DNA of 64,000 nt from positions 1 through 64,000 of the forward strand of contig NZ_FQYM01000016.1 of assembly GCF_900141705.1 (NCBI RefSeq). Reading direction: 5' to 3'. Positions 1-64,000 of the stretch are shown here, piece by piece. The notes beneath the pieces are model-generated. The model did no database searches. It saw only the letters and a program-made list of their open reading frames with translations, and had not been told where the DNA came from. Position 1 is the first letter of the stretch. Each line of letters opens with the position of its first letter. The translations under genes and the position numbers were made by a program. This stretch comes from Fibrobacter sp. UWP2. Lineage in GTDB: Bacteria > Fibrobacterota > Fibrobacteria > Fibrobacterales > Fibrobacteraceae.

Positions 1-135
1 CGCTACAAGCAGCTCACCCGTAACAATCCGGAAGTGGCTAGAAAGCTCGCTGACGACCTTCAGAAGGAAGTGGACGCCCGCTACGCATTCTATGACGCCA
101 TGAGCAAGGACACCGAAGGTCTGATTAGCCTGTAA
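1..135 (+). CDS. C-terminal end of a probable pyruvate:ferredoxin (flavodoxin) oxidoreductase, partial
   Basis: Only the last 44 codons are in the window; the frame is open from base 1 to a TAA at 133-135. The visible tail begins RYKQLTRNNPEVARKL and ends GLISL. It resembles the short helical C-terminus of NifJ-type pyruvate:ferredoxin oxidoreductases, where a run like NPExAxxL is followed by a DVDxRW-like stretch. That enzyme converts pyruvate and CoA to acetyl-CoA and CO2 with reduction of ferredoxin and is central in fermenting anaerobes. The assignment rests on a short tail with no catalytic motif in view, so it is tentative. A strong terminator follows 20 bases later. Confidence 0.55.
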   Translation, partial: RYKQLTRNNPEVARKLADDLQKEVDARYAFYDAMSKDTEGLISL

Positions 136-154
136 TCGGTTGACAACCAATTAA

Positions 155-189
155 AACACCCCGTCACCAAAAGTGGCGGGGTGTTTTTT
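155..189 (+). terminator. Rho-independent terminator after the leftmost gene
   Basis: A 13-bp stem with one T:G wobble (arms 155-167 and 173-185), a CAAAA loop and a T run to 189. It lies just after the partial oxidoreductase and touches the 3' end of the convergent GumN-type gene, so it may serve both directions. Confidence 0.85.
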
Positions 190-1105
190 ACATCTTTTCG
201 ACGGTGTATCCGCGGCGGCGTAGAAGTTCGAGAACGCTCTCTTCCTTCCCTACCAGGTGAGCGGCGCCGACAACGATAAAGACACAGCTATCCTGCTTTA
301 GGAATTCCGAGATTGATTCGGCCATTTTCCTGTTCCGCGAAAAATAGATGCGTTCAACAATTTCGCGTTCCAGCAGTGAATCCGTTTTGTCGCCGAGCGA
401 AAACTCCATTTCCATTGTCGCGGCAAAGAGCGAATCGTCTCCCGCTTTCCAGGCTTCCATGTATCCGGCAATCATCGAATCGAGAATCCCGATTTCATGG
501 AGAACACTCTTCAGGTAGTACATGCCAACAGAATCGTTTGCCCCCATCCCGGCAAGGGCTGCGACTTGCTCTTCCACGGTCTCGAGCGCAATGATTCCCT
601 TGCCCTGCGCATGCGCCTGTTGCAAAAAGTAGACGTCTATTCCAAGCTCCGCGTCTAGCCCGAGGAATTGAATCCCGACGGCCAGCATGGTCATCGCAGC
701 GGCCCAGGGCCTTAGTTTGTCCAAATTTTCGCACGGGATGTTCCATGAACGGCAAAGACTGTCGAGCGGCCCCTTTACGTTGTCCGGCAAAATCCCGGAG
801 AGTGTCCTCCCCTCTTCCAGCGCCGCGAATTTCTGCGACTGCGTGGCGATTTCTGATACAACAGAATCGTTGCTCACGTCGACTTCTACCGCCAGGTGCG
901 AAGACGCCTTGAACGCATTCTCGATGACGGAATCGAGCGGATAGAACGACGGGTCTGCGAAATGGACGCTCCCGAGGAGGAATACGCTGGAATTAGAATC
1001 TGAGACTTTCCAGAGGAAATGCTTGCGCGCCACATGCCCGCTGTCTGAAGAACAAGCCGAAAGCAGCATTGCAAGGCCCGCGACAATTGATATCAGTCTC
1101 GTCAT
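188..1105 (-). CDS. TraB/GumN family lipoprotein
   Basis: The protein has 305 residues when started at the ATG at 1105. This start gives MTRLISIVAGLAMLLSACSS, a clear lipoprotein signal with lipobox LSAC; a longer reading would put extra residues before the signal. The mature part begins with a WKVSDSNSSVFLLGSVHFADPS-like segment (GSxHxxDPSFYPL) and ends with VVGAAHLVGKEESVLELLRRRG. These are the two conserved ends of the TraB/PrgY/GumN fold, proposed in other members to be metallohydrolase-like. The His of GSVHF and of GAAHLVG are retained. It probably acts at the periplasmic face of a membrane. No operon partner is evident, and the substrate is unknown. Confidence 0.85.
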   Translation of the reverse strand: MTRLISIVAGLAMLLSACSSDSGHVARKHFLWKVSDSNSSVFLLGSVHFADPSFYPLDSVIENAFKASSHLAVEVDVSNDSVVSEIATQSQKFAALEEGRTLSGILPDNVKGPLDSLCRSWNIPCENLDKLRPWAAAMTMLAVGIQFLGLDAELGIDVYFLQQAHAQGKGIIALETVEEQVAALAGMGANDSVGMYYLKSVLHEIGILDSMIAGYMEAWKAGDDSLFAATMEMEFSLGDKTDSLLEREIVERIYFSRNRKMAESISEFLKQDSCVFIVVGAAHLVGKEESVLELLRRRGYTVEKM

Positions 1106-1114
1106 GCGGTAAAT

Positions 1115-1154
1115 ATAAAAAAAGCCGATGGTGAGTAGCATGCACCATCGGCTT
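1115..1154 (-). terminator. Terminator after the PAS-domain operon
   Basis: A 12-bp perfect stem AAGCCGATGGTG (1122-1133) pairs with 1143-1154 around a 9-base loop. Read on the minus strand it is followed by a T run, so it ends transcription coming from the PAS gene at 1190. Confidence 0.85.
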
Positions 1155-1189
1155 GATGTTCTATGATGAGTTTCTTTGAACCAGACGGA

Positions 1190-1696
1190 CTACACGTTGG
1201 CGGCCGCCTTCAAATTGAACGCCTCCGGGTAGGCCTTGGCGGCACAACCGTCACAAAGCACGCGCATGCGGGTCTCGGCGAGCGAGTTCACGCGCATCTG
1301 GCAATTGCAATGGGCGCATTTGGTCATAAACACCACAGTGCGGGTCGATTCTTCGTGAATCTCGGGCACCTTAGTCTCGCCCATGCGGGAGACGTAACTG
1401 CGGAAGGTCACGTGCCCCTCGGCATCCTGCAATATTTCGCGGGTGATTTCGCACTTGAAGCTACGCCCCTTGCGGTTGCGCATGCGTGCCACAAAGTGGT
1501 GCTGCGTCATGTCGTCGCAGTTGCGGAACAGTTCCCACTCCTCTCGGTGACGGTAAAAGTCGGTGATGTAGTGCCACACGATTTCGGCTTCGCTGTAGCC
1601 GAACATGCGGCAAAAACGACGGTTGCCCGAGATAATTCGGCCATGCTGGTTGACTTCGAAGCAGGCGATATCGAGGTTGTTTTTCAAGTCAATCAT
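1190..1696 (-). CDS. PAS-domain protein with a C-terminal four-cysteine zinc-binding motif
   Basis: The protein has 168 residues. Residues about 5-105 form a PAS fold, with typical NRRFCRMFGYSEAEI and a PAC-like end (EITREILQDAEGHV). A short C-terminal segment holds two cysteine pairs (CAHCNC and CDGC, roughly residues 130-153), which looks like a small zinc ribbon. There is no kinase, GGDEF or HTH output domain, so it would act by protein contact or as a lone sensor. Its ATG overlaps the TGA of the upstream LamG lipoprotein gene by four bases (ATGA), so the two are probably translationally coupled. No membrane segment is visible; it is probably cytoplasmic. The sensed signal is unknown. Confidence 0.8.
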   Translation of the reverse strand: MIDLKNNLDIACFEVNQHGRIISGNRRFCRMFGYSEAEIVWHYITDFYRHREEWELFRNCDDMTQHHFVARMRNRKGRSFKCEITREILQDAEGHVTFRSYVSRMGETKVPEIHEESTRTVVFMTKCAHCNCQMRVNSLAETRMRVLCDGCAAKAYPEAFNLKAAANV

Positions 1697-3216
1697 TGTG
1701 CACCTCCCTTGAGATAGTAGCGGTACTGCACGTCGGATGCCGTAAGGGCCTTGACGCCGAACCGTACATCATCGAGTTTTAGGTTGATTGCTTCTTTGCC
1801 GAAGAAAATCGACTCCGAAGAAACACCGATTTTTTCCACTTCCACGGTCCTGGTGGCGGCCAAAGCGCCGTCCAAATACAGGCTCAGGCGTTTGCCGTCA
1901 AAGACCGCAGTCACGTACACCCATTTCCCAAATTCCACTTTACGCTTCGACACCACGGCGCTATTGCAAGAGAGCGTGTCTCCCAAACCGTCGGCGAAGA
2001 AGAAGGCGAATACCGGTTCCCCTTCTACACCGCACTCGTCTTTAACCAAGGCGAAACTGAACACGTCCTGGTCGGCGTCGGAACCGAACCCGAGCTTGCC
2101 CACGATGTTTTTGCGGTAGGCGGAATCATTCGTCAAAACGCTGTCTATCTCGACCCAGGCCTCGAACACGAATTCGGTCGCGCTGTCGAGGAGTCCACGG
2201 TCATTCTCGATGACGCCATACTGGTTTGCGTCCTTGAGCACGAGAGCGGAATTCTCGACACCTTCGCCGAGAGTAGCGCCACCGTAAACCAGCAGCCCCT
2301 CGGTCCAGCCACGCACATCGCCGACGCTTGCAGGCTTGACCGTCGTGTTGAGGTAGTCCATGCTGAACCAGCTGCGGAGCCCGTACTCGCTGGAGAGAGG
2401 GAACTGCAACGTTTTGGCGTCCTGCACGGCGCTGACCATGGAACCATTGTCAACGCCAAGGGAGACCTCTTTATATGCATAAACCGGCATTTTCCCCTCG
2501 CTCCCCTTGGGGAAATCCTCGACAGGCATTTCGGTTTCCACTTCAGAGATGCTGTCAATCTGTTCCTTGAACATGTCGGAATCGTAAAGTTCCCTAGGAA
2601 GCGGGCCAATGAAGTTGACAGAATCCTCGCCCACCTCGACCATGTATACCACGTCGGTAAAGTGCATAGGATCCGGGGACTTGGCGATTATAGGCACAAT
2701 GCCCGTGGGCACGTTCTCGATGCTGAATTCGCCATCGTCACCAGTCATGACTTTCCAATTGGAGCCCGGGATGTAGACCGAGACGCCAGCGGCACTGGTG
2801 TCGGGACGCAGGTTGAACATGCCCTTGATGTTTCCCACCTTGGCGAGCGTCGCCGAAACTTCAATTTCGGAACCGTCGTATTCTACCGTCTGGTAAAACG
2901 CGCTGGAATCGGTCTGGGCGCTCAAACCGTAGCGACCCGTGAGCGAAAGCTTCATGCCGAACTTTCCCTCTTCGTCGGTGGTATCGGTAAGCACGACCGT
3001 GTCGACTTTAAAATAACGGGCAGAAATACGGGCGCCCACCACGGCGTCGCCGTTGCCGTCGACCAGAATGCCGGCGAGCGTATTCTCTTCTTCGCTCACG
3101 CCACCGCCCACTTCGCGGCCACCCTCGGAACAGGCGAGCATCAACAAGCCCGCCGCAACCGCCACGGCACCGGCCATGGCAAACGGGGCTACCTGATTCA
3201 AAAACAACTTATTCAT
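1693..3216 (-). CDS. LamG-domain lipoprotein with a carboxypeptidase-regulatory-like domain
   Basis: The protein has 507 residues. A signal ending in the lipobox LLMLAC (Cys about 29) predicts lipid anchoring. Residues about 45-115 (TLAGILVDGNGDAVVGARIS) look like a carboxypeptidase-regulatory-like beta-sandwich, and a second such unit follows at about 128-190. Residues about 285-500 are a LamG/concanavalin-A-like jelly roll, with typical FVFEAWVEID and GKWVYVTAVFDGKRLSLYLDG strands. This layout suits a cell-surface binding or scaffold protein; no catalytic motif is seen. Its start lies inside the end of the TIGR02147 gene (8-base overlap), and its end overlaps the PAS gene, making a three-gene operon. 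Confidence 0.82.
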   Translation of the reverse strand: MNKLFLNQVAPFAMAGAVAVAAGLLMLACSEGGREVGGGVSEEENTLAGILVDGNGDAVVGARISARYFKVDTVVLTDTTDEEGKFGMKLSLTGRYGLSAQTDSSAFYQTVEYDGSEIEVSATLAKVGNIKGMFNLRPDTSAAGVSVYIPGSNWKVMTGDDGEFSIENVPTGIVPIIAKSPDPMHFTDVVYMVEVGEDSVNFIGPLPRELYDSDMFKEQIDSISEVETEMPVEDFPKGSEGKMPVYAYKEVSLGVDNGSMVSAVQDAKTLQFPLSSEYGLRSWFSMDYLNTTVKPASVGDVRGWTEGLLVYGGATLGEGVENSALVLKDANQYGVIENDRGLLDSATEFVFEAWVEIDSVLTNDSAYRKNIVGKLGFGSDADQDVFSFALVKDECGVEGEPVFAFFFADGLGDTLSCNSAVVSKRKVEFGKWVYVTAVFDGKRLSLYLDGALAATRTVEVEKIGVSSESIFFGKEAINLKLDDVRFGVKALTASDVQYRYYLKGGAQ

Positions 3217-4045
3217 GTTCGCCCCCCTTGAATTCCTTGGTCAGCGGGAAGAGCTGAACATTCAAACGGTATACTCGGCTCTCGTCGGTATCTTCCATCA
3301 CAATGGAACTCACGCGGCGGCGGAAGTCCTGGATCTCTTGCGTAATGCGGTAATAGGCGGTCTCCGAAATGCCGATAGTGAGGCCCGAGATGTCGCGTTC
3401 TTTCACCGGGATCTCGTCGAGGGCACGCACAGCGAGCTCGCCCATTTGGCGATGCATTTCGCGTACCGAGAGGCTCGCCACCTCAAGGTTGCCAGTGGTC
3501 ACGGACTTTTGCGCCTGTACATAGTTGCCCTGGGCATCCTTGCCGAGGAGCCCCACCTTTTGGAGCAGGGCGAGCGCCTTCTTGACCTCGGCGGTCTGCG
3601 TATCGAAAGCGAGGTTATCCGCCAGCTTGGCCGGGGTTACCCCCTTGAGTTGCGGCGCCATCTCGCGCACCACCGGGTTTACCCACGATTCGTAATAGTC
3701 GTACTGATCCTCGCCCACCAGCGCCATGGAGTTCTCCTTGGCAAGGCCGCGCATTTCCTTGAACGCTGCCTTCTTTTTGGACGAGTCCTTCTCTTGGTTA
3801 AAATTGACGAGGGCGCGGAAGTACTGCAGGTCCACACCCACCAGTCCTATAGCAGACGCTACGCGTTCCACGCCCACGTCGCTCAGATTCGACTTGCCGT
3901 CGCAAACCAGCTTGAGGAACACCGGCGAAGAATACCCTGCCGCCTTGGCGAAGTCACGCCACGTAAACCCCGAGCGGAGTTTGCGTTCGGCATAAAAGTC
4001 GCGCATAAAAAGGCGAAAGTTCTGATATTCCATTACCGGTTTCAT
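3209..4045 (-). CDS. TIGR02147 family (DUF4423-containing) putative regulator
   Basis: The protein has 278 residues. It opens with YQNFRLFMRDFYAERK and FTWRDFAKAAGYSSPVFLKLV, the hallmark N-terminus of TIGR02147 proteins. This is a paralogous family first defined in Fibrobacter succinogenes, with an HTH-like N-terminal half and a DUF4423 C-terminal half. No signal peptide is seen, so it is cytoplasmic. In this family the gene often precedes a surface or lipoprotein gene, as it does here; I infer local control of the LamG lipoprotein and PAS genes downstream. The 188-bp spacer upstream is A/T-rich and probably holds the operon promoter. The DNA target is unknown. Confidence 0.88.
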   Translation of the reverse strand: MKPVMEYQNFRLFMRDFYAERKLRSGFTWRDFAKAAGYSSPVFLKLVCDGKSNLSDVGVERVASAIGLVGVDLQYFRALVNFNQEKDSSKKKAAFKEMRGLAKENSMALVGEDQYDYYESWVNPVVREMAPQLKGVTPAKLADNLAFDTQTAEVKKALALLQKVGLLGKDAQGNYVQAQKSVTTGNLEVASLSVREMHRQMGELAVRALDEIPVKERDISGLTIGISETAYYRITQEIQDFRRRVSSIVMEDTDESRVYRLNVQLFPLTKEFKGGEHE

Positions 4046-4233
4046 GATACTCTTAATATATATCGTTTTTCAGCAAAAGTCAATAACAAATGATACAAAA
4101 AGTTTGATTTTCTACTAAAATCGTCATTTTTTATGCACAGGTGCTTGTTTTTGGAAGAATTTCAAGATACAAGTGGTGCAAAATCCAATGATACACCACA
4201 CGGGAATATTACATGCCGGAGGGTATTTGGGGG

Positions 4234-5856
4234 CTAGAGTTCCTTAACGACCATAATCCCACCCTTCTCGAGCTTGGGATACTGGCGCATGCCTTCGCCG
4301 CCCTTGCCGCTGTCGAGGACCTGTTCGAGATCCCCGCTCACATTGTAAAGGCGAAGTTCCCACGGGCCATTGGGGGCATTAAAGTAGCCGGAGTTCTTTT
4401 GCACGTTGCGCTGGAACGTGCGGTTCAAGCGGTCCGCGACGCTCCTCGCCTGCACCATGCTGATGTCGGAGAGCATCCACGATATTGGCGACCCGCCCAT
4501 GTCGAATATGAGCAGCGCCTCCATGTCGGTTTCTTCTTTCATGGTGAACTTCCAACTGAAGTTCTGCCAGCTGGTGCTCAAGTCCAAGATACGGCCGTTG
4601 GCGTACGGGGTATAGACATCGGAATCGCGCTTGATGTTCACATTGAGCGTGCGGGGCTTGTCAGCCTTGGCTCGCATACTAAAGATGTAGGTCACGCCGT
4701 TGCGCAAAGAGATGTGTTGCTTGAACTGCAGACCCCACGTCTCCTTGCCCGCCTGCTTGATATCAAAGCGGACTTCGCCGTTTGTGACGCTCACGCTCGC
4801 CTTGCCGCCCCAAAAATCGGTGGTCCAGCTCTCTAGCGGGTTTTCGGCGCTAAAGTCTCCGTTCAAAATCACGTTGGAGCCGCTGCCCTGCGAGCCGGTG
4901 GTAAAATCCTTGTTCTGGATAAAATTCGGAATGACACTCGTGTTCTGGATGCCGAGCGGGCTGTCGACCGACACTTCCTTGCCCCAGCCCACAAGCGTGT
5001 TGTAGGAGCCGTGCTCCGTCATGTCCATGTCGGGGCTATCGAAGTTGCCCGGGCCCCAGCTCCAGCAGAGCCAACCAATGCTCAGGCGTTCGCACTCGCT
5101 CATAATGTGGCGGTACGGGATCTCCCTGGCGCCGCCCACGGCCACGGGCGCAAACTCGCCCACGATGAGCGGAAGGTTGAGTTCGACGGACTTTTCGAGG
5201 CAGGCGGTCACGCGCTCGGCGACAGTGGCAAAGCCCGTCGTAGCGGCATCGTGGCGTTCGCTAGGCCACCACATATGGATTGAGAAAAGCAGATTGTGCT
5301 CGGGGTCGGCCTGCAAAAGGAGCGGACCCACATCGAGCAGGTTCTTTTCGCTTTGGCCCCAGTTGTCGGCATCAATCATGATGGGCACGCGGATTCCCGC
5401 GGCGCGCATCTTGGTCACAATGATGTTGTAGGTGTTAAAGAACTCGTCGGAGGGCATCTCTTGCGAGCCAGGCTCGTTACCCACGTTGATGATGAGGTAC
5501 TCCTGGTGGTTCGCTATCATCTGGAGGGTCTCGTCGCGAAGCCAAAATTCAACGGCATCCGAAAGGCGTTCCCAGTTGCCCGTGGTGTCGTGGATTTCGG
5601 GAATCGGGATCATGTTGTTCGCGATGCAGAGCCCGATAATGCCGTCAAGGTCGCTCACGCGGCCACGGGTGTTCCACACAATGCGAACGCAGTTGGCGCC
5701 CGTCTTTGCGATTTCGGGAATGGTTTTGCCCTCGCGGTCAGTCCAGATGAACATGTGGTTGATGCCGCGCAGCACCACCTTCTCGTTGTCCTTGGTATAG
5801 AGAAAACGATCCTGTACAAAGAACCCCGGCTTGACATTGGCAAAATTCATACCCAT
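4234..5856 (-). CDS. Glycoside hydrolase family 5 enzyme with a carbohydrate-binding module, lacking a signal peptide
   Basis: The protein has 540 residues from the ATG at 5856, which sits 10 bases after AGG. Residues about 10-280 are a GH5 TIM barrel: acid/base Glu128 in NVGNEP and nucleophile Glu234 in LIVGEF. Residues about 320-465 resemble a CBM4/CBM_4_9-type beta-sandwich (ILNGDFSAENPLESW start). The last ~70 residues (WELRLYNVSGDLEQVL to IMVVKEL) look like the C-terminal sorting or anchoring domain seen on Fibrobacter and T9SS cargo. It should cut a beta-1,4-glycan (mannan or glucan); the subfamily cannot be told by eye. Oddly, neither this start nor the bases upstream encode a signal peptide. 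Confidence 0.85.
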   Translation of the reverse strand: MGMNFANVKPGFFVQDRFLYTKDNEKVVLRGINHMFIWTDREGKTIPEIAKTGANCVRIVWNTRGRVSDLDGIIGLCIANNMIPIPEIHDTTGNWERLSDAVEFWLRDETLQMIANHQEYLIINVGNEPGSQEMPSDEFFNTYNIIVTKMRAAGIRVPIMIDADNWGQSEKNLLDVGPLLLQADPEHNLLFSIHMWWPSERHDAATTGFATVAERVTACLEKSVELNLPLIVGEFAPVAVGGAREIPYRHIMSECERLSIGWLCWSWGPGNFDSPDMDMTEHGSYNTLVGWGKEVSVDSPLGIQNTSVIPNFIQNKDFTTGSQGSGSNVILNGDFSAENPLESWTTDFWGGKASVSVTNGEVRFDIKQAGKETWGLQFKQHISLRNGVTYIFSMRAKADKPRTLNVNIKRDSDVYTPYANGRILDLSTSWQNFSWKFTMKEETDMEALLIFDMGGSPISWMLSDISMVQARSVADRLNRTFQRNVQKNSGYFNAPNGPWELRLYNVSGDLEQVLDSGKGGEGMRQYPKLEKGGIMVVKEL

Positions 5857-5970
5857 AACGATTTGCACCTTTTTTTACTGCCTAAAAATACATAAAAAAT
5901 GCAAAATAAGGCGGTTTTGCCTGTTTTTTTTGGATAAAAAGAGCGAATGGAGTTCCTTTTTTGATTTTAC

Positions 5971-6002
5971 AAAAAAAATACCCCTTTTTATTTAAAAAGG
6001 GG
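5971..6002 (-). terminator. Terminator after the pectate lyase gene
   Basis: Nine-base CCCCTTTTT and AAAAAGGGG arms (5981-6002) form a hairpin followed on the minus strand by a long T run (complement of 5971-5979). It separates the pectate lyase gene from the GH5 gene, so the two are not obviously one transcript. Confidence 0.75.
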
Positions 6003-6059
6003 CCCTTTTGAAAAGGAATTTCGTTCACAGCGGAAAACAGAGGGATTCTATCGGTACAG

Positions 6060-7892
6060 TTATTTAATCCAAACCTGGACTGTGTAATTGGCAGGCGGGA
6101 GGGAGTTTTTCAGGTTCAACGAGTTTATCCCAAAATGGACCTTGAGCGTTTGGGAATGCACGAGTCTGCCGTTCAGGTTGTAGACCGAGATGTGAGCCTC
6201 CCCTGCCCGGTTCGCAAAGAGAATGCCGCGGTTGTAGTCGTAGTAAGCTCCGTACGGCAGCCCGCGAGCGAAAGTCTGCGGATTGTCGTCGCCCAATCCA
6301 CCGTCGCCTGGGTTGTTTTCGCCCGAGGGTGAACCCGAACCCGAGCCACTCTCGTCGCCCGAAGCTGTTGAATCCGCCGTCACCAGGACTTCAACGCGTC
6401 CGGTATATTCGGAGCCGTCGTTCCCCTTCACGGTGTACTTGAAGAACGTGAGGCCCTTGAATCCCGCCCGCGGCGTAAAGGTGACCTTGGCACCGTCCAC
6501 CGAGGCCGTGCCCTCGCCCACATCGACCAGCGAATACGTCGGCGAAACGCTCTGGAAACCCAAGGTAATGCTGCGCAAGTCGAACTCGGCGGAGGCGCCC
6601 TGCGGCACCTGCATGTGCATTGCGCCCTTCCAGTTGATATATTTTTCGATGTATGCGTAGCCGTCGCTAGCCTTGGTCATCGCGTCGTCCTTGTCGAGGG
6701 CGTAACCCATCGCAGACTCGAAGTAATCGGGCATGCCGTCGCCATCGGCGTCCGCGGCTTTTTCGCCCGCATGGACTTCGCCCCAGCCGTTGTTGGTCTT
6801 GATTCCCATCGCGCCCACGCTCTTCACGAGCGCACCGGCCGTTCCAAGCGTATTCACCTGGTACCACACCAGCGAATCGATGTCGTCGTACGGGAGCACG
6901 CCGCTCTGCGACGTCACGTAGCGCCACGCACTTGCTGCACTGAGCATCGGGCCATTCGTCGTAAGTTCGCTCCAGGGTTTTGCAAGTTCCTCGCCCACGC
7001 CCTGGTAGTAATAAATATTGGAAGGCCCGCCGTTCAGTTTTCCGTCGCGGTCCGTATCGATCATATTGCCGCTCGCGTAGATGCTCTGATTCTTGTCTAC
7101 CTGGAACCACGGATTACTCCCCTTCGGGCCATAGACAAAGTAATTGTTCACGATGTCGTGATTGAAGTGCGTGCTCGTATGCGTCGTGTAGCCTGCCTCG
7201 AAGTTGTAGAGGATGTTGTTCACGAACACATCGTTGATCTTGTCGAGCGGATTTCGGTTATGCGTATTCACGAAGGCATTGTAGTACCACGCCCAAGTGC
7301 CATCTACCGATTCGATGTGCGCGCCAAATTGTTGGCCGATGGGGTTCGCTATCAGCGAGTTCTGCACCGTAATGCCGGTGACTCGGTAGTCGGCGTTGTC
7401 GGAACTCCCGCCAAAGTTGTTCCACGGGGCAAGTTCCACCGAGCAATGGTCCACAATGATGTTCTTGGAGTCGTAGAGGTTGAGGGCATCGTCTTTTTCG
7501 GAGGCGGTGTTCTCGCCTGGGCGGATTCGCAGATAGCGGATAATCACATTCGACTGCTTGCCCGTGGAGAGCTTGCCCCCGTGAATTGCTATCCCCTCGC
7601 CTGGGGCGGTCTGCCCTGCGATGGTGATGTTGCTCTTGATGGAAACCGCCGTCTTGATGTTGATGATGCCGCCCACGTCAAAGACGACGATGCGGTTGCC
7701 GCTGCTCACCGCATCGCGAAAGCTGCCTTCACCCGAATCGTTCAAGTTGGTGACGTGGTAGACCTTTCCCGCGCGGCCGCCTGTAACCTGGGCGCCAAAG
7801 CCCAAAGCCTCAGGGAATGCGAGCGGCTCGGCAAAAACGGCGAGCGCGCCCATTCCAAACACTGTGCCAAGCACCTTTCCAAACAAACCCAT
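6060..7892 (-). CDS. Secreted polysaccharide lyase family 1 (pectate lyase)
   Basis: The protein has 610 residues with an N-terminal signal peptide (cleavage near AVFA-EPLAF). The mature part starts FPEALGFGAQVTGGRAGKVYHV followed by NLNDSGEGSFRDAV. This is the usual opening of PL1-type bacterial pectate lyases with a right-handed parallel beta-helix. The helix repeats (NIIVDHCSVE, NSLIANPIG, VFVNNILYNFEAGY) run to about residue 330. A bacterial Ig or cadherin-like domain follows at about 420-505, then a Ser/Gly/Asp-rich linker, then a C-terminal beta domain (LPYGAYYDYNRG to YTVQVWIK) of the T9SS-type sorting class. It should cleave polygalacturonate by beta-elimination outside the cell. Confidence 0.88.
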   Translation of the reverse strand: MGLFGKVLGTVFGMGALAVFAEPLAFPEALGFGAQVTGGRAGKVYHVTNLNDSGEGSFRDAVSSGNRIVVFDVGGIINIKTAVSIKSNITIAGQTAPGEGIAIHGGKLSTGKQSNVIIRYLRIRPGENTASEKDDALNLYDSKNIIVDHCSVELAPWNNFGGSSDNADYRVTGITVQNSLIANPIGQQFGAHIESVDGTWAWYYNAFVNTHNRNPLDKINDVFVNNILYNFEAGYTTHTSTHFNHDIVNNYFVYGPKGSNPWFQVDKNQSIYASGNMIDTDRDGKLNGGPSNIYYYQGVGEELAKPWSELTTNGPMLSAASAWRYVTSQSGVLPYDDIDSLVWYQVNTLGTAGALVKSVGAMGIKTNNGWGEVHAGEKAADADGDGMPDYFESAMGYALDKDDAMTKASDGYAYIEKYINWKGAMHMQVPQGASAEFDLRSITLGFQSVSPTYSLVDVGEGTASVDGAKVTFTPRAGFKGLTFFKYTVKGNDGSEYTGRVEVLVTADSTASGDESGSGSGSPSGENNPGDGGLGDDNPQTFARGLPYGAYYDYNRGILFANRAGEAHISVYNLNGRLVHSQTLKVHFGINSLNLKNSLPPANYTVQVWIK

Positions 7893-8020
7893 AAAACCTC
7901 CGTGGCATAAAAAGCCAACACTCTGGGTATAAATATATATAAGAAAAGCTATATAGCAAAAGGGCGCCGCCCATTCCGTAGTCTATGGACAACGCCCCAG
8001 TTCAAAAAAACGTGTAAAAA

Positions 8021-10264
8021 CTATTTGCGTTTGGCAATCCGTGCCGTCACAAGCCCGCGTTTCGTCTCCGCCCTGACAATGTAAACTCCGCGATTCATAA
8101 AGCGTACATCCAGGGAGGCGCTTTTGAGACCCGCCTGCGCATAGACACGGTGGCCCTGGGCGTCAAAAATAGAGAGGCTACGTACGTCGGCTATGTCGCC
8201 CTCGTACTGCAAAGTGTTGCCCACAAGGCGCACGGAGGCATCCGGGTTTTTAAACACCAATGGGATGGCTTCCTTCTTGCCCGTGGAATCCTTGACCGTC
8301 GTATCTTTCTTTGTCGTATCCACCTCGGGCTTGAAGGCATCGGGGTTGTAGACAAAGACCACCTTATATGTGGCGCTCTTTGTGCTGTCGGCGGAGTGGA
8401 TGACAAAGTTGATGGTGTCGCTCAAGTCGTAGAACTCGTTCTGCTCGTACTCTTCGCAATAGGAGCCGTGAGGCCCAGCCCATGTGAACGAGGCGCGTTT
8501 CAGGTTCATCTCGAACGGCAAATCCACCTGGACAAACTTCTTTTCCTGGTCGATGGTTCCGGGTAACTTGGTGGGCCCAAACTGTATAAAGAGTCCGCGC
8601 AGCTCGGCAACCGACTTTTCGGAATTGGTCTGCATCGTAGCACTCAAGATTCTCTTTTGGTTGTCCTCGTTAAAGGCCGTTATCTTGATTTTGCTGCCGG
8701 TGTCCCAAAGGTTGTCTGACTCAAATACGGAACCATATTGCATAAATGGATTCGTGCTCACAGGCACGATTCCAAAATCATCGTCATAGGAATTGACCAC
8801 CTTCGCCATTGTCCGGACAGTAAACTTGAGCTTTGTATCCCCAGGCTCGGCCATGATATACGAATAGTGGCGTCCCTGGGAATGATCGTTCACATACACA
8901 CCCGCAACATCGAACATGGGCCAAGCCTTTGTCTGCTTGTTGAGCGTGATGGCGTAGAGCCTCTTGTCGTAGCCGTTGGTCAAAGTCACGTACATGCCAG
9001 AAGACCCTTTCAAGGCACCATGGACCGAAACAACGGAAGAATCGGAGACTTGGAAGGTGTTATCGCATTTCTTAAACGAATTCATGTAGTACGAGTCGCC
9101 CGTACCGCAAACAAACAGTTTGGGCGCCACGGTGGAATTGTACGGGAGGTCATAGATGATGGAACCCGTATCGCTCGGGGTCTTCGGGTCATATATGGTC
9201 CTCGGATAGAAGTAATCCGACTTGAGGGTGTCTATCAAGACCATGTCGTACACAATATTCTCGGGTTCAACGCCGTTGAACTTGAACTTGTAATAATGGA
9301 CGGGTTTCTTGTTCTCCGCGGTTAATTGCAGCACCGTATTTTCAAGGTCAAGGGCCGTCTTGGACAAACTCACGCTATCCATCTCCTTGCCTTTGTAATA
9401 CCATTTTTGTGTAGCACGTGGCGACGGCAAGAAGCCCACAATGGTCTCGTCCATATTCCAGCGCCCATACATTTTGGTCTTGATGGAGTCCGGCGTCCAC
9501 TTGTACAGGTCGATTAGCACGGTACCCGTATCCCCGTCTCCCTTGGGGTGCGTCACCTTTGTCCCTTCGCTGCAAAGGACGCCCTGCTTGGCCAAAACAG
9601 ACGGAGTCAGTTGTTCGGCTGGAGAGTCCGAATATGTTTTTTTGGCCGTAACAATGTCCGGCTTCGAGCAAAAACCGATAAAAGACGAAGCATAGGCGTT
9701 GGTGTCGCCCGGCAGTTTCGCGATAGAGAGCACGATTGTCTGCTTCTCGGAGCCCGACTTGGCGGTGAACGTGTAGGTGACGGGTCCTTCGGTAAAGTCC
9801 TGGGCCGTAGACGGGCTCACGCTCCCGAAGTAGCCGCTAAAGGAGGGAACGATGCTGTCGAGCCGTGCCTTGAAGGGAATCGAAAGCGAGATGCTGTCGC
9901 CGGATTTCTTGTAATCGGACATGTTCGGCACGGTCGCACCGGCAACAAGGATTTCGCTCTGCATGCCGATGAAGATGGACTTGAGGGTCACGGTGCATTC
10001 GCTTGCGGAGGATGTCTGGGCCTGGAGCGCAATCTTGGTAAAGGCATCACATTGCACACTGACTTCCTGCCCGCTCTTGAACGAGCCAATCTCGTACCAG
10101 GGATCGGTCGGGAAATAAGAATCGTAGCCGTATGCGGCGATATTGTTGCCATCACCGCAATTGCTGGTGTAGCTTACCACAAGCTTCTGGTAGCCCGCAT
10201 CGCAATCGGGAGGCGGCACAACAATCGCCGACGAGAACTTGTCGCCCTTGATGGTCGTCTTCAA
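8021..10264 (-). CDS. Large surface protein with T9SS-type C-terminal domain, downstream part of an interrupted gene
   Basis: There are 747 codons open from a TTG at 10264 to the stop. The same frame extends upstream through a single TAG at 10286-10288 to a well-placed ATG at 10426 that encodes a signal peptide, so this is very probably most of an 800-residue secreted protein. The visible part is beta-rich with Cys and Tyr/Trp-rich strands and repeated adhesin-like segments. A Lys/Asp/Thr-rich linker (KPEVDTTKKDTTVKDSTGKK) leads to a final domain (ADVRSLSIFDAQGHRVYAQ to GVYIVRAETKRG) typical of T9SS cargo. No catalytic motif is recognised. It may be inactive, rely on readthrough, or reflect a base error. 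Confidence 0.7.
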   Translation of the reverse strand: MKTTIKGDKFSSAIVVPPPDCDAGYQKLVVSYTSNCGDGNNIAAYGYDSYFPTDPWYEIGSFKSGQEVSVQCDAFTKIALQAQTSSASECTVTLKSIFIGMQSEILVAGATVPNMSDYKKSGDSISLSIPFKARLDSIVPSFSGYFGSVSPSTAQDFTEGPVTYTFTAKSGSEKQTIVLSIAKLPGDTNAYASSFIGFCSKPDIVTAKKTYSDSPAEQLTPSVLAKQGVLCSEGTKVTHPKGDGDTGTVLIDLYKWTPDSIKTKMYGRWNMDETIVGFLPSPRATQKWYYKGKEMDSVSLSKTALDLENTVLQLTAENKKPVHYYKFKFNGVEPENIVYDMVLIDTLKSDYFYPRTIYDPKTPSDTGSIIYDLPYNSTVAPKLFVCGTGDSYYMNSFKKCDNTFQVSDSSVVSVHGALKGSSGMYVTLTNGYDKRLYAITLNKQTKAWPMFDVAGVYVNDHSQGRHYSYIMAEPGDTKLKFTVRTMAKVVNSYDDDFGIVPVSTNPFMQYGSVFESDNLWDTGSKIKITAFNEDNQKRILSATMQTNSEKSVAELRGLFIQFGPTKLPGTIDQEKKFVQVDLPFEMNLKRASFTWAGPHGSYCEEYEQNEFYDLSDTINFVIHSADSTKSATYKVVFVYNPDAFKPEVDTTKKDTTVKDSTGKKEAIPLVFKNPDASVRLVGNTLQYEGDIADVRSLSIFDAQGHRVYAQAGLKSASLDVRFMNRGVYIVRAETKRGLVTARIAKRK

Positions 10265-10285
10265 TACGCCGTTTTCCTTAGTCCA

Positions 10286-10426
10286 CTAAGACCAGGAATC
10301 CTGATCATCCTCGAGTTTTGCGCTCTCGGTCTTGTAGTTGTTGTTCTCGTTGAAGTCAACGATTATAGCGGCAAAGGTAGAACTTGCCATGAAAGAGAGA
10401 GCCATGGCGGCAGAAAGGTGGCGCAT
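10286..10426 (-). pseudogene. 5' fragment (signal peptide) cut off by an in-frame TAG
   Basis: A ribosome-binding site GGAGG lies six bases before the ATG at 10426. The 46 codons that follow encode MRHLSAAMALSFMASSTFAA, a textbook signal peptide, then an acidic start of a mature domain ending QDSWS, then TAG. The next codons (WTKENGVLKTTI) continue the same frame into the long downstream reading frame with no shift, so a one-base nonsense change, for example from a Tyr codon, is the simplest explanation. Confidence 0.75.
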
Positions 10427-10634
10427 AAGGGTCCTCCGCAGATTTGTAAAAAAAAACAAACAATCGGTTCGGGATTAATATAAATAAATATTCCCCCCTT
10501 TTTTTATCTTTACTTCAAAAAAAACCGAAAGCGTATAAAAACGCACATTTCAGCTAATTTTGAGCCTTAAATTGACCTTCAAACACGCTTTTTTTTCTAT
10601 GTTCTCCCCAAAAATAAAGCGAGTAATAGGCACT

Positions 10635-11516
10635 ATGTCCATCATTTCCATGACCGGGTTCGGCAAAAGCGAATCCACCCTGAACGGAACCACCTGCGTT
10701 ATCGAAGTGCGCAGCGTGAACAGCCGTTTTCTTGAAATTGCAGCAAAAATCCCGAAGAACTTCGCCTACCTCGAAAACGACTTCAAGGCGCAAATCAAGG
10801 AAAAGCTCGCCCGTGGCTCGGTGAACCTCTCCATCACGCTCGGTGAAGGATCTGTCGGGAACATCCCCGTATGCTATAACGAAACGGCGGTGAGCAAGTT
10901 CGTGGAAATCACCAAGGCCATGCAGGCCAAGTACGGCATCGCGGGCGAAATCAAGCTCGAGCATATCCTCGCGATCCCCGAAGTACTGCAGTTTACCGAT
11001 GCCGGCGCCGACAATGACGCGTGGGAAAAGTTCCTGAAGGCAGAACTGGACAAGGCCTTGGACGGGGTCATCGCCATGCGTGAAAAGGAAGGTGCGAACC
11101 TCGCAGCCGACCTCACGAAGCGAGTCGCCCACCTGGAAGACGTACTCGCCAAAATCGAAGTTCTGGACCCGCAGAGAATCGAAATGTGGAAGGTCAAGTT
11201 CAAGGAACGCGTGGACGCCCTGATGAAGGATACCGAAATCAACGACGTGCGCCTGTTGCAAGAAGCCTGCATCATGGCCGACAAGTTGGACATCCACGAA
11301 GAGATTACGCGATTCCACAGCCACAACAAGCTGTTTTTGGATGCGCTCAAGAAGGGCGGCGCGCAGGGGAAGAACCTCGGGTTTATCCTTCAGGAGATGG
11401 GCCGCGAGGCGAACACGCTCGGCACCAAGTGCCAGAGCGCCGACATCGCGGCGCTTGCCATCGAGCTCAAGAACGAAATCGAGTGCATCCGCGAGCAATC
11501 GCTAAACATCGCATAA
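10635..11516 (+). CDS. YicC family endoribonuclease
   Basis: The protein has 293 residues from ATG 10635, preceded by AGG at a 5-base distance; the frame is open further upstream, but the family start is MxxSMTGFG, seen here as MSIISMTGFGKSE. The N-terminal YicC domain (VRSVNSRFLEI, LARGSVNL) and the C-terminal DUF1732 segment (GKNLGFILQEMGREANTLGTK, IKNEIECIREQ-like end) are both complete. Members act as cytoplasmic endoribonucleases in E. coli and B. subtilis. The gene is convergent with the next gene and separated from it by only 24 bases, with no clear terminator. Confidence 0.92.
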   Translation: MSIISMTGFGKSESTLNGTTCVIEVRSVNSRFLEIAAKIPKNFAYLENDFKAQIKEKLARGSVNLSITLGEGSVGNIPVCYNETAVSKFVEITKAMQAKYGIAGEIKLEHILAIPEVLQFTDAGADNDAWEKFLKAELDKALDGVIAMREKEGANLAADLTKRVAHLEDVLAKIEVLDPQRIEMWKVKFKERVDALMKDTEINDVRLLQEACIMADKLDIHEEITRFHSHNKLFLDALKKGGAQGKNLGFILQEMGREANTLGTKCQSADIAALAIELKNEIECIREQSLNIA

Positions 11517-11540
11517 GGCGAGCGTCGCGCCCACCCCTAT

Positions 11541-12392
11541 CTATTTCTTCTTCTTGTCCTTCATTTGCACGCGGCGGGAGCCTGCGCGGAGCTTGTCCCA
11601 CGGGGCAAAGCTCATGGTGCCAAAGGCAACAACGAAGAACCAAACCGCATAGGCAACCCAAAGGATTGCCGCACCCGCAATTTGCTTGGCGCCGGTCTGC
11701 CCCATGTCAAAGGTTAACGCGGCCAGGGCGAGCAAGCTCGAAATCAATACCGGAAGGGTCATCTTTTTGCCCGCCTTCACCATGGCGCCGGCACGGGGAG
11801 CCCCCTCGCCCAGTTCCTTGCCTGCGGCCAGGGCGAACGCCACCACGCTCGAGAAACCCGCCGCCGAGAGCACCGCCCAAACAAGCCAAGAATCGCCCTG
11901 CCACAGCGGGAACCAGCCCACAAAACCGGTGAGCAACAGCCACGCCAATGCAAACGGGAACAGCACACAAGCCACGCTCCACTTGGCGGCAAAAAGGAGA
12001 ATCAGCGCCAGCACGGCAAACACGGCAAAAAAGATTTGCGCCATCCCCTCGGCACCGCCCAAAAACAGGAGGGACCCCATAAAGAGCAACAGGGCGACAA
12101 TCCCGCCAATGCCGCTACGCATACCACCAAAAGCAAAGAACAAAACCACCATGGCGATCGCCGACACGCCCAAATACTGCGCAGAAGCCCATGCCGTTTC
12201 TGCGCCCTCGGCTTCGGCGAGCCACATGCCCAGGGCCTCGGAAGCTCCCAACGGAAGCGTCACGAGCGCTTGCCAGCTCGTTGCAAGGAACATCACCGTC
12301 AAAACAACCATCAAAACCACAGAAATCAATCGGAAACGGAGCGAAAGTTCCAAGCACTTCTGCACCTTCCTCGGTTTTTCTCTCAAATCCAT
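11541..12392 (-). CDS. Multi-pass inner-membrane protein of unknown function
   Basis: The protein has 283 residues with about seven or eight hydrophobic segments (for example FRLISVVLMVVLTVMFLAT near residue 20 and FFAVFAVLALILLFAAKW near 125) and a Lys-rich C-terminus. I recognise no family motif. Its start is three bases after the PorU stop codon, so it is the last gene of a four-gene unit that includes PorU. A role in the secretion system is possible but is inferred only from position. Confidence 0.7.
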   Translation of the reverse strand: MDLREKPRKVQKCLELSLRFRLISVVLMVVLTVMFLATSWQALVTLPLGASEALGMWLAEAEGAETAWASAQYLGVSAIAMVVLFFAFGGMRSGIGGIVALLLFMGSLLFLGGAEGMAQIFFAVFAVLALILLFAAKWSVACVLFPFALAWLLLTGFVGWFPLWQGDSWLVWAVLSAAGFSSVVAFALAAGKELGEGAPRAGAMVKAGKKMTLPVLISSLLALAALTFDMGQTGAKQIAGAAILWVAYAVWFFVVAFGTMSFAPWDKLRAGSRRVQMKDKKKK

Positions 12393-12395
12393 AAA

Positions 12396-15300
12396 CTACC
12401 TCGAAATCAAAAGCTTTTGCTTTTTGGTAAATGTTTTCTTCTTAGAAACTTCAGTCGCTTCCACTTCGCTGCGAACAACGTAATGGTACAGCCCATTGGC
12501 CAAAAGTCGACCATGGTTATCACGCCCGTTCCAGTGCGTTACACCGGAAACTGCATTCTTGATGACCTTGACCAGGCGGCCGTTCTGGTTGTAGATAAAG
12601 ATATCCACCCGTGAATTGCGGTCGACAGCCAGGTTCTTGAAATAGAACGTGGTCCCCTTCTTGCCCAACGGGTTCGGCATATTGAACACATCGGCAAGGC
12701 CTGTCTTCATCTCGCCCGTAATGTCCAAATACAAAGTCTTCGAGACCATATTGCCCAACACGTCCTGAGCCCGCACACTAAACTGATAGACTCCTTCGGG
12801 ATAGGCTTCTGGCGAGAACGTCTTGCGGAACATGACCCGGTTTGAAGTTTGTTCAATGAAAGGATTCGGGTGGAACGGGTCCTCATGTCCAAAAACCTCG
12901 ACCGAAATGCCTTCATCGGCCTGTTCGCGGAAATCCAGTGCCGTAGAATCCTGGATTACAATTTGCAGGCAGGCGGGAGACTGCAGCTGGATTTTTTGAT
13001 TGTCTGCAAAAGAAGTCGGCACACCATTGGAGTAGCACGACTGGATTTCAATTGTCGGAGGCGTCACGTCATTAATAGAATCTGCATAGCTGGAGATTCC
13101 CGAAATGGCAATTCCCCTCCTGGCCGTGGCACCAATATCGCGGATGTCCGAAGAATAAACCCATGCGTTCAACTCGGCGGCGGTATCCCCATAGTTGATC
13201 TTGCGTGGAGTAATGAAGTTCGTTTCAAAGCGACCACCCCTCACAGGAACTTCCTGCGAATAAATCAAAGTGCCGTAAAAAGACACATCAATGGAATCCT
13301 TTTCCACAAAGGTCGGTAGGCGACGGAGGAAATTTCCCTCGTTAATAGAAATGTTGATAATTCCGTTTTGCAGACCTTCCACGGAACCGCTGATTTTCAT
13401 GTTGTCCAGCCCCTTGATGGTATCGAGCGACTGATCGAACGAAATCTTGATAGACGGATTCATCATCTGAATCACCGGTTCGCCCAACAGGAGGTAATGT
13501 TCGTTGTTGTAGCGCTGTTCCGAATACCCAGAGACCACCGTATTCTTGGCTTTTACCAAAGCATCCCCAATGCGAGCCCCGCTTTCGCCAAGGGAATTCA
13601 CCATAAAGCCCCTGCCCATTACCTGGTTATATGAGGCAAACGTTTCGCGCGCAGCGCCTACCGAAGCAATGGAGCCAACACCTTTGGCTAGCAAAAATTC
13701 TTCCGAAAGAGAACGGACCTGCCCCTCGTCAAAACGTCCTACCGTACACGAGAACGAATTAAGGATGGTGTAACGTTTTTTATTCGAGAGTCGAGAAATA
13801 TAGCTTGGCTTGAGAAGTCCCTCAGCAGCCCAATCTGTCTTGGAGCCATGACCAAAATAACTCGTCATCAACGACCCTTGATTCAAGGCGTCAATAAAAT
13901 CGTTGGCGGCTTCCTTCTTTTGCCCGGCAGCATCAGACGGGTATGTTATCAAATAGACTTTTTTTAGATTGTACTTGAACTTCGTTTTTTCGTACAAACT
14001 ATCAATAGCCAAAGCGACCTGTTCTTGCAAATAGGAATGCTTCGTTACATCAAGAGAGCCTCCGTTGTCGGCATCATCTGCAGACAACAACAAGTTGGAA
14101 CGCCACGCACCATGATCAAACGTGCCGACTTCCTCGTAATCTTTGGCTTTTTGAATATAATCCGAAAATTCCTCTACCGACGAAACTGGGATACGCCCCA
14201 CAGCAAGGTCCAGGTCATAATTGCCATAGCGGACCACTTCACCAGAATCAAGGGCGGCAAAGAAATCTTCCGTCACAGCGTCTTCCTTCTCAAACGGAGG
14301 AATATAGTTCTTGCCCAGTTTGGGGTTAATGCCGCGGTAATCGTAGTGGCCTGAGCCGGCAAGCAGTACATACTTTAACGAAGGGCAAACATCGCGAGCG
14401 TAGGCTATGTAGTTGCGAATCGCCACGGGAGAAAGTCTCCCTCCCGTGTACCTCCTGTAGATGTCCTCGACCGACACAACCGTGGTCGGGATGGTCGAAA
14501 TCGCCGAGCCGTCGGAACGGAACTTCCCCAGCGTCAATGCCGAGGCCATGAATTCGTTCGGCGCAATAATCAAGTACTCCGTTTGAGAGTTAATCTTTGA
14601 AATGTCCGAAAGCGCACCATTCATAGCCGCAGGAATCCCCTCCACCTTGAACGGGGCATGCTTCGCGCCTTCCCTGTATGCCAAGTAACGGTTGTCGTCG
14701 TCCGCCAAAACGCTATCTTTGGCAACACCGTTCACAATCTCGAGAAGCCCAACAGGTTCCATATTGCGAAACTTCATCACACGAAGGTCAGACGCAGTCC
14801 CAACAGGAATCTCGATAACGCCGGAGACCTTTCCAGGCAAGAGCCATTCCGCAGAGTCCACCACCGGTGTCCACTGGTACGCCAACGTATAGCCGTCAAA
14901 ACGATCGTACTGGAAATCATTGGGGAGCATTGTCAATCCATAAGTGTTGCCGTTCGCCCTCAAGTTCGAAGTCTCGAGCATAAAATTTCCACCGGGGAGC
15001 AAAACCCTTTTGGAGGAATTCAACTTTTCTTGGTTTACGGTAAAATCAAAATGTATTCCGTTCATCCTAGAGGTATAGTTTTCGCCAGAGAATGAACGCT
15101 TTTTCACTTGATCGTTAGGTTTTTCGGCTTTGTCGGTATAAATGGAACGATACGGATAATACGAAACAGCCACATACTGTTTTCCGCCATCCACCACCCC
15201 GGTCAAGTCCTTGGTTTGCGGCATAGAGAGTTCCATGTCCGTGACTTCGGTGCTGTCGAAACGGCTGTGCCACATCCAGAACCATTCCTTGCCTGTTGTC

Positions 15301-16478
15301 GCCTCCCATTCCAGGGCCTTCCCGTAGTACGTATCGCGAAGGTAGCTGTCCTTTTCGGCGCGCACATAGCGCATCCAGTCAACTTTCTTGCCTGCCGCAG
15401 CGGGCGACTTGAGTTTATCCGAAAGCCGGAGCCCCTTCCCCTGGTTCGACCACCCAAACAGGAAATACTGGTAGTACGAATACGGAGAATACGAATGGAA
15501 ATAATCCATCTTGCCGTTCACAAAAGCGGAATCTTCCGAGTCGCAGCGTTTCCAAAAGCCATTGCCGTAGCCCACAAAGTAGAGCACGTCGCCTTTGTCA
15601 AATATGCCATTGGCATTGTTGTCACGCACCTCGATGGGGATTTCAAAAAGCTGGCTCGGGGAGCGCAGTTCCGCCCCCGGTCCCATATCCGCGAGTGTGT
15701 CGGGGGATGCCCCGTAAACACGAATATTCTCGACCGGGATGCCGTAGAGTTCGCCCTGACGGTTATACGGAACGAGCGATTTGTTGATGGACTCAAAGTC
15801 CACCGCGTAAAAGCCGTCTTCACTCATGGTGGCCACATTCTTGTCGCCCACCACAATCTGTGCAAGGAACGTCACCGACGAGAGATCTGAGGCGGCGCGG
15901 CGTAACGACTTGCGCCTGGCGTCTTGCGACACGCCGAAGCGTGCGGCAGCCTTGGGGTTCAACACGCGGGAGAGCGCACGCTTGCCGGGGTTCACCCCGG
16001 GCGCCGCCGTCGCGAAATCGACCCGCAGCTTAAAGCTCTTGCGCATGGTAAAGGAACCGCCCGCCTTCTCGTACAGCGGGACCTTCACATCGACCACCCA
16101 AAGTCCGTCCCTGAGGAACGGAGCCGAGACCGTCACCCCGCCAAAGCGGATAGGGGAATCCTTGCAAAAATTCTTCTTGAAGGGAACCGACTTTACGTTG
16201 GAGACCGATACGGAGGGAACCTGCTTGTTCGGCACCGCCACACGATAAACGCGGAAAGGCATCGCATTCCCGTCCTCGTAGGCAACATTCTCGGGACTAA
16301 AGGCGAATCCAGAAACAGAACTCCCCTCCTGGTCCATACAGGGGTAGACGTTCGTGTCCATGACCTCGTCACTCAAAACGAACCTGTTCTTGGTATCCTC
16401 GACAACAGTCGCCGCCAGAGACGTGACAACGCTCCACAAACACAATAAAATGATTCTATATGCTTTGCTCACAGCCAT
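12396..16478 (-). CDS. porU: PorU-type C25 peptidase, type IX secretion system sortase
   Basis: The protein has 1360 residues with a signal peptide (ending SLAA). The central C25 (gingipain-like) peptidase domain runs from about residue 630 to 1010 and keeps the catalytic pair, His877 in SYFGHGSKTDW and Cys911 in LNSFSCTVGRF. The order long beta-rich N-terminus, C25 domain, Ig-like tail fits PorU, which cuts C-terminal sorting domains off T9SS cargo and links the cargo to the cell surface. The last ~90 residues are a FlgD-like Ig domain (VDIFIYNQNGRLVKVI, HWNGRDNHGRLLANGLY). It shares a unit with two small exported proteins upstream and a membrane protein downstream. PorU supports a working T9SS in this organism. 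Confidence 0.88.
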   Translation of the reverse strand: MAVSKAYRIILLCLWSVVTSLAATVVEDTKNRFVLSDEVMDTNVYPCMDQEGSSVSGFAFSPENVAYEDGNAMPFRVYRVAVPNKQVPSVSVSNVKSVPFKKNFCKDSPIRFGGVTVSAPFLRDGLWVVDVKVPLYEKAGGSFTMRKSFKLRVDFATAAPGVNPGKRALSRVLNPKAAARFGVSQDARRKSLRRAASDLSSVTFLAQIVVGDKNVATMSEDGFYAVDFESINKSLVPYNRQGELYGIPVENIRVYGASPDTLADMGPGAELRSPSQLFEIPIEVRDNNANGIFDKGDVLYFVGYGNGFWKRCDSEDSAFVNGKMDYFHSYSPYSYYQYFLFGWSNQGKGLRLSDKLKSPAAAGKKVDWMRYVRAEKDSYLRDTYYGKALEWEATTGKEWFWMWHSRFDSTEVTDMELSMPQTKDLTGVVDGGKQYVAVSYYPYRSIYTDKAEKPNDQVKKRSFSGENYTSRMNGIHFDFTVNQEKLNSSKRVLLPGGNFMLETSNLRANGNTYGLTMLPNDFQYDRFDGYTLAYQWTPVVDSAEWLLPGKVSGVIEIPVGTASDLRVMKFRNMEPVGLLEIVNGVAKDSVLADDDNRYLAYREGAKHAPFKVEGIPAAMNGALSDISKINSQTEYLIIAPNEFMASALTLGKFRSDGSAISTIPTTVVSVEDIYRRYTGGRLSPVAIRNYIAYARDVCPSLKYVLLAGSGHYDYRGINPKLGKNYIPPFEKEDAVTEDFFAALDSGEVVRYGNYDLDLAVGRIPVSSVEEFSDYIQKAKDYEEVGTFDHGAWRSNLLLSADDADNGGSLDVTKHSYLQEQVALAIDSLYEKTKFKYNLKKVYLITYPSDAAGQKKEAANDFIDALNQGSLMTSYFGHGSKTDWAAEGLLKPSYISRLSNKKRYTILNSFSCTVGRFDEGQVRSLSEEFLLAKGVGSIASVGAARETFASYNQVMGRGFMVNSLGESGARIGDALVKAKNTVVSGYSEQRYNNEHYLLLGEPVIQMMNPSIKISFDQSLDTIKGLDNMKISGSVEGLQNGIINISINEGNFLRRLPTFVEKDSIDVSFYGTLIYSQEVPVRGGRFETNFITPRKINYGDTAAELNAWVYSSDIRDIGATARRGIAISGISSYADSINDVTPPTIEIQSCYSNGVPTSFADNQKIQLQSPACLQIVIQDSTALDFREQADEGISVEVFGHEDPFHPNPFIEQTSNRVMFRKTFSPEAYPEGVYQFSVRAQDVLGNMVSKTLYLDITGEMKTGLADVFNMPNPLGKKGTTFYFKNLAVDRNSRVDIFIYNQNGRLVKVIKNAVSGVTHWNGRDNHGRLLANGLYHYVVRSEVEATEVSKKKTFTKKQKLLISR

Positions 16479-16497
16479 AAACTATAAAAAAAGTGTG

Positions 16498-17388
16498 TTA
16501 CGGAGTAGTAATCGTCATCTCCGAGAATCCGTTTCCGCTAGTCCGCATCTCGATGAGCTCGCCTCCTTGCGCCTTCATCTTGAATACGGTGAACATGTCG
16601 GGCTTGATCCCACGAACGAGGATAGCCTCCAGCTCCTTTTCAGAGATAAACGCCTTGGAATTCCACTCGCCCATGTACCAGTGCCACGGCTGCCAATTGA
16701 ACATGCCGCGCGTGGACTGCACAAACGCTCGCAACATCAGGGAGTACTCGTAACGCAAAAAATCCATGTAGTCGCGGAGTTCACTGCGTTTTTCGATAAA
16801 ATCCTTTTTCGCGTAATCCGGGTCAAAACGGAGGGGCGTGTCGTCGGGCTTGCTATAGGTAAAACGGATGCGTTTCTCGTTTGCCGAAATCTTGAGGCTA
16901 GGCTTGTCCAAATGCACAAACTCGCCCTCGCCCACCTGCTTGTAGTCTCGGAACACCACGTCGGGCGTAAGCACCTTGTTCATCGAAAGCGGGACGGGTT
17001 TCGCATCGAGCGCGGAAAGTTCATAAAACACGATAACCTCGCCACTTCCCTTGGGCAAAAGCACTGCCATCAAAGGCTTTGCGCGTTCCGAAAGCACCCA
17101 AACCATCTCGGGCTTGTTCTTTTGCTTGAGGAGCGGGTCCAAGGCGTCCATCACCGACGGGTCGCGGACTCCGTTCACGTCCCATTCCATCCAGGTGCCG
17201 GTCCCGCCCACCGAGTCCAGTACGGCGAACATGCGTTCGCCACTAAATTTCGCCTTGGAATCCACAGCGCCGTAAAGCTTGGCTTTCAACGACGCCGTTT
17301 TGCCTGCCTTCCCCATAGGTGCGGCGAAAGCGACAGCCGCCATCATGGCGACCGCCAAAAAAAGGATTTGCTTAATACCCGCCCGCAT
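16498..17388 (-). CDS. Exported protein of unknown function in the PorU operon
   Basis: The protein has 296 residues with a signal peptide ending AVAFAAPMG. The rest is soluble, with a WMEWDVNGVRDPSVMDALDP segment and an aromatic stretch (RGMFNWQPWHWYMGEW) near residue 240. I recognise no family. Its ATG overlaps the TAA of the upstream lipoprotein gene by one base (TAATG), and it ends 19 bases before the PorU start, so it is co-transcribed with both. It could be a periplasmic partner of the secretion machinery, by position only. Confidence 0.7.
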   Translation of the reverse strand: MRAGIKQILFLAVAMMAAVAFAAPMGKAGKTASLKAKLYGAVDSKAKFSGERMFAVLDSVGGTGTWMEWDVNGVRDPSVMDALDPLLKQKNKPEMVWVLSERAKPLMAVLLPKGSGEVIVFYELSALDAKPVPLSMNKVLTPDVVFRDYKQVGEGEFVHLDKPSLKISANEKRIRFTYSKPDDTPLRFDPDYAKKDFIEKRSELRDYMDFLRYEYSLMLRAFVQSTRGMFNWQPWHWYMGEWNSKAFISEKELEAILVRGIKPDMFTVFKMKAQGGELIEMRTSGNGFSEMTITTP

Positions 17389-18113
17389 TAAAAACCAATC
17401 GGTTCCAAGAGGGAGTCGTCAAGCCTGGAGTAGGTCATGTGGTACTCCTTCTCGATCCAGTAAAGCGCCAGCTTGCGGTTCGTCCAGTCTTTTTTGACCG
17501 CAATGGATTCAATGCCCTTGGTAATCAGCGGGACCGTCTCGGGCAGGTTCAGTTTCCACATCTGGTCGTCCCATTCAAAAATCATGATGGGGACGTCGGG
17601 GCTCTTGGCAAGGCCAATGCTCCCGCGGTCGTTCTTCACCTTCATGGGGCCGAGCTTGAGCTTGGTGAAACGGCTGAGCATGCCGCTCTTGCTCAAAATC
17701 ATAAAAAGCATCTTGTCGTTTTCGCTTTCCCACAGGTGTTCGCGCTCATACAGGCGGTACATGATGATGCTGTACACTTCATAGAACTTGCAAGTGTCGA
17801 GAGCCGCGGCATCGTACACGCGCGCGTGGTTCTCCAGGGTATCGAGCCAATACCTCGAAGTATCCGTCAAGTAATAGTCGTAGAGCGTGTCGGCGCTAAC
17901 CCCGGTGCGGACCGCATTCAAAAAATTAGCGAACATTTGCTCCAAAGCAGCCTGCTTATCCATCGCCCGTTCCAGCACCTGGGCATTTTTTTGCTGTGCA
18001 TTCTGTGTAACCGCCTCCTCTTGGGGAGTCGCCGCAGATCCGGCACAGGCGGCCAAACCCAAGGTCAGCGCCGTCAAAAGGGGCAAAACAATTTTATTTT
18101 TCAAAGCATGCAT
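17388..18113 (-). CDS. Lipoprotein of unknown function, first gene of the PorU operon
   Basis: The protein has 241 residues with a lipoprotein signal (LTLGLAAC, Cys about 23). A Gln/Ala-rich linker follows, then a helical domain rich in Tyr and Asp (DTLYDYYLTDTSRYWLDTLE). No known family is recognised. It starts at 18113, only 18 bases from the divergent release-factor-like gene, so the two 5' ends share an extremely short promoter space. It overlaps the next gene by one base and probably begins the four-gene PorU transcription unit. Confidence 0.72.
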   Translation of the reverse strand: MHALKNKIVLPLLTALTLGLAACAGSAATPQEEAVTQNAQQKNAQVLERAMDKQAALEQMFANFLNAVRTGVSADTLYDYYLTDTSRYWLDTLENHARVYDAAALDTCKFYEVYSIIMYRLYEREHLWESENDKMLFMILSKSGMLSRFTKLKLGPMKVKNDRGSIGLAKSPDVPIMIFEWDDQMWKLNLPETVPLITKGIESIAVKKDWTNRKLALYWIEKEYHMTYSRLDDSLLEPIGF

Positions 18114-18131
18114 CGCGATACCTATTTAAGA

Positions 18132-18599
18132 ATGTCTCTAGATGAACTGCTCTCCGCTTGCAATGCCAAGGGATTCCAGGGCAGCGGCCCCGGCGGTCAA
18201 CACCGCAACAAGACCAACACCGGAGTGTGGCTCACCTTACGGGAATACAATTTAGAAATCAAATCGTGCGAAGGCAGGAGCGCCAAAGAAAATAAGACCC
18301 ATGCGCTGCACCGCATGCAGATGGCCCTCGCCCTCAAGGTGCGCGAAACGCCTCCCGCAAACGAGATCCCCTTCCCCGGGAGCAACGGGCACATCCAGCC
18401 GAGCAACGCCCTCTTTCCGCTTTTTGTGGCACACGTATTCGACATCATGGCAACAAAGGGCGGCGATACTAAGGCAGCCGCGCAGTCGTTCGGGCTCAGC
18501 CCCAGCGCCCTCGTCAAAATATTGCGCCAAGACAAGGCCTGTGCCGAGAAGCTGCAGGGGCAGCGCGTCGCCGGCGGAAAGAACCGCTTAAAACTTTAA
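18132..18599 (+). CDS. Peptide chain release factor-like protein (GGQ/RF-1 domain only)
   Basis: The protein has 155 residues from ATG 18132; an ATG at 18108 in the same frame would add eight residues and lie right against the divergent lipoprotein start. It holds the RF-1 domain signature GSGPGGQHRNKTNTGVWL, with the GGQ loop that triggers peptidyl-tRNA hydrolysis. It has no codon-recognition domains, as in short ArfB/YaeJ-like rescue factors and related release-factor-like proteins. The basic C-terminus (GKNRLKL) could contact rRNA. A ribosome-rescue role is likely but inferred from the family. Confidence 0.85.
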   Translation: MSLDELLSACNAKGFQGSGPGGQHRNKTNTGVWLTLREYNLEIKSCEGRSAKENKTHALHRMQMALALKVRETPPANEIPFPGSNGHIQPSNALFPLFVAHVFDIMATKGGDTKAAAQSFGLSPSALVKILRQDKACAEKLQGQRVAGGKNRLKL

Positions 18600-18670
18600 A
18601 TAAAAAAGGAACAATTTCCCGCAAAAATCCGTTTTATAGGTAAGGACACCCAAAAACCATAGGAGGTATT

Positions 18671-19909
18671 ATGAGTCCTTACCGTAAAACACACTGGCTG
18701 CCCGCAGCAGCCCTCTCTCTTTGCGCCCTCACCGCCATCCACTGCGGAGGCGAAAGTTCCAACGAACCCGGCAACAGCGAAATCAGCGGCGATTTATCGA
18801 ATGTCTCGCTCCAAATAAGCTACCGAATCACGCCGCTCATTGACAGCCTTGTCGTGGACTGCCACGGCGCCGATACGCTCCACTATGTGGCGGACCCTGC
18901 AAGCCCTTACCTCGAAATGGACCTGTTCCCGCATGAACACTGGACGTTCAAGGCAAAGCTCTACGCCAATGGGGAACTCATGCAGACGGGCGAACTCTCC
19001 GCCGCGCTCAAGGCGGGCGAAACCGCAGATCTCCAAATCCAGATGCACGCCATCAAAGGTTTCGTCTACATCGAGATTCCGCTCGGGTTCGGCAACCCGA
19101 CAGGCATCGCCTCGGGCGAGCTTTCGCTAGACGACGGCAAAAAGAAGTTCACCTACCCCATGGAGATCGCCGGGTCCACCGCCGTTTTAAAGAGCGGCAT
19201 GCTCCCGCTCAACAGTGATTACGCTTTGGACTTGAAGCTACTAGACAGCAGCGGAGCCGCCATCTACCAGGCTTCCGATTCCATCCACCTCGACGAAGCT
19301 AGCCCTGTGCCCGAATTAAAGATCCATTCCCTGCGGGCAAAGCTCAGCATCGGCTTTGCGCTAGGAAAGGAAGTCGGCATGGAGTTCACGCTTGCCCTCC
19401 CCGCCAACAGGCGCACCCCCAAGTACGGCGACGTCGTCATCAGCGAAGTCTTTGCCGCGCCCATCGCAAACGATTCCTGCCAGTACGAATTCATCGAAGT
19501 CTACAACGGAAGTTTAGACACGCTCGACCTCAAGAACTGCACTCTTGGCACCACTTCCATCGCATCCAAGGCATGGGGCATCACCCTCCCGCAAATCCTG
19601 CCGGGCGAGATCGTTGTCTTTGGCGACTCCTCGTTCAAGACTCCCGAAAAATACAGACTCACCGAAAAATGGGGCAGTCTTGGCAATTCCAAAGGATCCG
19701 TCGTCATCCAGTGCAACGGCTCCATACTGGACTCGCTGTACTATTCCAGCGACGCCGACTCCCTGGGGAACACCTTCGTCCCCGCCTTGGGGTCGAGCAA
19801 GTACGGGTCAAGCGCGCAGCTCAATATGGAACAATGGGAAAACCGCAACAATTCCGACAGCTGGTGCCTGGGTACGCCAAACCCGGGGGCGCTTGATTTT
19901 TGTGAATAA
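18671..19909 (+). CDS. Lipoprotein with a lamin-tail (LTD) domain
   Basis: The protein has 412 residues. A strong AGGAGG ribosome-binding site precedes the ATG. The signal ends ALTAIHC, with a lipobox-like cysteine near residue 25. Residues about 255-400 form a lamin-tail domain (GDVVISEVFAAP, CQYEFIEVYNGS, LDTLDLKNCTLG, and the late WCLGTPNPGALDFC), a beta-sandwich common in secreted bacterial proteins and nucleases. The N-terminal half is a separate beta-rich region with no named family. No nuclease motif is visible, so a surface-binding role is more likely. Confidence 0.85.
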   Translation: MSPYRKTHWLPAAALSLCALTAIHCGGESSNEPGNSEISGDLSNVSLQISYRITPLIDSLVVDCHGADTLHYVADPASPYLEMDLFPHEHWTFKAKLYANGELMQTGELSAALKAGETADLQIQMHAIKGFVYIEIPLGFGNPTGIASGELSLDDGKKKFTYPMEIAGSTAVLKSGMLPLNSDYALDLKLLDSSGAAIYQASDSIHLDEASPVPELKIHSLRAKLSIGFALGKEVGMEFTLALPANRRTPKYGDVVISEVFAAPIANDSCQYEFIEVYNGSLDTLDLKNCTLGTTSIASKAWGITLPQILPGEIVVFGDSSFKTPEKYRLTEKWGSLGNSKGSVVIQCNGSILDSLYYSSDADSLGNTFVPALGSSKYGSSAQLNMEQWENRNNSDSWCLGTPNPGALDFCE

Positions 19910-19930
19910 TCACCTCCCACTAAAAACAAA

Positions 19931-19959
19931 AAAGCGCCGTCTGGCGCTTTCCTTTTTTT
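19931..19959. terminator. Bidirectional terminator
   Basis: AAAGCGCC (19931-19938) pairs with GGCGCTTT (19943-19950) around GTCT, with T runs on both strands. It lies between the convergent lamin-tail gene and the receiver-like gene. Confidence 0.85.
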
Positions 19960-19983
19960 GACCGATTGTCGATGCAGACCCTG

Positions 19984-20442
19984 TTAGCCGTGCAGCTGGG
20001 CCGACGGGCGGTCCATGTCAAACAAGCGGCGCAAAAGTTCCGTCTTGGCAGGGTCGCGTTCGTCGGGGAGCGTGAGCGGGCCCATCGAAATAGCCACCAG
20101 AATGGAGCCGGGATAATTGTTGACACTCTTGATAAAGTCACTGCTCGAGACGCCCTCGGTGTAAAAGTCAACCACGAAAGTATCCCAGTCATCGTTCTCA
20201 ATCTGCTCGTTGGCCTCGTCCTCGGTCTTTACGGCCTTGATGGTGGCACCCACCAAAAGGTCGCTCAAAACTTCAAGGCAGGCATTGCGGCGGGCATCGT
20301 CCTCTTCCCAAACCAAAATGCGACGTTCGCTGTAATCGCGAACCACCGGGACGGCGTTCTCTTCGCTAGATTCTTCGTCAAAGAACTGGGCGGCGGACTC
20401 GTCCATTTCGTCATCATCAAAATTATCGATATCTTTTGCCAT
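19984..20442 (-). CDS. Receiver-like (response regulator) domain protein, possibly degenerate
   Basis: The protein has 152 residues. An acidic N-terminal tail of about 38 residues precedes a CheY-like fold: RRILVWEEDDARRNACLEVL supplies an acidic pocket and WDTFVVDFY places an Asp at the usual phosphorylation site. The conserved Lys-Pro near the end of a standard receiver is not evident. It has no output domain. The gene is alone between a terminator and the bipA promoter region, and no partner kinase is in the window. It may be a stand-alone receiver or a non-phosphorylated relative. Confidence 0.65.
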   Translation of the reverse strand: MAKDIDNFDDDEMDESAAQFFDEESSEENAVPVVRDYSERRILVWEEDDARRNACLEVLSDLLVGATIKAVKTEDEANEQIENDDWDTFVVDFYTEGVSSSDFIKSVNNYPGSILVAISMGPLTLPDERDPAKTELLRRLFDMDRPSAQLHG

Positions 20443-20527
20443 ATTGGTTCAAAATATAGTAAAAAGTTGAAAAAGCCACGTAAAATTACTAAATTTGCGC
20501 CCAAAATATAACACTACAGGTCACTTT

Positions 20528-22363
20528 ATGGATCAATCAAAAATCAGGAACGTCGCCATCATCGCCCACGTTGACCATGGTAAAACCACTCTGGTGAACC
20601 AGCTTCTTAAACAGTGCGGAACCTTCCACGAAGGTGAAGAAGTCACCGACCGCGTGATGGACAGCGATAATTTGGAACGCGAACGCGGCATCACCATTCT
20701 TTCGAAGAACACCAGCGTGATGTATAAGGGCTACCGCGTGAACATTGTCGACACCCCGGGGCACGCCGACTTCGGTGGCCAGGTGGAACGCGTTCTCGGT
20801 ACGGTGGACGGCGTTCTGCTGGTTGTGGACGCCTTTGAAGGCCCCATGGCCCAGACCCGCTTTGTGACCCAGAAGGCTTTGGAACTCGGCCTCACCCCGA
20901 TTGTGGTGGTGAACAAGATTGACCGCGACGGCTGCAACCCGCACGGAGCCCTCGACAAGGTGTTCGACCTCTTCTGCGAACTCGATGCCAACGAACAGCA
21001 GCTCGACTTCGCCTACGTTTACGGTAGCGGCCGCAAGGGTCTCTGCAAGGCCGAGATGGAAGACCCGGATGGCGACTACAGCATTTTGATGGACAAGATC
21101 ATCGAACGCATCCCAGCCCCGAAGGGCGACCCCGCCGCCGAACCGCTTCTGCAGATTACCTCCCTCGAATACTCCAGCTTCCTTGGCCGTTTGGCCGTGG
21201 GCCGCGTGCAAGAGGGTACTTTCAAGCCGAATCAGGTTTACGCCCAGAGCTTCTTGGACGGCTCCGTCAAGAGCATCCGCCCGCAAAAGATCCTCCGCTA
21301 CGAAGGCCTTACCCCGAAGCCGGTCGAAGAGGCGGGTCCGGGCGACATCATCCTCATCGCGGGTCTCGACAAGTTCGACATCGGCGATACGCTGAGCGCC
21401 CAGAGCAACCCCAAGCATTTGCCGCGCATCCACATTGACCCGCCGACCATCTCGATGCTCTTCACCGTGAACACCTCGCCCCTGGCCGGCAAGTACGGCG
21501 GAAAGTTCATGACCGGCAACCAGCTTCAGGAACGCCTGGAACGCGCCAGCATGGCCGACCCCGCCCTCATTGTCGAAAAGGCCGAAGGCGCTTCGACATT
21601 CAAGGTGAGCGGCCGCGGCATTTTGCACTTGACCATCCTCGTCGAGAACATGCGCCGCGAGCTTTACGAATTCACCATCGGCAGCCCGCAGGTGATTTTC
21701 CACACCGATGACAACGGCAAGGTGCTTGAACCAGTCGAAGACTTCAAGGTCGAAGTCCCGAACGAGTTCAGCGGCGCTTGCATCCAGGAAGTCCAGCAGC
21801 GCAAGGGCGAAATGGTGAACATGGAAACCGACGACAACGACCGCGTGACCCTTGAATTCGTGGTCCCGAGCCGTGGCCTCATCGGCATCCGTCCTAAGCT
21901 GCTCTCGCTCTCCAAGGGTTATGCCGTGACGCAGTCCCTGTTCAAGGAATACCAGCCGTACAAAGGCGAAATCCCCGCCCGCGTGAACGGCGTGCTCATT
22001 GCCAAGGAACCCGGCGAAGCCGCCAGCTACGCCCTCTCCAAGCTCGAAGACCGCGGCTACCTCATCATTGGACCGGGTGCAGAAGTTTATCCGGGCATGA
22101 TTGTGGGTGAACACAACCGCGACGTGGACATCATCGTAAACGTCACCAAGGGCAAGCACCTCACCAACATGCGTTCCAAGTCCGCCGACGACATGATCCA
22201 GCTGACACCTTACCGCAGGCTCACCCTGGAAGAATGCGTCACCTTCATCAACGAAGACGAATGCATCGAAGTCACTCCGGAAGTGCTCCGTCTCCGCAAG
22301 ACCGAGCTCGACCCGATCAAGAGAAAGCAGATGTCCAAGAAGCCGGCCGAAGAAGATGATTAG
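20528..22363 (+). CDS. typA: Ribosome-associated GTPase BipA/TypA
   Basis: The protein has 611 residues, the normal length for the family, starting at ATG 20528 ([20 protein letters not shown]). All GTPase motifs are seen: AHVDHGKTT (G1), RGITI (G2), DTPGH (G3) and NKID (G4). They are followed by EF-Tu-like domain II, EF-G-like domains and the BipA-specific C-terminal domain ([30 protein letters not shown]). It binds the 70S ribosome and helps assembly and stress adaptation. It stands alone between terminators. Confidence 0.96.
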
Positions 22364-22390
22364 TTAAACCCGGCTCTATCTTATCCAAAT

Positions 22391-22427
22391 AAAAAAAGGC
22401 CCGCCCATACGACGGGTCTCTTTTTTT
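22391..22427. terminator. Bidirectional terminator between typA and the DUF2062-DUF1015 gene
   Basis: A hairpin made by GGCCCG and CGGGTC (with a wobble) around CCCATACGA, flanked by A and T runs, so it can act on both strands. A second hairpin (TAGCGCTCGC and GCAAGCGCTA, 22431-22455, one mismatch) lies between it and the stop codon of the minus-strand gene. Confidence 0.7.
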
Positions 22428-22462
22428 GATTAGCGCTCGCTACAAGCAAGCGCTAAGAACCT

Positions 22463-24304
22463 CTAGTCGAGCGTGTGGACCAGAAGGCCGTCACGGAGCT
22501 TCGGCTCGAACCACGTGCTCTTGGGGGGCATGATCTCGCCGGCGTCGGCGATATTCATGAGCTGGTCGAGCGTAGTCGGGTACATCGCGAACGCGCAGGC
22601 GCATTCACCGCTGTCGACGCGCTTCACGAGCTCACCCAAACCGCGAATGCCGCCCACAAAGTCAATACGCTTCGAAGTGCGCGGGTCGTCAATGTCGAAA
22701 ATCGGCTTGAGAACGAGCTTCTGGAGAAGAGCTACGTCGAGGCTGTCGACCGGGCCCAGATTCTTGAGGAACTGGCTCTTGAACGTGCAGGCGTACCACT
22801 TGCCCTGCAGGTACATATTCACCTGGTTTTGCTTTGCCGGGTGCTGCATCTCGGCGAGCGGCTCGATATCGAACACCTGCTTCAGGTCTTCCATGAGCTG
22901 CTCCGGCGTACGGCCGTTCAGGTCCTTCAACACGCGGTTGTAGTCCAGAATCTTGAGCTGCGTGCTCGGGAACAGGATGGCCAGGTAGCGGTTGTATTCT
23001 TCCTCGCCCGTGTTCTTCGGGTTCTGTTCCGCGCGGTAGCTTGCAGCGCGAGCTCCGGCAGCACTGCGGTGGTGACCGTCGGCAATGTAGCTCACCGGAA
23101 TCTCCTCGAAGCTCTTGCGGATGGCGGCAATCTCGGCATCGTCATCGATAATCCAGACCGTATGGCCAAAGCCGTCACCGTCGCTCACGAAGTCGTAAAC
23201 AGGCTTGCGCTTGGTAACAGCACCGAACAGGTCGAACTGGCCGTTGTCGCGATAAGTGAGGAACACCGGACCCGTGTTGGCGTTTGTGTCGAGCACATGG
23301 CGCAAACGGTCTTCTTCCTTGTCGGCACGGGTAAGCTCGTGCTTCTTGATGATGCCGTTGAAGTAGTCGGCGGCGGGCACGCAGCACACCAGGCCGTACT
23401 GTTCGCGGCCGTTCATCGTCTGGCGATACACGTACAGGCAATCCTTCTTGTCGTGAGCAATCACGCCGTCGGCAATCATCTTGTCGAGGTTTTCGCGGGC
23501 ATGGGCGTAGACCTTCGGGTCGTAGGCGTCCACGCTATCCGGGAGCTCGATTTCGGCACGGGTCACGCGCAGGTAAGAGTGCGGCAGCCCCTTGGCCATC
23601 TCCTTGGCCTCGGCGCGGTTCATCACGTCGTACGGGAGGGCAGAAATGTCCTTGGCCTCGGCCGGGTTCACCGGGCGAAGCGCCTTGAACGGGTAGATGT
23701 GCATCATAGGTTTTCCTTTGTTACGAGATTCCTTAATAATAATTTCGTCTTCGGCAATCAAGTTATGGATATAGCTTGTCTTGCCCGCAATCCACTTCTT
23801 TTTGCGGCGGCTCACAATAAAATAGGCGGCAAAGAAGAATAAAAATCCAACGACGGCGGCCATGATGGTGATGCCCACCATAAAGGCGAGCAAATGGTCA
23901 GCGGCGTTCACCCAAAGGTTCTTGAGAATCACGGCGCAGTTCCTAATGGACATGCGTTCGAATTCACCCAAAAAGTCGAAGGTAATGGGGGCCGGGTTTA
24001 CGATTTTGCAACCGATGAGATATCCGCCCGGGTAAAATAACCCAAACTGCGTCACGGGATTCGCGACAAAATCGGCAATGACGCCGGGGACCTTGGGCAA
24101 GCGGAAAAGCGCACAAATGGCGACCGTCAAAATAATGGCAAAGCCGATCGTTGGCCAAACACCAATAAAGACACCGATAAATACAGACCAAGCCACCTTC
24201 ATAGCGTCCTGGTTACGCGGGAACATGCGATTATAGTAAATGCGACTGAGGCGCTTGTACTTGGGCTGCTGGCGTCTCTTCGGTATATTCTCTAAAATCT
24301 TCAT
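22463..24304 (-). CDS. Fused DUF2062 membrane domain and DUF1015 domain protein
   Basis: The protein has 613 residues in one unbroken frame. Residues about 20-165 are DUF2062, with two long hydrophobic segments (SVFIGVFIGVWPTIGFAIIL and LLAFMVGITIMAAVVGFLFF) and basic ends. Residues about 200-605 are DUF1015: it starts HIYPFKALRPVNP, a normal DUF1015 N-terminus, and includes SYIADGHHRSAAG and GLVCCVPAADYFNG. DUF1015 contains a ParB-like ADGHHR segment and its biochemical role is unproven. The two families are normally separate genes, and a membrane-tethered DUF1015 is unusual. Confidence 0.85.
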   Translation of the reverse strand: MKILENIPKRRQQPKYKRLSRIYYNRMFPRNQDAMKVAWSVFIGVFIGVWPTIGFAIILTVAICALFRLPKVPGVIADFVANPVTQFGLFYPGGYLIGCKIVNPAPITFDFLGEFERMSIRNCAVILKNLWVNAADHLLAFMVGITIMAAVVGFLFFFAAYFIVSRRKKKWIAGKTSYIHNLIAEDEIIIKESRNKGKPMMHIYPFKALRPVNPAEAKDISALPYDVMNRAEAKEMAKGLPHSYLRVTRAEIELPDSVDAYDPKVYAHARENLDKMIADGVIAHDKKDCLYVYRQTMNGREQYGLVCCVPAADYFNGIIKKHELTRADKEEDRLRHVLDTNANTGPVFLTYRDNGQFDLFGAVTKRKPVYDFVSDGDGFGHTVWIIDDDAEIAAIRKSFEEIPVSYIADGHHRSAAGARAASYRAEQNPKNTGEEEYNRYLAILFPSTQLKILDYNRVLKDLNGRTPEQLMEDLKQVFDIEPLAEMQHPAKQNQVNMYLQGKWYACTFKSQFLKNLGPVDSLDVALLQKLVLKPIFDIDDPRTSKRIDFVGGIRGLGELVKRVDSGECACAFAMYPTTLDQLMNIADAGEIMPPKSTWFEPKLRDGLLVHTLD

Positions 24305-24385
24305 ACGCGCTGCAAAGTTAGAAAAATTTGCACCCGTAGACTAGCCCTCCAGCAAATAAAGCGATAAAATGCTAAATTGCAAGCC

Positions 24386-24853
24386 ATGAAGCATTTGATT
24401 TCTAAGGAAGGCTTTGAAAAATTCAAGGCCGAGTGGGAACACCTCAAGTACGTGGAGCGCCCGGAGATGATCAACCAGGTGCAGGCCGCCGCCGCCGAGG
24501 GCGACCGGAGCGAGAACGCCGCCTACACGTACGGCCGCATGCGTGTCCGTGAAATCGACCGCCGTCTGCGCGAACTGGACCGCATTTTAGACGGTGCGCA
24601 GATCATCGAGAACAAGGTCCCCGAAGACGGCTCCATCCGCTTTGGCGCAACCATCAAACTCCTTGACAAAAAGACCAAGCGTCAAAAGACCTACAGCATT
24701 GTAGGCGAAAAGGAAATCGACCCGCTGCAAGGCCGCATCAGCATGAAATCCCCCATCGGCGAAGCCCTCATGGGCAAAAAGAAGGGGGATGTCGTTCAGG
24801 TGGACGCCCCCCGTGGAAAAATCACCTATGAGATATTAGAGGTTACTTACTAA
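24386..24853 (+). CDS. greB: Transcript cleavage factor, GreA/GreB family (GreB-like)
   Basis: The protein has 155 residues from ATG 24386; a TTG nine bases earlier is less likely. It has an N-terminal coiled coil with the acidic tip region EGDRSENAAYTYGRMRVREIDRRLREL, which is closer to GreB than GreA, and a C-terminal FKBP-like domain (GRISMKSPIGEALMGKKKGD). It enters the RNA polymerase secondary channel to rescue backtracked complexes. It sits 20 bases before the TatD gene on the same strand, probably as one transcript. Confidence 0.9.
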   Translation: MKHLISKEGFEKFKAEWEHLKYVERPEMINQVQAAAAEGDRSENAAYTYGRMRVREIDRRLRELDRILDGAQIIENKVPEDGSIRFGATIKLLDKKTKRQKTYSIVGEKEIDPLQGRISMKSPIGEALMGKKKGDVVQVDAPRGKITYEILEVTY

Positions 24854-24872
24854 CAATGTGAAACTTGTCATT

Positions 24873-25694
24873 ATGTTCATCGACACGCACTGCCACATTG
24901 ATTCGTACGAACGCCACTCCGGCGAAACGTTTGACGCGCTCCTCGCCCGCCTCCGCTCGGCTGGACAGGCCCAAAGCAAGGAACATTCTGGCGAAACAGC
25001 GCAAGCCCTCCCCGAGGCATTTGTCCATGTAGCCTGTGCCCCCGAGGACTTTGACTATGCCCGAGCCATCAGCGAAAAATACGAGAACGTCTACACTGCC
25101 TACGGCATCCATCCCGAATACGTAGAAACGGAGACTCCCACCGACGAAGCGCGCATGCTCGAATTCCTCAAGCACCCCAAATGTGTCGCCTGCGGCGAGT
25201 TCGGGCTCGACTACCATTATGGCGCCGGGACCAAGGCCGCCCAGGTCAAGCTCTTTGAACGCCACCTGGAATTCGGCATCGGGTCGGGCAAGCCCCTCGT
25301 GCTGCACCTCCGCGAAGCCGACGAAGACGCCCTCGCCGTCCTGCGTGCCGCAAGCCTGCACAACACCAAGGTCCACGTGCACTGCTTTACCGGCTCGCCC
25401 GAATTCGTCGAGAGCCTCCTCGCCCTCGACGCCCAGATCTTTGTGGGCTTCACGGGAATTATCACATTCAAGAACGCGCAAAACGTACGCGACGCCGCAG
25501 CGCTCGTCCCCGACAACCGCTTGCTGCTCGAGACCGACGCCCCGTACATGGCTCCCGTCCCCTACCGCGGTAAGCCTTGCCACTCAGGACTCATCCCCTT
25601 CATCGCCGCGCAACTCGCCCAAATAAAACAAATGCCCGTAGAGAAACTCTACAGGCTATGTCGTGAAAACACCAGGGACTGCTACGGGATTTAA
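24873..25694 (+). CDS. TatD family metal-dependent deoxyribonuclease
   Basis: The protein has 273 residues from ATG 24873 (MFIDTHCHID); a GTG at 24858 in the same frame is an alternative. Metal ligands are in place: DTHCH (His-x-His), GEFGLDYH, LHLREAD, HVHCFTGS and ETDAPYM. The family members are TatD-like 3'-5' exonucleases. The 3' end overlaps the convergent GGDEF/EAL gene by four bases. Confidence 0.93.
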   Translation: MFIDTHCHIDSYERHSGETFDALLARLRSAGQAQSKEHSGETAQALPEAFVHVACAPEDFDYARAISEKYENVYTAYGIHPEYVETETPTDEARMLEFLKHPKCVACGEFGLDYHYGAGTKAAQVKLFERHLEFGIGSGKPLVLHLREADEDALAVLRAASLHNTKVHVHCFTGSPEFVESLLALDAQIFVGFTGIITFKNAQNVRDAAALVPDNRLLLETDAPYMAPVPYRGKPCHSGLIPFIAAQLAQIKQMPVEKLYRLCRENTRDCYGI

Positions 25695-27661
25695 ACGTGA
25701 ACCGCCGCCGCGTAGTGCTCCTTCATGTAGGCCAATGCGTCTTCAGGATTCAGGGGCTTGCTAAAGTAGAATCCCTGGATCTGGCGACAGCCTTCCCTGC
25801 GCAAGAATTCCAGCTGCTCCGCTGTCTCCACGCCCTCGGCAATGAGGTCTAGGTTCATGGTCTTCGCGATGCTGATGACCATGCGGGCAAAGGAGGCGTC
25901 CTCCTCGTCGTCGGCAACATGGTCTACAAAAGACTTATCCATCTTGAGCGTATGAATCGGGTAGCGCTTGAGGTACGAGAGGCTGCTGTAGCCCGTGCCA
26001 AAGTCGTCGATCGAAATCTGGAGACCCATGTTCGAGAGCGCCCGCATGATGTCAATCGTCTTCTCGACTTCGCACATGGCAGTATATTCCGTGATTTCGA
26101 GTTTTAAGTTCTTGGGGTTCAAATGGGTCTCGGCAAGCACATGGCGCACATCCTCGACCATATTGTCGAGGGCGAACTGCTTCGCGCTGAAGTTCACTGC
26201 CACCTTGATGTTCTCGTAGCCCATGTCGACCCATTTTTTGGTCTGCTCGCAAGCCATCTTGAGGATTAACGCCCCCATCGGCACAATGAGGCCAGTTTCC
26301 TCGGCAATCGGGATGAACTCCGCCGGCGAGACAATGCCCTGCTCGGTATTGTTCCAGCGCACCAGCGCCTCGAATCCCACAATCGTATTGCCGGCCTCGA
26401 TGTCAATAATCGGCTGGTACATCAGAACAAACTCTTTTGCCTGGATGGCGCGGCGAATCTCGTACTCGAGCTTGTAGAGCTTCATCGCCTTTTCGCGGAT
26501 GCCACCCGTAAAGAACTGGATTCCGCCATGGTCGCCGTTCTTTTTGAGGTCGCGCAAAATGGCGTTTGCATTCGCCATGATGTCTTCCACGCAGTCCACG
26601 TCGCGGTTCACCACCACCGACATCGAGACCGTGATGTAGAGCTCGCGGCCCTCCAGCTGGATTGGCATTTTCACGTTGTTGTGGAGCCTGCGCACAATAG
26701 GCATCAGGTCTTCGCTGGAGTCGGCACCCTGGATGTTGTGCAAAATGACGGCGAACACATCGGGTCCAATGCGCGCCACGCAATCGCCGTCGCGGCAACT
26801 GCTTTTGATGCGGTCGGAGACAATGCGCAGCACGTTGTCGCCAAAGTTCGTGGAGTAGGAGTCGTTGATAGCGCCAAAACTGTCGATATCCAGGAGGGCA
26901 ACGGCAAACGTGTAGTCCGGGCGCTTTGCCGACATTTCAACGTCAATCTTTAACTTTTCAAGGAAAAACTTGCGGTTGTAAACGCCGGTCAGGGCGTCCT
27001 GGTAGGCGTAATAGTAGCTCTGGCGTTCCAGGGCGGCCTTGTCCTGCTTGGCGCCAATGGAACCGATCACGCGGATCGGGAGGCCATCTTCGTTGACCTG
27101 CGGACGACCGCTTACGGAGACTTCCTTCACGCCGTCGCCCTGCGAAATCAGGCGGAGCGACACCGTAAACGGGTGGTTCTCGCTCAAGGCATTCCCGATT
27201 TCGGTGCGGAAACTTTCCCAATCCGATTCCATCACGTGGCTTTTGAGAGCCTCAAAAGAATCGCCCAGCTTGTCGTAGTCTATCCCGAGAAGCTTGCTCA
27301 CGCGATTGGACCAGTACACTTTCCCCGTCGGCACGTCGAACGTCCAAAAACCGTCGCTCGAGACGTCCACCATCATCTGGAAAAGTTCGTCCTTCTCCAT
27401 CAGGTCCTTTTGGAGGTCGCGCACCGTATCATTGGCCACTTGGACAGGGATTTCCACGTCGTTGCGCATCTTTTTGGTGTTGCCGGAGGTGGGGAACTTG
27501 TAAAAAATGGAAATGTACGCCAAAAAGACTATGGCGACTGCATAGGGAATAAAGGTGTAAATGTGATCGAAACTCAGTATGCTGGGGATGAACGCCGCGA
27601 ACATAAAGCAAGCGAACAATAGAGCGAAACGTAGCACAGCGTGTTCGTCGAAAAGTCTCAT
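25691..27661 (-). CDS. Membrane PAS-GGDEF-EAL protein, probable cyclic di-GMP phosphodiesterase
   Basis: The protein has 656 residues: two hydrophobic segments in residues 1-55, a PAS domain at about 90-205, GGDEF at about 220-385 and EAL at about 395-650. The GGDEF site reads RIGPDVFAV instead of GGDEF, so cyclase activity is probably lost, although the LLDIDSFGAIND stretch remains. The EAL site looks complete: FEALVRW, VNFSAKQF, LEITEYT, IDDFGTGYSSLSYL, LKMDKSF and AEGVET. It is therefore likely to break down c-di-GMP at the membrane in response to a PAS signal. Confidence 0.9.
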   Translation of the reverse strand: MRLFDEHAVLRFALLFACFMFAAFIPSILSFDHIYTFIPYAVAIVFLAYISIFYKFPTSGNTKKMRNDVEIPVQVANDTVRDLQKDLMEKDELFQMMVDVSSDGFWTFDVPTGKVYWSNRVSKLLGIDYDKLGDSFEALKSHVMESDWESFRTEIGNALSENHPFTVSLRLISQGDGVKEVSVSGRPQVNEDGLPIRVIGSIGAKQDKAALERQSYYYAYQDALTGVYNRKFFLEKLKIDVEMSAKRPDYTFAVALLDIDSFGAINDSYSTNFGDNVLRIVSDRIKSSCRDGDCVARIGPDVFAVILHNIQGADSSEDLMPIVRRLHNNVKMPIQLEGRELYITVSMSVVVNRDVDCVEDIMANANAILRDLKKNGDHGGIQFFTGGIREKAMKLYKLEYEIRRAIQAKEFVLMYQPIIDIEAGNTIVGFEALVRWNNTEQGIVSPAEFIPIAEETGLIVPMGALILKMACEQTKKWVDMGYENIKVAVNFSAKQFALDNMVEDVRHVLAETHLNPKNLKLEITEYTAMCEVEKTIDIMRALSNMGLQISIDDFGTGYSSLSYLKRYPIHTLKMDKSFVDHVADDEEDASFARMVISIAKTMNLDLIAEGVETAEQLEFLRREGCRQIQGFYFSKPLNPEDALAYMKEHYAAAVHV

Positions 27662-27827
27662 ACAACTCCAGATATAATAACCTAAAGATAATTCAATAAT
27701 TCCAATTTGGTTTATTACAGTTTACAAAAGAATAAAAATGTAACAAATTCTTTACTCCAAGAAAAAGTATTCCTACTTGGACGATTGATTTTTGGGCCAA
27801 TTTTGTGAAAAAAGGCCCCCCTACGCC

Positions 27828-27866
27828 AAAAAAAAGCCCCCGGCTCTTGCGAGACCGAGGACTTTT
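27828..27866 (-). terminator. Strong terminator beyond the gdhA 3' repeat array
   Basis: On the minus strand an extended stem (about 13 bp with wobbles and one bulge) closes on a GCAA tetraloop and is followed by eight or more T residues. It lies downstream of gdhA and its repeat array, so the array is probably transcribed as the gdhA 3' region. The rest of 27662-27900 shows no gene. Confidence 0.7.
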
Positions 27867-27900
27867 TGATTCCAAAGCATTTAGCATTTGGGAAAGGAGG

Positions 27901-28193
27901 GTCTGTGAGCAAAAAGGGCGACCAGTATTAACTGGTCGTCCTTTGCGAGAGCGAGCGCAGACCGGAGAAGTAGTCCCCGAATCTAGCGCGAGCGGTCGTA
28001 TCCGTGAGCAACAAACGCCTCGTATTAACGAGGCGTGGTCGCGAGAGAATCCGCCTACCGGAGAATTCTCTCATGAATCTAGCGGATTCGGTCGTATCCG
28101 TGAGCAAAAAGCGACCGGTATTAACCGGTCGCGTTTGCGAGAGCGAGGGCCAGCCCTGTACTTGTTGTACAGATTCTAGCCCGAGCGGTCGTA
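27901..28193 (-). repeat. Array of three ~96-99 bp structured repeat units after the gdhA stop codon
   Basis: Read on the minus strand, each unit begins GACCG (GACCGCTCG in two of three) and ends GCTCAC(G/A)GA. Each contains a short variable hairpin, a CTCTCGC or CTCGCTCTCGC box, and a second hairpin with a constant TTAAT-type loop (ATTA on the plus strand). Second-hairpin cores: 27916-27941, 28015-28036 and 28111-28132. Stem bases differ between units but stay paired (CGACCAGT/ACTGGTCG, CGCCTCGT/ACGAGGCG, CGACCGGT/ACCGGTCG). The first unit starts about three bases after the gdhA TAA. The same family occurs at 37577-38060. Confidence 0.85.
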
Positions 28194-29546
<1,353 letters not shown>

Positions 29547-29574
29547 TTATTTCTCCATTGAGAGTTTTGATTAC

Positions 29575-29734
29575 GGCACCCTCTAAAAATTCATTTTCAA
29601 AAATTTGGCTGCAACACATCGTGCAGTTTCGTCACTCAAAGTGGTAAAGACTTCCAGTATTCACCACTTTTCGTTCCTGCCTGCACTCGGTTTCGCTCAA
29701 ATTTTCTTTATCAAAGCAATTTTTAGAGGTTGCC
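29575..29734 (-). promoter_or_regulatory. Structured 5' leader or MITE-like element upstream of gdhA
   Basis: Its ends are 17-base inverted repeats with one mismatch (29575-29591 and 29718-29734; GGCA(C/A)CCTCTAAAAATT). Inside are a perfect 8-bp hairpin (AAAGTGGT 29638-29645 with ACCACTTT 29663-29670) and a 5-bp hairpin (CTGCA 29609-29613 with TGCAG 29622-29626). As RNA it would be a long closing helix with inner branches, ending about 31 bases before the gdhA ATG. I cannot match it to a known riboswitch. It could instead be a small mobile element, although no target duplication is visible. Confidence 0.6.
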
Positions 29735-29812
29735 TTGGTTAATGTTTTTAACGTCTGTAAAGATAGCAAACGCCCCGCAGAAAACGTAAAAATAGGCCAA
29801 AAATCTTCAAAA

Positions 29813-29911
29813 ACTTACATTTTTGTAAGTTATTTTTTTTAAAGATTTTAAATTTGGAAAATTTCGTTAAAAAACAACGCCATACACAGTAAAAACTTAC
29901 AATTTTGTAAG
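29813..29911. promoter_or_regulatory. Pair of ACTTACA-N4-TGTAAGT inverted repeats
   Basis: One site is at 29813-29830 (perfect) and a second at 29895-29911 (last base differs), with starts 82 bp apart. They lie upstream of gdhA and just downstream of the patatin gene. They could be operators for a dimeric regulator. On the minus strand each is followed by a short T run, so weak tandem terminators for the patatin operon are an alternative. I see no gene elsewhere in 29735-29949. Confidence 0.45.
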
Positions 29912-29949
29912 CTATCTACAACAACGTATTTTTGTTTATAAAATTTTAC

Positions 29950-30795
29950 CTAAATTTCAAGGAAAGCCTTGAGATCGTCCATGCGGCGTGTCGCCATTTC
30001 CACGCCATGCTCGTAGGATTCATTCATCTTTTCGAGGTCCGTGTCGAACTGGTCGCAAAGGTCGATCAGGGGGCGCATTAAAAAAAGACGGCCCTTCTTC
30101 TCGAGCTCTTCCATCTGGAGGAACATCTTGTCGTATCGCTTGAGGCGCACCATGAGCGCACGGAAAAGGTCCGGATACTTGCGCTTGTACATCGGGTTGA
30201 GGATGGCGCGGTACTTGCGGAAATCGGTCACGTGTTCGCCCGGATAGTGCGTCGAGACCGCCACCACCTTGTCACACCCCTTCTCAAACGCGCGTTCAAA
30301 CGGAATGGGTACGGTAATGCAGCCGTCCGCATAATGCTTGCCGTCAAGCGGCACCATCGGGAAAATCATCGGGAGGGCGCAACTCGCGCTGACCAAATCC
30401 AACAGGCGCTTTTTGCTTTTTTTTTCGGACTTGAACTCCGCACGGCCCGTCTCGCAGCAAGTGAGGCCGATTTCGCACTCCACCTTGGAACCACTAAAGG
30501 CATCAAAGTCAAGGGGCATCTTGCCGTCAGCCGACAAATAGTTGAGCGCATGGAATTCCTTCTGGATGCCGATGTACTTGCTCGCCCACTTCTTGCCCTC
30601 CTGCAGGCGGGTAGGCATCACAATGAACCGCAGACGGCCCTGCTGCCGCGTAATGAAGTTGATGGCCGCGTGCGCACCGGCGGAGACGCCCGCCACGTAG
30701 TTAAAATTAATTCCCTCGTCGAGCCAGGTGTCCAAGACACCCGCGCTGAACATGGTCTGGCGGGAACCGCCTTCTAGGGCAAGGCCTATCTTCAC
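29950..30795 (-). CDS. Patatin-like phospholipase (RssA-type)
   Basis: The protein has 281 residues with no signal peptide. It has the patatin features: oxyanion loop ALEGGSRQTMFSAGVLD, nucleophile Ser in GVSAGAH (GxSxG), and the Asp of the dyad in HYADGCI. The C-terminal half is helical and basic. It should hydrolyse acyl chains from lipids or a thioester-like substrate. It overlaps the PlsC-like gene by four bases and is the last gene of the lipid cluster, so it may edit or release the cluster's product. Confidence 0.88.
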   Translation of the reverse strand: MKIGLALEGGSRQTMFSAGVLDTWLDEGINFNYVAGVSAGAHAAINFITRQQGRLRFIVMPTRLQEGKKWASKYIGIQKEFHALNYLSADGKMPLDFDAFSGSKVECEIGLTCCETGRAEFKSEKKSKKRLLDLVSASCALPMIFPMVPLDGKHYADGCITVPIPFERAFEKGCDKVVAVSTHYPGEHVTDFRKYRAILNPMYKRKYPDLFRALMVRLKRYDKMFLQMEELEKKGRLFLMRPLIDLCDQFDTDLEKMNESYEHGVEMATRRMDDLKAFLEI

Positions 30796-31538
30796 TTGGC
30801 CTCCGGTACGTTGGCTGGCTCTTGGACAATCTCGGGAGGAGTTTCGCCCGCGGGAGGGAGCACTACCCCATCACGGCCAAGCGCCTGTTGTTTGAGCGTC
30901 CACACCTTTTGGCGAAAATATTCGCTGCGTTCGGCCAAGTGCTTCGAGGAAGGCACTCCCTTCACACGTTCAATCTTTTCGAGGTCGCCCACGACTACTT
31001 TAGTGCGGTGGCCAAACTTGTAAATACCATCGATACCCACGCTCAGCACAGGGACACCCGTACTGCGGGCCAAAAACGCAAAACCAGTCTTGAACTCGTT
31101 CAACAGACCGTCGTAGCGGCACTTGCCCTCGGGGAAAATAATTACCGAGTTGCCCTTCTCCAGTTCGCGCTTGGCAATAAGCGCCCATTCCGTATCCATG
31201 GAAAACCGGTCGCAGGGAATCACGCAATCAGCGCGAGTCAGCGCCCAACTAAAATGCGGGTCCTCCACCTGGTCCTTGGCGACCACAATGCTATGGTTGT
31301 AAAAGAAAATGGCGAGCACCATGATGGGGTCAAGCATGCTCGTATGGTTCGCAATGATGATTGCGGGCGACTTGAGACGCGGGCTTTTTACATCGTCCGA
31401 ACTGTAGACGATTTTAGGGCGGTAGCACACGTACATGTAAGCACGCCCCGCATAGATAACCAACTTGACGAACAGCCGCATGAACCATTCAACAAGCGGG
31501 TTCCTTTTTTTAACACCATTAATCATTCTCGAGTTCAA
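30792..31538 (-). CDS. PlsC-like 1-acyl-glycerol-3-phosphate acyltransferase family protein
   Basis: The protein has 248 residues. The acyltransferase motifs are present: NHTSMLDPI (HxxxxD) near residue 77 and IIFPEGKCRYDG (FPEG) near residue 145. A hydrophobic segment near residues 16-40 would anchor it to the inner face of the membrane. The standard role is to add an acyl chain to lysophosphatidate. In this cluster it could transfer the product of the fused ketosynthase from ACP to a lipid head. It overlaps the patatin gene and ends the run from FabG. Confidence 0.86.
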   Translation of the reverse strand: MNSRMINGVKKRNPLVEWFMRLFVKLVIYAGRAYMYVCYRPKIVYSSDDVKSPRLKSPAIIIANHTSMLDPIMVLAIFFYNHSIVVAKDQVEDPHFSWALTRADCVIPCDRFSMDTEWALIAKRELEKGNSVIIFPEGKCRYDGLLNEFKTGFAFLARSTGVPVLSVGIDGIYKFGHRTKVVVGDLEKIERVKGVPSSKHLAERSEYFRQKVWTLKQQALGRDGVVLPPAGETPPEIVQEPANVPEAK

Positions 31539-31549
31539 TGGGGCTATAA

Positions 31550-32281
31550 CTACAGCGAGAGGCCTCCGTCCATCACGAACACCTGGCCGGTCACGTAGGC
31601 GAACTGGTCGGAGACCAGCGCCGACACGAGGTTCGCCACCTCGTCGGCAGAGCCAAAGCGCTTGAGCGGGACCTTCTCGATGTAGCCCTTGCGGGTCTCC
31701 TCGGGAATGGCATCTATCATCTCGGTGTTAATGAAACCGGGGGCGACCGCGTTTACACGGATCCCATAACCGCCAAGTTCCTTGGCGAGCGTCTGGGTGA
31801 GCGAGTTCACGGCTCCCTTAGTGGCGCTGTAAACGGCCTGCCCTGCGAGTGCGAACTTCGAAGAGACGGAGGACATGTTCACAATGACGCCGGACTTTTG
31901 CTTGAACATCTTGAGCGCGACCTGCTGGGCGCAGTAGAAGTAGCCCTTCACGTTCAGGTCGAAGCACTTGTCAAGCGTATCGGGGCTCATCATCAAAAGG
32001 TATTCGTCGCGCACAATGCCCGCGTTGTTCACAAGCACGTCGATACGGCCGTAAGCCTTGTAGACGTCGCGAACCATTTGCTTCACTTGGGCAAGTTCCG
32101 AGACGTTGGCCTTGTAAATCATGCCATCACCGCCCTCGGCCTTGATCTGGTCCAAGGTATTTTGGGCGGCCTCGTCGGAGCTGGAATAGTTCACAACGAC
32201 CGTGTAGCCGTCGCGGGCCAAACGCAATGCGCAAGCTTTCCCGATCCCCTTGGAAGAACCCGTAACAATTGCAACTTTCAT
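31550..32281 (-). CDS. fabG: 3-oxoacyl-ACP reductase (FabG family SDR)
   Basis: The protein has 243 residues. It has the Rossmann motif TGSSKGIG, the NNAG motif and the catalytic Ser/Tyr/Lys set (MSSVSS and YSATK). The C-terminal FVMDGGLSL is typical of FabG. It reduces 3-oxoacyl-ACP to 3-hydroxyacyl-ACP with NADPH. It lies between the ketosynthase fusion and the acyltransferase on the same strand, which supports a dedicated role in that pathway. Confidence 0.93.
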   Translation of the reverse strand: MKVAIVTGSSKGIGKACALRLARDGYTVVVNYSSSDEAAQNTLDQIKAEGGDGMIYKANVSELAQVKQMVRDVYKAYGRIDVLVNNAGIVRDEYLLMMSPDTLDKCFDLNVKGYFYCAQQVALKMFKQKSGVIVNMSSVSSKFALAGQAVYSATKGAVNSLTQTLAKELGGYGIRVNAVAPGFINTEMIDAIPEETRKGYIEKVPLKRFGSADEVANLVSALVSDQFAYVTGQVFVMDGGLSL

Positions 32282-32299
32282 TCGAACCTCCTATTTACT

Positions 32300-34693
32300 T
32301 TACTTGCCCAAGACCACGGCGCTGTAGGAGCCGCCCGTGGCAAAGGCCGTCACCAAAATCTTTTTGAAGCCTCCCGTAGGAACGGACTTTTTGGTCACAG
32401 CAGCGCCGTCCACAAAGTACGCGTCGTTTTGCGGGAGTTCGCCCGAGAGCATCAGGGCAGCCTCCGAAGCGGCGAGCGTCGCCGAAGCGGCACGCCCCTC
32501 GCCCACGCGTTCCTTCACCTGGAACAGCGGAAGGTCCTTGAGCTTGTCGCCAAACACGCGGGCGTAAGATTCCTTTTCAATGTCGTCAACGACCTTGAGA
32601 CCGTTGGCAAAACCGCACACGGCGTCAATCTCGTCGATGGAAACGCCAGCGTCGTTGAGGGCCGAGCTTATCGCGTTGTCGAGTGCTTCGCCGCTACCCG
32701 CGACCTTACCGAACTTCACATTCTTGCGGCCGTTGCCGTAGCCGATCGCATAGCAATAGACCTTGGCGCCGCGGGCACGGGCATAGTCCTCGGTCTCGAG
32801 GATAACCGACACGGAGCCGTCGCCCACCACAAAGCCCTCGGAACCGGAGTACGGGGCCACAGGCTCGCTTGCAGCGACACCCAGCTTTTGGCAGAGCTCG
32901 GTAATGATGGGGATGTTCTCGTCGGTGCCGGTCGCCATCATCGCCTCCTCCTGCCCGTCGTGAATGACGTTCATGGAGTAGCCGATGCTGTCGAGGCCGG
33001 AGTTCGGGCCAGTCGTGATGGTCACGCCGTAACCCTTGATGCCACTCAAAATGGAAAGGTAGCCCCCCGCGGCGTTGTAAACGGTGTGCGGGAACTTGAA
33101 CGCACTGCCCTTGGCGTTGCCGCCCTCGGCAATGAGTTCCTCAAAATCGTACGTGGCACCGAGGCCGCCTTCGCTGGTCCCCACAATGATGCCGATCTGC
33201 TTGGCGTTATCTTCGGTGACGGTAAAGTTCGCGTCCCTGAGGGCACGCATGCCCGAGACCGTCTGGAGCTGGCCCAAGTTGTCGAGTTTGCGGTAAAACG
33301 CCATCTTGATACCGAGTTCCTTGTAGTCCACGTCGGTCACCGCCGAGGTGATGGAACCCGAGGCAGGCTTGGCACCGTTCTTCACGGCTTCCAAATAGGC
33401 CTGCTTGCTGTTGCCCACCGGGCTCACAATGCCGATGCCCGTAACGGCAATCTTTTTGTTTTTCGCGACCTGGCTCTGCACGTCGCCCGGCTGCTTGGAG
33501 AACACGATGCTCGCGTTGGTGCCGCCAAAGGCAACGTTGTTGCTCATCACGCAGTTGAGTTCCTTGGCCTTGGGCTTGTTCTGCACATAGTCCATCTCGC
33601 CGACCTTCGCCTTGAGGGCCGCGGAATCCTCCTCGCTGTAATGGAGCGTCGGGAGCACCGTGTTGGTCGTGAGCGCCTTGATGCTAAAGACGGCCTCGAT
33701 CGCACCGGCGGCACCCAGGCAGTGGCCCGTCATCACCTTGGTCGAACTCACGCTCAAGGTGGGGTTCTCTTCGCCAAAGAACTGGTTGAAGGCGTTGATC
33801 TCGGCATTGTCGTTTTTACCGGTACCCGTGCCGTGGGCATTGAGGTAGCCGATGTCGGACCTTTTGATGCCGGAGTTCTTGACGGCGCGATCCATGGCCT
33901 CGATGAGGCAGACACCGTCTTCGCGCGGGGCCGTAATGTGGTGGGCGTCGCTCGTGACGCCTGCACCAAGCACCTCGCAATAGGTGCGGGCGCCGCGCTT
34001 TTGCGCATGTTCAAAGGATTCCACAATCACGACGCCGGCACCTTCGCCAAGCGTAATGCCGTTGCAGTGGTTAAACGGAGAACACCCGTTCTCGTCGAGA
34101 GCATGGAGCGAAAGAAAACCCGAATACGGGACCGAGGCAAAAGAATCCGCGCCGCCAGCGATGACCACGTCGGCCTTGCCCGCACGAATCAAGTCGCAAG
34201 CCAAGGCAATCGAAATGGTGCCCGCAGCGCAGGCGTTGCCCACGTTGGTCACAATGCCGCCCGCATGAACGCTCTCGGCCACCTGCGAAGCGATGGCGGC
34301 AATGGGCATTTGTGGGATATCGACGGGATTTTTGCCGTGACGATGGTAGTTTTCAATACTGAGGACACCACCCACACAGCTTCCGATAATGACACTCACG
34401 CGCTGGTCGTCAGAAAAATCCGAGAGACCCGCATCATGCATAGCCTCGAGAGCGGCCTTGATGCAGAGTTTGGAGGCGCGGTCCTTGCCTTGTGCGCCCT
34501 CGACCTCGTCCAGCGTGTCGCAATGGACTTCGGCTGCCAAGTCGGCATAGCAATCCTTGGTGTCGAGCGATGTCGTTTTATGGATGCCCGAAACAGAATC
34601 CAGGGCGTTTTTCCAAGTCTCTTCTACATTGTTCCCAACGGCGCAAATGACACCCAATCCCGAAACCACACATCGGCAATCATTCGAAGTCAT
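32300..34693 (-). CDS. Tandem ketosynthase: active KS fused to a degenerate KS (chain-length-factor-like)
   Basis: The protein has 797 residues. Domain 1 (about 5-400) is an intact beta-ketoacyl-ACP synthase with Cys155 (NACAAG), His287 (NAHGTGT) and His324 (KVMTGHCLGAAGA). Domain 2 (about 412-795) has the same fold, but the expected active-site Cys is replaced (TGPNSG, Pro563 by alignment) and the two His motifs are lost. This resembles the KS plus chain-length-factor pair of type II polyketide and aryl-polyene systems, here as one protein. It is followed by FabG and preceded by its own ACP, but no dehydratase or enoyl reductase is in the cluster. The product is unknown. Confidence 0.88.
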   Translation of the reverse strand: MTSNDCRCVVSGLGVICAVGNNVEETWKNALDSVSGIHKTTSLDTKDCYADLAAEVHCDTLDEVEGAQGKDRASKLCIKAALEAMHDAGLSDFSDDQRVSVIIGSCVGGVLSIENYHRHGKNPVDIPQMPIAAIASQVAESVHAGGIVTNVGNACAAGTISIALACDLIRAGKADVVIAGGADSFASVPYSGFLSLHALDENGCSPFNHCNGITLGEGAGVVIVESFEHAQKRGARTYCEVLGAGVTSDAHHITAPREDGVCLIEAMDRAVKNSGIKRSDIGYLNAHGTGTGKNDNAEINAFNQFFGEENPTLSVSSTKVMTGHCLGAAGAIEAVFSIKALTTNTVLPTLHYSEEDSAALKAKVGEMDYVQNKPKAKELNCVMSNNVAFGGTNASIVFSKQPGDVQSQVAKNKKIAVTGIGIVSPVGNSKQAYLEAVKNGAKPASGSITSAVTDVDYKELGIKMAFYRKLDNLGQLQTVSGMRALRDANFTVTEDNAKQIGIIVGTSEGGLGATYDFEELIAEGGNAKGSAFKFPHTVYNAAGGYLSILSGIKGYGVTITTGPNSGLDSIGYSMNVIHDGQEEAMMATGTDENIPIITELCQKLGVAASEPVAPYSGSEGFVVGDGSVSVILETEDYARARGAKVYCYAIGYGNGRKNVKFGKVAGSGEALDNAISSALNDAGVSIDEIDAVCGFANGLKVVDDIEKESYARVFGDKLKDLPLFQVKERVGEGRAASATLAASEAALMLSGELPQNDAYFVDGAAVTKKSVPTGGFKKILVTAFATGGSYSAVVLGK

Positions 34694-34712
34694 TGAAAAT
34701 CCTTAACGAGAA

Positions 34713-34958
34713 TTAACCCTGGTTGCTTTTGATATAGGCAGCAATGGTATCGATGCTCTGGAAATGCTCCTTGCCAACACCGGTCATGGAAACACCGAAG
34801 GCGTCATCGACAAAAGAAATGATTTCCAAGGAGTCGACGGAATCAAGTCCGATTTCTTCGCCAAAAAGCGGCGTGTCAAAGTTCAGCATAGAACCGTCAA
34901 CACCCAGATCGGACATGAAAAATTCCTTGAGTTTTGTTTTGATTTCTTCGTTGTTCAT
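34713..34958 (-). CDS. Acyl carrier protein
   Basis: The protein has 81 residues. The phosphopantetheine attachment Ser40 sits in GLDSVDSLEI. It is strongly acidic and helical, the usual ACP size. It starts the minus-strand lipid cluster, 19 bases before the tandem ketosynthase, and is divergent from fabD across a 198-bp A/T-rich spacer that should hold promoters for both directions. Confidence 0.93.
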   Translation of the reverse strand: MNNEEIKTKLKEFFMSDLGVDGSMLNFDTPLFGEEIGLDSVDSLEIISFVDDAFGVSMTGVGKEHFQSIDTIAAYIKSNQG

Positions 34959-35156
34959 TGAGTTTTCCTTTTTTTAATATTTCAAACAAAAGATAGTAAA
35001 ATTATGGGATTTTTTTGAAAAATTGCAGAAAAACGGATGAAAAAGCAAATTATTAGGATTAACGGAGAAAAAAACACAAAAAAATATGATAAAATGAATT
35101 TTTCTACGGACCAAATGCACTCCTAGTTGTAAATTAAAGTTTCTATATTTCCGCCC

Positions 35157-36014
35157 ATGAATTCTTACGTATTTCCTGGACAAGGTTCCCAATTCCCCGG
35201 CATGGGGAAAGATTTGTTTGAACAGAATGCCGAAGTAAAGGCGATGTTCTTAAAAGCCAACGACATTCTCGGTTTCAATATTACCGACGTCATGTTCAAC
35301 GGGTCCGAAGATGACCTGAAACAGACCAAGGTGACGCAGCCCGCCGTTTTCTTGCTCTCGGTCGCCATGGCAAAGGCCATGGGAAACGATTTCAAGCCCG
35401 ACATGGTCGCAGGGCATTCCCTAGGCGAGTTCTCCGCCGTGACAGCAGCCGGCGCCATCAGCTTTGAAGCCGGTCTCTCCCTGGTGGCAAAGCGTGCCGC
35501 CGCCATGCAAAAGGCGTGCGAATCCACGCAGGGCACCATGGCCGCCGTATTGGGCGGTAGCGACGAACTGGTCGAAGAAGCCTGCAAGCAGGCGAACGAG
35601 ATCGCCGTCGTTGTGCCGGCCAACTACAACAGCCCGGGCCAGGTCGTGATTTCGGGCGAAAAGCCTGCTATAGACAAAGTTGCTGAAATTTTGAAGGACA
35701 AAGTAAAGGGCGTTTTGCCGCTCAAGGTGGGTGGCGCGTTCCACTCCCCGCTCATGGAAAGCGCCCGTGCAGAACTCGCCCAGGCCATCGAGGCCACCGA
35801 GTTCCACAAGCCGAACTGCCCCGTATACCAGAACGTGGATGCCAAGCCGCATACCGACCCCGCCGAGATCAAGGCCAATCTGTTGACCCAGTTGACCTCC
35901 CCCGTGCGCTGGACACAGAGCGTGCAGAACATGATCAAAGACGGCGCAACCGAATTCAAGGAACTCGGCCCCGGCCAGGTCCTTACCAAGCTCATCAAAA
36001 GAATTCAAAAATAA
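35157..36014 (+). CDS. fabD: Malonyl-CoA:ACP transacylase
   Basis: The protein has 285 residues. It has the FabD features FPGQGSQFPGMG, nucleophile Ser88 in GHSLGEF and His in GAFHSPLM. It loads malonyl units onto ACP for fatty acid elongation. It is followed after 20 bases by the carboxyltransferase gene, so it is probably co-transcribed. It faces away from the ACP/ketosynthase cluster and shares its promoter region. Confidence 0.95.
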   Translation: MNSYVFPGQGSQFPGMGKDLFEQNAEVKAMFLKANDILGFNITDVMFNGSEDDLKQTKVTQPAVFLLSVAMAKAMGNDFKPDMVAGHSLGEFSAVTAAGAISFEAGLSLVAKRAAAMQKACESTQGTMAAVLGGSDELVEEACKQANEIAVVVPANYNSPGQVVISGEKPAIDKVAEILKDKVKGVLPLKVGGAFHSPLMESARAELAQAIEATEFHKPNCPVYQNVDAKPHTDPAEIKANLLTQLTSPVRWTQSVQNMIKDGATEFKELGPGQVLTKLIKRIQK

Positions 36015-36034
36015 AAAAGCCATTTGGAGAAACC

Positions 36035-37576
36035 ATGTGGGATAAATCGTATCTTGAAAAACTGAACCAGTACAAGGCTTTGTCCGAAGCTGGCGGCGGC
36101 GAAGCCCGTGTTGAAAAGCAGCACTCCCAAGGCAAACTCACTGCCCGCGAACGCCTTGAGTTTTTGTTCGATAAGGGCACATTCCGCGAAATTGGCGCCC
36201 TTCGTGTTTCGACCAGCCTTGACCTGCCCGAAAAAAAGAGAATCTTTGGTGACGGCGTCGTTACCGGTTACGGCAAAATCAATGGCAAAACAGTTTACGC
36301 CGCATCGCAGGACTTTACCGTGAGCGGCGGCTCCCTCGGCAGCGCCCACGCCAAAAAGATTTGCCAGGTGATGGACCTCGCCCTTGAATCGATGGCCCCG
36401 TTCGTGTGCATCAACGACGGTGGTGGCGCCCGTATTGAAGAGGGCGTCGAGAGTCTGGACGGCTACAGCGGCATCTTTACCCGCAACACGCTTGCGAGCG
36501 GTATTATCCCGCAGATTTCCGTCATTCTCGGACCATGCGCCGGCGGTGCCTGCTACTCCCCCTCCATCACCGACTTCATTTTCATGACCGAAAAAACGAG
36601 CCAGATGTTTATCACCGGCCCGGGCGTTGTGAAGGCAGTGACGGCAGAGACCGTTTCTCCCGAGGACCTTGGCGGAGCCAGCGTTCACTCGACCAAGTCG
36701 GGCGTTGCGCACTTCACCTACAAAGACGACAAATCCTGCCTCGAAGGCGTACGCAAGCTGCTCAAGTATCTGCCGCAAAACAACAAGGAAAAGCCCAGCG
36801 AAGTCGACACCAAGGCCGTGGACAAGTCTAAGGAAATCGAGAACATCATTCCGGACAACTTCAAAAAGAGCTATGACGTTCGCGACGTAATCGCCTGCTT
36901 TGCCGACAAGGAAAGCTTCCTCGAAATCCAGCCGAACCACGCCAAAAACGTGGTCATCGGGTTCCTCCGCCTGGACGGCGAAGTTTTGGGTGTAGTGGCG
37001 AACCAGCCGAACTACCTCGCCGGTTCCCTCGATGTGGACGCGAGCAACAAGGCCAGCCGCTTTGTGCGATTCTGCGACTGCTTCAACATCCCCATTTTGA
37101 CGCTCGAAGACGTGCCCGGTTACATGCCCGGCACCAAGCAGGAACACAACGGCATCATTCGCCATGGCGCAAAGCTCCTGTTCGCCTACGCCGAAGCGAC
37201 CGTGCCCAAGGTCACGCTCATTTTGCGCAAGGCCTACGGCGGCGCCTACATTGCCATGAACAGCAAGAACTTGGGCGCCGATTACGTATTCGCCCTCCCG
37301 ATTGCACAACTTGCCGTGATGGGTGCCGAGGGTGCAGTTGATATCCTCCACAGGAAGGAAATCGCCGCTGCCGCGAACCCGCAAGAAACGCGCCAGAAGC
37401 TGATCGCCGAATACGAAGACAAGTACCTGAACCCCTACATTGCAGCAAAGAACGGGTATATAGACGAAGTGATCGCCCCTGAACACGTGCGTGACCGCCT
37501 GACGACCGCCTTTGACTATCTCAAGGATAAGAAGAAGGCCCGTTTGTGGAAGAAGCACGGCAATATACCGTTATAA
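36035..37576 (+). CDS. Acyl-CoA (propionyl/methylmalonyl-CoA) carboxyltransferase beta subunit
   Basis: The protein has 513 residues. It belongs to the PccB/MmdA/12S carboxyltransferase family: an N-terminal lobe with INDGGGARIEEGVESL and GPCAGGACYSPSI, and a C-terminal lobe with TLEDVPGYMPGTKQEHNGIIRHGAK and RKAYGGAYIAMNSK. The C-terminal KKHGNIPL is typical. It could be the carboxyltransferase of a propionyl- or methylmalonyl-CoA enzyme or of an acetyl-CoA carboxylase; the biotin partner is not in the window. The stop codon is followed at once by the second repeat array. Confidence 0.9.
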   Translation: MWDKSYLEKLNQYKALSEAGGGEARVEKQHSQGKLTARERLEFLFDKGTFREIGALRVSTSLDLPEKKRIFGDGVVTGYGKINGKTVYAASQDFTVSGGSLGSAHAKKICQVMDLALESMAPFVCINDGGGARIEEGVESLDGYSGIFTRNTLASGIIPQISVILGPCAGGACYSPSITDFIFMTEKTSQMFITGPGVVKAVTAETVSPEDLGGASVHSTKSGVAHFTYKDDKSCLEGVRKLLKYLPQNNKEKPSEVDTKAVDKSKEIENIIPDNFKKSYDVRDVIACFADKESFLEIQPNHAKNVVIGFLRLDGEVLGVVANQPNYLAGSLDVDASNKASRFVRFCDCFNIPILTLEDVPGYMPGTKQEHNGIIRHGAKLLFAYAEATVPKVTLILRKAYGGAYIAMNSKNLGADYVFALPIAQLAVMGAEGAVDILHRKEIAAAANPQETRQKLIAEYEDKYLNPYIAAKNGYIDEVIAPEHVRDRLTTAFDYLKDKKKARLWKKHGNIPL

Positions 37577-38060
37577 GACCGCTCGCTCGGTACGTGAGGT
37601 GGCAAGACCTCCGTTTTCTCACGAGCTCCCACCTAAAGGTGGCCATGTCCACTAAGCAGCAAGCTGCTAAGTGGCCAAAGGTCGCATACGCCCTTGAAAG
37701 ACCGCTCGCTCGGTACGTGAGGTGGTAAGACCTCCGTTTTCTCACGAGCTCCCACCTAAAGGTGGCCATGTCCACTAAGCAGCAAGCTGCTAAGTGGCCA
37801 AAGGTCGCATACGCCCTTGAAAGACCGCTCGCTCGGTACGTGAGGTGGTAAGACCTCCGTTTTCTCACGAGCTCTCGCCTACATGGCTCGTTAATACGAG
37901 CCATTCCGGCTCACGGAAGACCGCTCGCTCGGTACGTGAGGTGGCAAGACCTCCGTTTTCTCACGAGCTCCCACCTAAAGGTGGCCATGTCCACTAAGCA
38001 GCAAGCTGCTAAGTGGCCAAAGGTCGCATACGCCCTTGAAAGACCGCTCGCTCGGTACGT
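37577..38060 (+). repeat. Tandem structured repeat array after the carboxyltransferase stop codon
   Basis: Units begin GACCGCTCGCTCGG at 37577, 37700, 37823, 37919 and 38042. Units 1, 2 and 4 are 123 bp and identical apart from one C/T difference in unit 2. Unit 3 is 96 bp and has a different second half with the hairpin ATGGCTCGT-TAAT-ACGAGCCAT (37883-37904), ending GCTCACGGA. The last copy is truncated after 19 bases. Within units GAGGT/ACCTC, CGTGAG/CTCACG, CCACC/GGTGG and CCACT-AGCAGC/GCTGCT-AGTGG can pair. The array starts immediately after TAA 37574-37576 and stops before a terminator. Head, hairpin loop and tail match the gdhA array. Confidence 0.88.
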
Positions 38061-38072
38061 AAGAAATTTCCA

Positions 38073-38109
38073 ATACAAAAAAAATCCGGCTCATGAGAGT
38101 CGGATTTTC
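38073..38109. terminator. Terminator shared by the array-bearing transcript and the porin gene
   Basis: AAAATCCG (38081-38088) pairs with CGGATTTT (38101-38108), with an inner CTC/GAG stem. The long T run is on the minus strand, so it chiefly ends the porin transcript. It can also close the plus-strand transcript carrying the repeats. Confidence 0.8.
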
Positions 38110-38127
38110 TGAAAGTTCTTTTGAAAA

Positions 38128-39489
38128 CTAGAACTTGAAGATGACTTCGGCACCAAAGTCGAAGAGGAAGTTGTCGTCTTCGGTGTAGTTCAGGAGCGTG
38201 CCCGTGCCATCGCCATCACCCATCGGGAGGATTGCGGCAGCAAAGAAGTCCATGTCAATGAATTCGGTCGGGGTGAAGTAGACCTTCGGGCCGAGGTAAG
38301 CGAATTCGTTATTGTCGTTGTTGTTGTCAAGCGTGTTGGTGTGATATTCACCCATCACACCAACCTTGAGGGATTCGGTGAACTGGACTGCCGGTTCAGC
38401 ATAGACGAACAAGCGTTCCGGAACATCGATCCAAGAAGCATTGCCCATCTTGTCGGTGAGGAAGGCGTAGAAGAAAGCGCCCGTGACAGAGAACTTGCCC
38501 TTGGAGATGGTCGGTTCCGCCAACACAGTGTGGCTGATCTTCGGGTTGGACTTGGCAACCTGATCATCAAAGAACCCGTAAACAGCATGCAACTTGAAGA
38601 GGTCGTTGAAGACGCTCAGGTTGACATCCAAACCGGCACGAAGACGGTTGGCATCGCCCAGGTCGTAGCCCTTGTACTGCACATACGGACGGAGTGTCTG
38701 GCCAGCCACGTTGAGATCGTAGGCCAAGTGCACAAAGTAGGCGGCCTCATCGGCGTTAACAGCGAACGGAGCGGCAATGGTGTAAGCATCGGTAGAAAGA
38801 CCGATAGCGAGCTGGATACCAACGATATCCAATTCCACGCCACGCATGTTGTTTTCCTTCATGCCAGCCGCAGCTTCAGCAGGATCGTCATAACGATAGT
38901 AGTTGAAAGCACCTTCAGCATAGGTCATGTCGCCGATCTTGAAAGCCAGGAGGCTGTTCTGGTACTGGACATAAGCGCCATTGAAGCGGACTTCCGGATC
39001 AGCGGTCACGTCGTCAGCTTCCAAGCCCACAAATGCAGACCACTTGTCGTTGAATTTCACATCGAAGTTCAGGTCGAAGGTCGAGGAGAAACTGTGGATG
39101 GCACGATGATTCTCGCCATAGCCCAAAATGTAGGCATCGGCTTCGGCTTCACCGGAAATCTTGAATTCCGGACCCTTGGCTTCGGCAACCGGTTCAGCGG
39201 CAGGAGCGGCAGCAGAGTCTGCAGCAGCGACAGCGGCAGTATCGGCCGGGGCGGCAGCAGCAGCGGCGGTATCGGCCGGAGCGGCAGCAGCGGCAGTATC
39301 GGCCGGGGCGGCGGCAGCAGCGGCGGTATCGGCCGGAGCGGCAGCAGCGGCAGCAGTATCGGCCGGGGCGGCGGCCTGTTCAGCAGGAGCTGTTTCCCCG
39401 ACAGCTTCCCATTCAATGTCAGCCGACTGGGCCATGGCTGCCGTAGCGGCAAGGCCGAAAATAACGGCCGAAAGTTTCATCGATTTCAT
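38128..39489 (-). CDS. Outer-membrane beta-barrel (porin-like) protein with an Ala/Pro/Asp/Thr repeat linker
   Basis: The protein has 453 residues. A GGAG precedes the ATG at 39489, and a signal peptide ends AATAAMA. Residues about 32-104 are a low-complexity linker of five APADTAAAA-type units. Residues about 110-453 alternate hydrophobic and polar residues as in a transmembrane barrel and end with the aromatic FGAEVIFKF, a usual outer-membrane insertion signal. The linker could span the periplasm to peptidoglycan or an inner-membrane partner. No substrate can be named. Confidence 0.82.
   Translation of the reverse strand: MKSMKLSAVIFGLAATAAMAQSADIEWEAVGETAPAEQAAAPADTAAAAAAPADTAAAAAAPADTAAAAAPADTAAAAAAPADTAAVAAADSAAAPAAEPVAEAKGPEFKISGEAEADAYILGYGENHRAIHSFSSTFDLNFDVKFNDKWSAFVGLEADDVTADPEVRFNGAYVQYQNSLLAFKIGDMTYAEGAFNYYRYDDPAEAAAGMKENNMRGVELDIVGIQLAIGLSTDAYTIAAPFAVNADEAAYFVHLAYDLNVAGQTLRPYVQYKGYDLGDANRLRAGLDVNLSVFNDLFKLHAVYGFFDDQVAKSNPKISHTVLAEPTISKGKFSVTGAFFYAFLTDKMGNASWIDVPERLFVYAEPAVQFTESLKVGVMGEYHTNTLDNNNDNNEFAYLGPKVYFTPTEFIDMDFFAAAILPMGDGDGTGTLLNYTEDDNFLFDFGAEVIFKF
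39233..39372. repeat. In-frame minisatellite coding the porin Ala/Pro/Asp/Thr linker
   Basis: Five copies of a GC-rich unit built on TATCGGCCGG plus (GC)AGCAGCGGC stretches, at a 27-30 base spacing. Every length step seen is a multiple of three, so copy-number change would alter linker length without breaking the frame. Confidence 0.7.
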
Positions 39490-39579
39490 CTTATCTCCTT
39501 TGATAAGTGGTTTTCGTGATTAATGACGCGAAAAAATTTAGATAATTTGTTTGTTTTTCAAGAGTAAATGGCAAAAAAA

Positions 39580-40389
39580 TCAAGAAAAACTGACCGTTTT
39601 TACCAAAATATCGTGCAAAAGGCCATTACTGAAGACCACCTGCTCCCCATCCACAAACCGCATGGGCGTCCCGTTAATGTGGGAGGAACGCCCCCCCGCC
39701 TCCTCAACCAGGAGGGAAATGGCGGCAATGTCCCAGGGGTAACTCATGGTCATCACAAAGCAATCCAGGCGACCGCAGGCAGTAAAGCAGCCCTCGATCA
39801 CAGCCGACCCGAGGCACTTGACCCGTTCGAAGACTTCGGCTTCGCGGGCAAAATTGTGGGAATTGCAGGCGTTGATTTTGGCCACCTCCCCCACATTGAA
39901 GTCGCCGTTGCTCACAATGGCGTGCGTCGGATTGGATTCGGCGCTCACATGGATGGGATTCCCGTTCATCTTGGAACCCAGCCCACGCCCCGCGGTATAG
40001 AGTTCGCCCAGCTTGGGCAGGTTTACCGCGGCCACCAGCGGCTTGCCTTCAAAATGGAGGGCTATGGAAATGCCCCACAGCGGAATCCCGCGGCTAAAAT
40101 TCACAGTCCCGTCGACCGGGTCAATAATCCACTGGAACCGCGAATCGGAACCAGCAATCACGCCGGCTTCCTCAGTACGGATGGAGTGCGTCGGGAATGC
40201 CGAGCGTATTCCCTCGACAATCAGCTTTTCGCTGCTCACGTCGGCGATGGTCACCACATCCTTCACGGACTTGTACTTGACATCGCCCAGGTTCTTTTGA
40301 AGTTCAAGGCAAAGGTCGCCCGCCCTACGGGCCAGCGATTCCGCGACACTTAAATACTTTTGGATTTCTTGAACCGAGACGGTAGACAT
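39580..40389 (-). CDS. Inositol monophosphatase family protein
   Basis: The protein has 269 residues from ATG 40389; the frame extends a little further up but without family features. The metal-binding motifs of the IMPase family are complete: EEAG, WIIDPVDGTVNFSRG and SYPWDIAAISLLVEEAGG. It is a Mg-dependent phosphatase of inositol-phosphate-like or related sugar phosphates; members also act on FBP, NADP or PAP. It follows the DUF2279 gene after eight bases on the same strand, so the two are probably co-transcribed. Confidence 0.93.
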   Translation of the reverse strand: MSTVSVQEIQKYLSVAESLARRAGDLCLELQKNLGDVKYKSVKDVVTIADVSSEKLIVEGIRSAFPTHSIRTEEAGVIAGSDSRFQWIIDPVDGTVNFSRGIPLWGISIALHFEGKPLVAAVNLPKLGELYTAGRGLGSKMNGNPIHVSAESNPTHAIVSNGDFNVGEVAKINACNSHNFAREAEVFERVKCLGSAVIEGCFTACGRLDCFVMTMSYPWDIAAISLLVEEAGGRSSHINGTPMRFVDGEQVVFSNGLLHDILVKTVSFS

Positions 40390-40397
40390 TTTTTTAA

Positions 40398-41333
40398 CTA
40401 GAACTTGATGGGGTACAACCAGTACCAATGGACTTCCGGATAAACCTGGACCGTCGGTGCCGGCAACTTGAAGTAGTTGAGGTACTTCACAATGGAGCGC
40501 GCCATGCGGCTTTGCGGGCGGAACGCCTCGAAGTCGTAGTCCAGGGCGATGTAGACCTCGCGACGCGGGTGTGGTTCGCCGGTAAACACCTTCTCGTCAA
40601 TACTCAGGCCCGCGGCAACGGCAAGCCAGCTCGGGTAATACTGGCGGGCGGCGGCGGGAAGTAAACGGTAGAGCTTGAACGAAGCCCAGAAAGTCTGGTT
40701 ACAGTAGTCGTCGGTAAACACCTTGGTATGGCTTTGACGGTAATAGGCCTTGGTATTGATCCAGTAGCTCCACTTGAGGTCCACATACTTGAACACCGGA
40801 ATGTAGCGTTCGGCCATAGGGAGGAACCCGCCCAAGGTCCCGCTGAGCACGTCAAAGATGCTAAAGCCCCAGTCCGGCGAATAGCCGTCCTTCACGTCGA
40901 TGGCAATATGGGTCGACAATGCGGAGAGGCCCGCAAAAAGGTACGACTGGAACTCCGAAAGCCCAGCCCAGCGGTAACCCTCGTAAAAACTCTCACCCAT
41001 CATAACGCCCGAGGCAAAATGCCCGAATTTGTCGAGGTTCATGGCGTAGTCGAAATCGTTTTCAAAATGGAAATGGCTGCCCTCGTCTTCCCACCAGCCC
41101 TTTTCGAACACAAGCCAGTAGGCGGCACCGTAGGCAATAAGCGTGAGGGATGCCACCCCGGCAACCTTGGGGATAGAAACCTGGGTACCAACGTCCTCCG
41201 GGTCTTCACTGCGGTAGTCCCATGCGGAATCGCGCCAGGTCAGCGGATCGTTGGGTGCCGCATGCGTGAACTGCACAAGGCAAACCAGCGCAAGAGCAAA
41301 AGCAGCAAAGCATTTTGAGATTGACCCTTTCAC
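40398..41333 (-). CDS. DUF2279-type membrane or exported protein
   Basis: The protein has 311 residues. A signal-like hydrophobic start (CFAAFALALVCLVQFTHA) is followed by a hydrophobic segment near 60. Then comes HFHFENDFDYAMNLDKFGHFASG, the core of the DUF2279 family, and a second motif (HIAIDVKDGYSPDWGFSIFDVLSG). The function is unknown. The end is rich in aromatic residues (YPEVHWYWLYPIKF), as in outer-membrane proteins, so a location in the cell envelope is likely. Confidence 0.8.
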   Translation of the reverse strand: MKGSISKCFAAFALALVCLVQFTHAAPNDPLTWRDSAWDYRSEDPEDVGTQVSIPKVAGVASLTLIAYGAAYWLVFEKGWWEDEGSHFHFENDFDYAMNLDKFGHFASGVMMGESFYEGYRWAGLSEFQSYLFAGLSALSTHIAIDVKDGYSPDWGFSIFDVLSGTLGGFLPMAERYIPVFKYVDLKWSYWINTKAYYRQSHTKVFTDDYCNQTFWASFKLYRLLPAAARQYYPSWLAVAAGLSIDEKVFTGEPHPRREVYIALDYDFEAFRPQSRMARSIVKYLNYFKLPAPTVQVYPEVHWYWLYPIKF

Positions 41334-41349
41334 GCCTGTAAAGATAGAA

Positions 41350-41387
41350 AAAGAAAAGCCCCGGAGAATGGAACTCCAAGGGCTTTT
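41350..41387 (-). terminator. Terminator after fabF
   Basis: On the minus strand AAAAGCCC and GGAG pair with CTCC and GGGGCTTTT around a short loop, then a T-rich run. It lies just after the fabF stop codon. Confidence 0.75.
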
Positions 41388-41405
41388 ATAATGTGTAATG
41401 CGGAA

Positions 41406-42635
41406 TTAGTCGCGAGCCAAGAGGAGCACGCTGTTCTGGCCGCCGAAGCCAAAGCCGTCGGAGAGCGCATACTTGAAGCTGTGGCTCGTATTCTTGTTCG
41501 CGCAAACATCGAGGTGGATGCGTTCGTCCTGATTGAACACATTCGTCGTAGCATGAATCATCTGGTTCTGCAGAGACTTCACCGTGATGATGGCCTCAAG
41601 GGCACCGGCAGCACCGAGGGCGTGACCGATCATGCACTTGGAGGAGTTGATTTTCAGGGAATCGGATGCACCGAACACCTTCTCGAGGGCGGAGCATTCA
41701 GCAACATCGCCGAGCGGGGTCGACGTACCGTGGGTATTCACGTAGCCCACTTCCTTCGGGGAAATGCCAGCGTCACGGAGAGCCATTTCGATAGCGAGAC
41801 GCACGCCTTCGCCGTCTTCACGCGGGGCGGACATGTGGTGTGCATCGGCGCTCATGCCGACAGCAGCAACGCGGGCCAGGATGTTCGCGCCGCGCTTCTT
41901 GGCGTGAGAAAGGCTTTCGAGCACGAGAATGCCGGAACCTTCGCCCATCACGAAGCCGTCGCGGTCCTTGTCGAACGGGCGGGAAGCAGTGGCGGGGTCA
42001 TCGTTGCGCTTGGAGAGCGCATGCATGTTGGTAAAGCCAGCGAGAGCGAGCGGGTTCACCGTTTCGTCGGTACCGCCGGCCAGCATGATGTCGGCACGAC
42101 CAAGGCGGATGGCGTCGTAAGCGGCAGCAATGGAATGGTTCGATGTTGCACAGGCGGAAACCACGGCGAAACAGGGACCCATCCATCCAGTGCGGTTAGA
42201 AACCTCGCCAGCAGGCATATTGGTAATCGACATCGGGATGAAGAAAGGAGAAACGCGGTTCGGACCACGGGTTCCCCAGGTGACCGCATTTTCAGTATAG
42301 GAGTTCATGCCACCGATTCCAGCACCGATAATTACTCCAGAACGGGAAGGATCTTCGGCCTTCGGGTCAACACCGGCATTCTTCAACGCCTGGAAGGCTG
42401 AATAGACAGCATACTGGATGCACTTCGAGAACCTGGACTGGTCTCTGGCGCTGAAGAACTCAGAACCGTCAAATTCCTTGACCGCAGCCGCAATTTGGAC
42501 CGGCAAAGCGGAAACATCAAACCTTTCAATCTTGGCGACACCGGACTTGCCCTGCAAAAGGCTGTCCCAGAGGATGTCGGGGGAATTTCCAAGGGCCGAA
42601 ACACAGCCCATACCAGTGATAACTACTTCTTCCAT
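41406..42635 (-). CDS. fabF: 3-oxoacyl-ACP synthase II
   Basis: The protein has 409 residues, the standard length. The active site is complete: Cys162 (VVSACATSNHS), His in NTHGTST and His in MIGHALGAAGALE. It elongates acyl-ACP with malonyl-ACP, chiefly the longer steps. It is a single-domain enzyme, separate from the tandem ketosynthase at 32300-34693, so this genome has at least two ketosynthase systems. It is divergent from the oligoribonuclease gene across a 190-bp spacer in which I see no gene. Confidence 0.96.
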   Translation of the reverse strand: MEEVVITGMGCVSALGNSPDILWDSLLQGKSGVAKIERFDVSALPVQIAAAVKEFDGSEFFSARDQSRFSKCIQYAVYSAFQALKNAGVDPKAEDPSRSGVIIGAGIGGMNSYTENAVTWGTRGPNRVSPFFIPMSITNMPAGEVSNRTGWMGPCFAVVSACATSNHSIAAAYDAIRLGRADIMLAGGTDETVNPLALAGFTNMHALSKRNDDPATASRPFDKDRDGFVMGEGSGILVLESLSHAKKRGANILARVAAVGMSADAHHMSAPREDGEGVRLAIEMALRDAGISPKEVGYVNTHGTSTPLGDVAECSALEKVFGASDSLKINSSKCMIGHALGAAGALEAIITVKSLQNQMIHATTNVFNQDERIHLDVCANKNTSHSFKYALSDGFGFGGQNSVLLLARD

Positions 42636-42825
42636 AGTGTGTTCCTGTATAACAAATTAACGAGGCCGAATATAGCAAATATTTTTCTTACAATAAAGTG
42701 TTTTATTTCTCATTGGGACAACCCCCCGACGAAATAAGTAAAAAGACGGACAAATATCAAATATGACGCCCAATCCGCAAAGAAACATTATCTTTTTTTT
42801 ATAAAAAACTAAATTTGCAGACGCT

Positions 42826-43371
42826 ATGACAAAAAAGAAAAGTTCTAGAAACTTGGTCTGGATGGACCTGGAAATGTCCGGACTCGACCCCGACAAGGAT
42901 GTTATCCTGGAAATCGCCACAATCGTTACCGATGCGGAACTGAACATCCTTGCAGAAGGACCCGTCATAGCCATACACCAGGGTGAGAACGTCTTTGAAT
43001 CCATGGACGAGTGGAATTCCAAGCACCACACTCAGAGCGGGCTCGTGGAACGCTGCAGGCATTCGCAGTACTCCACCGCCGATGCCGAGAAAGTGACATT
43101 CGACTTTATCAAGCCCTTTACCGAAAAGACAAAGAACGTGCTATGCGGCAATTCCATCACGCAGGACAGACGCTTTTTGTACAAATACATGCCCGAAATA
43201 TCGAACTGGCTTTGCTACAGGAATATAGACGTCAGTTCCATCAAGGAACTTTCGTTCCGCTGGTATCCGCAACTCGCCGAATTCCAGAAGGAAAAGCGCC
43301 ACGAGGCACTGAACGATATCCGCGAGAGCATCGCCGAGCTCGCCTACTACCGCAAGACGATTTTTAAGTAA
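42826..43371 (+). CDS. orn: Oligoribonuclease
   Basis: The protein has 181 residues, normal for Orn. It has the DEDDh residues: WMDLEMSGLD, CGNSITQDRRFL with the following Asp, and RHEALNDIRESI. It degrades RNA dinucleotides, including pGpG from c-di-GMP breakdown, so it complements the EAL protein at 25691-27661. It lies nine bases before the penicillin-binding protein gene on the same strand. Confidence 0.94.
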   Translation: MTKKKSSRNLVWMDLEMSGLDPDKDVILEIATIVTDAELNILAEGPVIAIHQGENVFESMDEWNSKHHTQSGLVERCRHSQYSTADAEKVTFDFIKPFTEKTKNVLCGNSITQDRRFLYKYMPEISNWLCYRNIDVSSIKELSFRWYPQLAEFQKEKRHEALNDIRESIAELAYYRKTIFK

Positions 43372-43380
43372 ACAAACTCG

Positions 43381-44748
43381 ATGAAATATTATTACGACCC
43401 CAAGAATAGACGCCCCTACAAAGAACGAATGAGAAATCGCTGCATTGCCGCAGCCGTCTTTATTATCTTCTGCACACTGATTGGCTCCTGCATTTTTGGC
43501 GGGGAGTCCGATACCCAAGCGCCAGTCGCCTCGACCGCCGTTTCTACCAGTCTGCCAACCGCGGACTCAGCAGAAAACGCCCCAGTCGACTCCGCCGAGA
43601 AACCCGTAAACGCCCTACAGGCGAGCGCCCCGCTGACCAAGGCCGAAGAACAGGTCGAAAACATCGCGAACACGCAGGCGACCATCATCGCCGCGGTCAC
43701 CCCAGAAACTCAGCCAGAGATCGAGGTCATCGACAGTGCCCACATCAAAAATCAAAAGGACGTGTTCCTCGCCGAAAAAATCGACATCATGCTGAGACGC
43801 TTCAAGCCTTTACACAGCGTGATGCTGGTAGTGGAACCCAAGACCAACGAGATTATCGCCTGGGGCGAGACCAAGGACGGCAAAGTGCAAAACGACCCCG
43901 ACTACTTTGTCAAAAACACCTTCCCCGCCGCCTCGCTCGCCAAGACCATCACCATCGCCGCGGCCATGGAGAGCAACCGCTACTCGCTCAACACGCCCAT
44001 TCCCGATCAGGGGGCGCACCACACCTTGTACAAGCGCCAACTGCGCGTCGCCGAGAACTACACGGGACCAACCATCGAGCTGCAGGACGCTTACGCCAAG
44101 TCGGCAAACCCGCCCTTGGCCATCATCGGCATGAACGTGGGGGCGAGCCGCCTCAAGAGCGCCGCCAAGAACCTGGGCTACAACATGAACTTTCCCAGCG
44201 GGATCCCCGGGCGTTCGAACTACAACCCGCCCGACACGGGCTACGGCCTCGCCGAAGCCAGCTGCGGCTTTACCGAGTCGACCACCCTCACGCCGCTCCT
44301 CGCCGCCGCCCAGGTGCGCTCCATCCTCACCAAAAAGCCGCTCGAAATCCCCTGGGCAGCAAACCTCCCCCAGTTCGCCCCCAAGAACCGCATTGCGCTC
44401 GACGTGGGCAAGTTCAGTGAGAATACCTACTACGGGCTCAGGGAGGCCATGATCCGCAGCATCACCAACGGCACCGCCCGCAAGCACATCTCGACCCGCA
44501 ACATGGCTCGCAAAAACTTCAACGCCCTGAACATCGGCGGCAAAACGGGTAGCCTGGACGGCCACGACCCATATGGACGTTACGAATGGTTCATGGGTTT
44601 CGCACAAGCTAAAGAGGACCCGAGCAAGGCGATTGTCGTCGTCATTCTGCAAATCCACGATTTGCAGGGTTTCCGCTCGCAGCCCGCGTGCCAAGTCGCC
44701 GCAATGATTATAAATTATTGGGCACACAAAACCCTTTGGAGCAACTAA
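43381..44748 (+). CDS. Penicillin-binding transpeptidase domain protein
   Basis: The protein has 455 residues. A membrane anchor (CIAAAVFIIFCTLIGSCIF) is followed by a Ser/Ala/Asp-rich linker to about residue 115. The transpeptidase domain holds SLAK (Ser185, Lys188), KSANPPL (SxN) and GGKTGSLDG (KTG). There is no glycosyltransferase domain and the N-terminal dimerisation region of classical class B PBPs is absent or very short. It cross-links peptidoglycan, or acts as a beta-lactam-binding relative. The Lgt gene overlaps its stop by one base (TAATG). Confidence 0.9.
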   Translation: MKYYYDPKNRRPYKERMRNRCIAAAVFIIFCTLIGSCIFGGESDTQAPVASTAVSTSLPTADSAENAPVDSAEKPVNALQASAPLTKAEEQVENIANTQATIIAAVTPETQPEIEVIDSAHIKNQKDVFLAEKIDIMLRRFKPLHSVMLVVEPKTNEIIAWGETKDGKVQNDPDYFVKNTFPAASLAKTITIAAAMESNRYSLNTPIPDQGAHHTLYKRQLRVAENYTGPTIELQDAYAKSANPPLAIIGMNVGASRLKSAAKNLGYNMNFPSGIPGRSNYNPPDTGYGLAEASCGFTESTTLTPLLAAAQVRSILTKKPLEIPWAANLPQFAPKNRIALDVGKFSENTYYGLREAMIRSITNGTARKHISTRNMARKNFNALNIGGKTGSLDGHDPYGRYEWFMGFAQAKEDPSKAIVVVILQIHDLQGFRSQPACQVAAMIINYWAHKTLWSN

Positions 44749-45626
44749 TGGAACCGACCTGGTGGAACCTTATACCGACTTATTTTGATGGAACCGCATT
44801 CGCCCTTGGCAGTTTCGAGGTACGCTGGTACGGCGTAATGTACATTTTTGCCTTTGTCACCGCCTACCTCACCATGTGGAAAATCAACAAGAAAGAGAAC
44901 ATGGGCTACACCAAGGAACAGTTCGACAGCATGTTCACCTGGATTATCGCAGGCATTTTGATTGGCGCCAGACTCGGCTACGTGTTCTTTTACAAGCCGC
45001 ATTACTACCTGCAGAACCCCACGGAGATTATTTTGCCGCTGAGCCATGACGCCCTCGGCTACCATTTTACCGGCATTGCGGGCATGAGCTATCACGGTGG
45101 ACTCTTCATTGGCCTCCTCTTTGTGATTATCGGACTCAAGCGGAACAAAATGAAGATATGGCCCTGGCTTAACCTCTGTTTTTTGGCAGCCCCGCTTGCT
45201 TACACCTGGGGGCGCTGGGGAAACTTCATCAACGGGGAACTCTTTGGCGAAGTAACCACGAGCCCTATTGGCATGTTCTTCCCGCTTGCCCACGACAGCC
45301 CCATCACGAACCCGATTCTGCACCACCCTAGCCAACTCTACGAAATGTGCTTCGAGGGCGTCATCCTATTCGCCGTTCTCTATAACCTGAGACGCATTCC
45401 CCTATTGCGCGACAAGATGCCCTGCCTCTACCTGATGGGCTACGGCATATTCCGCTTCTTTATCGAATTCTTCCGCAGGCCCGATGCCCACCTGGGGCGC
45501 ATCGACCTTTTCGGCATGAGCCGCGGACAGACGCTCTGCAGCATCATGATTATCACGGGCCTTGTGTGGCTGATTGTGCTGATTTACCGCCAGAAGAAAG
45601 CGGCTAGCAGCTTACCGCAAGGTTAG
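44748..45626 (+). CDS. lgt: Prolipoprotein diacylglyceryl transferase
   Basis: The protein has 292 residues from ATG 44748, overlapping the stop of the preceding gene by one base. It has several membrane segments and the Lgt features: VRWYGVMYIFAF at the start, GMSYHGG, and GRWGNFINGELFGE, which carries the conserved Arg-Asn-Glu segment. It moves diacylglycerol to the lipobox Cys of prolipoproteins, of which this window has several. The 3' end overlaps the convergent PmbA gene by 23 bases. Confidence 0.94.
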   Translation: MEPTWWNLIPTYFDGTAFALGSFEVRWYGVMYIFAFVTAYLTMWKINKKENMGYTKEQFDSMFTWIIAGILIGARLGYVFFYKPHYYLQNPTEIILPLSHDALGYHFTGIAGMSYHGGLFIGLLFVIIGLKRNKMKIWPWLNLCFLAAPLAYTWGRWGNFINGELFGEVTTSPIGMFFPLAHDSPITNPILHHPSQLYEMCFEGVILFAVLYNLRRIPLLRDKMPCLYLMGYGIFRFFIEFFRRPDAHLGRIDLFGMSRGQTLCSIMIITGLVWLIVLIYRQKKAASSLPQG

Positions 45627-46932
45627 ATACCGCGAGCGCAGGCACCTTGTAGTTCGAGAAAGGATTGTAGTATTCGTTCCCGACGGCGACAATGTTCTGG
45701 ATAATATCGAAGAAATTGCCGGAGAGCGTCACGCCATCGACTGGGTGCTGGATTACGCCGTTTTCGCACCAGAACCCGTGCGCACCGATACTCAGTTCGC
45801 CTGATACCGAATTGCAGCCGGAATTGCCTTCCAGGCGGGCAACCAGCAGGCACTTGGGGAACAGCTTCAGGAGTTCCGCTGTAGTCTTGTCGCCCGCAGG
45901 AACCAATAAGTTGTAGAATCCCGTTGACATCTTGTCTCCAAAGCTGCGGGAGCCGTTGCCCGTGGTTTTTCGCCCCGCCTTCGCCGCAGTTTCAAGGTTG
46001 TAGAGCGCCGAGGTAAAGACGCCGCCATCCACCACCTTCACGCGCTGCGTGAGGCTCCCCTCGGAGTCGAACATAAAGCGGTGCTCGAACATTTCACCCA
46101 GCGGGTCGTTCCAGATGGAGAACACGTCGCTCGCGATTTTTTCGCCTTCCTTGCCGTCGAGGCGGGACATGCCCTTTTGCATGGATTCGGCCACAAAGGG
46201 GCTGCAGTACATGCCCAAAAGGCGGTTCGAAATGCGTTCAGAGAAAATCACGGGGATCTTGCCGCCTTCAATTTTTTGGGCGCCAAAGAGTTCCGTGGCG
46301 TATTCCGCAGTGCGACTTGCGATTTCATCGATGCTGAACGCGTTCCAATCGCGACCGTTCTTCACAAAATTACCCAGCTTTTTGACACCGTCGCGGCTGG
46401 CAACCGCGCCAGCCCCAGCCGAGGCGGCATTGGAGCGAGACTCATAAAATAGGCCGTTGTGGTTCGCCACAATAGCGTAGTCCTCCTCCTTTTCGGCGCC
46501 CAGGTACGGGATATTCTCGATTTCCTTAGACTTGGCAAAAGTCGCCTTCTCGAGGTCAATGCAAAAGTCCTTCATTTGCGCCAGATCGAGCTTCTCGAGT
46601 TCCGCGTTGTAGTTCACCTCGGGCTCGGAGAGCTTTACCGGCTGCGGCAACTCGATATCGGTTTTCTCGGTCCACTGCGTGTGGCAAACTGCATCCTTGA
46701 GCGTTTGCTGCAGTGCCTCCTTGGTCAAGCGCTCGGTGTGGGCATAACCCGGACGGCCATCCTTGATCACGCGGATGCCAAGCCCCACGGAATCCGAGAT
46801 TTCGGTATTCTGCACCTGTCCCTGAAATACCGAGAGCCCCTCGGAATGAGAATTCGAGGCAATGATATCGAACTGTTCCGCCTCGTCCTTCGCGAGGTCA
46901 CACATACAAGATACGGCGTCAATGATATTCAT
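45604..46932 (-). CDS. pmbA: TldD/PmbA family metallopeptidase homolog (PmbA/TldE type)
   Basis: The protein has 442 residues, typical of PmbA. It has the N-terminal SHSEGLSVFQGQVQNTEI and RPGYAHTERL segments of the family and the late GNSGCNSVSGELSIGAHGFWCENG. It lacks the HExxxH zinc motif of TldD, as expected for the TldE partner. TldD/TldE heterodimers cleave peptides, including microcin precursors, and mature CcdA-like antitoxins. No TldD partner lies in the window. Confidence 0.88.
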   Translation of the reverse strand: MNIIDAVSCMCDLAKDEAEQFDIIASNSHSEGLSVFQGQVQNTEISDSVGLGIRVIKDGRPGYAHTERLTKEALQQTLKDAVCHTQWTEKTDIELPQPVKLSEPEVNYNAELEKLDLAQMKDFCIDLEKATFAKSKEIENIPYLGAEKEEDYAIVANHNGLFYESRSNAASAGAGAVASRDGVKKLGNFVKNGRDWNAFSIDEIASRTAEYATELFGAQKIEGGKIPVIFSERISNRLLGMYCSPFVAESMQKGMSRLDGKEGEKIASDVFSIWNDPLGEMFEHRFMFDSEGSLTQRVKVVDGGVFTSALYNLETAAKAGRKTTGNGSRSFGDKMSTGFYNLLVPAGDKTTAELLKLFPKCLLVARLEGNSGCNSVSGELSIGAHGFWCENGVIQHPVDGVTLSGNFFDIIQNIVAVGNEYYNPFSNYKVPALAVSNLAVSC

Positions 46933-46979
46933 AATGAGTTAGTAAAATTAATCAATAAATCCCACAGAAATCTAGTAAC

Positions 46980-47219
46980 TTATAACTTGGAACTAGTAAC
47001 TTTTCTTGCGAGCATGCGCCAGTAGGCGGCAGGGCTCCCTGTCACGGACTCCAGCGATTCGGCGAGTTCGCGAGTAATAGGCTGCGTTCCGGCAATCAAG
47101 GCCTCGAGCATTTCCATGGAAACACCAAGACGACGGGCAAATTCCGCCTTGTCCATCTTAAGCCACTCGATACCTTCCAGAATTGCCTGCCCCGGAGTGG
47201 GCGTTCCATGCCTTGCCAT
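46980..47219 (-). CDS. HigA-like XRE-family helix-turn-helix protein
   Basis: The protein has 79 residues. The HTH region reads DKAEFARRLGVSMEMLEALIAGTQPITRELAESL, followed by GSPAAYWRMLARK, the usual HigA ending. The adjacent gene is an AlgJ-like enzyme, with a one-base start/stop overlap (TAATG), and no HigB toxin is next to it. It may be a solitary antitoxin-like regulator or a control gene for the coupled AlgJ-like gene. Confidence 0.82.
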   Translation of the reverse strand: MARHGTPTPGQAILEGIEWLKMDKAEFARRLGVSMEMLEALIAGTQPITRELAESLESVTGSPAAYWRMLARKVTSSKL

Positions 47220-48751
47220 TAGAAATCAACCTCTTTCCAGCCTTCCGCACCAAAGCGGAGGTCGCGTTCCACGAATTCCCAGATTAAAAGTTTTTTGCCC
47301 TTGAGTACGCCGGCCTTGCGGGCGAGTTTCTCGCGAACCAAAGTCGAAGCGCCGCCATCGCTCACGATAGATGCCACAGGACGGTTCATGTTCTTCGCGA
47401 AGTGCGCAATCCAGCCCGCGTTCACCGGCGAATCGGTCTGGTAAATGCGGCTAAAGCTGTCACCGAGAATCAAAATCTTCGCCTTGCGGAAGTCGTCCTT
47501 GAAAGGCGACACCACATGCCCCGTGACATCTTGCTCCTTGAACACGCCAAACTTGTTGAGCCCGCTCATCTCGCCTATATCGCCCATGCGGTGCGCCACG
47601 CTGTCGGCAACCGAAAACTCCACCGAGTCCTCGCCCACCTCGATGACGCCCGCCTCTGCCATGGACTGCACCTTTTTGGCTATCTCCTTGGCCGCCAGTT
47701 CCGCACCGCGGGGGGTCCAGTGCGTGTCGTCGTTCAGGTAGAGTGCTCCTTCCGCCGTATCGCCCGCCTTGGCGGCAAGCAGAGGCGTGTACAAGTCCAC
47801 CGTGTTAAATCCAAGCGAGGTAAGCGAATCGAGAATCGCCTTGCCGTGTCCGCGGGTAGCCCCGTTCGACGAGGTATTTCCCAAATTCAACGGGGATTCG
47901 CCGCCCGTAAGGCGTTCGGGGTAAATGCTCGGCTTGCCCGGCACCACGACCACCAAAAGTTCCACGCCCTTCGCGCGCAGCTGGTCGCGGAACTTCGCGA
48001 TTGCCTTCACGGGGTTGTCGAGCTTGGCGCTGCGCGCGTCGAGGGGTGACGGCTGCACCAAGAATTCCACGTCCTGGCGGTAAAAAAGCCACGGGTCCTG
48101 ATTCCCCGCCGGTGCAGGTGGTTTGGAGCCGAGGACGACTTTTTCACCGGGGTCATTAAAAATCTTCCAGACGGCCAGCTGGTAACGCGGACGCACCGCC
48201 AAAACAAGCGCATTCTCGTCCTCGACCTTGCTCTCAAAGGCGCGCAGGTAACGGCTCGTCCAAACGCCATATTGCTTCACGTCAAGGAAGGCGTCGCCCA
48301 GCGAAAAATGGTCAAATCGCGAAATGGTCGCTTTCAATGCCGAATCCACCGTCGGGAAGCTCTCGGGTTCGTCTTCGAGGGCGGCCAGGAGCGTGTCGGC
48401 CTGTTTCAACAGCTTGTAGCGGGATTCCCCTGAATCCAGCTCGGCATAGGTGTTCACCGTAAGCACAGCCGCTTCGAGGTCGGAGAGCGCCCCCACAACC
48501 GGTTCCAGGGCGTCGGCAATCTCGGTACCGCCCGCCATGGACTCGCGTGCGGCTCGCCAGCAGGAATCCAACTTGAGCGCCGCATGGGCAATGGCGTTCC
48601 CACGCTTGAACGGCGTGTAGACCACATCCTTGAAAATATCGAACGAAATGAACCGCTTATCGCCGCGGAGGTCCGCCACCGACTGCACCGAGAAGGGCAG
48701 CAAAAGCAAAAGACCGAAAACAGCGATAATGGCGACAAGTTTTTTATTCAC
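47219..48751 (-). CDS. AlgJ/AlgX-like SGNH-fold acetyltransferase or hydrolase
   Basis: The protein has 510 residues from a GTG at 48751 (VNKKLVAIIAV); another GTG at 48784 would add 11 residues before the membrane segment. A single hydrophobic segment (LVAIIAVFGLLLLLPF) anchors it. The later half has SGNH features of the AlgX/AlgJ family: LYLNDDTHWTPRGAEL (Asp-His pair) and KILILGDSFSRIYQ (GDSFS serine). It should act on exported polysaccharide, probably adding or removing acetyl groups. Its stop overlaps the HigA-like start. Confidence 0.78.
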   Translation of the reverse strand: MNKKLVAIIAVFGLLLLLPFSVQSVADLRGDKRFISFDIFKDVVYTPFKRGNAIAHAALKLDSCWRAARESMAGGTEIADALEPVVGALSDLEAAVLTVNTYAELDSGESRYKLLKQADTLLAALEDEPESFPTVDSALKATISRFDHFSLGDAFLDVKQYGVWTSRYLRAFESKVEDENALVLAVRPRYQLAVWKIFNDPGEKVVLGSKPPAPAGNQDPWLFYRQDVEFLVQPSPLDARSAKLDNPVKAIAKFRDQLRAKGVELLVVVVPGKPSIYPERLTGGESPLNLGNTSSNGATRGHGKAILDSLTSLGFNTVDLYTPLLAAKAGDTAEGALYLNDDTHWTPRGAELAAKEIAKKVQSMAEAGVIEVGEDSVEFSVADSVAHRMGDIGEMSGLNKFGVFKEQDVTGHVVSPFKDDFRKAKILILGDSFSRIYQTDSPVNAGWIAHFAKNMNRPVASIVSDGGASTLVREKLARKAGVLKGKKLLIWEFVERDLRFGAEGWKEVDF

Positions 48752-48802
48752 GCCCCTAAAATAGAAAAAAACGGACAGCACCACAGCGCCATCCGCTTAA
48801 AA

Positions 48803-48875
48803 TACCCGGTCCGCGACTCGAACGCGGAGCTAGTCCTTAGGAGGGACCCGTTTTATCCTGTTAAACTAACCAGGC
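48803..48875 (-). tRNA. tRNA-Arg (anticodon CCU)
   Basis: 73 bases. Acceptor GCCTGGT (5') pairs with ACCGGGT (3') with two G:T wobbles. D-stem GTTT/AAAC. Anticodon stem GGTCC/GGACT with loop CTCCTAA (anticodon CCT, reads AGG). T-arm CCGCG-TTCGAGT-CGCGG. Discriminator A; CCA is not encoded. Confidence 0.93.
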
Positions 48876-48962
48876 AACTCGCCGGCGACTACTGCCACCG
48901 AAGCATTGCAAATATACAAAAGAATTCCGGTTTCGTCAGCAACGAAACCGAGCTTGCAAAAA

Positions 48963-50492
48963 CTAGTAAGCGTGGTCGCAGTCCACGTTCTCCTTGCCCT
49001 TGATACCATTCGCGCACTCGATAAGGCCTTGGAGTACGCCGTTACGGAACGTGCCCCAACTCTTTTTGTCGTTCTTCATGATGAAACACGCCTGGTTGCT
49101 CTTTTCGGGGTCTGTGCCTTCGATGCCGTTCACGGGTATCCACTCGTAGCAGCGTTCATCCACATAGTAGGTGTAGAACTTGCCCTCAATTTTGCCATCG
49201 CGGTAGTTGCCAAAGGAATAGCCCAGATCGTTCTGTCCGTTGAGCAGACCCTTCTTGAAGTCGATGGTAATCTTGTCCTTGAGTTTGGCGCGCGCGGCCT
49301 CGCGTTCTTCCTTCTTTTGGGCGAAGGCTTCCTCGGCGGCCTTCCTCTGCTTGCCCTTGAGCTTGCTGATGCGCTTGAGTTCACGCTTGTCGGCCTTCTC
49401 CTCGGCCTTCTGCTGCGCCTTGTAGTCTTCGACAAACGGGTAGTGGACCGTGAGACGGCCGTGGATTTCGTTGTTCCAGTACGGGATCTCTGCCATGAGG
49501 AAGCCCTTTTGCGAGAACATGTTGACCATGCCATGCACCGCGCCCATCTTGTAGGGGACTTCGAGGTGCAAGAAGTAGTAGGGCTTCATTTTCTTCTTTT
49601 CTTTGGGATCCTTGATGCCCAGATTGTCGACCGCGCTGTAGCGGTAGAAACGCGAAACGCCGTTCTTGTTGCCGTGGACGTATTCGGTGGTATAAAGCAC
49701 CTTGCCGAACTCCTTGCCCTGGCGCATAGGCAGGTTGGGGTCGTTGCCGTAGCCCGTCTCGCGGCCATGGAACTTGCCGTTGGCATCCACGGTCATCTCG
49801 TTTTCGAGGTAGCCGTTCAAAAGGAAGCCGGACCACACGTTGCCATCTTTGCAGCGGACATCGCTGTAGTCAATAAAGCGACCCACGGCATCGGGCAAAA
49901 GCTTTTCGGGGAGCCCGGAAATGGCGAACACACCCTTGCGGTTCCAGTCCAAAAGGCGCGGGGCGTCCGGACGTTCGTGATACTGGAAAAAGCACGGGAT
50001 GCTGTCGAGGCGGGCCTTGCGCTCGGCAAAATACGTTCCAAACGGAGTCGGTTTCTTGTTGTCGGTGAACTTTTGCGCCACGGCGTCGTGGACCTTGCCG
50101 CTATCGGCAAAGTCGGCAAGTGTAAAGCCCGTGCTGTTGAGGTGGTCTACGCAAAGGTCCAGGTTCTTGTTGTACTCGTCGCTGTCCTCGGCGCACTTTT
50201 TGCCCTTGCACTTGAGAATTTCAAACTGAGGCAAATCCCACACCTTGGTCACCTTGGTGGCGCCTTCGCCCCACTCGTCGGCTTCCTTCTCTTCGATGTT
50301 GAAGCAACCGCAAATCCAGGCTTCGCCATAGGTCTTCACAGCAAGGCGTTCCAGTTCCTCGGGCTCGACACGGCCGACGTTTTCCATCCAGCAGTCAAAA
50401 TACCTGGTGATTTTATCTTCGGCCATCGTCAGGGTCGCGAAGCCTAAAAGCAAAAATAGCGAGACTTTGACAAATTTTTTCATGTTACTCAT
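48963..50492 (-). CDS. Exported protein with YwqK/MORN-like repeats and a charged coiled segment
   Basis: The protein has 509 residues (ATG 50492; an ATG at 50483 in the same frame is also possible, giving MKKFVKVSLFLLLGF). A signal peptide ends TLTMA. The middle has repeated modification-type strands (NGKFHGRETGYG, HGNKNGVSRFYRY, NEIHGRLTVHYP, GKIEGKFYTYY) like the YwqK/MORN-variant repeat. A strongly charged Lys/Glu-rich helix (KAEEKADKRELKRIS) occurs near residue 370. There are several cysteines. Function unknown; an envelope structural role is plausible. Confidence 0.7.
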   Translation of the reverse strand: MSNMKKFVKVSLFLLLGFATLTMAEDKITRYFDCWMENVGRVEPEELERLAVKTYGEAWICGCFNIEEKEADEWGEGATKVTKVWDLPQFEILKCKGKKCAEDSDEYNKNLDLCVDHLNSTGFTLADFADSGKVHDAVAQKFTDNKKPTPFGTYFAERKARLDSIPCFFQYHERPDAPRLLDWNRKGVFAISGLPEKLLPDAVGRFIDYSDVRCKDGNVWSGFLLNGYLENEMTVDANGKFHGRETGYGNDPNLPMRQGKEFGKVLYTTEYVHGNKNGVSRFYRYSAVDNLGIKDPKEKKKMKPYYFLHLEVPYKMGAVHGMVNMFSQKGFLMAEIPYWNNEIHGRLTVHYPFVEDYKAQQKAEEKADKRELKRISKLKGKQRKAAEEAFAQKKEEREAARAKLKDKITIDFKKGLLNGQNDLGYSFGNYRDGKIEGKFYTYYVDERCYEWIPVNGIEGTDPEKSNQACFIMKNDKKSWGTFRNGVLQGLIECANGIKGKENVDCDHAY

Positions 50493-50528
50493 TCCTATTC
50501 CACCATAAAATATAACACCAACAAAAAA

Positions 50529-50852
50529 TTAATCGCCCGAAAGTTTGACCAAATAGCCCTTTTTTTCGAGTTCCAGCTTTAAAATGTTGCGCTTATCGCC
50601 CTGGATTTCGATGTTGAAGTCTTTGACGGAACCTCCCACCCCGCATTTTTGCTTCAAGGCGCGGGCCAGCTCCTTGAGTTCATCTTCATCGAGGGGCACT
50701 CCCGTCACGACGCTCAGCATTTTACCGCCGCCCATCCGCTTGAGCTGGATGCGCACGACTCCGTCGCCCTGCGGGCGCTCGGCCTTGGGCTTTTCTTCTT
50801 TAATGCGGCCGACGCCGGTCGCAAAGACGAGTGTGGAACGCGGTTCACTCAC
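50529..50852 (-). CDS. SUI1/YciH family translation initiation factor-like protein
   Basis: 107 residues from the GTG at 50852 (GGAG lies four bases before it, and the start overlaps the upstream gene by eight bases); an in-frame ATG at 50873 is an alternative. The SUI1 fold is clear: VVRIQLKRMGGGKMLSVVTGV, LKELARALKQKCGVGGSVKD, NILKLELEKKGYLVKLSGD. Bacterial YciH is an eIF1-like factor that affects initiation fidelity under stress. Confidence 0.9.
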   Translation of the reverse strand: MSEPRSTLVFATGVGRIKEEKPKAERPQGDGVVRIQLKRMGGGKMLSVVTGVPLDEDELKELARALKQKCGVGGSVKDFNIEIQGDKRNILKLELEKKGYLVKLSGD

Positions 50853-51030
50853 GAGGCTCCCCCTTTTTGCCAAAAATCAACGCCACGAGCAGCCCGATGA
50901 CAACATACAACAGGACCGCCGCCAAAAGGCCAACGAACTCGGACCCCGACAGGGCCTCGACCTTCACGAACAGCCACACCGAAACGGGCATCGCAACAAG
51001 GAAGAGGATTCCGGGCAAATTCTTTTTCAT
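50845..51030 (-). CDS. Small two-segment membrane protein
   Basis: The protein has 61 residues with two hydrophobic spans (LPGILFLVAMPVSVWLFV and FVGLLAAVLLYVVIGLLVALIF) and basic ends. I recognise no family. Its start overlaps the stop of the xylanase gene by one base (TAATG), and its end overlaps the YciH start, so these three genes are tightly coupled. Confidence 0.65.
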   Translation of the reverse strand: MKKNLPGILFLVAMPVSVWLFVKVEALSGSEFVGLLAAVLLYVVIGLLVALIFGKKGEPRE

Positions 51031-52694
51031 TACTTAACATCCATCTCAGTGGTCTTGCCGTCGGCGGTGACCTGGTAACGGCCCTTGAAACCGCGGAACT
51101 TCGCCACGCCGTCGTTACCAGCGGTCGCGGTCGCCTCGGTGGTCCACTTTTTGTGCCAGAGGTCGTAAATGCGTTTGGCAGCCTCTTTCTCGTGACCGTC
51201 GGCACCAATGATGCCGCCGTTCTTGATCCAGTGGCGGTTATCCCAAAAGCCCCACAGCACAATGCCGTTAATGGCCGGGTGGCTAAAGGCGCTGCGGATG
51301 AACTTTTCGTAAGCGTCGGCCTGGCCCTTTTCGGAGAGCGTCATGCCCTGGTCCCACGTGCCAAAGTCCAGTTCCGTCACCTTGATGGGGAGCCCAAGCG
51401 AGGCAATCTTGTCGAGGCGCTCCTTGATGAGGGCCGGCTCCACCGGACGCGCGTTAAAGTGGCACTGCACGCCCACGCCCATGATAGGCACCTTGCGGTC
51501 GAGCATGCCCTTGATGAGGCTTACATAACGGTCAGTCTCAGCCGCAGCGACCACGTTGTACTCGTTCAGGTACAGCATGGCATCGGGATCGGCCTTGTGC
51601 GCCCAAATGAAAGCGCTGTCGAGGTACTGCCATCCGCAGGTGTTGAAGGTGTAGGACTCGTGCAACGGTTCGTTCCACACGTCGTATTCGGTAATCTTGC
51701 CCTTGTACTCCTTGAGGTCACGATCAATGCGCGCCTTGAGCATTTTACCAAAATCATTGCACTGCTTGGGCGTTTGCGGGTTGGAATAGTGCTTGTCGAA
51801 TCCGTACCCCTGGTGGCCCCACATGAGGGCGTGCCCGCGGAGCTTCCAGCCGTTGGCCTGCGTGAAGTCCACGTAGCGGTACATTTCCTTTTTGAGGATC
51901 TTGCCCTTCTTGGGTTCGTACTCGGGCCATTTGAACTGGTTCTCGCTCACCGCGTGCCAAAAGAATTTTTTCGCCTTGGCCTTGTACCAGTTCTCAATGC
52001 TGTCGCTCTTGCTATCGGTCGTGATGTTGAGCGCCGTGCCAAACGGGAACGCGTGGCGCAACAGCTTCACCGAGACTTTAGACCCGGGGGCGGCCTTCAC
52101 GGTGAAGTCCTTTTTGCGGAGGCTGTCGATACGGGATTCGGCGGTCTGGTACCAAAGCGTGTCCAGCGTTTCAGCCTTTTCGATCCGCACATCGTCCATT
52201 TGGATCCAACCCTTTTGCAGGCCCACATGGAACGTGACGTTGTTGAGGCCATAGCCCTTCTGGTCGGCGAGAAACTTCATCGAAAAAGTCTGCCACTTGT
52301 CGGTCAACTGGAAGCTGGCGCTCTCCTTTTGACGGTAGTCGGGAGGGCCTCCCTGCACCACCGCGTTAATGGGCATGTTGCCCTTCGCCTTGAAGGAGAG
52401 CGTGTAGTATGCGGAATCGGCAAGGAACTTGGGCGGCTGTAGCTGGAGCCCCCACCAAATCTTGGGGAGAGTCTTCACCACCACCTTCGCACCCTTCGAC
52501 TTGTCGACGCCAAGGCCTTCCACAGCAATTTGCGTTTCAACGGTCGCCGGGCCATCGGGGTTGTTCCACAAGTACCAGCCGCCATCGCCGTACTCCATGT
52601 CGCCATTGCTCAAAACGTTCTGCGCAAAGGCCGAGGTGCAAAGGAGCGAAGCCGCCAAGGCGGCACCAAATGCCATACAACAAAAAGATTTCAT
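51030..52694 (-). CDS. Secreted GH10 endo-beta-1,4-xylanase with an N-terminal carbohydrate-binding module
   Basis: The protein has 554 residues from ATG 52694, five bases after GGAGG; an upstream TTG reading would add four residues. A signal peptide ends TSAFAQ. Residues about 27-175 resemble a CBM4_9/CBM22-like module (NVLSNGDMEYGDGGWYLWNN, IQMDDVRIEK). Residues about 210-515 are a GH10 barrel with acid/base Glu342 in YDVWNEPLHE and nucleophile Glu441 in KVTELDFGTWDQG. A short C-terminal beta segment (about 520-554) follows. It should cut xylan chains outside the cell. Confidence 0.92.
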   Translation of the reverse strand: MKSFCCMAFGAALAASLLCTSAFAQNVLSNGDMEYGDGGWYLWNNPDGPATVETQIAVEGLGVDKSKGAKVVVKTLPKIWWGLQLQPPKFLADSAYYTLSFKAKGNMPINAVVQGGPPDYRQKESASFQLTDKWQTFSMKFLADQKGYGLNNVTFHVGLQKGWIQMDDVRIEKAETLDTLWYQTAESRIDSLRKKDFTVKAAPGSKVSVKLLRHAFPFGTALNITTDSKSDSIENWYKAKAKKFFWHAVSENQFKWPEYEPKKGKILKKEMYRYVDFTQANGWKLRGHALMWGHQGYGFDKHYSNPQTPKQCNDFGKMLKARIDRDLKEYKGKITEYDVWNEPLHESYTFNTCGWQYLDSAFIWAHKADPDAMLYLNEYNVVAAAETDRYVSLIKGMLDRKVPIMGVGVQCHFNARPVEPALIKERLDKIASLGLPIKVTELDFGTWDQGMTLSEKGQADAYEKFIRSAFSHPAINGIVLWGFWDNRHWIKNGGIIGADGHEKEAAKRIYDLWHKKWTTEATATAGNDGVAKFRGFKGRYQVTADGKTTEMDVK

Positions 52695-52724
52695 TGAAAC
52701 CTCCAAAATCTACTCCAATATAGT

Positions 52725-53834
52725 TTAGTTATGCGGCGGCATGTCCCGCAGCGAGAGTGTCCTGTACCGAATACGCAAAGGAATCGACAAAAAGATCCGC
52801 TTCCAATCAAAAAACGCAAAGAAAACGCCCTCGGACCAGTGAAAAGCCATTATACGAAAAGCGCGCATCCTCTTGTAACAAATCCTGCGAAGAGCCCTGT
52901 ACTGTTGCCACGCGGCATAATTCCCAAAATTCCCGCCTGCAAGCACTTCGTCAAGCAACAGGTGACCGCGACGGGCATCAGGCCTGCAAAGCAAGAGGGA
53001 CGCATCCAAAGCAAAAATCTTCTGCAGAACCCACATCATGGCGCCGCCCATGACACCAAGCCCCAAGTACTTTAAACGGGATGCCACGTAGTCGCGCTCC
53101 TCGGGAGTCGCCGACCGAAGCAAAATAAAGTAATCCGTTATTTGGCGTAACCCAACTCCCCCAGTCAAAAGATGGCGCTCGATGTGCGCGAGCTGCATTA
53201 CCAAGGCGAACATGGCAGAGGGTACGTTAAATCCCTCGGGCACGGGCAACAGATCCACAAGTTCTTCACGCAGGTACTTTTGCAGGCGGGCATTCAAAAA
53301 CGGGTTGAAGAATCCCGATGACGGACGGAAGTGCACCTCGACACTAATGCCTTTTTCGTTAGAAACCATGTGCACGTGATGCGAGCTCTTTTCAGAACCT
53401 TCGAGCAGTTTTTTTTGCCGAAGCCAATCAATGACATCCTTTTTGCCGCCGTCCACCCAAATGTCAATGTCGCCCAGCTGGCGTGCAAAGCGGTCCGGGT
53501 AGAGCCTCGCGTTCGCAGGTCCCTTGAGGATCGCCGAACGACGTCCCTCGGCATCGACAAACCGCGTCAGCCGTGCCGCCTCGTCATAGAACTTCTGGTT
53601 GAGCCCCCTGGTGCTCTCGGCGTCACTCGCCCACTGGAAGGCTATCTCCCTGGGAGGGCGGAATTCGGCCTGCAACCGCGACACACCGCCATACAAAATC
53701 CCAAGCATCAACTGCTTTTCGGCAAGCCCATATACGCTTTCCCATTCTTCGGGAGTCAAGCGGAAGCAAAAATCCGCATCTACCCCCAGGGAAAAACGCA
53801 GCAAAGCAACAAACTTGTCTTTAAGCACATCCAT
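52725..53834 (-). CDS. Nucleotidyltransferase-fold protein (PF14907-type)
   Basis: The protein has 369 residues from ATG 53834. It has a nucleotidyltransferase core with LKGPANARLYPDRFARQLGD followed by GDIDIWVDGG (Asp122, Asp124), then HHVHMVSNEKGISVEVHFRPS, then a helical C-terminus (ITDYFILLRSATPEERDYV). The family (called NTP_transf_5 in Pfam) is frequent near HPr-kinase-like and PqqD-like genes of peptide-type clusters. A close paralog with the same motif positions is at 58089-59183. No direct role has been proved. Confidence 0.85.
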   Translation of the reverse strand: MDVLKDKFVALLRFSLGVDADFCFRLTPEEWESVYGLAEKQLMLGILYGGVSRLQAEFRPPREIAFQWASDAESTRGLNQKFYDEAARLTRFVDAEGRRSAILKGPANARLYPDRFARQLGDIDIWVDGGKKDVIDWLRQKKLLEGSEKSSHHVHMVSNEKGISVEVHFRPSSGFFNPFLNARLQKYLREELVDLLPVPEGFNVPSAMFALVMQLAHIERHLLTGGVGLRQITDYFILLRSATPEERDYVASRLKYLGLGVMGGAMMWVLQKIFALDASLLLCRPDARRGHLLLDEVLAGGNFGNYAAWQQYRALRRICYKRMRAFRIMAFHWSEGVFFAFFDWKRIFLSIPLRIRYRTLSLRDMPPHN

Positions 53835-53927
53835 TTGCAAGCCTAAATATAACAATAATGAAAAAACGAACACAAAAAAAAACGAATGGATGCACTTTCA
53901 CTATTCAAAAAGGTTAAATTAAAAGAC

Positions 53928-54821
53928 ATGCACTACAAACCTTATCGCGACTTGCTTCTTGAACTCTTCCCCAACTACCTCAAGGTTCGCAAAATGCCCC
54001 TGAACGGCGGTTTCAGCTGCCCGAACCTCGACGGCACCAAGAGCTATTCCGGCTGCAGCTACTGCAACAACCGCAGCTTCAGCCCGGTCTTTGACCAGGC
54101 CAAGGTCCAAATCCAGGAACAGCTTGACACGTTCGTGCCCAAGCTTCGCGAAAAATACCCGAACGCAGGGATCCTTGCCTACCTGCAGCCCTACACCAAC
54201 ACGCACGCGCCGCTCGAGCGCCTGCACGAAATCATCGACCCCATTGTAAAGCACAAGGAAGTCGCCGGACTTGCCATCGGCACGCGCCCCGACTGCCTCG
54301 AAGACGACAAGATTGCGTACCTGGCTGGGCTCAACCAAAAGAAGCCCATCATTGTCGAGATTGGGCTGCAAACGGCAAACGACCTCACGCTCGCCGCCAT
54401 CAACCGCAGGCACACCCTCGCCGAATTCGAGGATGCCGTCAAGCGCTGCAAGGCGGCGGGGCTCACCGTCACGACCCACGTGATTGTGGGGCTCCCGGAC
54501 GAGAATATGAACGACTTCAAGCACACCGCACAGGTAGTGCACGACCTCGGCCTCGCCGCAGTCAAAATCCACCCGCTTCATATTGTGGCAGGGACCATGA
54601 TGGCGCAAGACTTCTCGAGCGGCGAAATCAAGCTGCTCTCGTTCGAGGAATACTGCGAAGCCGTCGCCGAGATGATCAAGATTATCGGTCCCGACATCGC
54701 CATTGAACGTTTTAGTGGCGAAAGCCCCAGCGAAATGCTCCTCGCCCCCAACTGGTGTGGGGAACGCGAAAAAATCATTGAGCAGGTAGAAAAAATACTG
54801 AGCCAAGGCGACCAGGCGTAA
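53928..54821 (+). CDS. TIGR01212-type radical SAM protein (YhcC family)
   Basis: The protein has 297 residues from ATG 53928 (MHYKPYRDLLLELFPN); an ATG at 53886 would add 14 residues. The Fe-S cluster cysteines are CPNLDGTKSYSGCSYCNN, with the family's long first spacing, followed by YLQPYTNTHAPLERLHEI and GTRPDCLEDDKI. The family is widespread and its substrate is unknown. It faces away from the surrounding ABC/PqqD cluster, so it is likely an unrelated housekeeping gene. Confidence 0.9.
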   Translation: MHYKPYRDLLLELFPNYLKVRKMPLNGGFSCPNLDGTKSYSGCSYCNNRSFSPVFDQAKVQIQEQLDTFVPKLREKYPNAGILAYLQPYTNTHAPLERLHEIIDPIVKHKEVAGLAIGTRPDCLEDDKIAYLAGLNQKKPIIVEIGLQTANDLTLAAINRRHTLAEFEDAVKRCKAAGLTVTTHVIVGLPDENMNDFKHTAQVVHDLGLAAVKIHPLHIVAGTMMAQDFSSGEIKLLSFEEYCEAVAEMIKIIGPDIAIERFSGESPSEMLLAPNWCGEREKIIEQVEKILSQGDQA

Positions 54822-54838
54822 GGCCGACTTTAAATCAG

Positions 54839-56431
54839 TTACAGCGTGACCGTCTCGTCACACAGTTCGCAAACCACCTTGCGGTGCGTTATAAAGATCA
54901 TCGTCTTTTGCGGGTAGGCGGCAAAAAGCCGCAGGTACATTTCGCGCTCGGTCGCCTCGTCGAGCGACGCGCTGATTTCGTCGAGCAGCAAAATGGAACC
55001 CGGTCGCAACAAACCGCGGGCCACGGCAATGCGCTCCGCCTGTCCTTCGCTAAGACCACAGCCGCGTTCGCCCAGTTCGGTATCGAGCCCTTGCGGCAAG
55101 TCATGCACAAAGTCGGCGCAGGCCGTGTGGAGGGCGGCATTCAATTCTTCCTCAGTCGCCGAGGGCTTCGCCAGCAGCAGGTTGTAACGAACCGAGCCGC
55201 TCATGAGCGTGTTGCCCTGCGGAACAAAAACATAGGCAGAACGCGGCAAATGCGTAATCAAGCCCGAAGTCGGCTTTATGAACCCGAGCATCAGGCGGAA
55301 CAAGGTCGACTTCCCCACGCCGGTCTCGCCCATCAAGGCAGTCTTGCTGCCGGGCTTGAACTCGTGTGTAAAATGCGAGAGAATTTCACGGTCGCCCTTG
55401 GCATAGCGGAACGTGACGTCGTCAAAAACGATTTCACCCTTTTTTGGGGCGTCGGGCAGGTGAACGTCCTCAGGTTCGTCCAACCTGTTGGTCTCCAGTT
55501 CTTCCAGGCGGTCAATGCTCGCCGTCGCATGGATGACCTGCGGTGCCATGTTCAAAAGCGAAAGGATGGGCTGCTGGATCTGCCCCACCAGCTGTAAAAA
55601 AGAGGTCATCACGCCGAAAGTGATGGCGCCACTGCGAAGCCCGAGACCGCCCCACACAAAGGCCAGCATGTAGCCGAGCCCAAAAGTACAGCCAAGCATG
55701 AACCGCGTAATCGTGGTAAAGCGCGTGCGGCGCAAAACATTCCCGCGCAAATCCCGCTGCATGGAATCCAGCTGGTCTGCCATCCAACGCTCGCTCTCCA
55801 TGGAGCGCAAAACCACATTGTGCTCCACGCCCTCCTGCACATGCATTTGGATGCGGCTTTCGCCTTCGCGAATCTCGAGCGTCATGTGGCGCAGCCTATG
55901 CGCCACGAACTTGCCCACCACAATCGCCACCGGCGTGAGCAAAACCAGCGCCCAGGCAAGTCGCGCGTCAAACCAGCGCATCAGCAAAAAGGCGCCCACC
56001 AGCTGGCAAGAGGTCACCACGATTTGCGGTAGCGTCGCCGAGAGAACGTCGCCCACCGCCTCAATGTCCTTGGAGAGTCGCGATGTCACGTCGCCCGAAT
56101 GCAGTTCCTTTTCGTCGTAAAGCCTACGGTTGAACATGCTGCTGAACAACCGCAAACGAAGCTCGTTCGTTTTGCGCACGTTCGCCGAAGTCGTCATGTA
56201 CATGTAGACCTGGCGCAAAACGACTCCGCCCACGATTGTCCCCACAAGGAAAACCACCATGCGAATAATGTCGGCATCGCTCCCGTTTTTTATGGTAACG
56301 TCAATAAAATGCTTGCTGAGGCATACCATGAGGAGGCCAAACGAAACCTGCAAAAGCCCCACTGCAACGCGGACTAACGCATTGAAACGGATTCCGCTTG
56401 TATTACGCCACAGCCAAGCCAGGTACTTCAT
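54839..56431 (-). CDS. ABC exporter (membrane and ATPase domains fused)
   Basis: The protein has 530 residues from ATG 56431, which overlaps the PqqD-like stop by four bases (ATGA). The membrane domain has about five or six hydrophobic segments up to residue 300. The ATPase follows: Walker A GETGVGKST, signature LSEGQAERIAVARGL, Walker B ILLLDEISASLD and His in ITHRK. No N-terminal peptidase domain of the C39 type is present. Small exporters of this build move peptides, lipids or glycans; with its neighbours it is likely to export a modified peptide. Confidence 0.9.
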   Translation of the reverse strand: MKYLAWLWRNTSGIRFNALVRVAVGLLQVSFGLLMVCLSKHFIDVTIKNGSDADIIRMVVFLVGTIVGGVVLRQVYMYMTTSANVRKTNELRLRLFSSMFNRRLYDEKELHSGDVTSRLSKDIEAVGDVLSATLPQIVVTSCQLVGAFLLMRWFDARLAWALVLLTPVAIVVGKFVAHRLRHMTLEIREGESRIQMHVQEGVEHNVVLRSMESERWMADQLDSMQRDLRGNVLRRTRFTTITRFMLGCTFGLGYMLAFVWGGLGLRSGAITFGVMTSFLQLVGQIQQPILSLLNMAPQVIHATASIDRLEELETNRLDEPEDVHLPDAPKKGEIVFDDVTFRYAKGDREILSHFTHEFKPGSKTALMGETGVGKSTLFRLMLGFIKPTSGLITHLPRSAYVFVPQGNTLMSGSVRYNLLLAKPSATEEELNAALHTACADFVHDLPQGLDTELGERGCGLSEGQAERIAVARGLLRPGSILLLDEISASLDEATEREMYLRLFAAYPQKTMIFITHRKVVCELCDETVTL

Positions 56432-56694
56432 TCCACCACGCCGACTTTTTGCCACTCGTCCACAATCGAGGCCACATCCGCGCGAGCCTGTTCCTGCGCA
56501 ACGTCATATTCACCGCAAAGGGCTTCCGTCAGGCTGTCGATGGTAAACTCGCCCTCGGCAGCCTTTTGCCACAGCCAGGCGGCCGTTTCATTTAGGCAGA
56601 GCATACGTCCAAAATCGAGGGCTCCCAGCCCCTCGCCCATAATCACCTGTTCGCCGCACACTTCGCGCAGCACAAAGCCGTCCTTGAGTTTCAT
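56428..56694 (-). CDS. PqqD family protein (peptide-recognition-type fold)
   Basis: The protein has 88 residues. It has the PqqD fold: FVLREVCGEQVIMGEG, LNETAAWLWQKAAEGEFTID, and a C-terminal helix (VASIVDEWQKVGVVE). In ribosomally made peptide pathways such proteins are recognition elements that hold the leader peptide for the modifying enzyme. It sits between an HPr-kinase-like/peptidase fusion and an ABC exporter on one strand, with its stop overlapping the exporter start. Confidence 0.9.
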   Translation of the reverse strand: MKLKDGFVLREVCGEQVIMGEGLGALDFGRMLCLNETAAWLWQKAAEGEFTIDSLTEALCGEYDVAQEQARADVASIVDEWQKVGVVE

Positions 56695-56745
56695 GCCTGT
56701 TCCTTAAAAAAAATACATGCCAAATATATAAAACAAACGACGAAA

Positions 56746-58089
56746 TCAAACGGTCTTGAACATTCTGCGTAGTTTAGCGCACACTCGCCTGGGCAAAAAA
56801 AGCCATTTTCGAACAGGGCAAAGCCACACCCAAAGCTTGGCAGCACAGCGGCGTGGCAAAAAATCCATGGAGCGGCGCCTGCCGTTGGCGCCCACCACAT
56901 GAGTAGCGATTGCCTTCACATCGTTCAATGTGCAATGTTCAACACCCGCCAGGTTTCCGTCCCCCATGAGGGTCACACTTTCGCCTTCCAGCGCAATGAC
57001 CCGGTGTACCACATAGCGGGAGCCCTCCACAAAGGCAAGCACCACATCGCCCACCTTGACCTTTTGAGGTTTCGCAAGCACCACACTTTCGCGGCCGCCC
57101 TCCACAAAGGGGAGCATGCTGCGACCGTTCACGGGGAACGTGACGCACACACCCGATTGAACCAGACGGATGGCTTCTGCCATAATCTGGGCGTCCGTCG
57201 GGGTTTTCGCTGCCACGGCATCAAAACAGATCTTTGCCGCCGCCTCGTCGGGCAGGCATTCCAGGTAATACATCCTGGCGGACTTTGCAAGCGCATTCTC
57301 CGTCTGGTGCAAGGAATCCGCCATGGCGCGATCCCAGCGCTTTCCCGAAATGCTAATCACAAGCGCGGCATAAGCTTCGACACCCTCCAAACGGCGAATC
57401 TTGTTGTAGGGAGCCTGACTCAAAAGCACAATGCCTCCCAAGGGGAGAGCCACATTCTTGTAGCACGGAGTCTTCCCGCTCCACGGCGAACCGTAGACCC
57501 AAATTCCGTCTTCCCGAATGCGCACCACCGGATTGTCGTCGTTTATGAGTTCGCAACCATCGATGTACTTGAGCCAGAGCCTTGCGTGCGTACTCTTGCC
57601 CGTCCCGCTCTTGCCCAAAAACAGGTAGCCCATGCCCGAGTGACTCACGACAGCCGCGTGAAAAAGAGCCGTTCCCATTTTTGATGTTGACAAGGCATAC
57701 AAAACCATCAAGGAATTGTTCAAGGCAAACTTTGGGAAAGAATCCTCCAGCAAAAGTTTTGCACTGGAATAATCCGGCGTACAAACCAATGTTCCCGTAA
57801 GGGAACTGCCCAAATAGAACTCATAAACCGATTCGCCCGCGCCCGTGTGCCCGCACACAATGCGCTGCCCCTCGTCTTCTTGGCGTGTTTCCTCCACAAA
57901 TTCCACGGCAGGCGTTCCGTCCGCACTAGCTTCGCGATTTTCAATATTCAATTCAAAAATCAAGCTGGAGCCGGCATCGGATTCAGGGCACTCGAAGGGA
58001 CCTGCGTTCTCCAGCATCCCGTCAAAAGCGAATTCCGCCTTCACGGCAAAAACATGACCTGCGACCTTGTAAAACCTAGTGTTCAACAT
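56746..58089 (-). CDS. HPr-kinase/PEPCK-like ATPase fused to an S26B-like signal peptidase domain
   Basis: The protein has 447 residues from ATG 58089 (MLNTRFYKVAGHV), overlapping the upstream gene's TGA by four bases; a longer frame exists without a good start. Residues about 140-300 hold the P-loop FLGKSGTGKST (Gly159-Thr167) and INDDNPVV, as in HprK-related kinases. Residues about 315-425 resemble S26 peptidases of the Ser/His (SipW-like) type, with Ser324 in NGRSMLPF, His362 in YVVHRVIAL and LMGDGN. I have not seen these two activities fused before. It may phosphorylate and cut a peptide. Confidence 0.82.
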   Translation of the reverse strand: MLNTRFYKVAGHVFAVKAEFAFDGMLENAGPFECPESDAGSSLIFELNIENREASADGTPAVEFVEETRQEDEGQRIVCGHTGAGESVYEFYLGSSLTGTLVCTPDYSSAKLLLEDSFPKFALNNSLMVLYALSTSKMGTALFHAAVVSHSGMGYLFLGKSGTGKSTHARLWLKYIDGCELINDDNPVVRIREDGIWVYGSPWSGKTPCYKNVALPLGGIVLLSQAPYNKIRRLEGVEAYAALVISISGKRWDRAMADSLHQTENALAKSARMYYLECLPDEAAAKICFDAVAAKTPTDAQIMAEAIRLVQSGVCVTFPVNGRSMLPFVEGGRESVVLAKPQKVKVGDVVLAFVEGSRYVVHRVIALEGESVTLMGDGNLAGVEHCTLNDVKAIATHVVGANGRRRSMDFLPRRCAAKLWVWLCPVRKWLFLPRRVCAKLRRMFKTV

Positions 58090-59183
58090 CACCTCCCGCC
58101 CAAGGCGAGCTTTCCCACCCTCATGCGTTTGGGAATCAACGAGATAGTCGCCTTCCAATACCTGAATTCACACCAAATGACCTCGACCGGGTCAAACGGA
58201 ATAAAACGGACAGCCCTGATGCGGTCCTTGACCCAACGTCTCAAAATTCCCTTGTTGTAGCGACTGTCATAGAATCCAAAGTTCCCGCCCGAAAGAATCA
58301 CCTTAAGCAGCCACTTGCCTCGGTAAGCGTCCGGCACGCATAGCATCTGCTCGTGCCCCAACGCAAGGACCTCCTGCAGAACCCACATCACCGCAGCGGC
58401 AATGTAACTGAGCCCCAGACGGCGCAACTGCCGCGCCACATACTCGCGATCTTCGCTGGAGGCATTTTGCAGCAGGACATAATAGTCCACCAGCTGGCGG
58501 AGGCCAATACCACCACCAAACAAGTGCTGGTATATGTGCGACAATTGCATCACCAGGGCAAAACGGAACGAGGGTACGTAAAATCCCTCGGGTACAAGCT
58601 CCAGGTTTTTCAACTCAGAGTTCAAATAAGCCTGCAAACGACGGTTGGCAAAGGGATTTCTGCTGCCCGAAGAAGCCCTGTAATGAATCTCCACCGTAAC
58701 GCCGTTAGCATCCTTAGGAAGGTGCACGTGATGGCGACTACAGGGTCCTACAGGGAAATGCATTTTTTTTAAGAGCGCAAGGACATTTTCACGACCGCCT
58801 TCAACCCAAAGGTCTATGTCACCGGGCTGGCGAATCAAAGGATCGGGGTAAAGCCGGGAATTCGCCTGCCCCTTCAAAACGGCCGTACGGACTCCCTCCG
58901 CCACAAAAAGGGATGTCAGGCGCGCCGCCTCCTTATTCTGCAAAAGGTTCATCCCCTTGACTGCCTCGGCCTCGTAAGCCAAGCGCATCAAAACTGGAAC
59001 GGGGGGACGGTTGCCCTTGGGCAAACGATTGATCGCCTCATACAAAATTCCAATTAAAGATTGTTTTGACGCCTGCTTATAGAGGAGACCCCATTCTTCT
59101 GCCGACAAAAGTTCCAAATTCGCCATCGACTGACCCAAGCCGGCTCGTAACAAAAGGAACAGATGACTATAGTACGTGGTCAT
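58089..59183 (-). CDS. Nucleotidyltransferase-fold protein (PF14907-type), paralog of 52725-53834
   Basis: The protein has 364 residues from ATG 59183 (MTTYYSHLFLLLRAGLG), chosen because the alignment with its paralog begins there. It has the same core: LKGQANSRLYPDPLIRQPGD and GDIDLWVEGG (Asp122, Asp124), HHVHLPKDANGVTVEIHYRAS, and the helical end with IGLRQLVDYYVLLQNAS. It is first in the minus-strand unit that continues with the kinase/peptidase fusion, PqqD and ABC genes, with an ATGA overlap to the next gene. It is divergent from argH. Confidence 0.85.
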   Translation of the reverse strand: MTTYYSHLFLLLRAGLGQSMANLELLSAEEWGLLYKQASKQSLIGILYEAINRLPKGNRPPVPVLMRLAYEAEAVKGMNLLQNKEAARLTSLFVAEGVRTAVLKGQANSRLYPDPLIRQPGDIDLWVEGGRENVLALLKKMHFPVGPCSRHHVHLPKDANGVTVEIHYRASSGSRNPFANRRLQAYLNSELKNLELVPEGFYVPSFRFALVMQLSHIYQHLFGGGIGLRQLVDYYVLLQNASSEDREYVARQLRRLGLSYIAAAVMWVLQEVLALGHEQMLCVPDAYRGKWLLKVILSGGNFGFYDSRYNKGILRRWVKDRIRAVRFIPFDPVEVIWCEFRYWKATISLIPKRMRVGKLALGGR

Positions 59184-59265
59184 AGAAAACATTAAAAATA
59201 TAGCAAAGGCCAAATATCCAGTCCCTCTTTTCTTTCTATATTTGAGCGCGAAAGAGGATTTTAAA

Positions 59266-60675
59266 ATGGCAAAAAAAAGTACCCAGACAAACATGTGGAC
59301 TGGCCGCTTCGCCAGTGGAATGGCCCAGAGCATGGTCGATTTAAGCTTTAGCCTGCAGTTCGACGCCGAGCTCATCGAAGAGGACATCGAAGGGAGCATC
59401 GGTCATGGCAAGGGGCTTGTGGAATCGGGCGTACTCAGCAAGGCGGAATACAAGAAGATTTGCGACGGGCTCAAGTCCATCCTCAAGGACTACCACGAAG
59501 GCAAGAACCTTTGGAAAGAGAGCGACGAGGACATCCACATGGCGGTGGAACGCGTGCTCACCGAACGCATCGGCCCCCTCGGCAAAAAGATCCACACGGG
59601 CCGCAGCCGTAACGATCAGGTGGCGACGGACTTCAAGCTCTACATGCGCCACCGTGCCGCCGAAATCCGCGCCCTCGAGGTCTCGCTTATGGAGACGGTC
59701 CTCGACCTCGCCAAAAAGTATTTCGGCAAGATGATGCCCGGCTACACCCACATGCAGCAGGCGCAGCCCATCTACTTCAGCCATTACCTGATGAGCATGT
59801 TCTTTGCCGTGAGCCGCGACGTGAAGCGTCTCGACAACTTCTTGGAACTGCACAGCGAACTCCCGCTCGGTAGCGGCGCCATGGCCGGCTCCGCCTTCCC
59901 GTACCACCGCGCCTTGGTGGCCAAGGAACTCGGATTTAAGGGAGTTTCCCCGAACAGCATCGACGCAGTGAGCCACCGCGATATGATGCTCGAATTTGAA
60001 GCCGACCTCGCGATTATCGCAAACACCTTGAGCCGCTACGCCGAGGACTTTGTGAACTGGAGCACCAGCGAATTCGGGTTCCTCATCCTGCACGACGCGT
60101 TTAGCAGCGGATCTTCCATGATGCCGCAAAAGAAAAACCCCGACTCCATGGAACTCATCCGCGGAAAGTCGGGCCGCATGCTCGGCAACTTCAGCGCCAT
60201 GTACACGCTGGTGAAGGGAGCTCCGCTCAGCTACAGCCGCGACCTGCAAGAAGACAAGGAACCGGTCTTTGACAGCGTCCACAACGTGAAGGTCATCCTC
60301 CGCGTGATGAAGGAGGCTCTGGAAAGCGCACGCTTTAACTTCGACAAGATGCACGCGAAGATGCTGCCGGCGCTTTTGGCCACCGACCTCGCAGATTTGC
60401 TGGTCGAATCCGGCGTGCCGTTCCGCGACGCCCACCACGTGGTCGGTAGCCTAGTCGGCGAAGCCGCCCGCCAAGGCCTTGAATTCACGGACCTCAGTGA
60501 CGAGGCCTGGGCAAGCGCCGGCGTCCCGAACGTAAAGCAGATGAAGAAGACGCTCACCTTCGAATACAGCGTTTCCCGCCGTAACATCGAAGGCGGAACA
60601 GGCCCCAAGAGCGTCAAACAGCAGTTTGTGAAGGCTACAGCCCTCCTCAAAAAATTCGCCAACTTGCGTCCATAA
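59266..60675 (+). CDS. argH: Argininosuccinate lyase
   Basis: The protein has 469 residues from ATG 59266 (MAKKSTQTNMWTGRF), nine bases after AGAGG. The fumarase/lyase superfamily signature GSSMMPQKKNPDSMELIRGK holds the catalytic loop, and HTGRSRNDQVATD and YTHMQQAQP are the usual substrate segments. It cleaves argininosuccinate to arginine and fumarate. The rest of the arginine pathway is not in the window. Confidence 0.96.
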   Translation: MAKKSTQTNMWTGRFASGMAQSMVDLSFSLQFDAELIEEDIEGSIGHGKGLVESGVLSKAEYKKICDGLKSILKDYHEGKNLWKESDEDIHMAVERVLTERIGPLGKKIHTGRSRNDQVATDFKLYMRHRAAEIRALEVSLMETVLDLAKKYFGKMMPGYTHMQQAQPIYFSHYLMSMFFAVSRDVKRLDNFLELHSELPLGSGAMAGSAFPYHRALVAKELGFKGVSPNSIDAVSHRDMMLEFEADLAIIANTLSRYAEDFVNWSTSEFGFLILHDAFSSGSSMMPQKKNPDSMELIRGKSGRMLGNFSAMYTLVKGAPLSYSRDLQEDKEPVFDSVHNVKVILRVMKEALESARFNFDKMHAKMLPALLATDLADLLVESGVPFRDAHHVVGSLVGEAARQGLEFTDLSDEAWASAGVPNVKQMKKTLTFEYSVSRRNIEGGTGPKSVKQQFVKATALLKKFANLRP

Positions 60676-60759
60676 AATTCAAGATTCAAGCAGCAAGCGG
60701 AACCACTGGCAGTTTCAACATCCTTGCCATTGAATTCCCCAATTAATTATAAAGACAGG

Positions 60760-61419
60760 CTATTTTTTGTCTTGTGGCACTAACCGTTCCACAATGCGGA
60801 ACAGGTCGTTGTAAATCTCGAGAAAATCCTCGATCCAAATCGGGTCGCGCTCGCCCACTATGTGGAACGTCTCCTCGAGCGTGTGCTGGGCGTTGTAAGG
60901 GCCCACAAGCGTCCCTTCGGGCTGGCTGTAGTTGCCGTGCTGATACGCGGTAACCGCGGCCAGGCGTGCGCGGTAACTACGGCGGAGGCGCGCAATCAAA
61001 GCGGAACGGAGCGAAAGCAGCTCCTCGTGGGCGTCCAAGAACTTGGAATCCAAAATCCACTGTTCCACCATCTTGAGGCGTCGACCAATGGACTCGCGCT
61101 CCGTGGAGGGCACCAGCATGAACTTGGCGGCAATAGTCTTGCGGATCCGGGCCAGTTCGCCATTAAGGAGATCCGCATTCCAAAACACCATGGGCTGCAC
61201 TTCGGCCTGCGAAACAGATTCCGCCGCAGGCGTGTGCGTTTTGAGCCAGCGATCCAGCTTGTCGAGGACCATGCCCGCCTCGGGCATACGGTCAATGGCC
61301 ACGTACTCCTGCGCACGCGTGAGCAACGAATCGGCATAGACCATGCGCCAGTGGGGCAACTTGCCCGACTTGCGGATGCCGTCCATGCTCAGCCGAATGT
61401 TGTCGATACGCGTCTGCAT
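60760..61419 (-). CDS. Uncharacterised helical protein at the end of the MotA/MotB-like operon
   Basis: The protein has 219 residues, mostly predicted helix (SLLTRAQEYVAIDRMPEAGMVLDKLDRWL) with no signal peptide and no motif I recognise. It starts six bases after the MotB-like stop and is the last gene of a four-gene unit. A role tied to the proton channel is implied only by position. Confidence 0.65.
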   Translation of the reverse strand: MQTRIDNIRLSMDGIRKSGKLPHWRMVYADSLLTRAQEYVAIDRMPEAGMVLDKLDRWLKTHTPAAESVSQAEVQPMVFWNADLLNGELARIRKTIAAKFMLVPSTERESIGRRLKMVEQWILDSKFLDAHEELLSLRSALIARLRRSYRARLAAVTAYQHGNYSQPEGTLVGPYNAQHTLEETFHIVGERDPIWIEDFLEIYNDLFRIVERLVPQDKK

Positions 61420-61425
61420 TCTTCC

Positions 61426-62085
61426 CTACTTCGCCTTCTTTTCGTCGTCGCCCATCTTTTGAAGAGGCGTCACACCGATTTCCACGCGACGGTTCAAACG
61501 GCGGTGCTCGTCGCTGTCGTTGGGGTACTTGGGCTGGAACTCGCCAAAACCCGCGGCAAACAGCCTGTCGGGCGGGAAACCCTGCTTGATCAAGGTCTTC
61601 ACCACGTTCACGGCGCGTTCCGTAGAAAGGTTCCAGTTGGTATAGTACGGGTGCTTGAAGTCCTTAAAGGGCACGTCGTCGGTAAAACCGCTCACCATGA
61701 TCACGTCGCTCTCGCCGAGCACGTCCAAAAGGCCCCTGCTAATGCCCTCAATCACACGCACGCCCTCGTCGGTCAAGTCCGCCCCGTTCACCGGGAAAAG
61801 GAAGCTCGCCTGAATCTGGATTTTGCCGTCTTCAAGGGCAATCAAACCCTTTTCGATGGACGACTTTAGGCTCTGTGACAAAAGTGCATTGCGTTCGCTG
61901 GCGATTTTCCTCATTTCTTCTTGGCAGCTGAGCACTTCCTCTTCGGTACGGGTAAGGTCCTCGGCCTTTTGCTCCTTGAGGGTCGCCATCGCCACAAACG
62001 CGAGGATGAACAGCGAAACCAGGGCTACACCCAAGTCCGTATAGGCCATCCACGGGTTGTTGTTTTCTTCGCGACGCAGTCGCAT
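61426..62085 (-). CDS. MotB/OmpA-like peptidoglycan-binding stator protein
   Basis: The protein has 219 residues. A single membrane span carries an acidic residue (PWMAYTDLGVALVSLFILAFVAM, Asp17), as in MotB, TolR, ExbD and ZorB stators. After a helical linker, an OmpA-type domain follows (about residues 95-210) with ADLTDEGVRVIEGI, VSGFTDDVPF and NLSTERAVNVVKTLI; NRRVEIGV ends it. It should bind the cell wall and form the proton path with its neighbour. Confidence 0.88.
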   Translation of the reverse strand: MRLRREENNNPWMAYTDLGVALVSLFILAFVAMATLKEQKAEDLTRTEEEVLSCQEEMRKIASERNALLSQSLKSSIEKGLIALEDGKIQIQASFLFPVNGADLTDEGVRVIEGISRGLLDVLGESDVIMVSGFTDDVPFKDFKHPYYTNWNLSTERAVNVVKTLIKQGFPPDRLFAAGFGEFQPKYPNDSDEHRRLNRRVEIGVTPLQKMGDDEKKAK

Positions 62086-62088
62086 AGG

Positions 62089-63645
62089 TTATCCCTCCAC
62101 CTTAGGCTGCTGGGCGGCAATGTTCGCGCGTTGCGCCTGTTCCATGACCTCGAGGAGGATTTCCTGGGTCTTGACGGCGTTTTCCATAAGCACTTCGCTG
62201 GCGCGCTCGTGGAAGGCTTCCAAAGTCTGGTTGAGGTGTTCCACAAAGTTCTCTTCTTCGTCGTGTTCGGCAGTATCGCCGCTGAGTTTTTCCAAAATCG
62301 TCTCGAGACCGCTACGGAGCATCTCGAGGTTCGCGCTCAGTTCCGACTGGTTTACGCGCATCAGTTCCGCGGTCTCCACGAGGTTTCCGCCCAAGGCGTC
62401 CGTCGCTTCCTTTTCCTTGACCACACGGTTGTCGATGCTCTCGGTAAGAGCCTTCTGGGCTTGCAAAAGGGTCACCGAAGTATCCGAAAGCTTTTGGAAT
62501 GCGCCCAAAATGTCGTTCGAGAGGGCGCCCAGCTTTTCGGCAACCGACTGGCTGAGTTCCGCAGAACCCGCCTGCGCCTTTTCGGCGACCTGCACGGCCA
62601 CGTCCTTGAGGGTCTCGATACCGGCGCGTTCCTGTTCAAAGTTCGTGCTCGTCGCCGTAGCAAGGCGATCCATGAACTGCTTCCACTGTTCGTTTGCCGC
62701 CTTCACCTGCTCGGAGACCGATTCGGTAATCTTTGCCGATGTAGAAGTCATCGCCTTTTCGGTAGAGGCGCTAACCTCGGCAAAGCCAGTCTTGACCTGG
62801 GCGGAGACCGCCTCCATGGACTGCTTGAGCGAATCCGCCACGGCCTTGAAGTTGTCGTTCACCGGGGCAATCGCCTTGGACAGTTCGGCACCCATCTTGT
62901 CGACCGCGCCCACCAGGTTCGTGTGGACCGAGTCCACCACCGCGTTGAGGTTCTTGGTCACCAAGTTGAACAAGCGTTCCATTTCACTCTTGTCGGAATC
63001 AATCACCTCGGTAGAATCGCCCTGCATGTCGAGCGTGAGCTTGTCGAGGCGTGCCATAAAGGCATCGCGCTTCGCCGCAAGTATAGTGCGGCTGGCATTC
63101 AAAATGAGAGCCGCGAACAAGCCGCAAAGGCTGGTACCAAAAATGCCCTTCATGTTCTGGAACAGCACCTGGATGGTATCGAGCGTGCCCTGCGTAGTCG
63201 AGTTGTCCATCGCACCGCCCGCGGTCGCGACCGAGTACATGAGACCAAAGAACGTACCCATAAGGCCGAGCAGAATCACGGTGCCGCTGGAGCTGCGGGG
63301 CAAGGCCACATTGGAGCTGCCCGTAAGCACCTCGAAGGCAATGGGCGAATCCAGTCGAATGCCCTTTTGCAAAAGTTCCTGGGCAAGCTTGATGCGCTTG
63401 GCCACCACGCCGTCGCCATTCACCATAAACGACTTGCGGCTTTCGCACGAGTCAATCAATTCTTCTTCGGCAGCGACCTGCTTGACTTTGCCCATTGCCA
63501 AAAACTGTTCCACAAGGAACACTGCAAAGATGGCAAGCATAATGATCCAGCCAAACAGCGGAGCGCCGAAATAGAAGGCGCCGGCAACGAGCACGGCAAA
63601 GCCCACTATGGTCAGCAAAAGGATGGAATTGAATGCATTCTTCAT
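62089..63645 (-). CDS. MotA/TolQ/ExbB-like proton channel with a long coiled-coil tail
   Basis: The protein has 518 residues. Two hydrophobic segments lie in residues 7-48 and two more at about 122-140 and 165-185. The latter carry LLGLMGTFFGLMYSVATAGG and FGTSLCGLFAALILNAS, typical of TolQ/ExbB and MotA-like pores. Residues about 200-518 are a long amphipathic helix rich in Ala, Glu and Lys (KAMTSTSAKITESVSEQVKA). This channel-plus-tail form resembles ZorA of the Zorya anti-phage system. It starts 12 bases after the upstream gene and is followed by the MotB-like gene after three bases. Confidence 0.85.
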   Translation of the reverse strand: MKNAFNSILLLTIVGFAVLVAGAFYFGAPLFGWIIMLAIFAVFLVEQFLAMGKVKQVAAEEELIDSCESRKSFMVNGDGVVAKRIKLAQELLQKGIRLDSPIAFEVLTGSSNVALPRSSSGTVILLGLMGTFFGLMYSVATAGGAMDNSTTQGTLDTIQVLFQNMKGIFGTSLCGLFAALILNASRTILAAKRDAFMARLDKLTLDMQGDSTEVIDSDKSEMERLFNLVTKNLNAVVDSVHTNLVGAVDKMGAELSKAIAPVNDNFKAVADSLKQSMEAVSAQVKTGFAEVSASTEKAMTSTSAKITESVSEQVKAANEQWKQFMDRLATATSTNFEQERAGIETLKDVAVQVAEKAQAGSAELSQSVAEKLGALSNDILGAFQKLSDTSVTLLQAQKALTESIDNRVVKEKEATDALGGNLVETAELMRVNQSELSANLEMLRSGLETILEKLSGDTAEHDEEENFVEHLNQTLEAFHERASEVLMENAVKTQEILLEVMEQAQRANIAAQQPKVEG

Positions 63646-63657
63646 AGTTTACCCTAG

Positions 63658-64000
63658 TTAATTTTGAGTCCTGTTAGGATTCATTGTTTCAAACAAGTTA
63701 AGTTGACCGCGGTTGAACCCGCGGAGGAACAAAGCCCACTTGCTCTGATACCAGTCAATAATCTGGAGCGTGAGACCGCGGGCGTAATCACAAAAATCGT
63801 CGGTAAAGGCCAAAAAGCAGTTCTCGTAGGCATAATGCGGGTTCCAGAAACGGCCCACATTGCGAGCGCAACTCGTTGCCGAGGTGTAATAACGCGGTTG
63901 GGACTTGCTCGCAAACGCCGCGGCAAAACGCTTTTTGGCAATCTGGTTCAGCGACATGCGGAGCGAAACAATCATCGCGTTCTCTTTTTCGCGAAGGCTC
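63658..64000 (-). CDS. 5'-partial protein, first visible gene of the MotA/MotB-like operon
   Basis: Only the C-terminal 113 codons are visible; the frame stays open to the window edge. The visible part (RMSLNQIAKKRFAAAF, YTSATSCARNVGRFWNP, DFCDYARGLTLQIIDWYQSK) is helical with aromatic residues and no recognised motif. The stop lies 12 bases before the proton-channel start, so the two are co-transcribed. Confidence 0.6.
   Translation of the reverse strand, partial: SLREKENAMIVSLRMSLNQIAKKRFAAAFASKSQPRYYTSATSCARNVGRFWNPHYAYENCFLAFTDDFCDYARGLTLQIIDWYQSKWALFLRGFNRGQLNLFETMNPNRTQN

Follow-up and report, generated by a model that had tools for sequence, protein, structure and literature searches.

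A structured interspersed repeat of Fibrobacter, in tandem behind gdhA and dispersed, often at stop codons

Why should three hairpin-forming units follow one another directly behind a glutamate dehydrogenase gene? The gene, gdhA, lies on the minus strand (28194..29543) of a 64,000-nt stretch of the genome of Fibrobacter sp. UWP2, which was analyzed as a whole (the window), and its product combines the domains ELFV_dehydrog and ELFV_dehydrog_N. The initial annotation had described the region behind it as three tandem units with one hairpin each, beginning about three nucleotides past the stop codon and running to a strong terminator. Direct reading of the sequence bears out the three units and both borders of the array: 3 nt separate the stop codon TAA (28194-28196) from the nearest unit, which faces it with its GACCG end, and downstream of the array, on the minus strand at ~27828-27866, a hairpin followed by a T run resembles a terminator.

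Read on the plus strand, the array consists of U1, farthest from gdhA (27905..27997), U2 (28004..28093) and U3, which adjoins the stop (28100..28190). The units are about 97 nt long and spaced 99 and 96 nt apart, and the array contains the direct-repeat families D1-D4. Each unit has the order GTGA, HP1, GAGAG, HP2, CGGTC, in which HP1, set on a short lower stem, pairs over 9 bp and closes with the loop ATTA, while HP2 has an outer stem of 8 bp enclosing a variable inner hairpin. The hairpin noticed initially is HP1, and it stands; but a unit comprises two hairpins and not one, and the second (for example GAATCCGC/GCGGATTC) covaries as well. The HP1 loop is ATTA in all three units (TAAT on the gdhA strand), while the stems read CGACCAGT/ACTGGTCG, ACGCCTCGT/ACGAGGCGT and GCGACCGGT/ACCGGTCGC; their arms are located at 27919-27926/27931-27938 in U1, 28015-28023/28028-28036 in U2 and 28111-28119/28124-28132 in U3. 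The outer stem of HP2 is Watson-Crick paired throughout in U2 (GAATCCGC at 28047-28054 with GCGGATTC at 28082-28089) and carries a tandem G.A motif in U3 (GCGAGGGC at 28143-28150 with GCCCGAGC at 28179-28186). Compared with dinucleotide shuffles, the fold of U3 (-44.1 kcal/mol) has a z-score of -6.0, and that of all three units together, on the gdhA strand, one of -9.1. With such values, and with dozens of recurrences in the genome, the three-unit array is far from chance.

Is it the structure that has been conserved? Among 25 copies from the same genome, both sides have changed in 17 of 22 pairs. Aligning 138 distinct copies, drawn from 23 Fibrobacter genomes, raises this to 19 of 22 pairs with double compensating changes in 626 cells, compared to a mean of 147 in shuffled and at most 107 in slid controls, although these counts lean upwards, since the model itself guided the alignment and the copies are related. 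Even so, 56 different arm sequences in the 138 copies leave the HP1 stem 98.9% paired, which is a strong signal. The blocks GTGAGC, GAGAG and CGGTC, by comparison, are near-invariant. The compensating changes described initially thus exceed both kinds of control, and they are also found between gdhA-locus units of different species: a clean double substitution from C-G to G-C in HP1 (G004 versus G020), and another in HP2, where GAATCCGC/GCGGATTC stands against GAATCGGC/GCCGATTC in G010.

Two neighboring HP2 positions form G.A/A.G, a tandem sheared motif, in 92 of the 138 copies, and in the remaining ones, with few exceptions, the motif is replaced as a block by two Watson-Crick pairs. As the opposite strand would turn this motif into two pyrimidine mismatches, the plus (GTGAGC) strand, opposite to the gdhA mRNA, is more likely to carry the functional fold. 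On this strand G-T pairs outnumber A-C pairs by 64 to 18, with 39 of the 64 at a single pair and a base composition that also favors G-T. Folding energy was rejected as a guide to the strand, given that the two differ by ~1 kcal/mol, less than the effect of composition alone.

The covariance-model search that the initial annotation had proposed led to many further copies, of which half lie immediately behind a stop codon. While a DNA search of the genome found 31 places, the model (R1) gave 70 hits with E<=1, 58 of them with E<=0.001, which were grouped into 41 loci. Across 121 genomes of the phylum, one per species and mostly drafts, the family occurs in 48 of 49 genomes of the genus, in 5 of 6 belonging to one sister genus, and in none of the other 66. 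A pattern scan of GTDB genomes returned Fibrobacter as carriers (F. succinogenes and other Fibrobacter MAGs) along with scattered single hits elsewhere, which are presumably due to chance; a scan of IMG/VR with two exact patterns yielded no viral carriers. Rfam matched a tRNA and nothing else across the whole window, with nothing above the gathering score for the array region among matches listed to E<=10, and no earlier description of the repeat was found in the literature searched, most subscription papers lying outside its scope. The first reading had rightly seen structured units with compensating changes; what it had left out is the dispersal, the sites occupied in one genome and empty in another, the insertions into open reading frames and a tRNA, and the turnover between species. 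From these comparisons the array appears to be no gdhA-specific device, but a set of copies of a dispersed, apparently movable or once movable repeat.

The window contains a second array (37577..38060, minus strand) directly past the TAA of a plus-strand gene. Here, units with a normal HP1 alternate with units that carry another hairpin module in its place (CCTTTGGCCACTTAGC...GGCCACCTTTAGGTGGGAG), and modules akin to it are present in L025, L029, L091 and L104. Many arrays end in partial copies, which keep the GACCG end and are cut variably at ~10-54 nt (L006, L007, L018, L059, L088, L107).

The placement of the units is anything but uniform. In 53 of 101 arrays, taken from the set that gave the 138 copies, a stop codon, counted from mechanically called open reading frames of at least 100 codons, lies 0-9 nt before the GACCG end, in 46 of these within 0-3 nt, whereas the opposite (CTCAC) end has a stop codon within 12 nt in 3 of 101 (binomial p=8e-13, for arrays that are related and hence not all independent). 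The stop is TAA in 47 of the 53. A separate strong terminator follows within 250 nt downstream in 31 of the 53, compared to 3 of 109 shuffled flanks; with a stop codon before them and a terminator after them, stop-adjacent arrays would mostly be situated in 3' UTRs. The same arrangement, between stop and terminator, makes it plausible that the gdhA array is part of the gdhA mRNA, and the initial annotation's reading to this effect can be regarded as fair. Terminators like that at 27828-27866 are also present 3' of gdhA orthologs that have no units. HP1 itself is followed on the gene-sense strand by at least four T in 8 nt in 114 of 138 copies (3 of 138 on the other strand); it passes a stricter test for strong terminators in 6 of the 53 stop-adjacent arrays, and in some distant species the HP1 behind gdhA resembles a full terminator. 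An A/T-rich target motif before GACCG was seen and rejected: the A/T run is missing from an empty site in an acyl-CoA dehydrogenase gene and may therefore come with the insertion.

That gene offers a view of occupied and empty sites. In our genome it contains an in-frame unit that adds 93 nt, or 31 codons, and it is uninterrupted at 12 loci of Fibrobacter relatives. This insertion recurs in G068, a genome of a sister genus, in a region of 96.2% identity over 2.56 kb, as close as copies within the genus, which suggests that gene and insert were transferred between genera or else represent a shared old retention. The unit common to the two genera is located at L058 1501-1588 and in L289. Another open reading frame with a unit, in L302 (G066, from a sister genus), resembles by eye a pyruvate:ferredoxin oxidoreductase, and its unit runs in the direction opposite to the acyl-CoA dehydrogenase case. 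Another view comes from a triplicated tRNA-Pro region (L030 1470-2151, G000:C4), a tandem repeat in which one of three copies has a unit in its anticodon loop and the other two have none; ARAGORN finds one intact tRNA-Pro there. The HP1 loop of this unit is lengthened by a long extra hairpin segment, and a similar extension is seen in L008. At both places the junctions show 3-4 extra nt and no clean target-site duplication, and the 1-4 nt ahead of GACCG are often common to tandem copies. Since the genomes with empty sites belong to other species, exact junctions are blurred and gain is sometimes indistinguishable from loss.

The 3' flank of gdhA varies in the same manner. Next to the three units of our genome, G002 has a single one identical to U3, G010 and G004 have different units, G020 has one unit farther downstream, and G003, G005, G008 and G023 have none. 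Other orthologous stop sites likewise carry units in some species and lack them in others, several of them being occupied in multiple species. Taken as comparisons of sequence, these differences indicate movement of the units, with loss possible case by case. Other short hairpin repeats (GGGAAGGCTTCGCCCTCCC; GCAATGCCTTGCTTAACGCAAGGC) occupy the space between gdhA stop and terminator in L115, L116, L118, L122 and L125, and the genus Fibrobacter seems to harbor several small repeat families.

How old, then, is the unit next to gdhA? Its HP1 half is 98-100% identical among G000, G002, G004 and G010, while identity in the first half falls to 58-68% when G000 is compared with G010 or G004. As this HP1 sequence, though seldom met in the family, is common to four species, the stop-adjacent position probably predates several species splits, and HP2 probably evolves faster than HP1 at this locus. 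The long retention of HP1 and the recurrence of units at the same stops exceed what a purely neutral mobile element needs. Homogenization of HP2 interiors within genomes is weakly supported genome-wide, with an excess of 0.034 versus 0.012 that was reached in 2 of 300 label permutations.

We consider it probable that the three units of the array are copies, in tandem, of an interspersed repeat which is structured, non-autonomous and specific to this lineage, and which sits in 3' UTRs. The spread would proceed by a transposition-like process that recognizes a folded single strand, and such recognition would account for a structure that is kept while its sequence changes. Copies landing between a stop codon and a terminator would be tolerated, possibly even kept, and would thereby join the 3' UTR of the gene. 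The enzyme would be another than a resident Y1/RAYT or RVT_1 protein, or one since lost, as our genome contains neither a Y1/RAYT transposase (PF01797) nor a reverse transcriptase (RVT_1, PF00078). PF01797 was found in 4 of 16 Fibrobacter genomes searched and does not track copy number, and PF00078 in 2 of 12. On these grounds both Y1/RAYT as mobilizer and RVT_1-dependent retrotransposition as route were rejected. An autonomous parent, with the halves of a unit flanking a gene, was not noticed among the hits in our genome.

The main rival assigns the units a role for the host: as elements of the 3' UTR, their hairpins would block 3' exonucleases, or HP1 with its T-rich stretch would terminate partially, and selection would maintain the sense orientation after the stops of housekeeping genes. 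This is possible rather than probable, but it would account more directly for the orientation bias. The contrast of 53 to 3 at stop codons, the T-rich stretch on the gene-sense strand, the terminator-like HP1 behind gdhA in distant species, the orthologous stops that carry units in several species and the conservation of the gdhA HP1 across four of them can all be read in its favor. It fits less well that so few HP1s pass the strong-terminator test where separate terminators downstream are common, that many gdhA orthologs do without units, that units sit inside open reading frames and a tRNA, and that the tandem G.A motif favors the strand opposite to the message. A bolder proposal is a mobile element that targets stop codons in one orientation by an enzyme beyond Y1/RAYT or reverse transcriptase, with copies kept as portable 3'-UTR modules whose HP1 and HP2 evolve separately. 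We regard it as doubtful.

Could the palindromes be maintained by mutation alone, through template switching or repair that copies arm onto arm, tandem slippage and gene conversion, without any selection on structure? HP1 invites the thought: it forms a nearly perfect palindrome around a loop of 4 nt, and its arms come in 56 distinct sequences, often changed in blocks; the partial copies at array ends would fit as well. HP2, in contrast, has arms that covary across a variable interior of ~27 nt, with the G.A mismatch amid the covarying pairs left uncorrected in two thirds of the copies (92/138), and neither placement nor orientation would be explained; we therefore deem this account improbable. 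Less probable still is a family of trans-acting small RNAs or ligand-binding regulatory RNAs. The conserved two-domain fold with its near-invariant blocks would suit such a role, but Rfam holds no match, the copies follow unrelated genes or lie in reading frames and in one tRNA copy, they form head-to-tail multi-copy arrays, and no promoter-like site was found around the gdhA array.

What emerges is a repeat family of considerable size, confined to one lineage and covarying strongly in structure, in organisms that are major degraders of cellulose in the rumen. For small bacterial repeats, it is unusual to be placed at stop codons in a fixed orientation, and this raises the question of targeted insertion versus a selected 3'-UTR function. 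The in-frame copies within enzymes show that elements of this kind also supply proteins with peptide segments.

Among known systems, integron attC sites are folded sites directly behind stop codons that preserve structure more than sequence. The Fibrobacter units share both traits; compared by arrangement alone, however, they are single or head-to-tail with no gene cassettes between them, which makes an attC identity unlikely. The units lack the terminal inverted repeats of a classical MITE, as GTGAGC at one end is no inverted copy of GCGGTC at the other. In-frame insertion of palindromic repeats into coding genes is known from the Rickettsia palindromic elements (RPE), and the acyl-CoA dehydrogenase unit and that in the open reading frame of G066 are reminiscent of it. 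As far as descriptions can be compared, in-frame copies are the exception in Fibrobacter, where most copies are intergenic and half adjoin stops, and the units are therefore not filed as RPE. REP/BIME elements are extragenic palindromes scattered through genomes, often clustered, for the most part downstream of genes and in some cases within them (PMC3733652), all of which holds for the Fibrobacter units. REPs, however, measure 20-40 bp with a GTAG/CGTC tag, and the GTAG REPs are tied to RAYT genes (PMC3733652). At ~97 nt, with two hairpins, ends GTGAGC/GCGGTC and no Y1 transposase in our genome, the units depart from REPs in size, tag and enzyme, and membership was rejected. The repeat bcr1 (listed in PMC2267715) is specific to the Bacillus cereus group; it measures ~150 nt, conserves its secondary structure and is reported to have traits of a mobile element. 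It resembles the Fibrobacter repeat, by description and not by sequence, in being restricted to a lineage and conserved in structure, but belongs to another lineage, and the marked trait of the Fibrobacter units is their adjacency to stop codons in a fixed orientation. We thus file the Fibrobacter repeat among the small structured interspersed repeats otherwise known from bacteria, with bcr1 and RPE, as described, appearing nearest in style.
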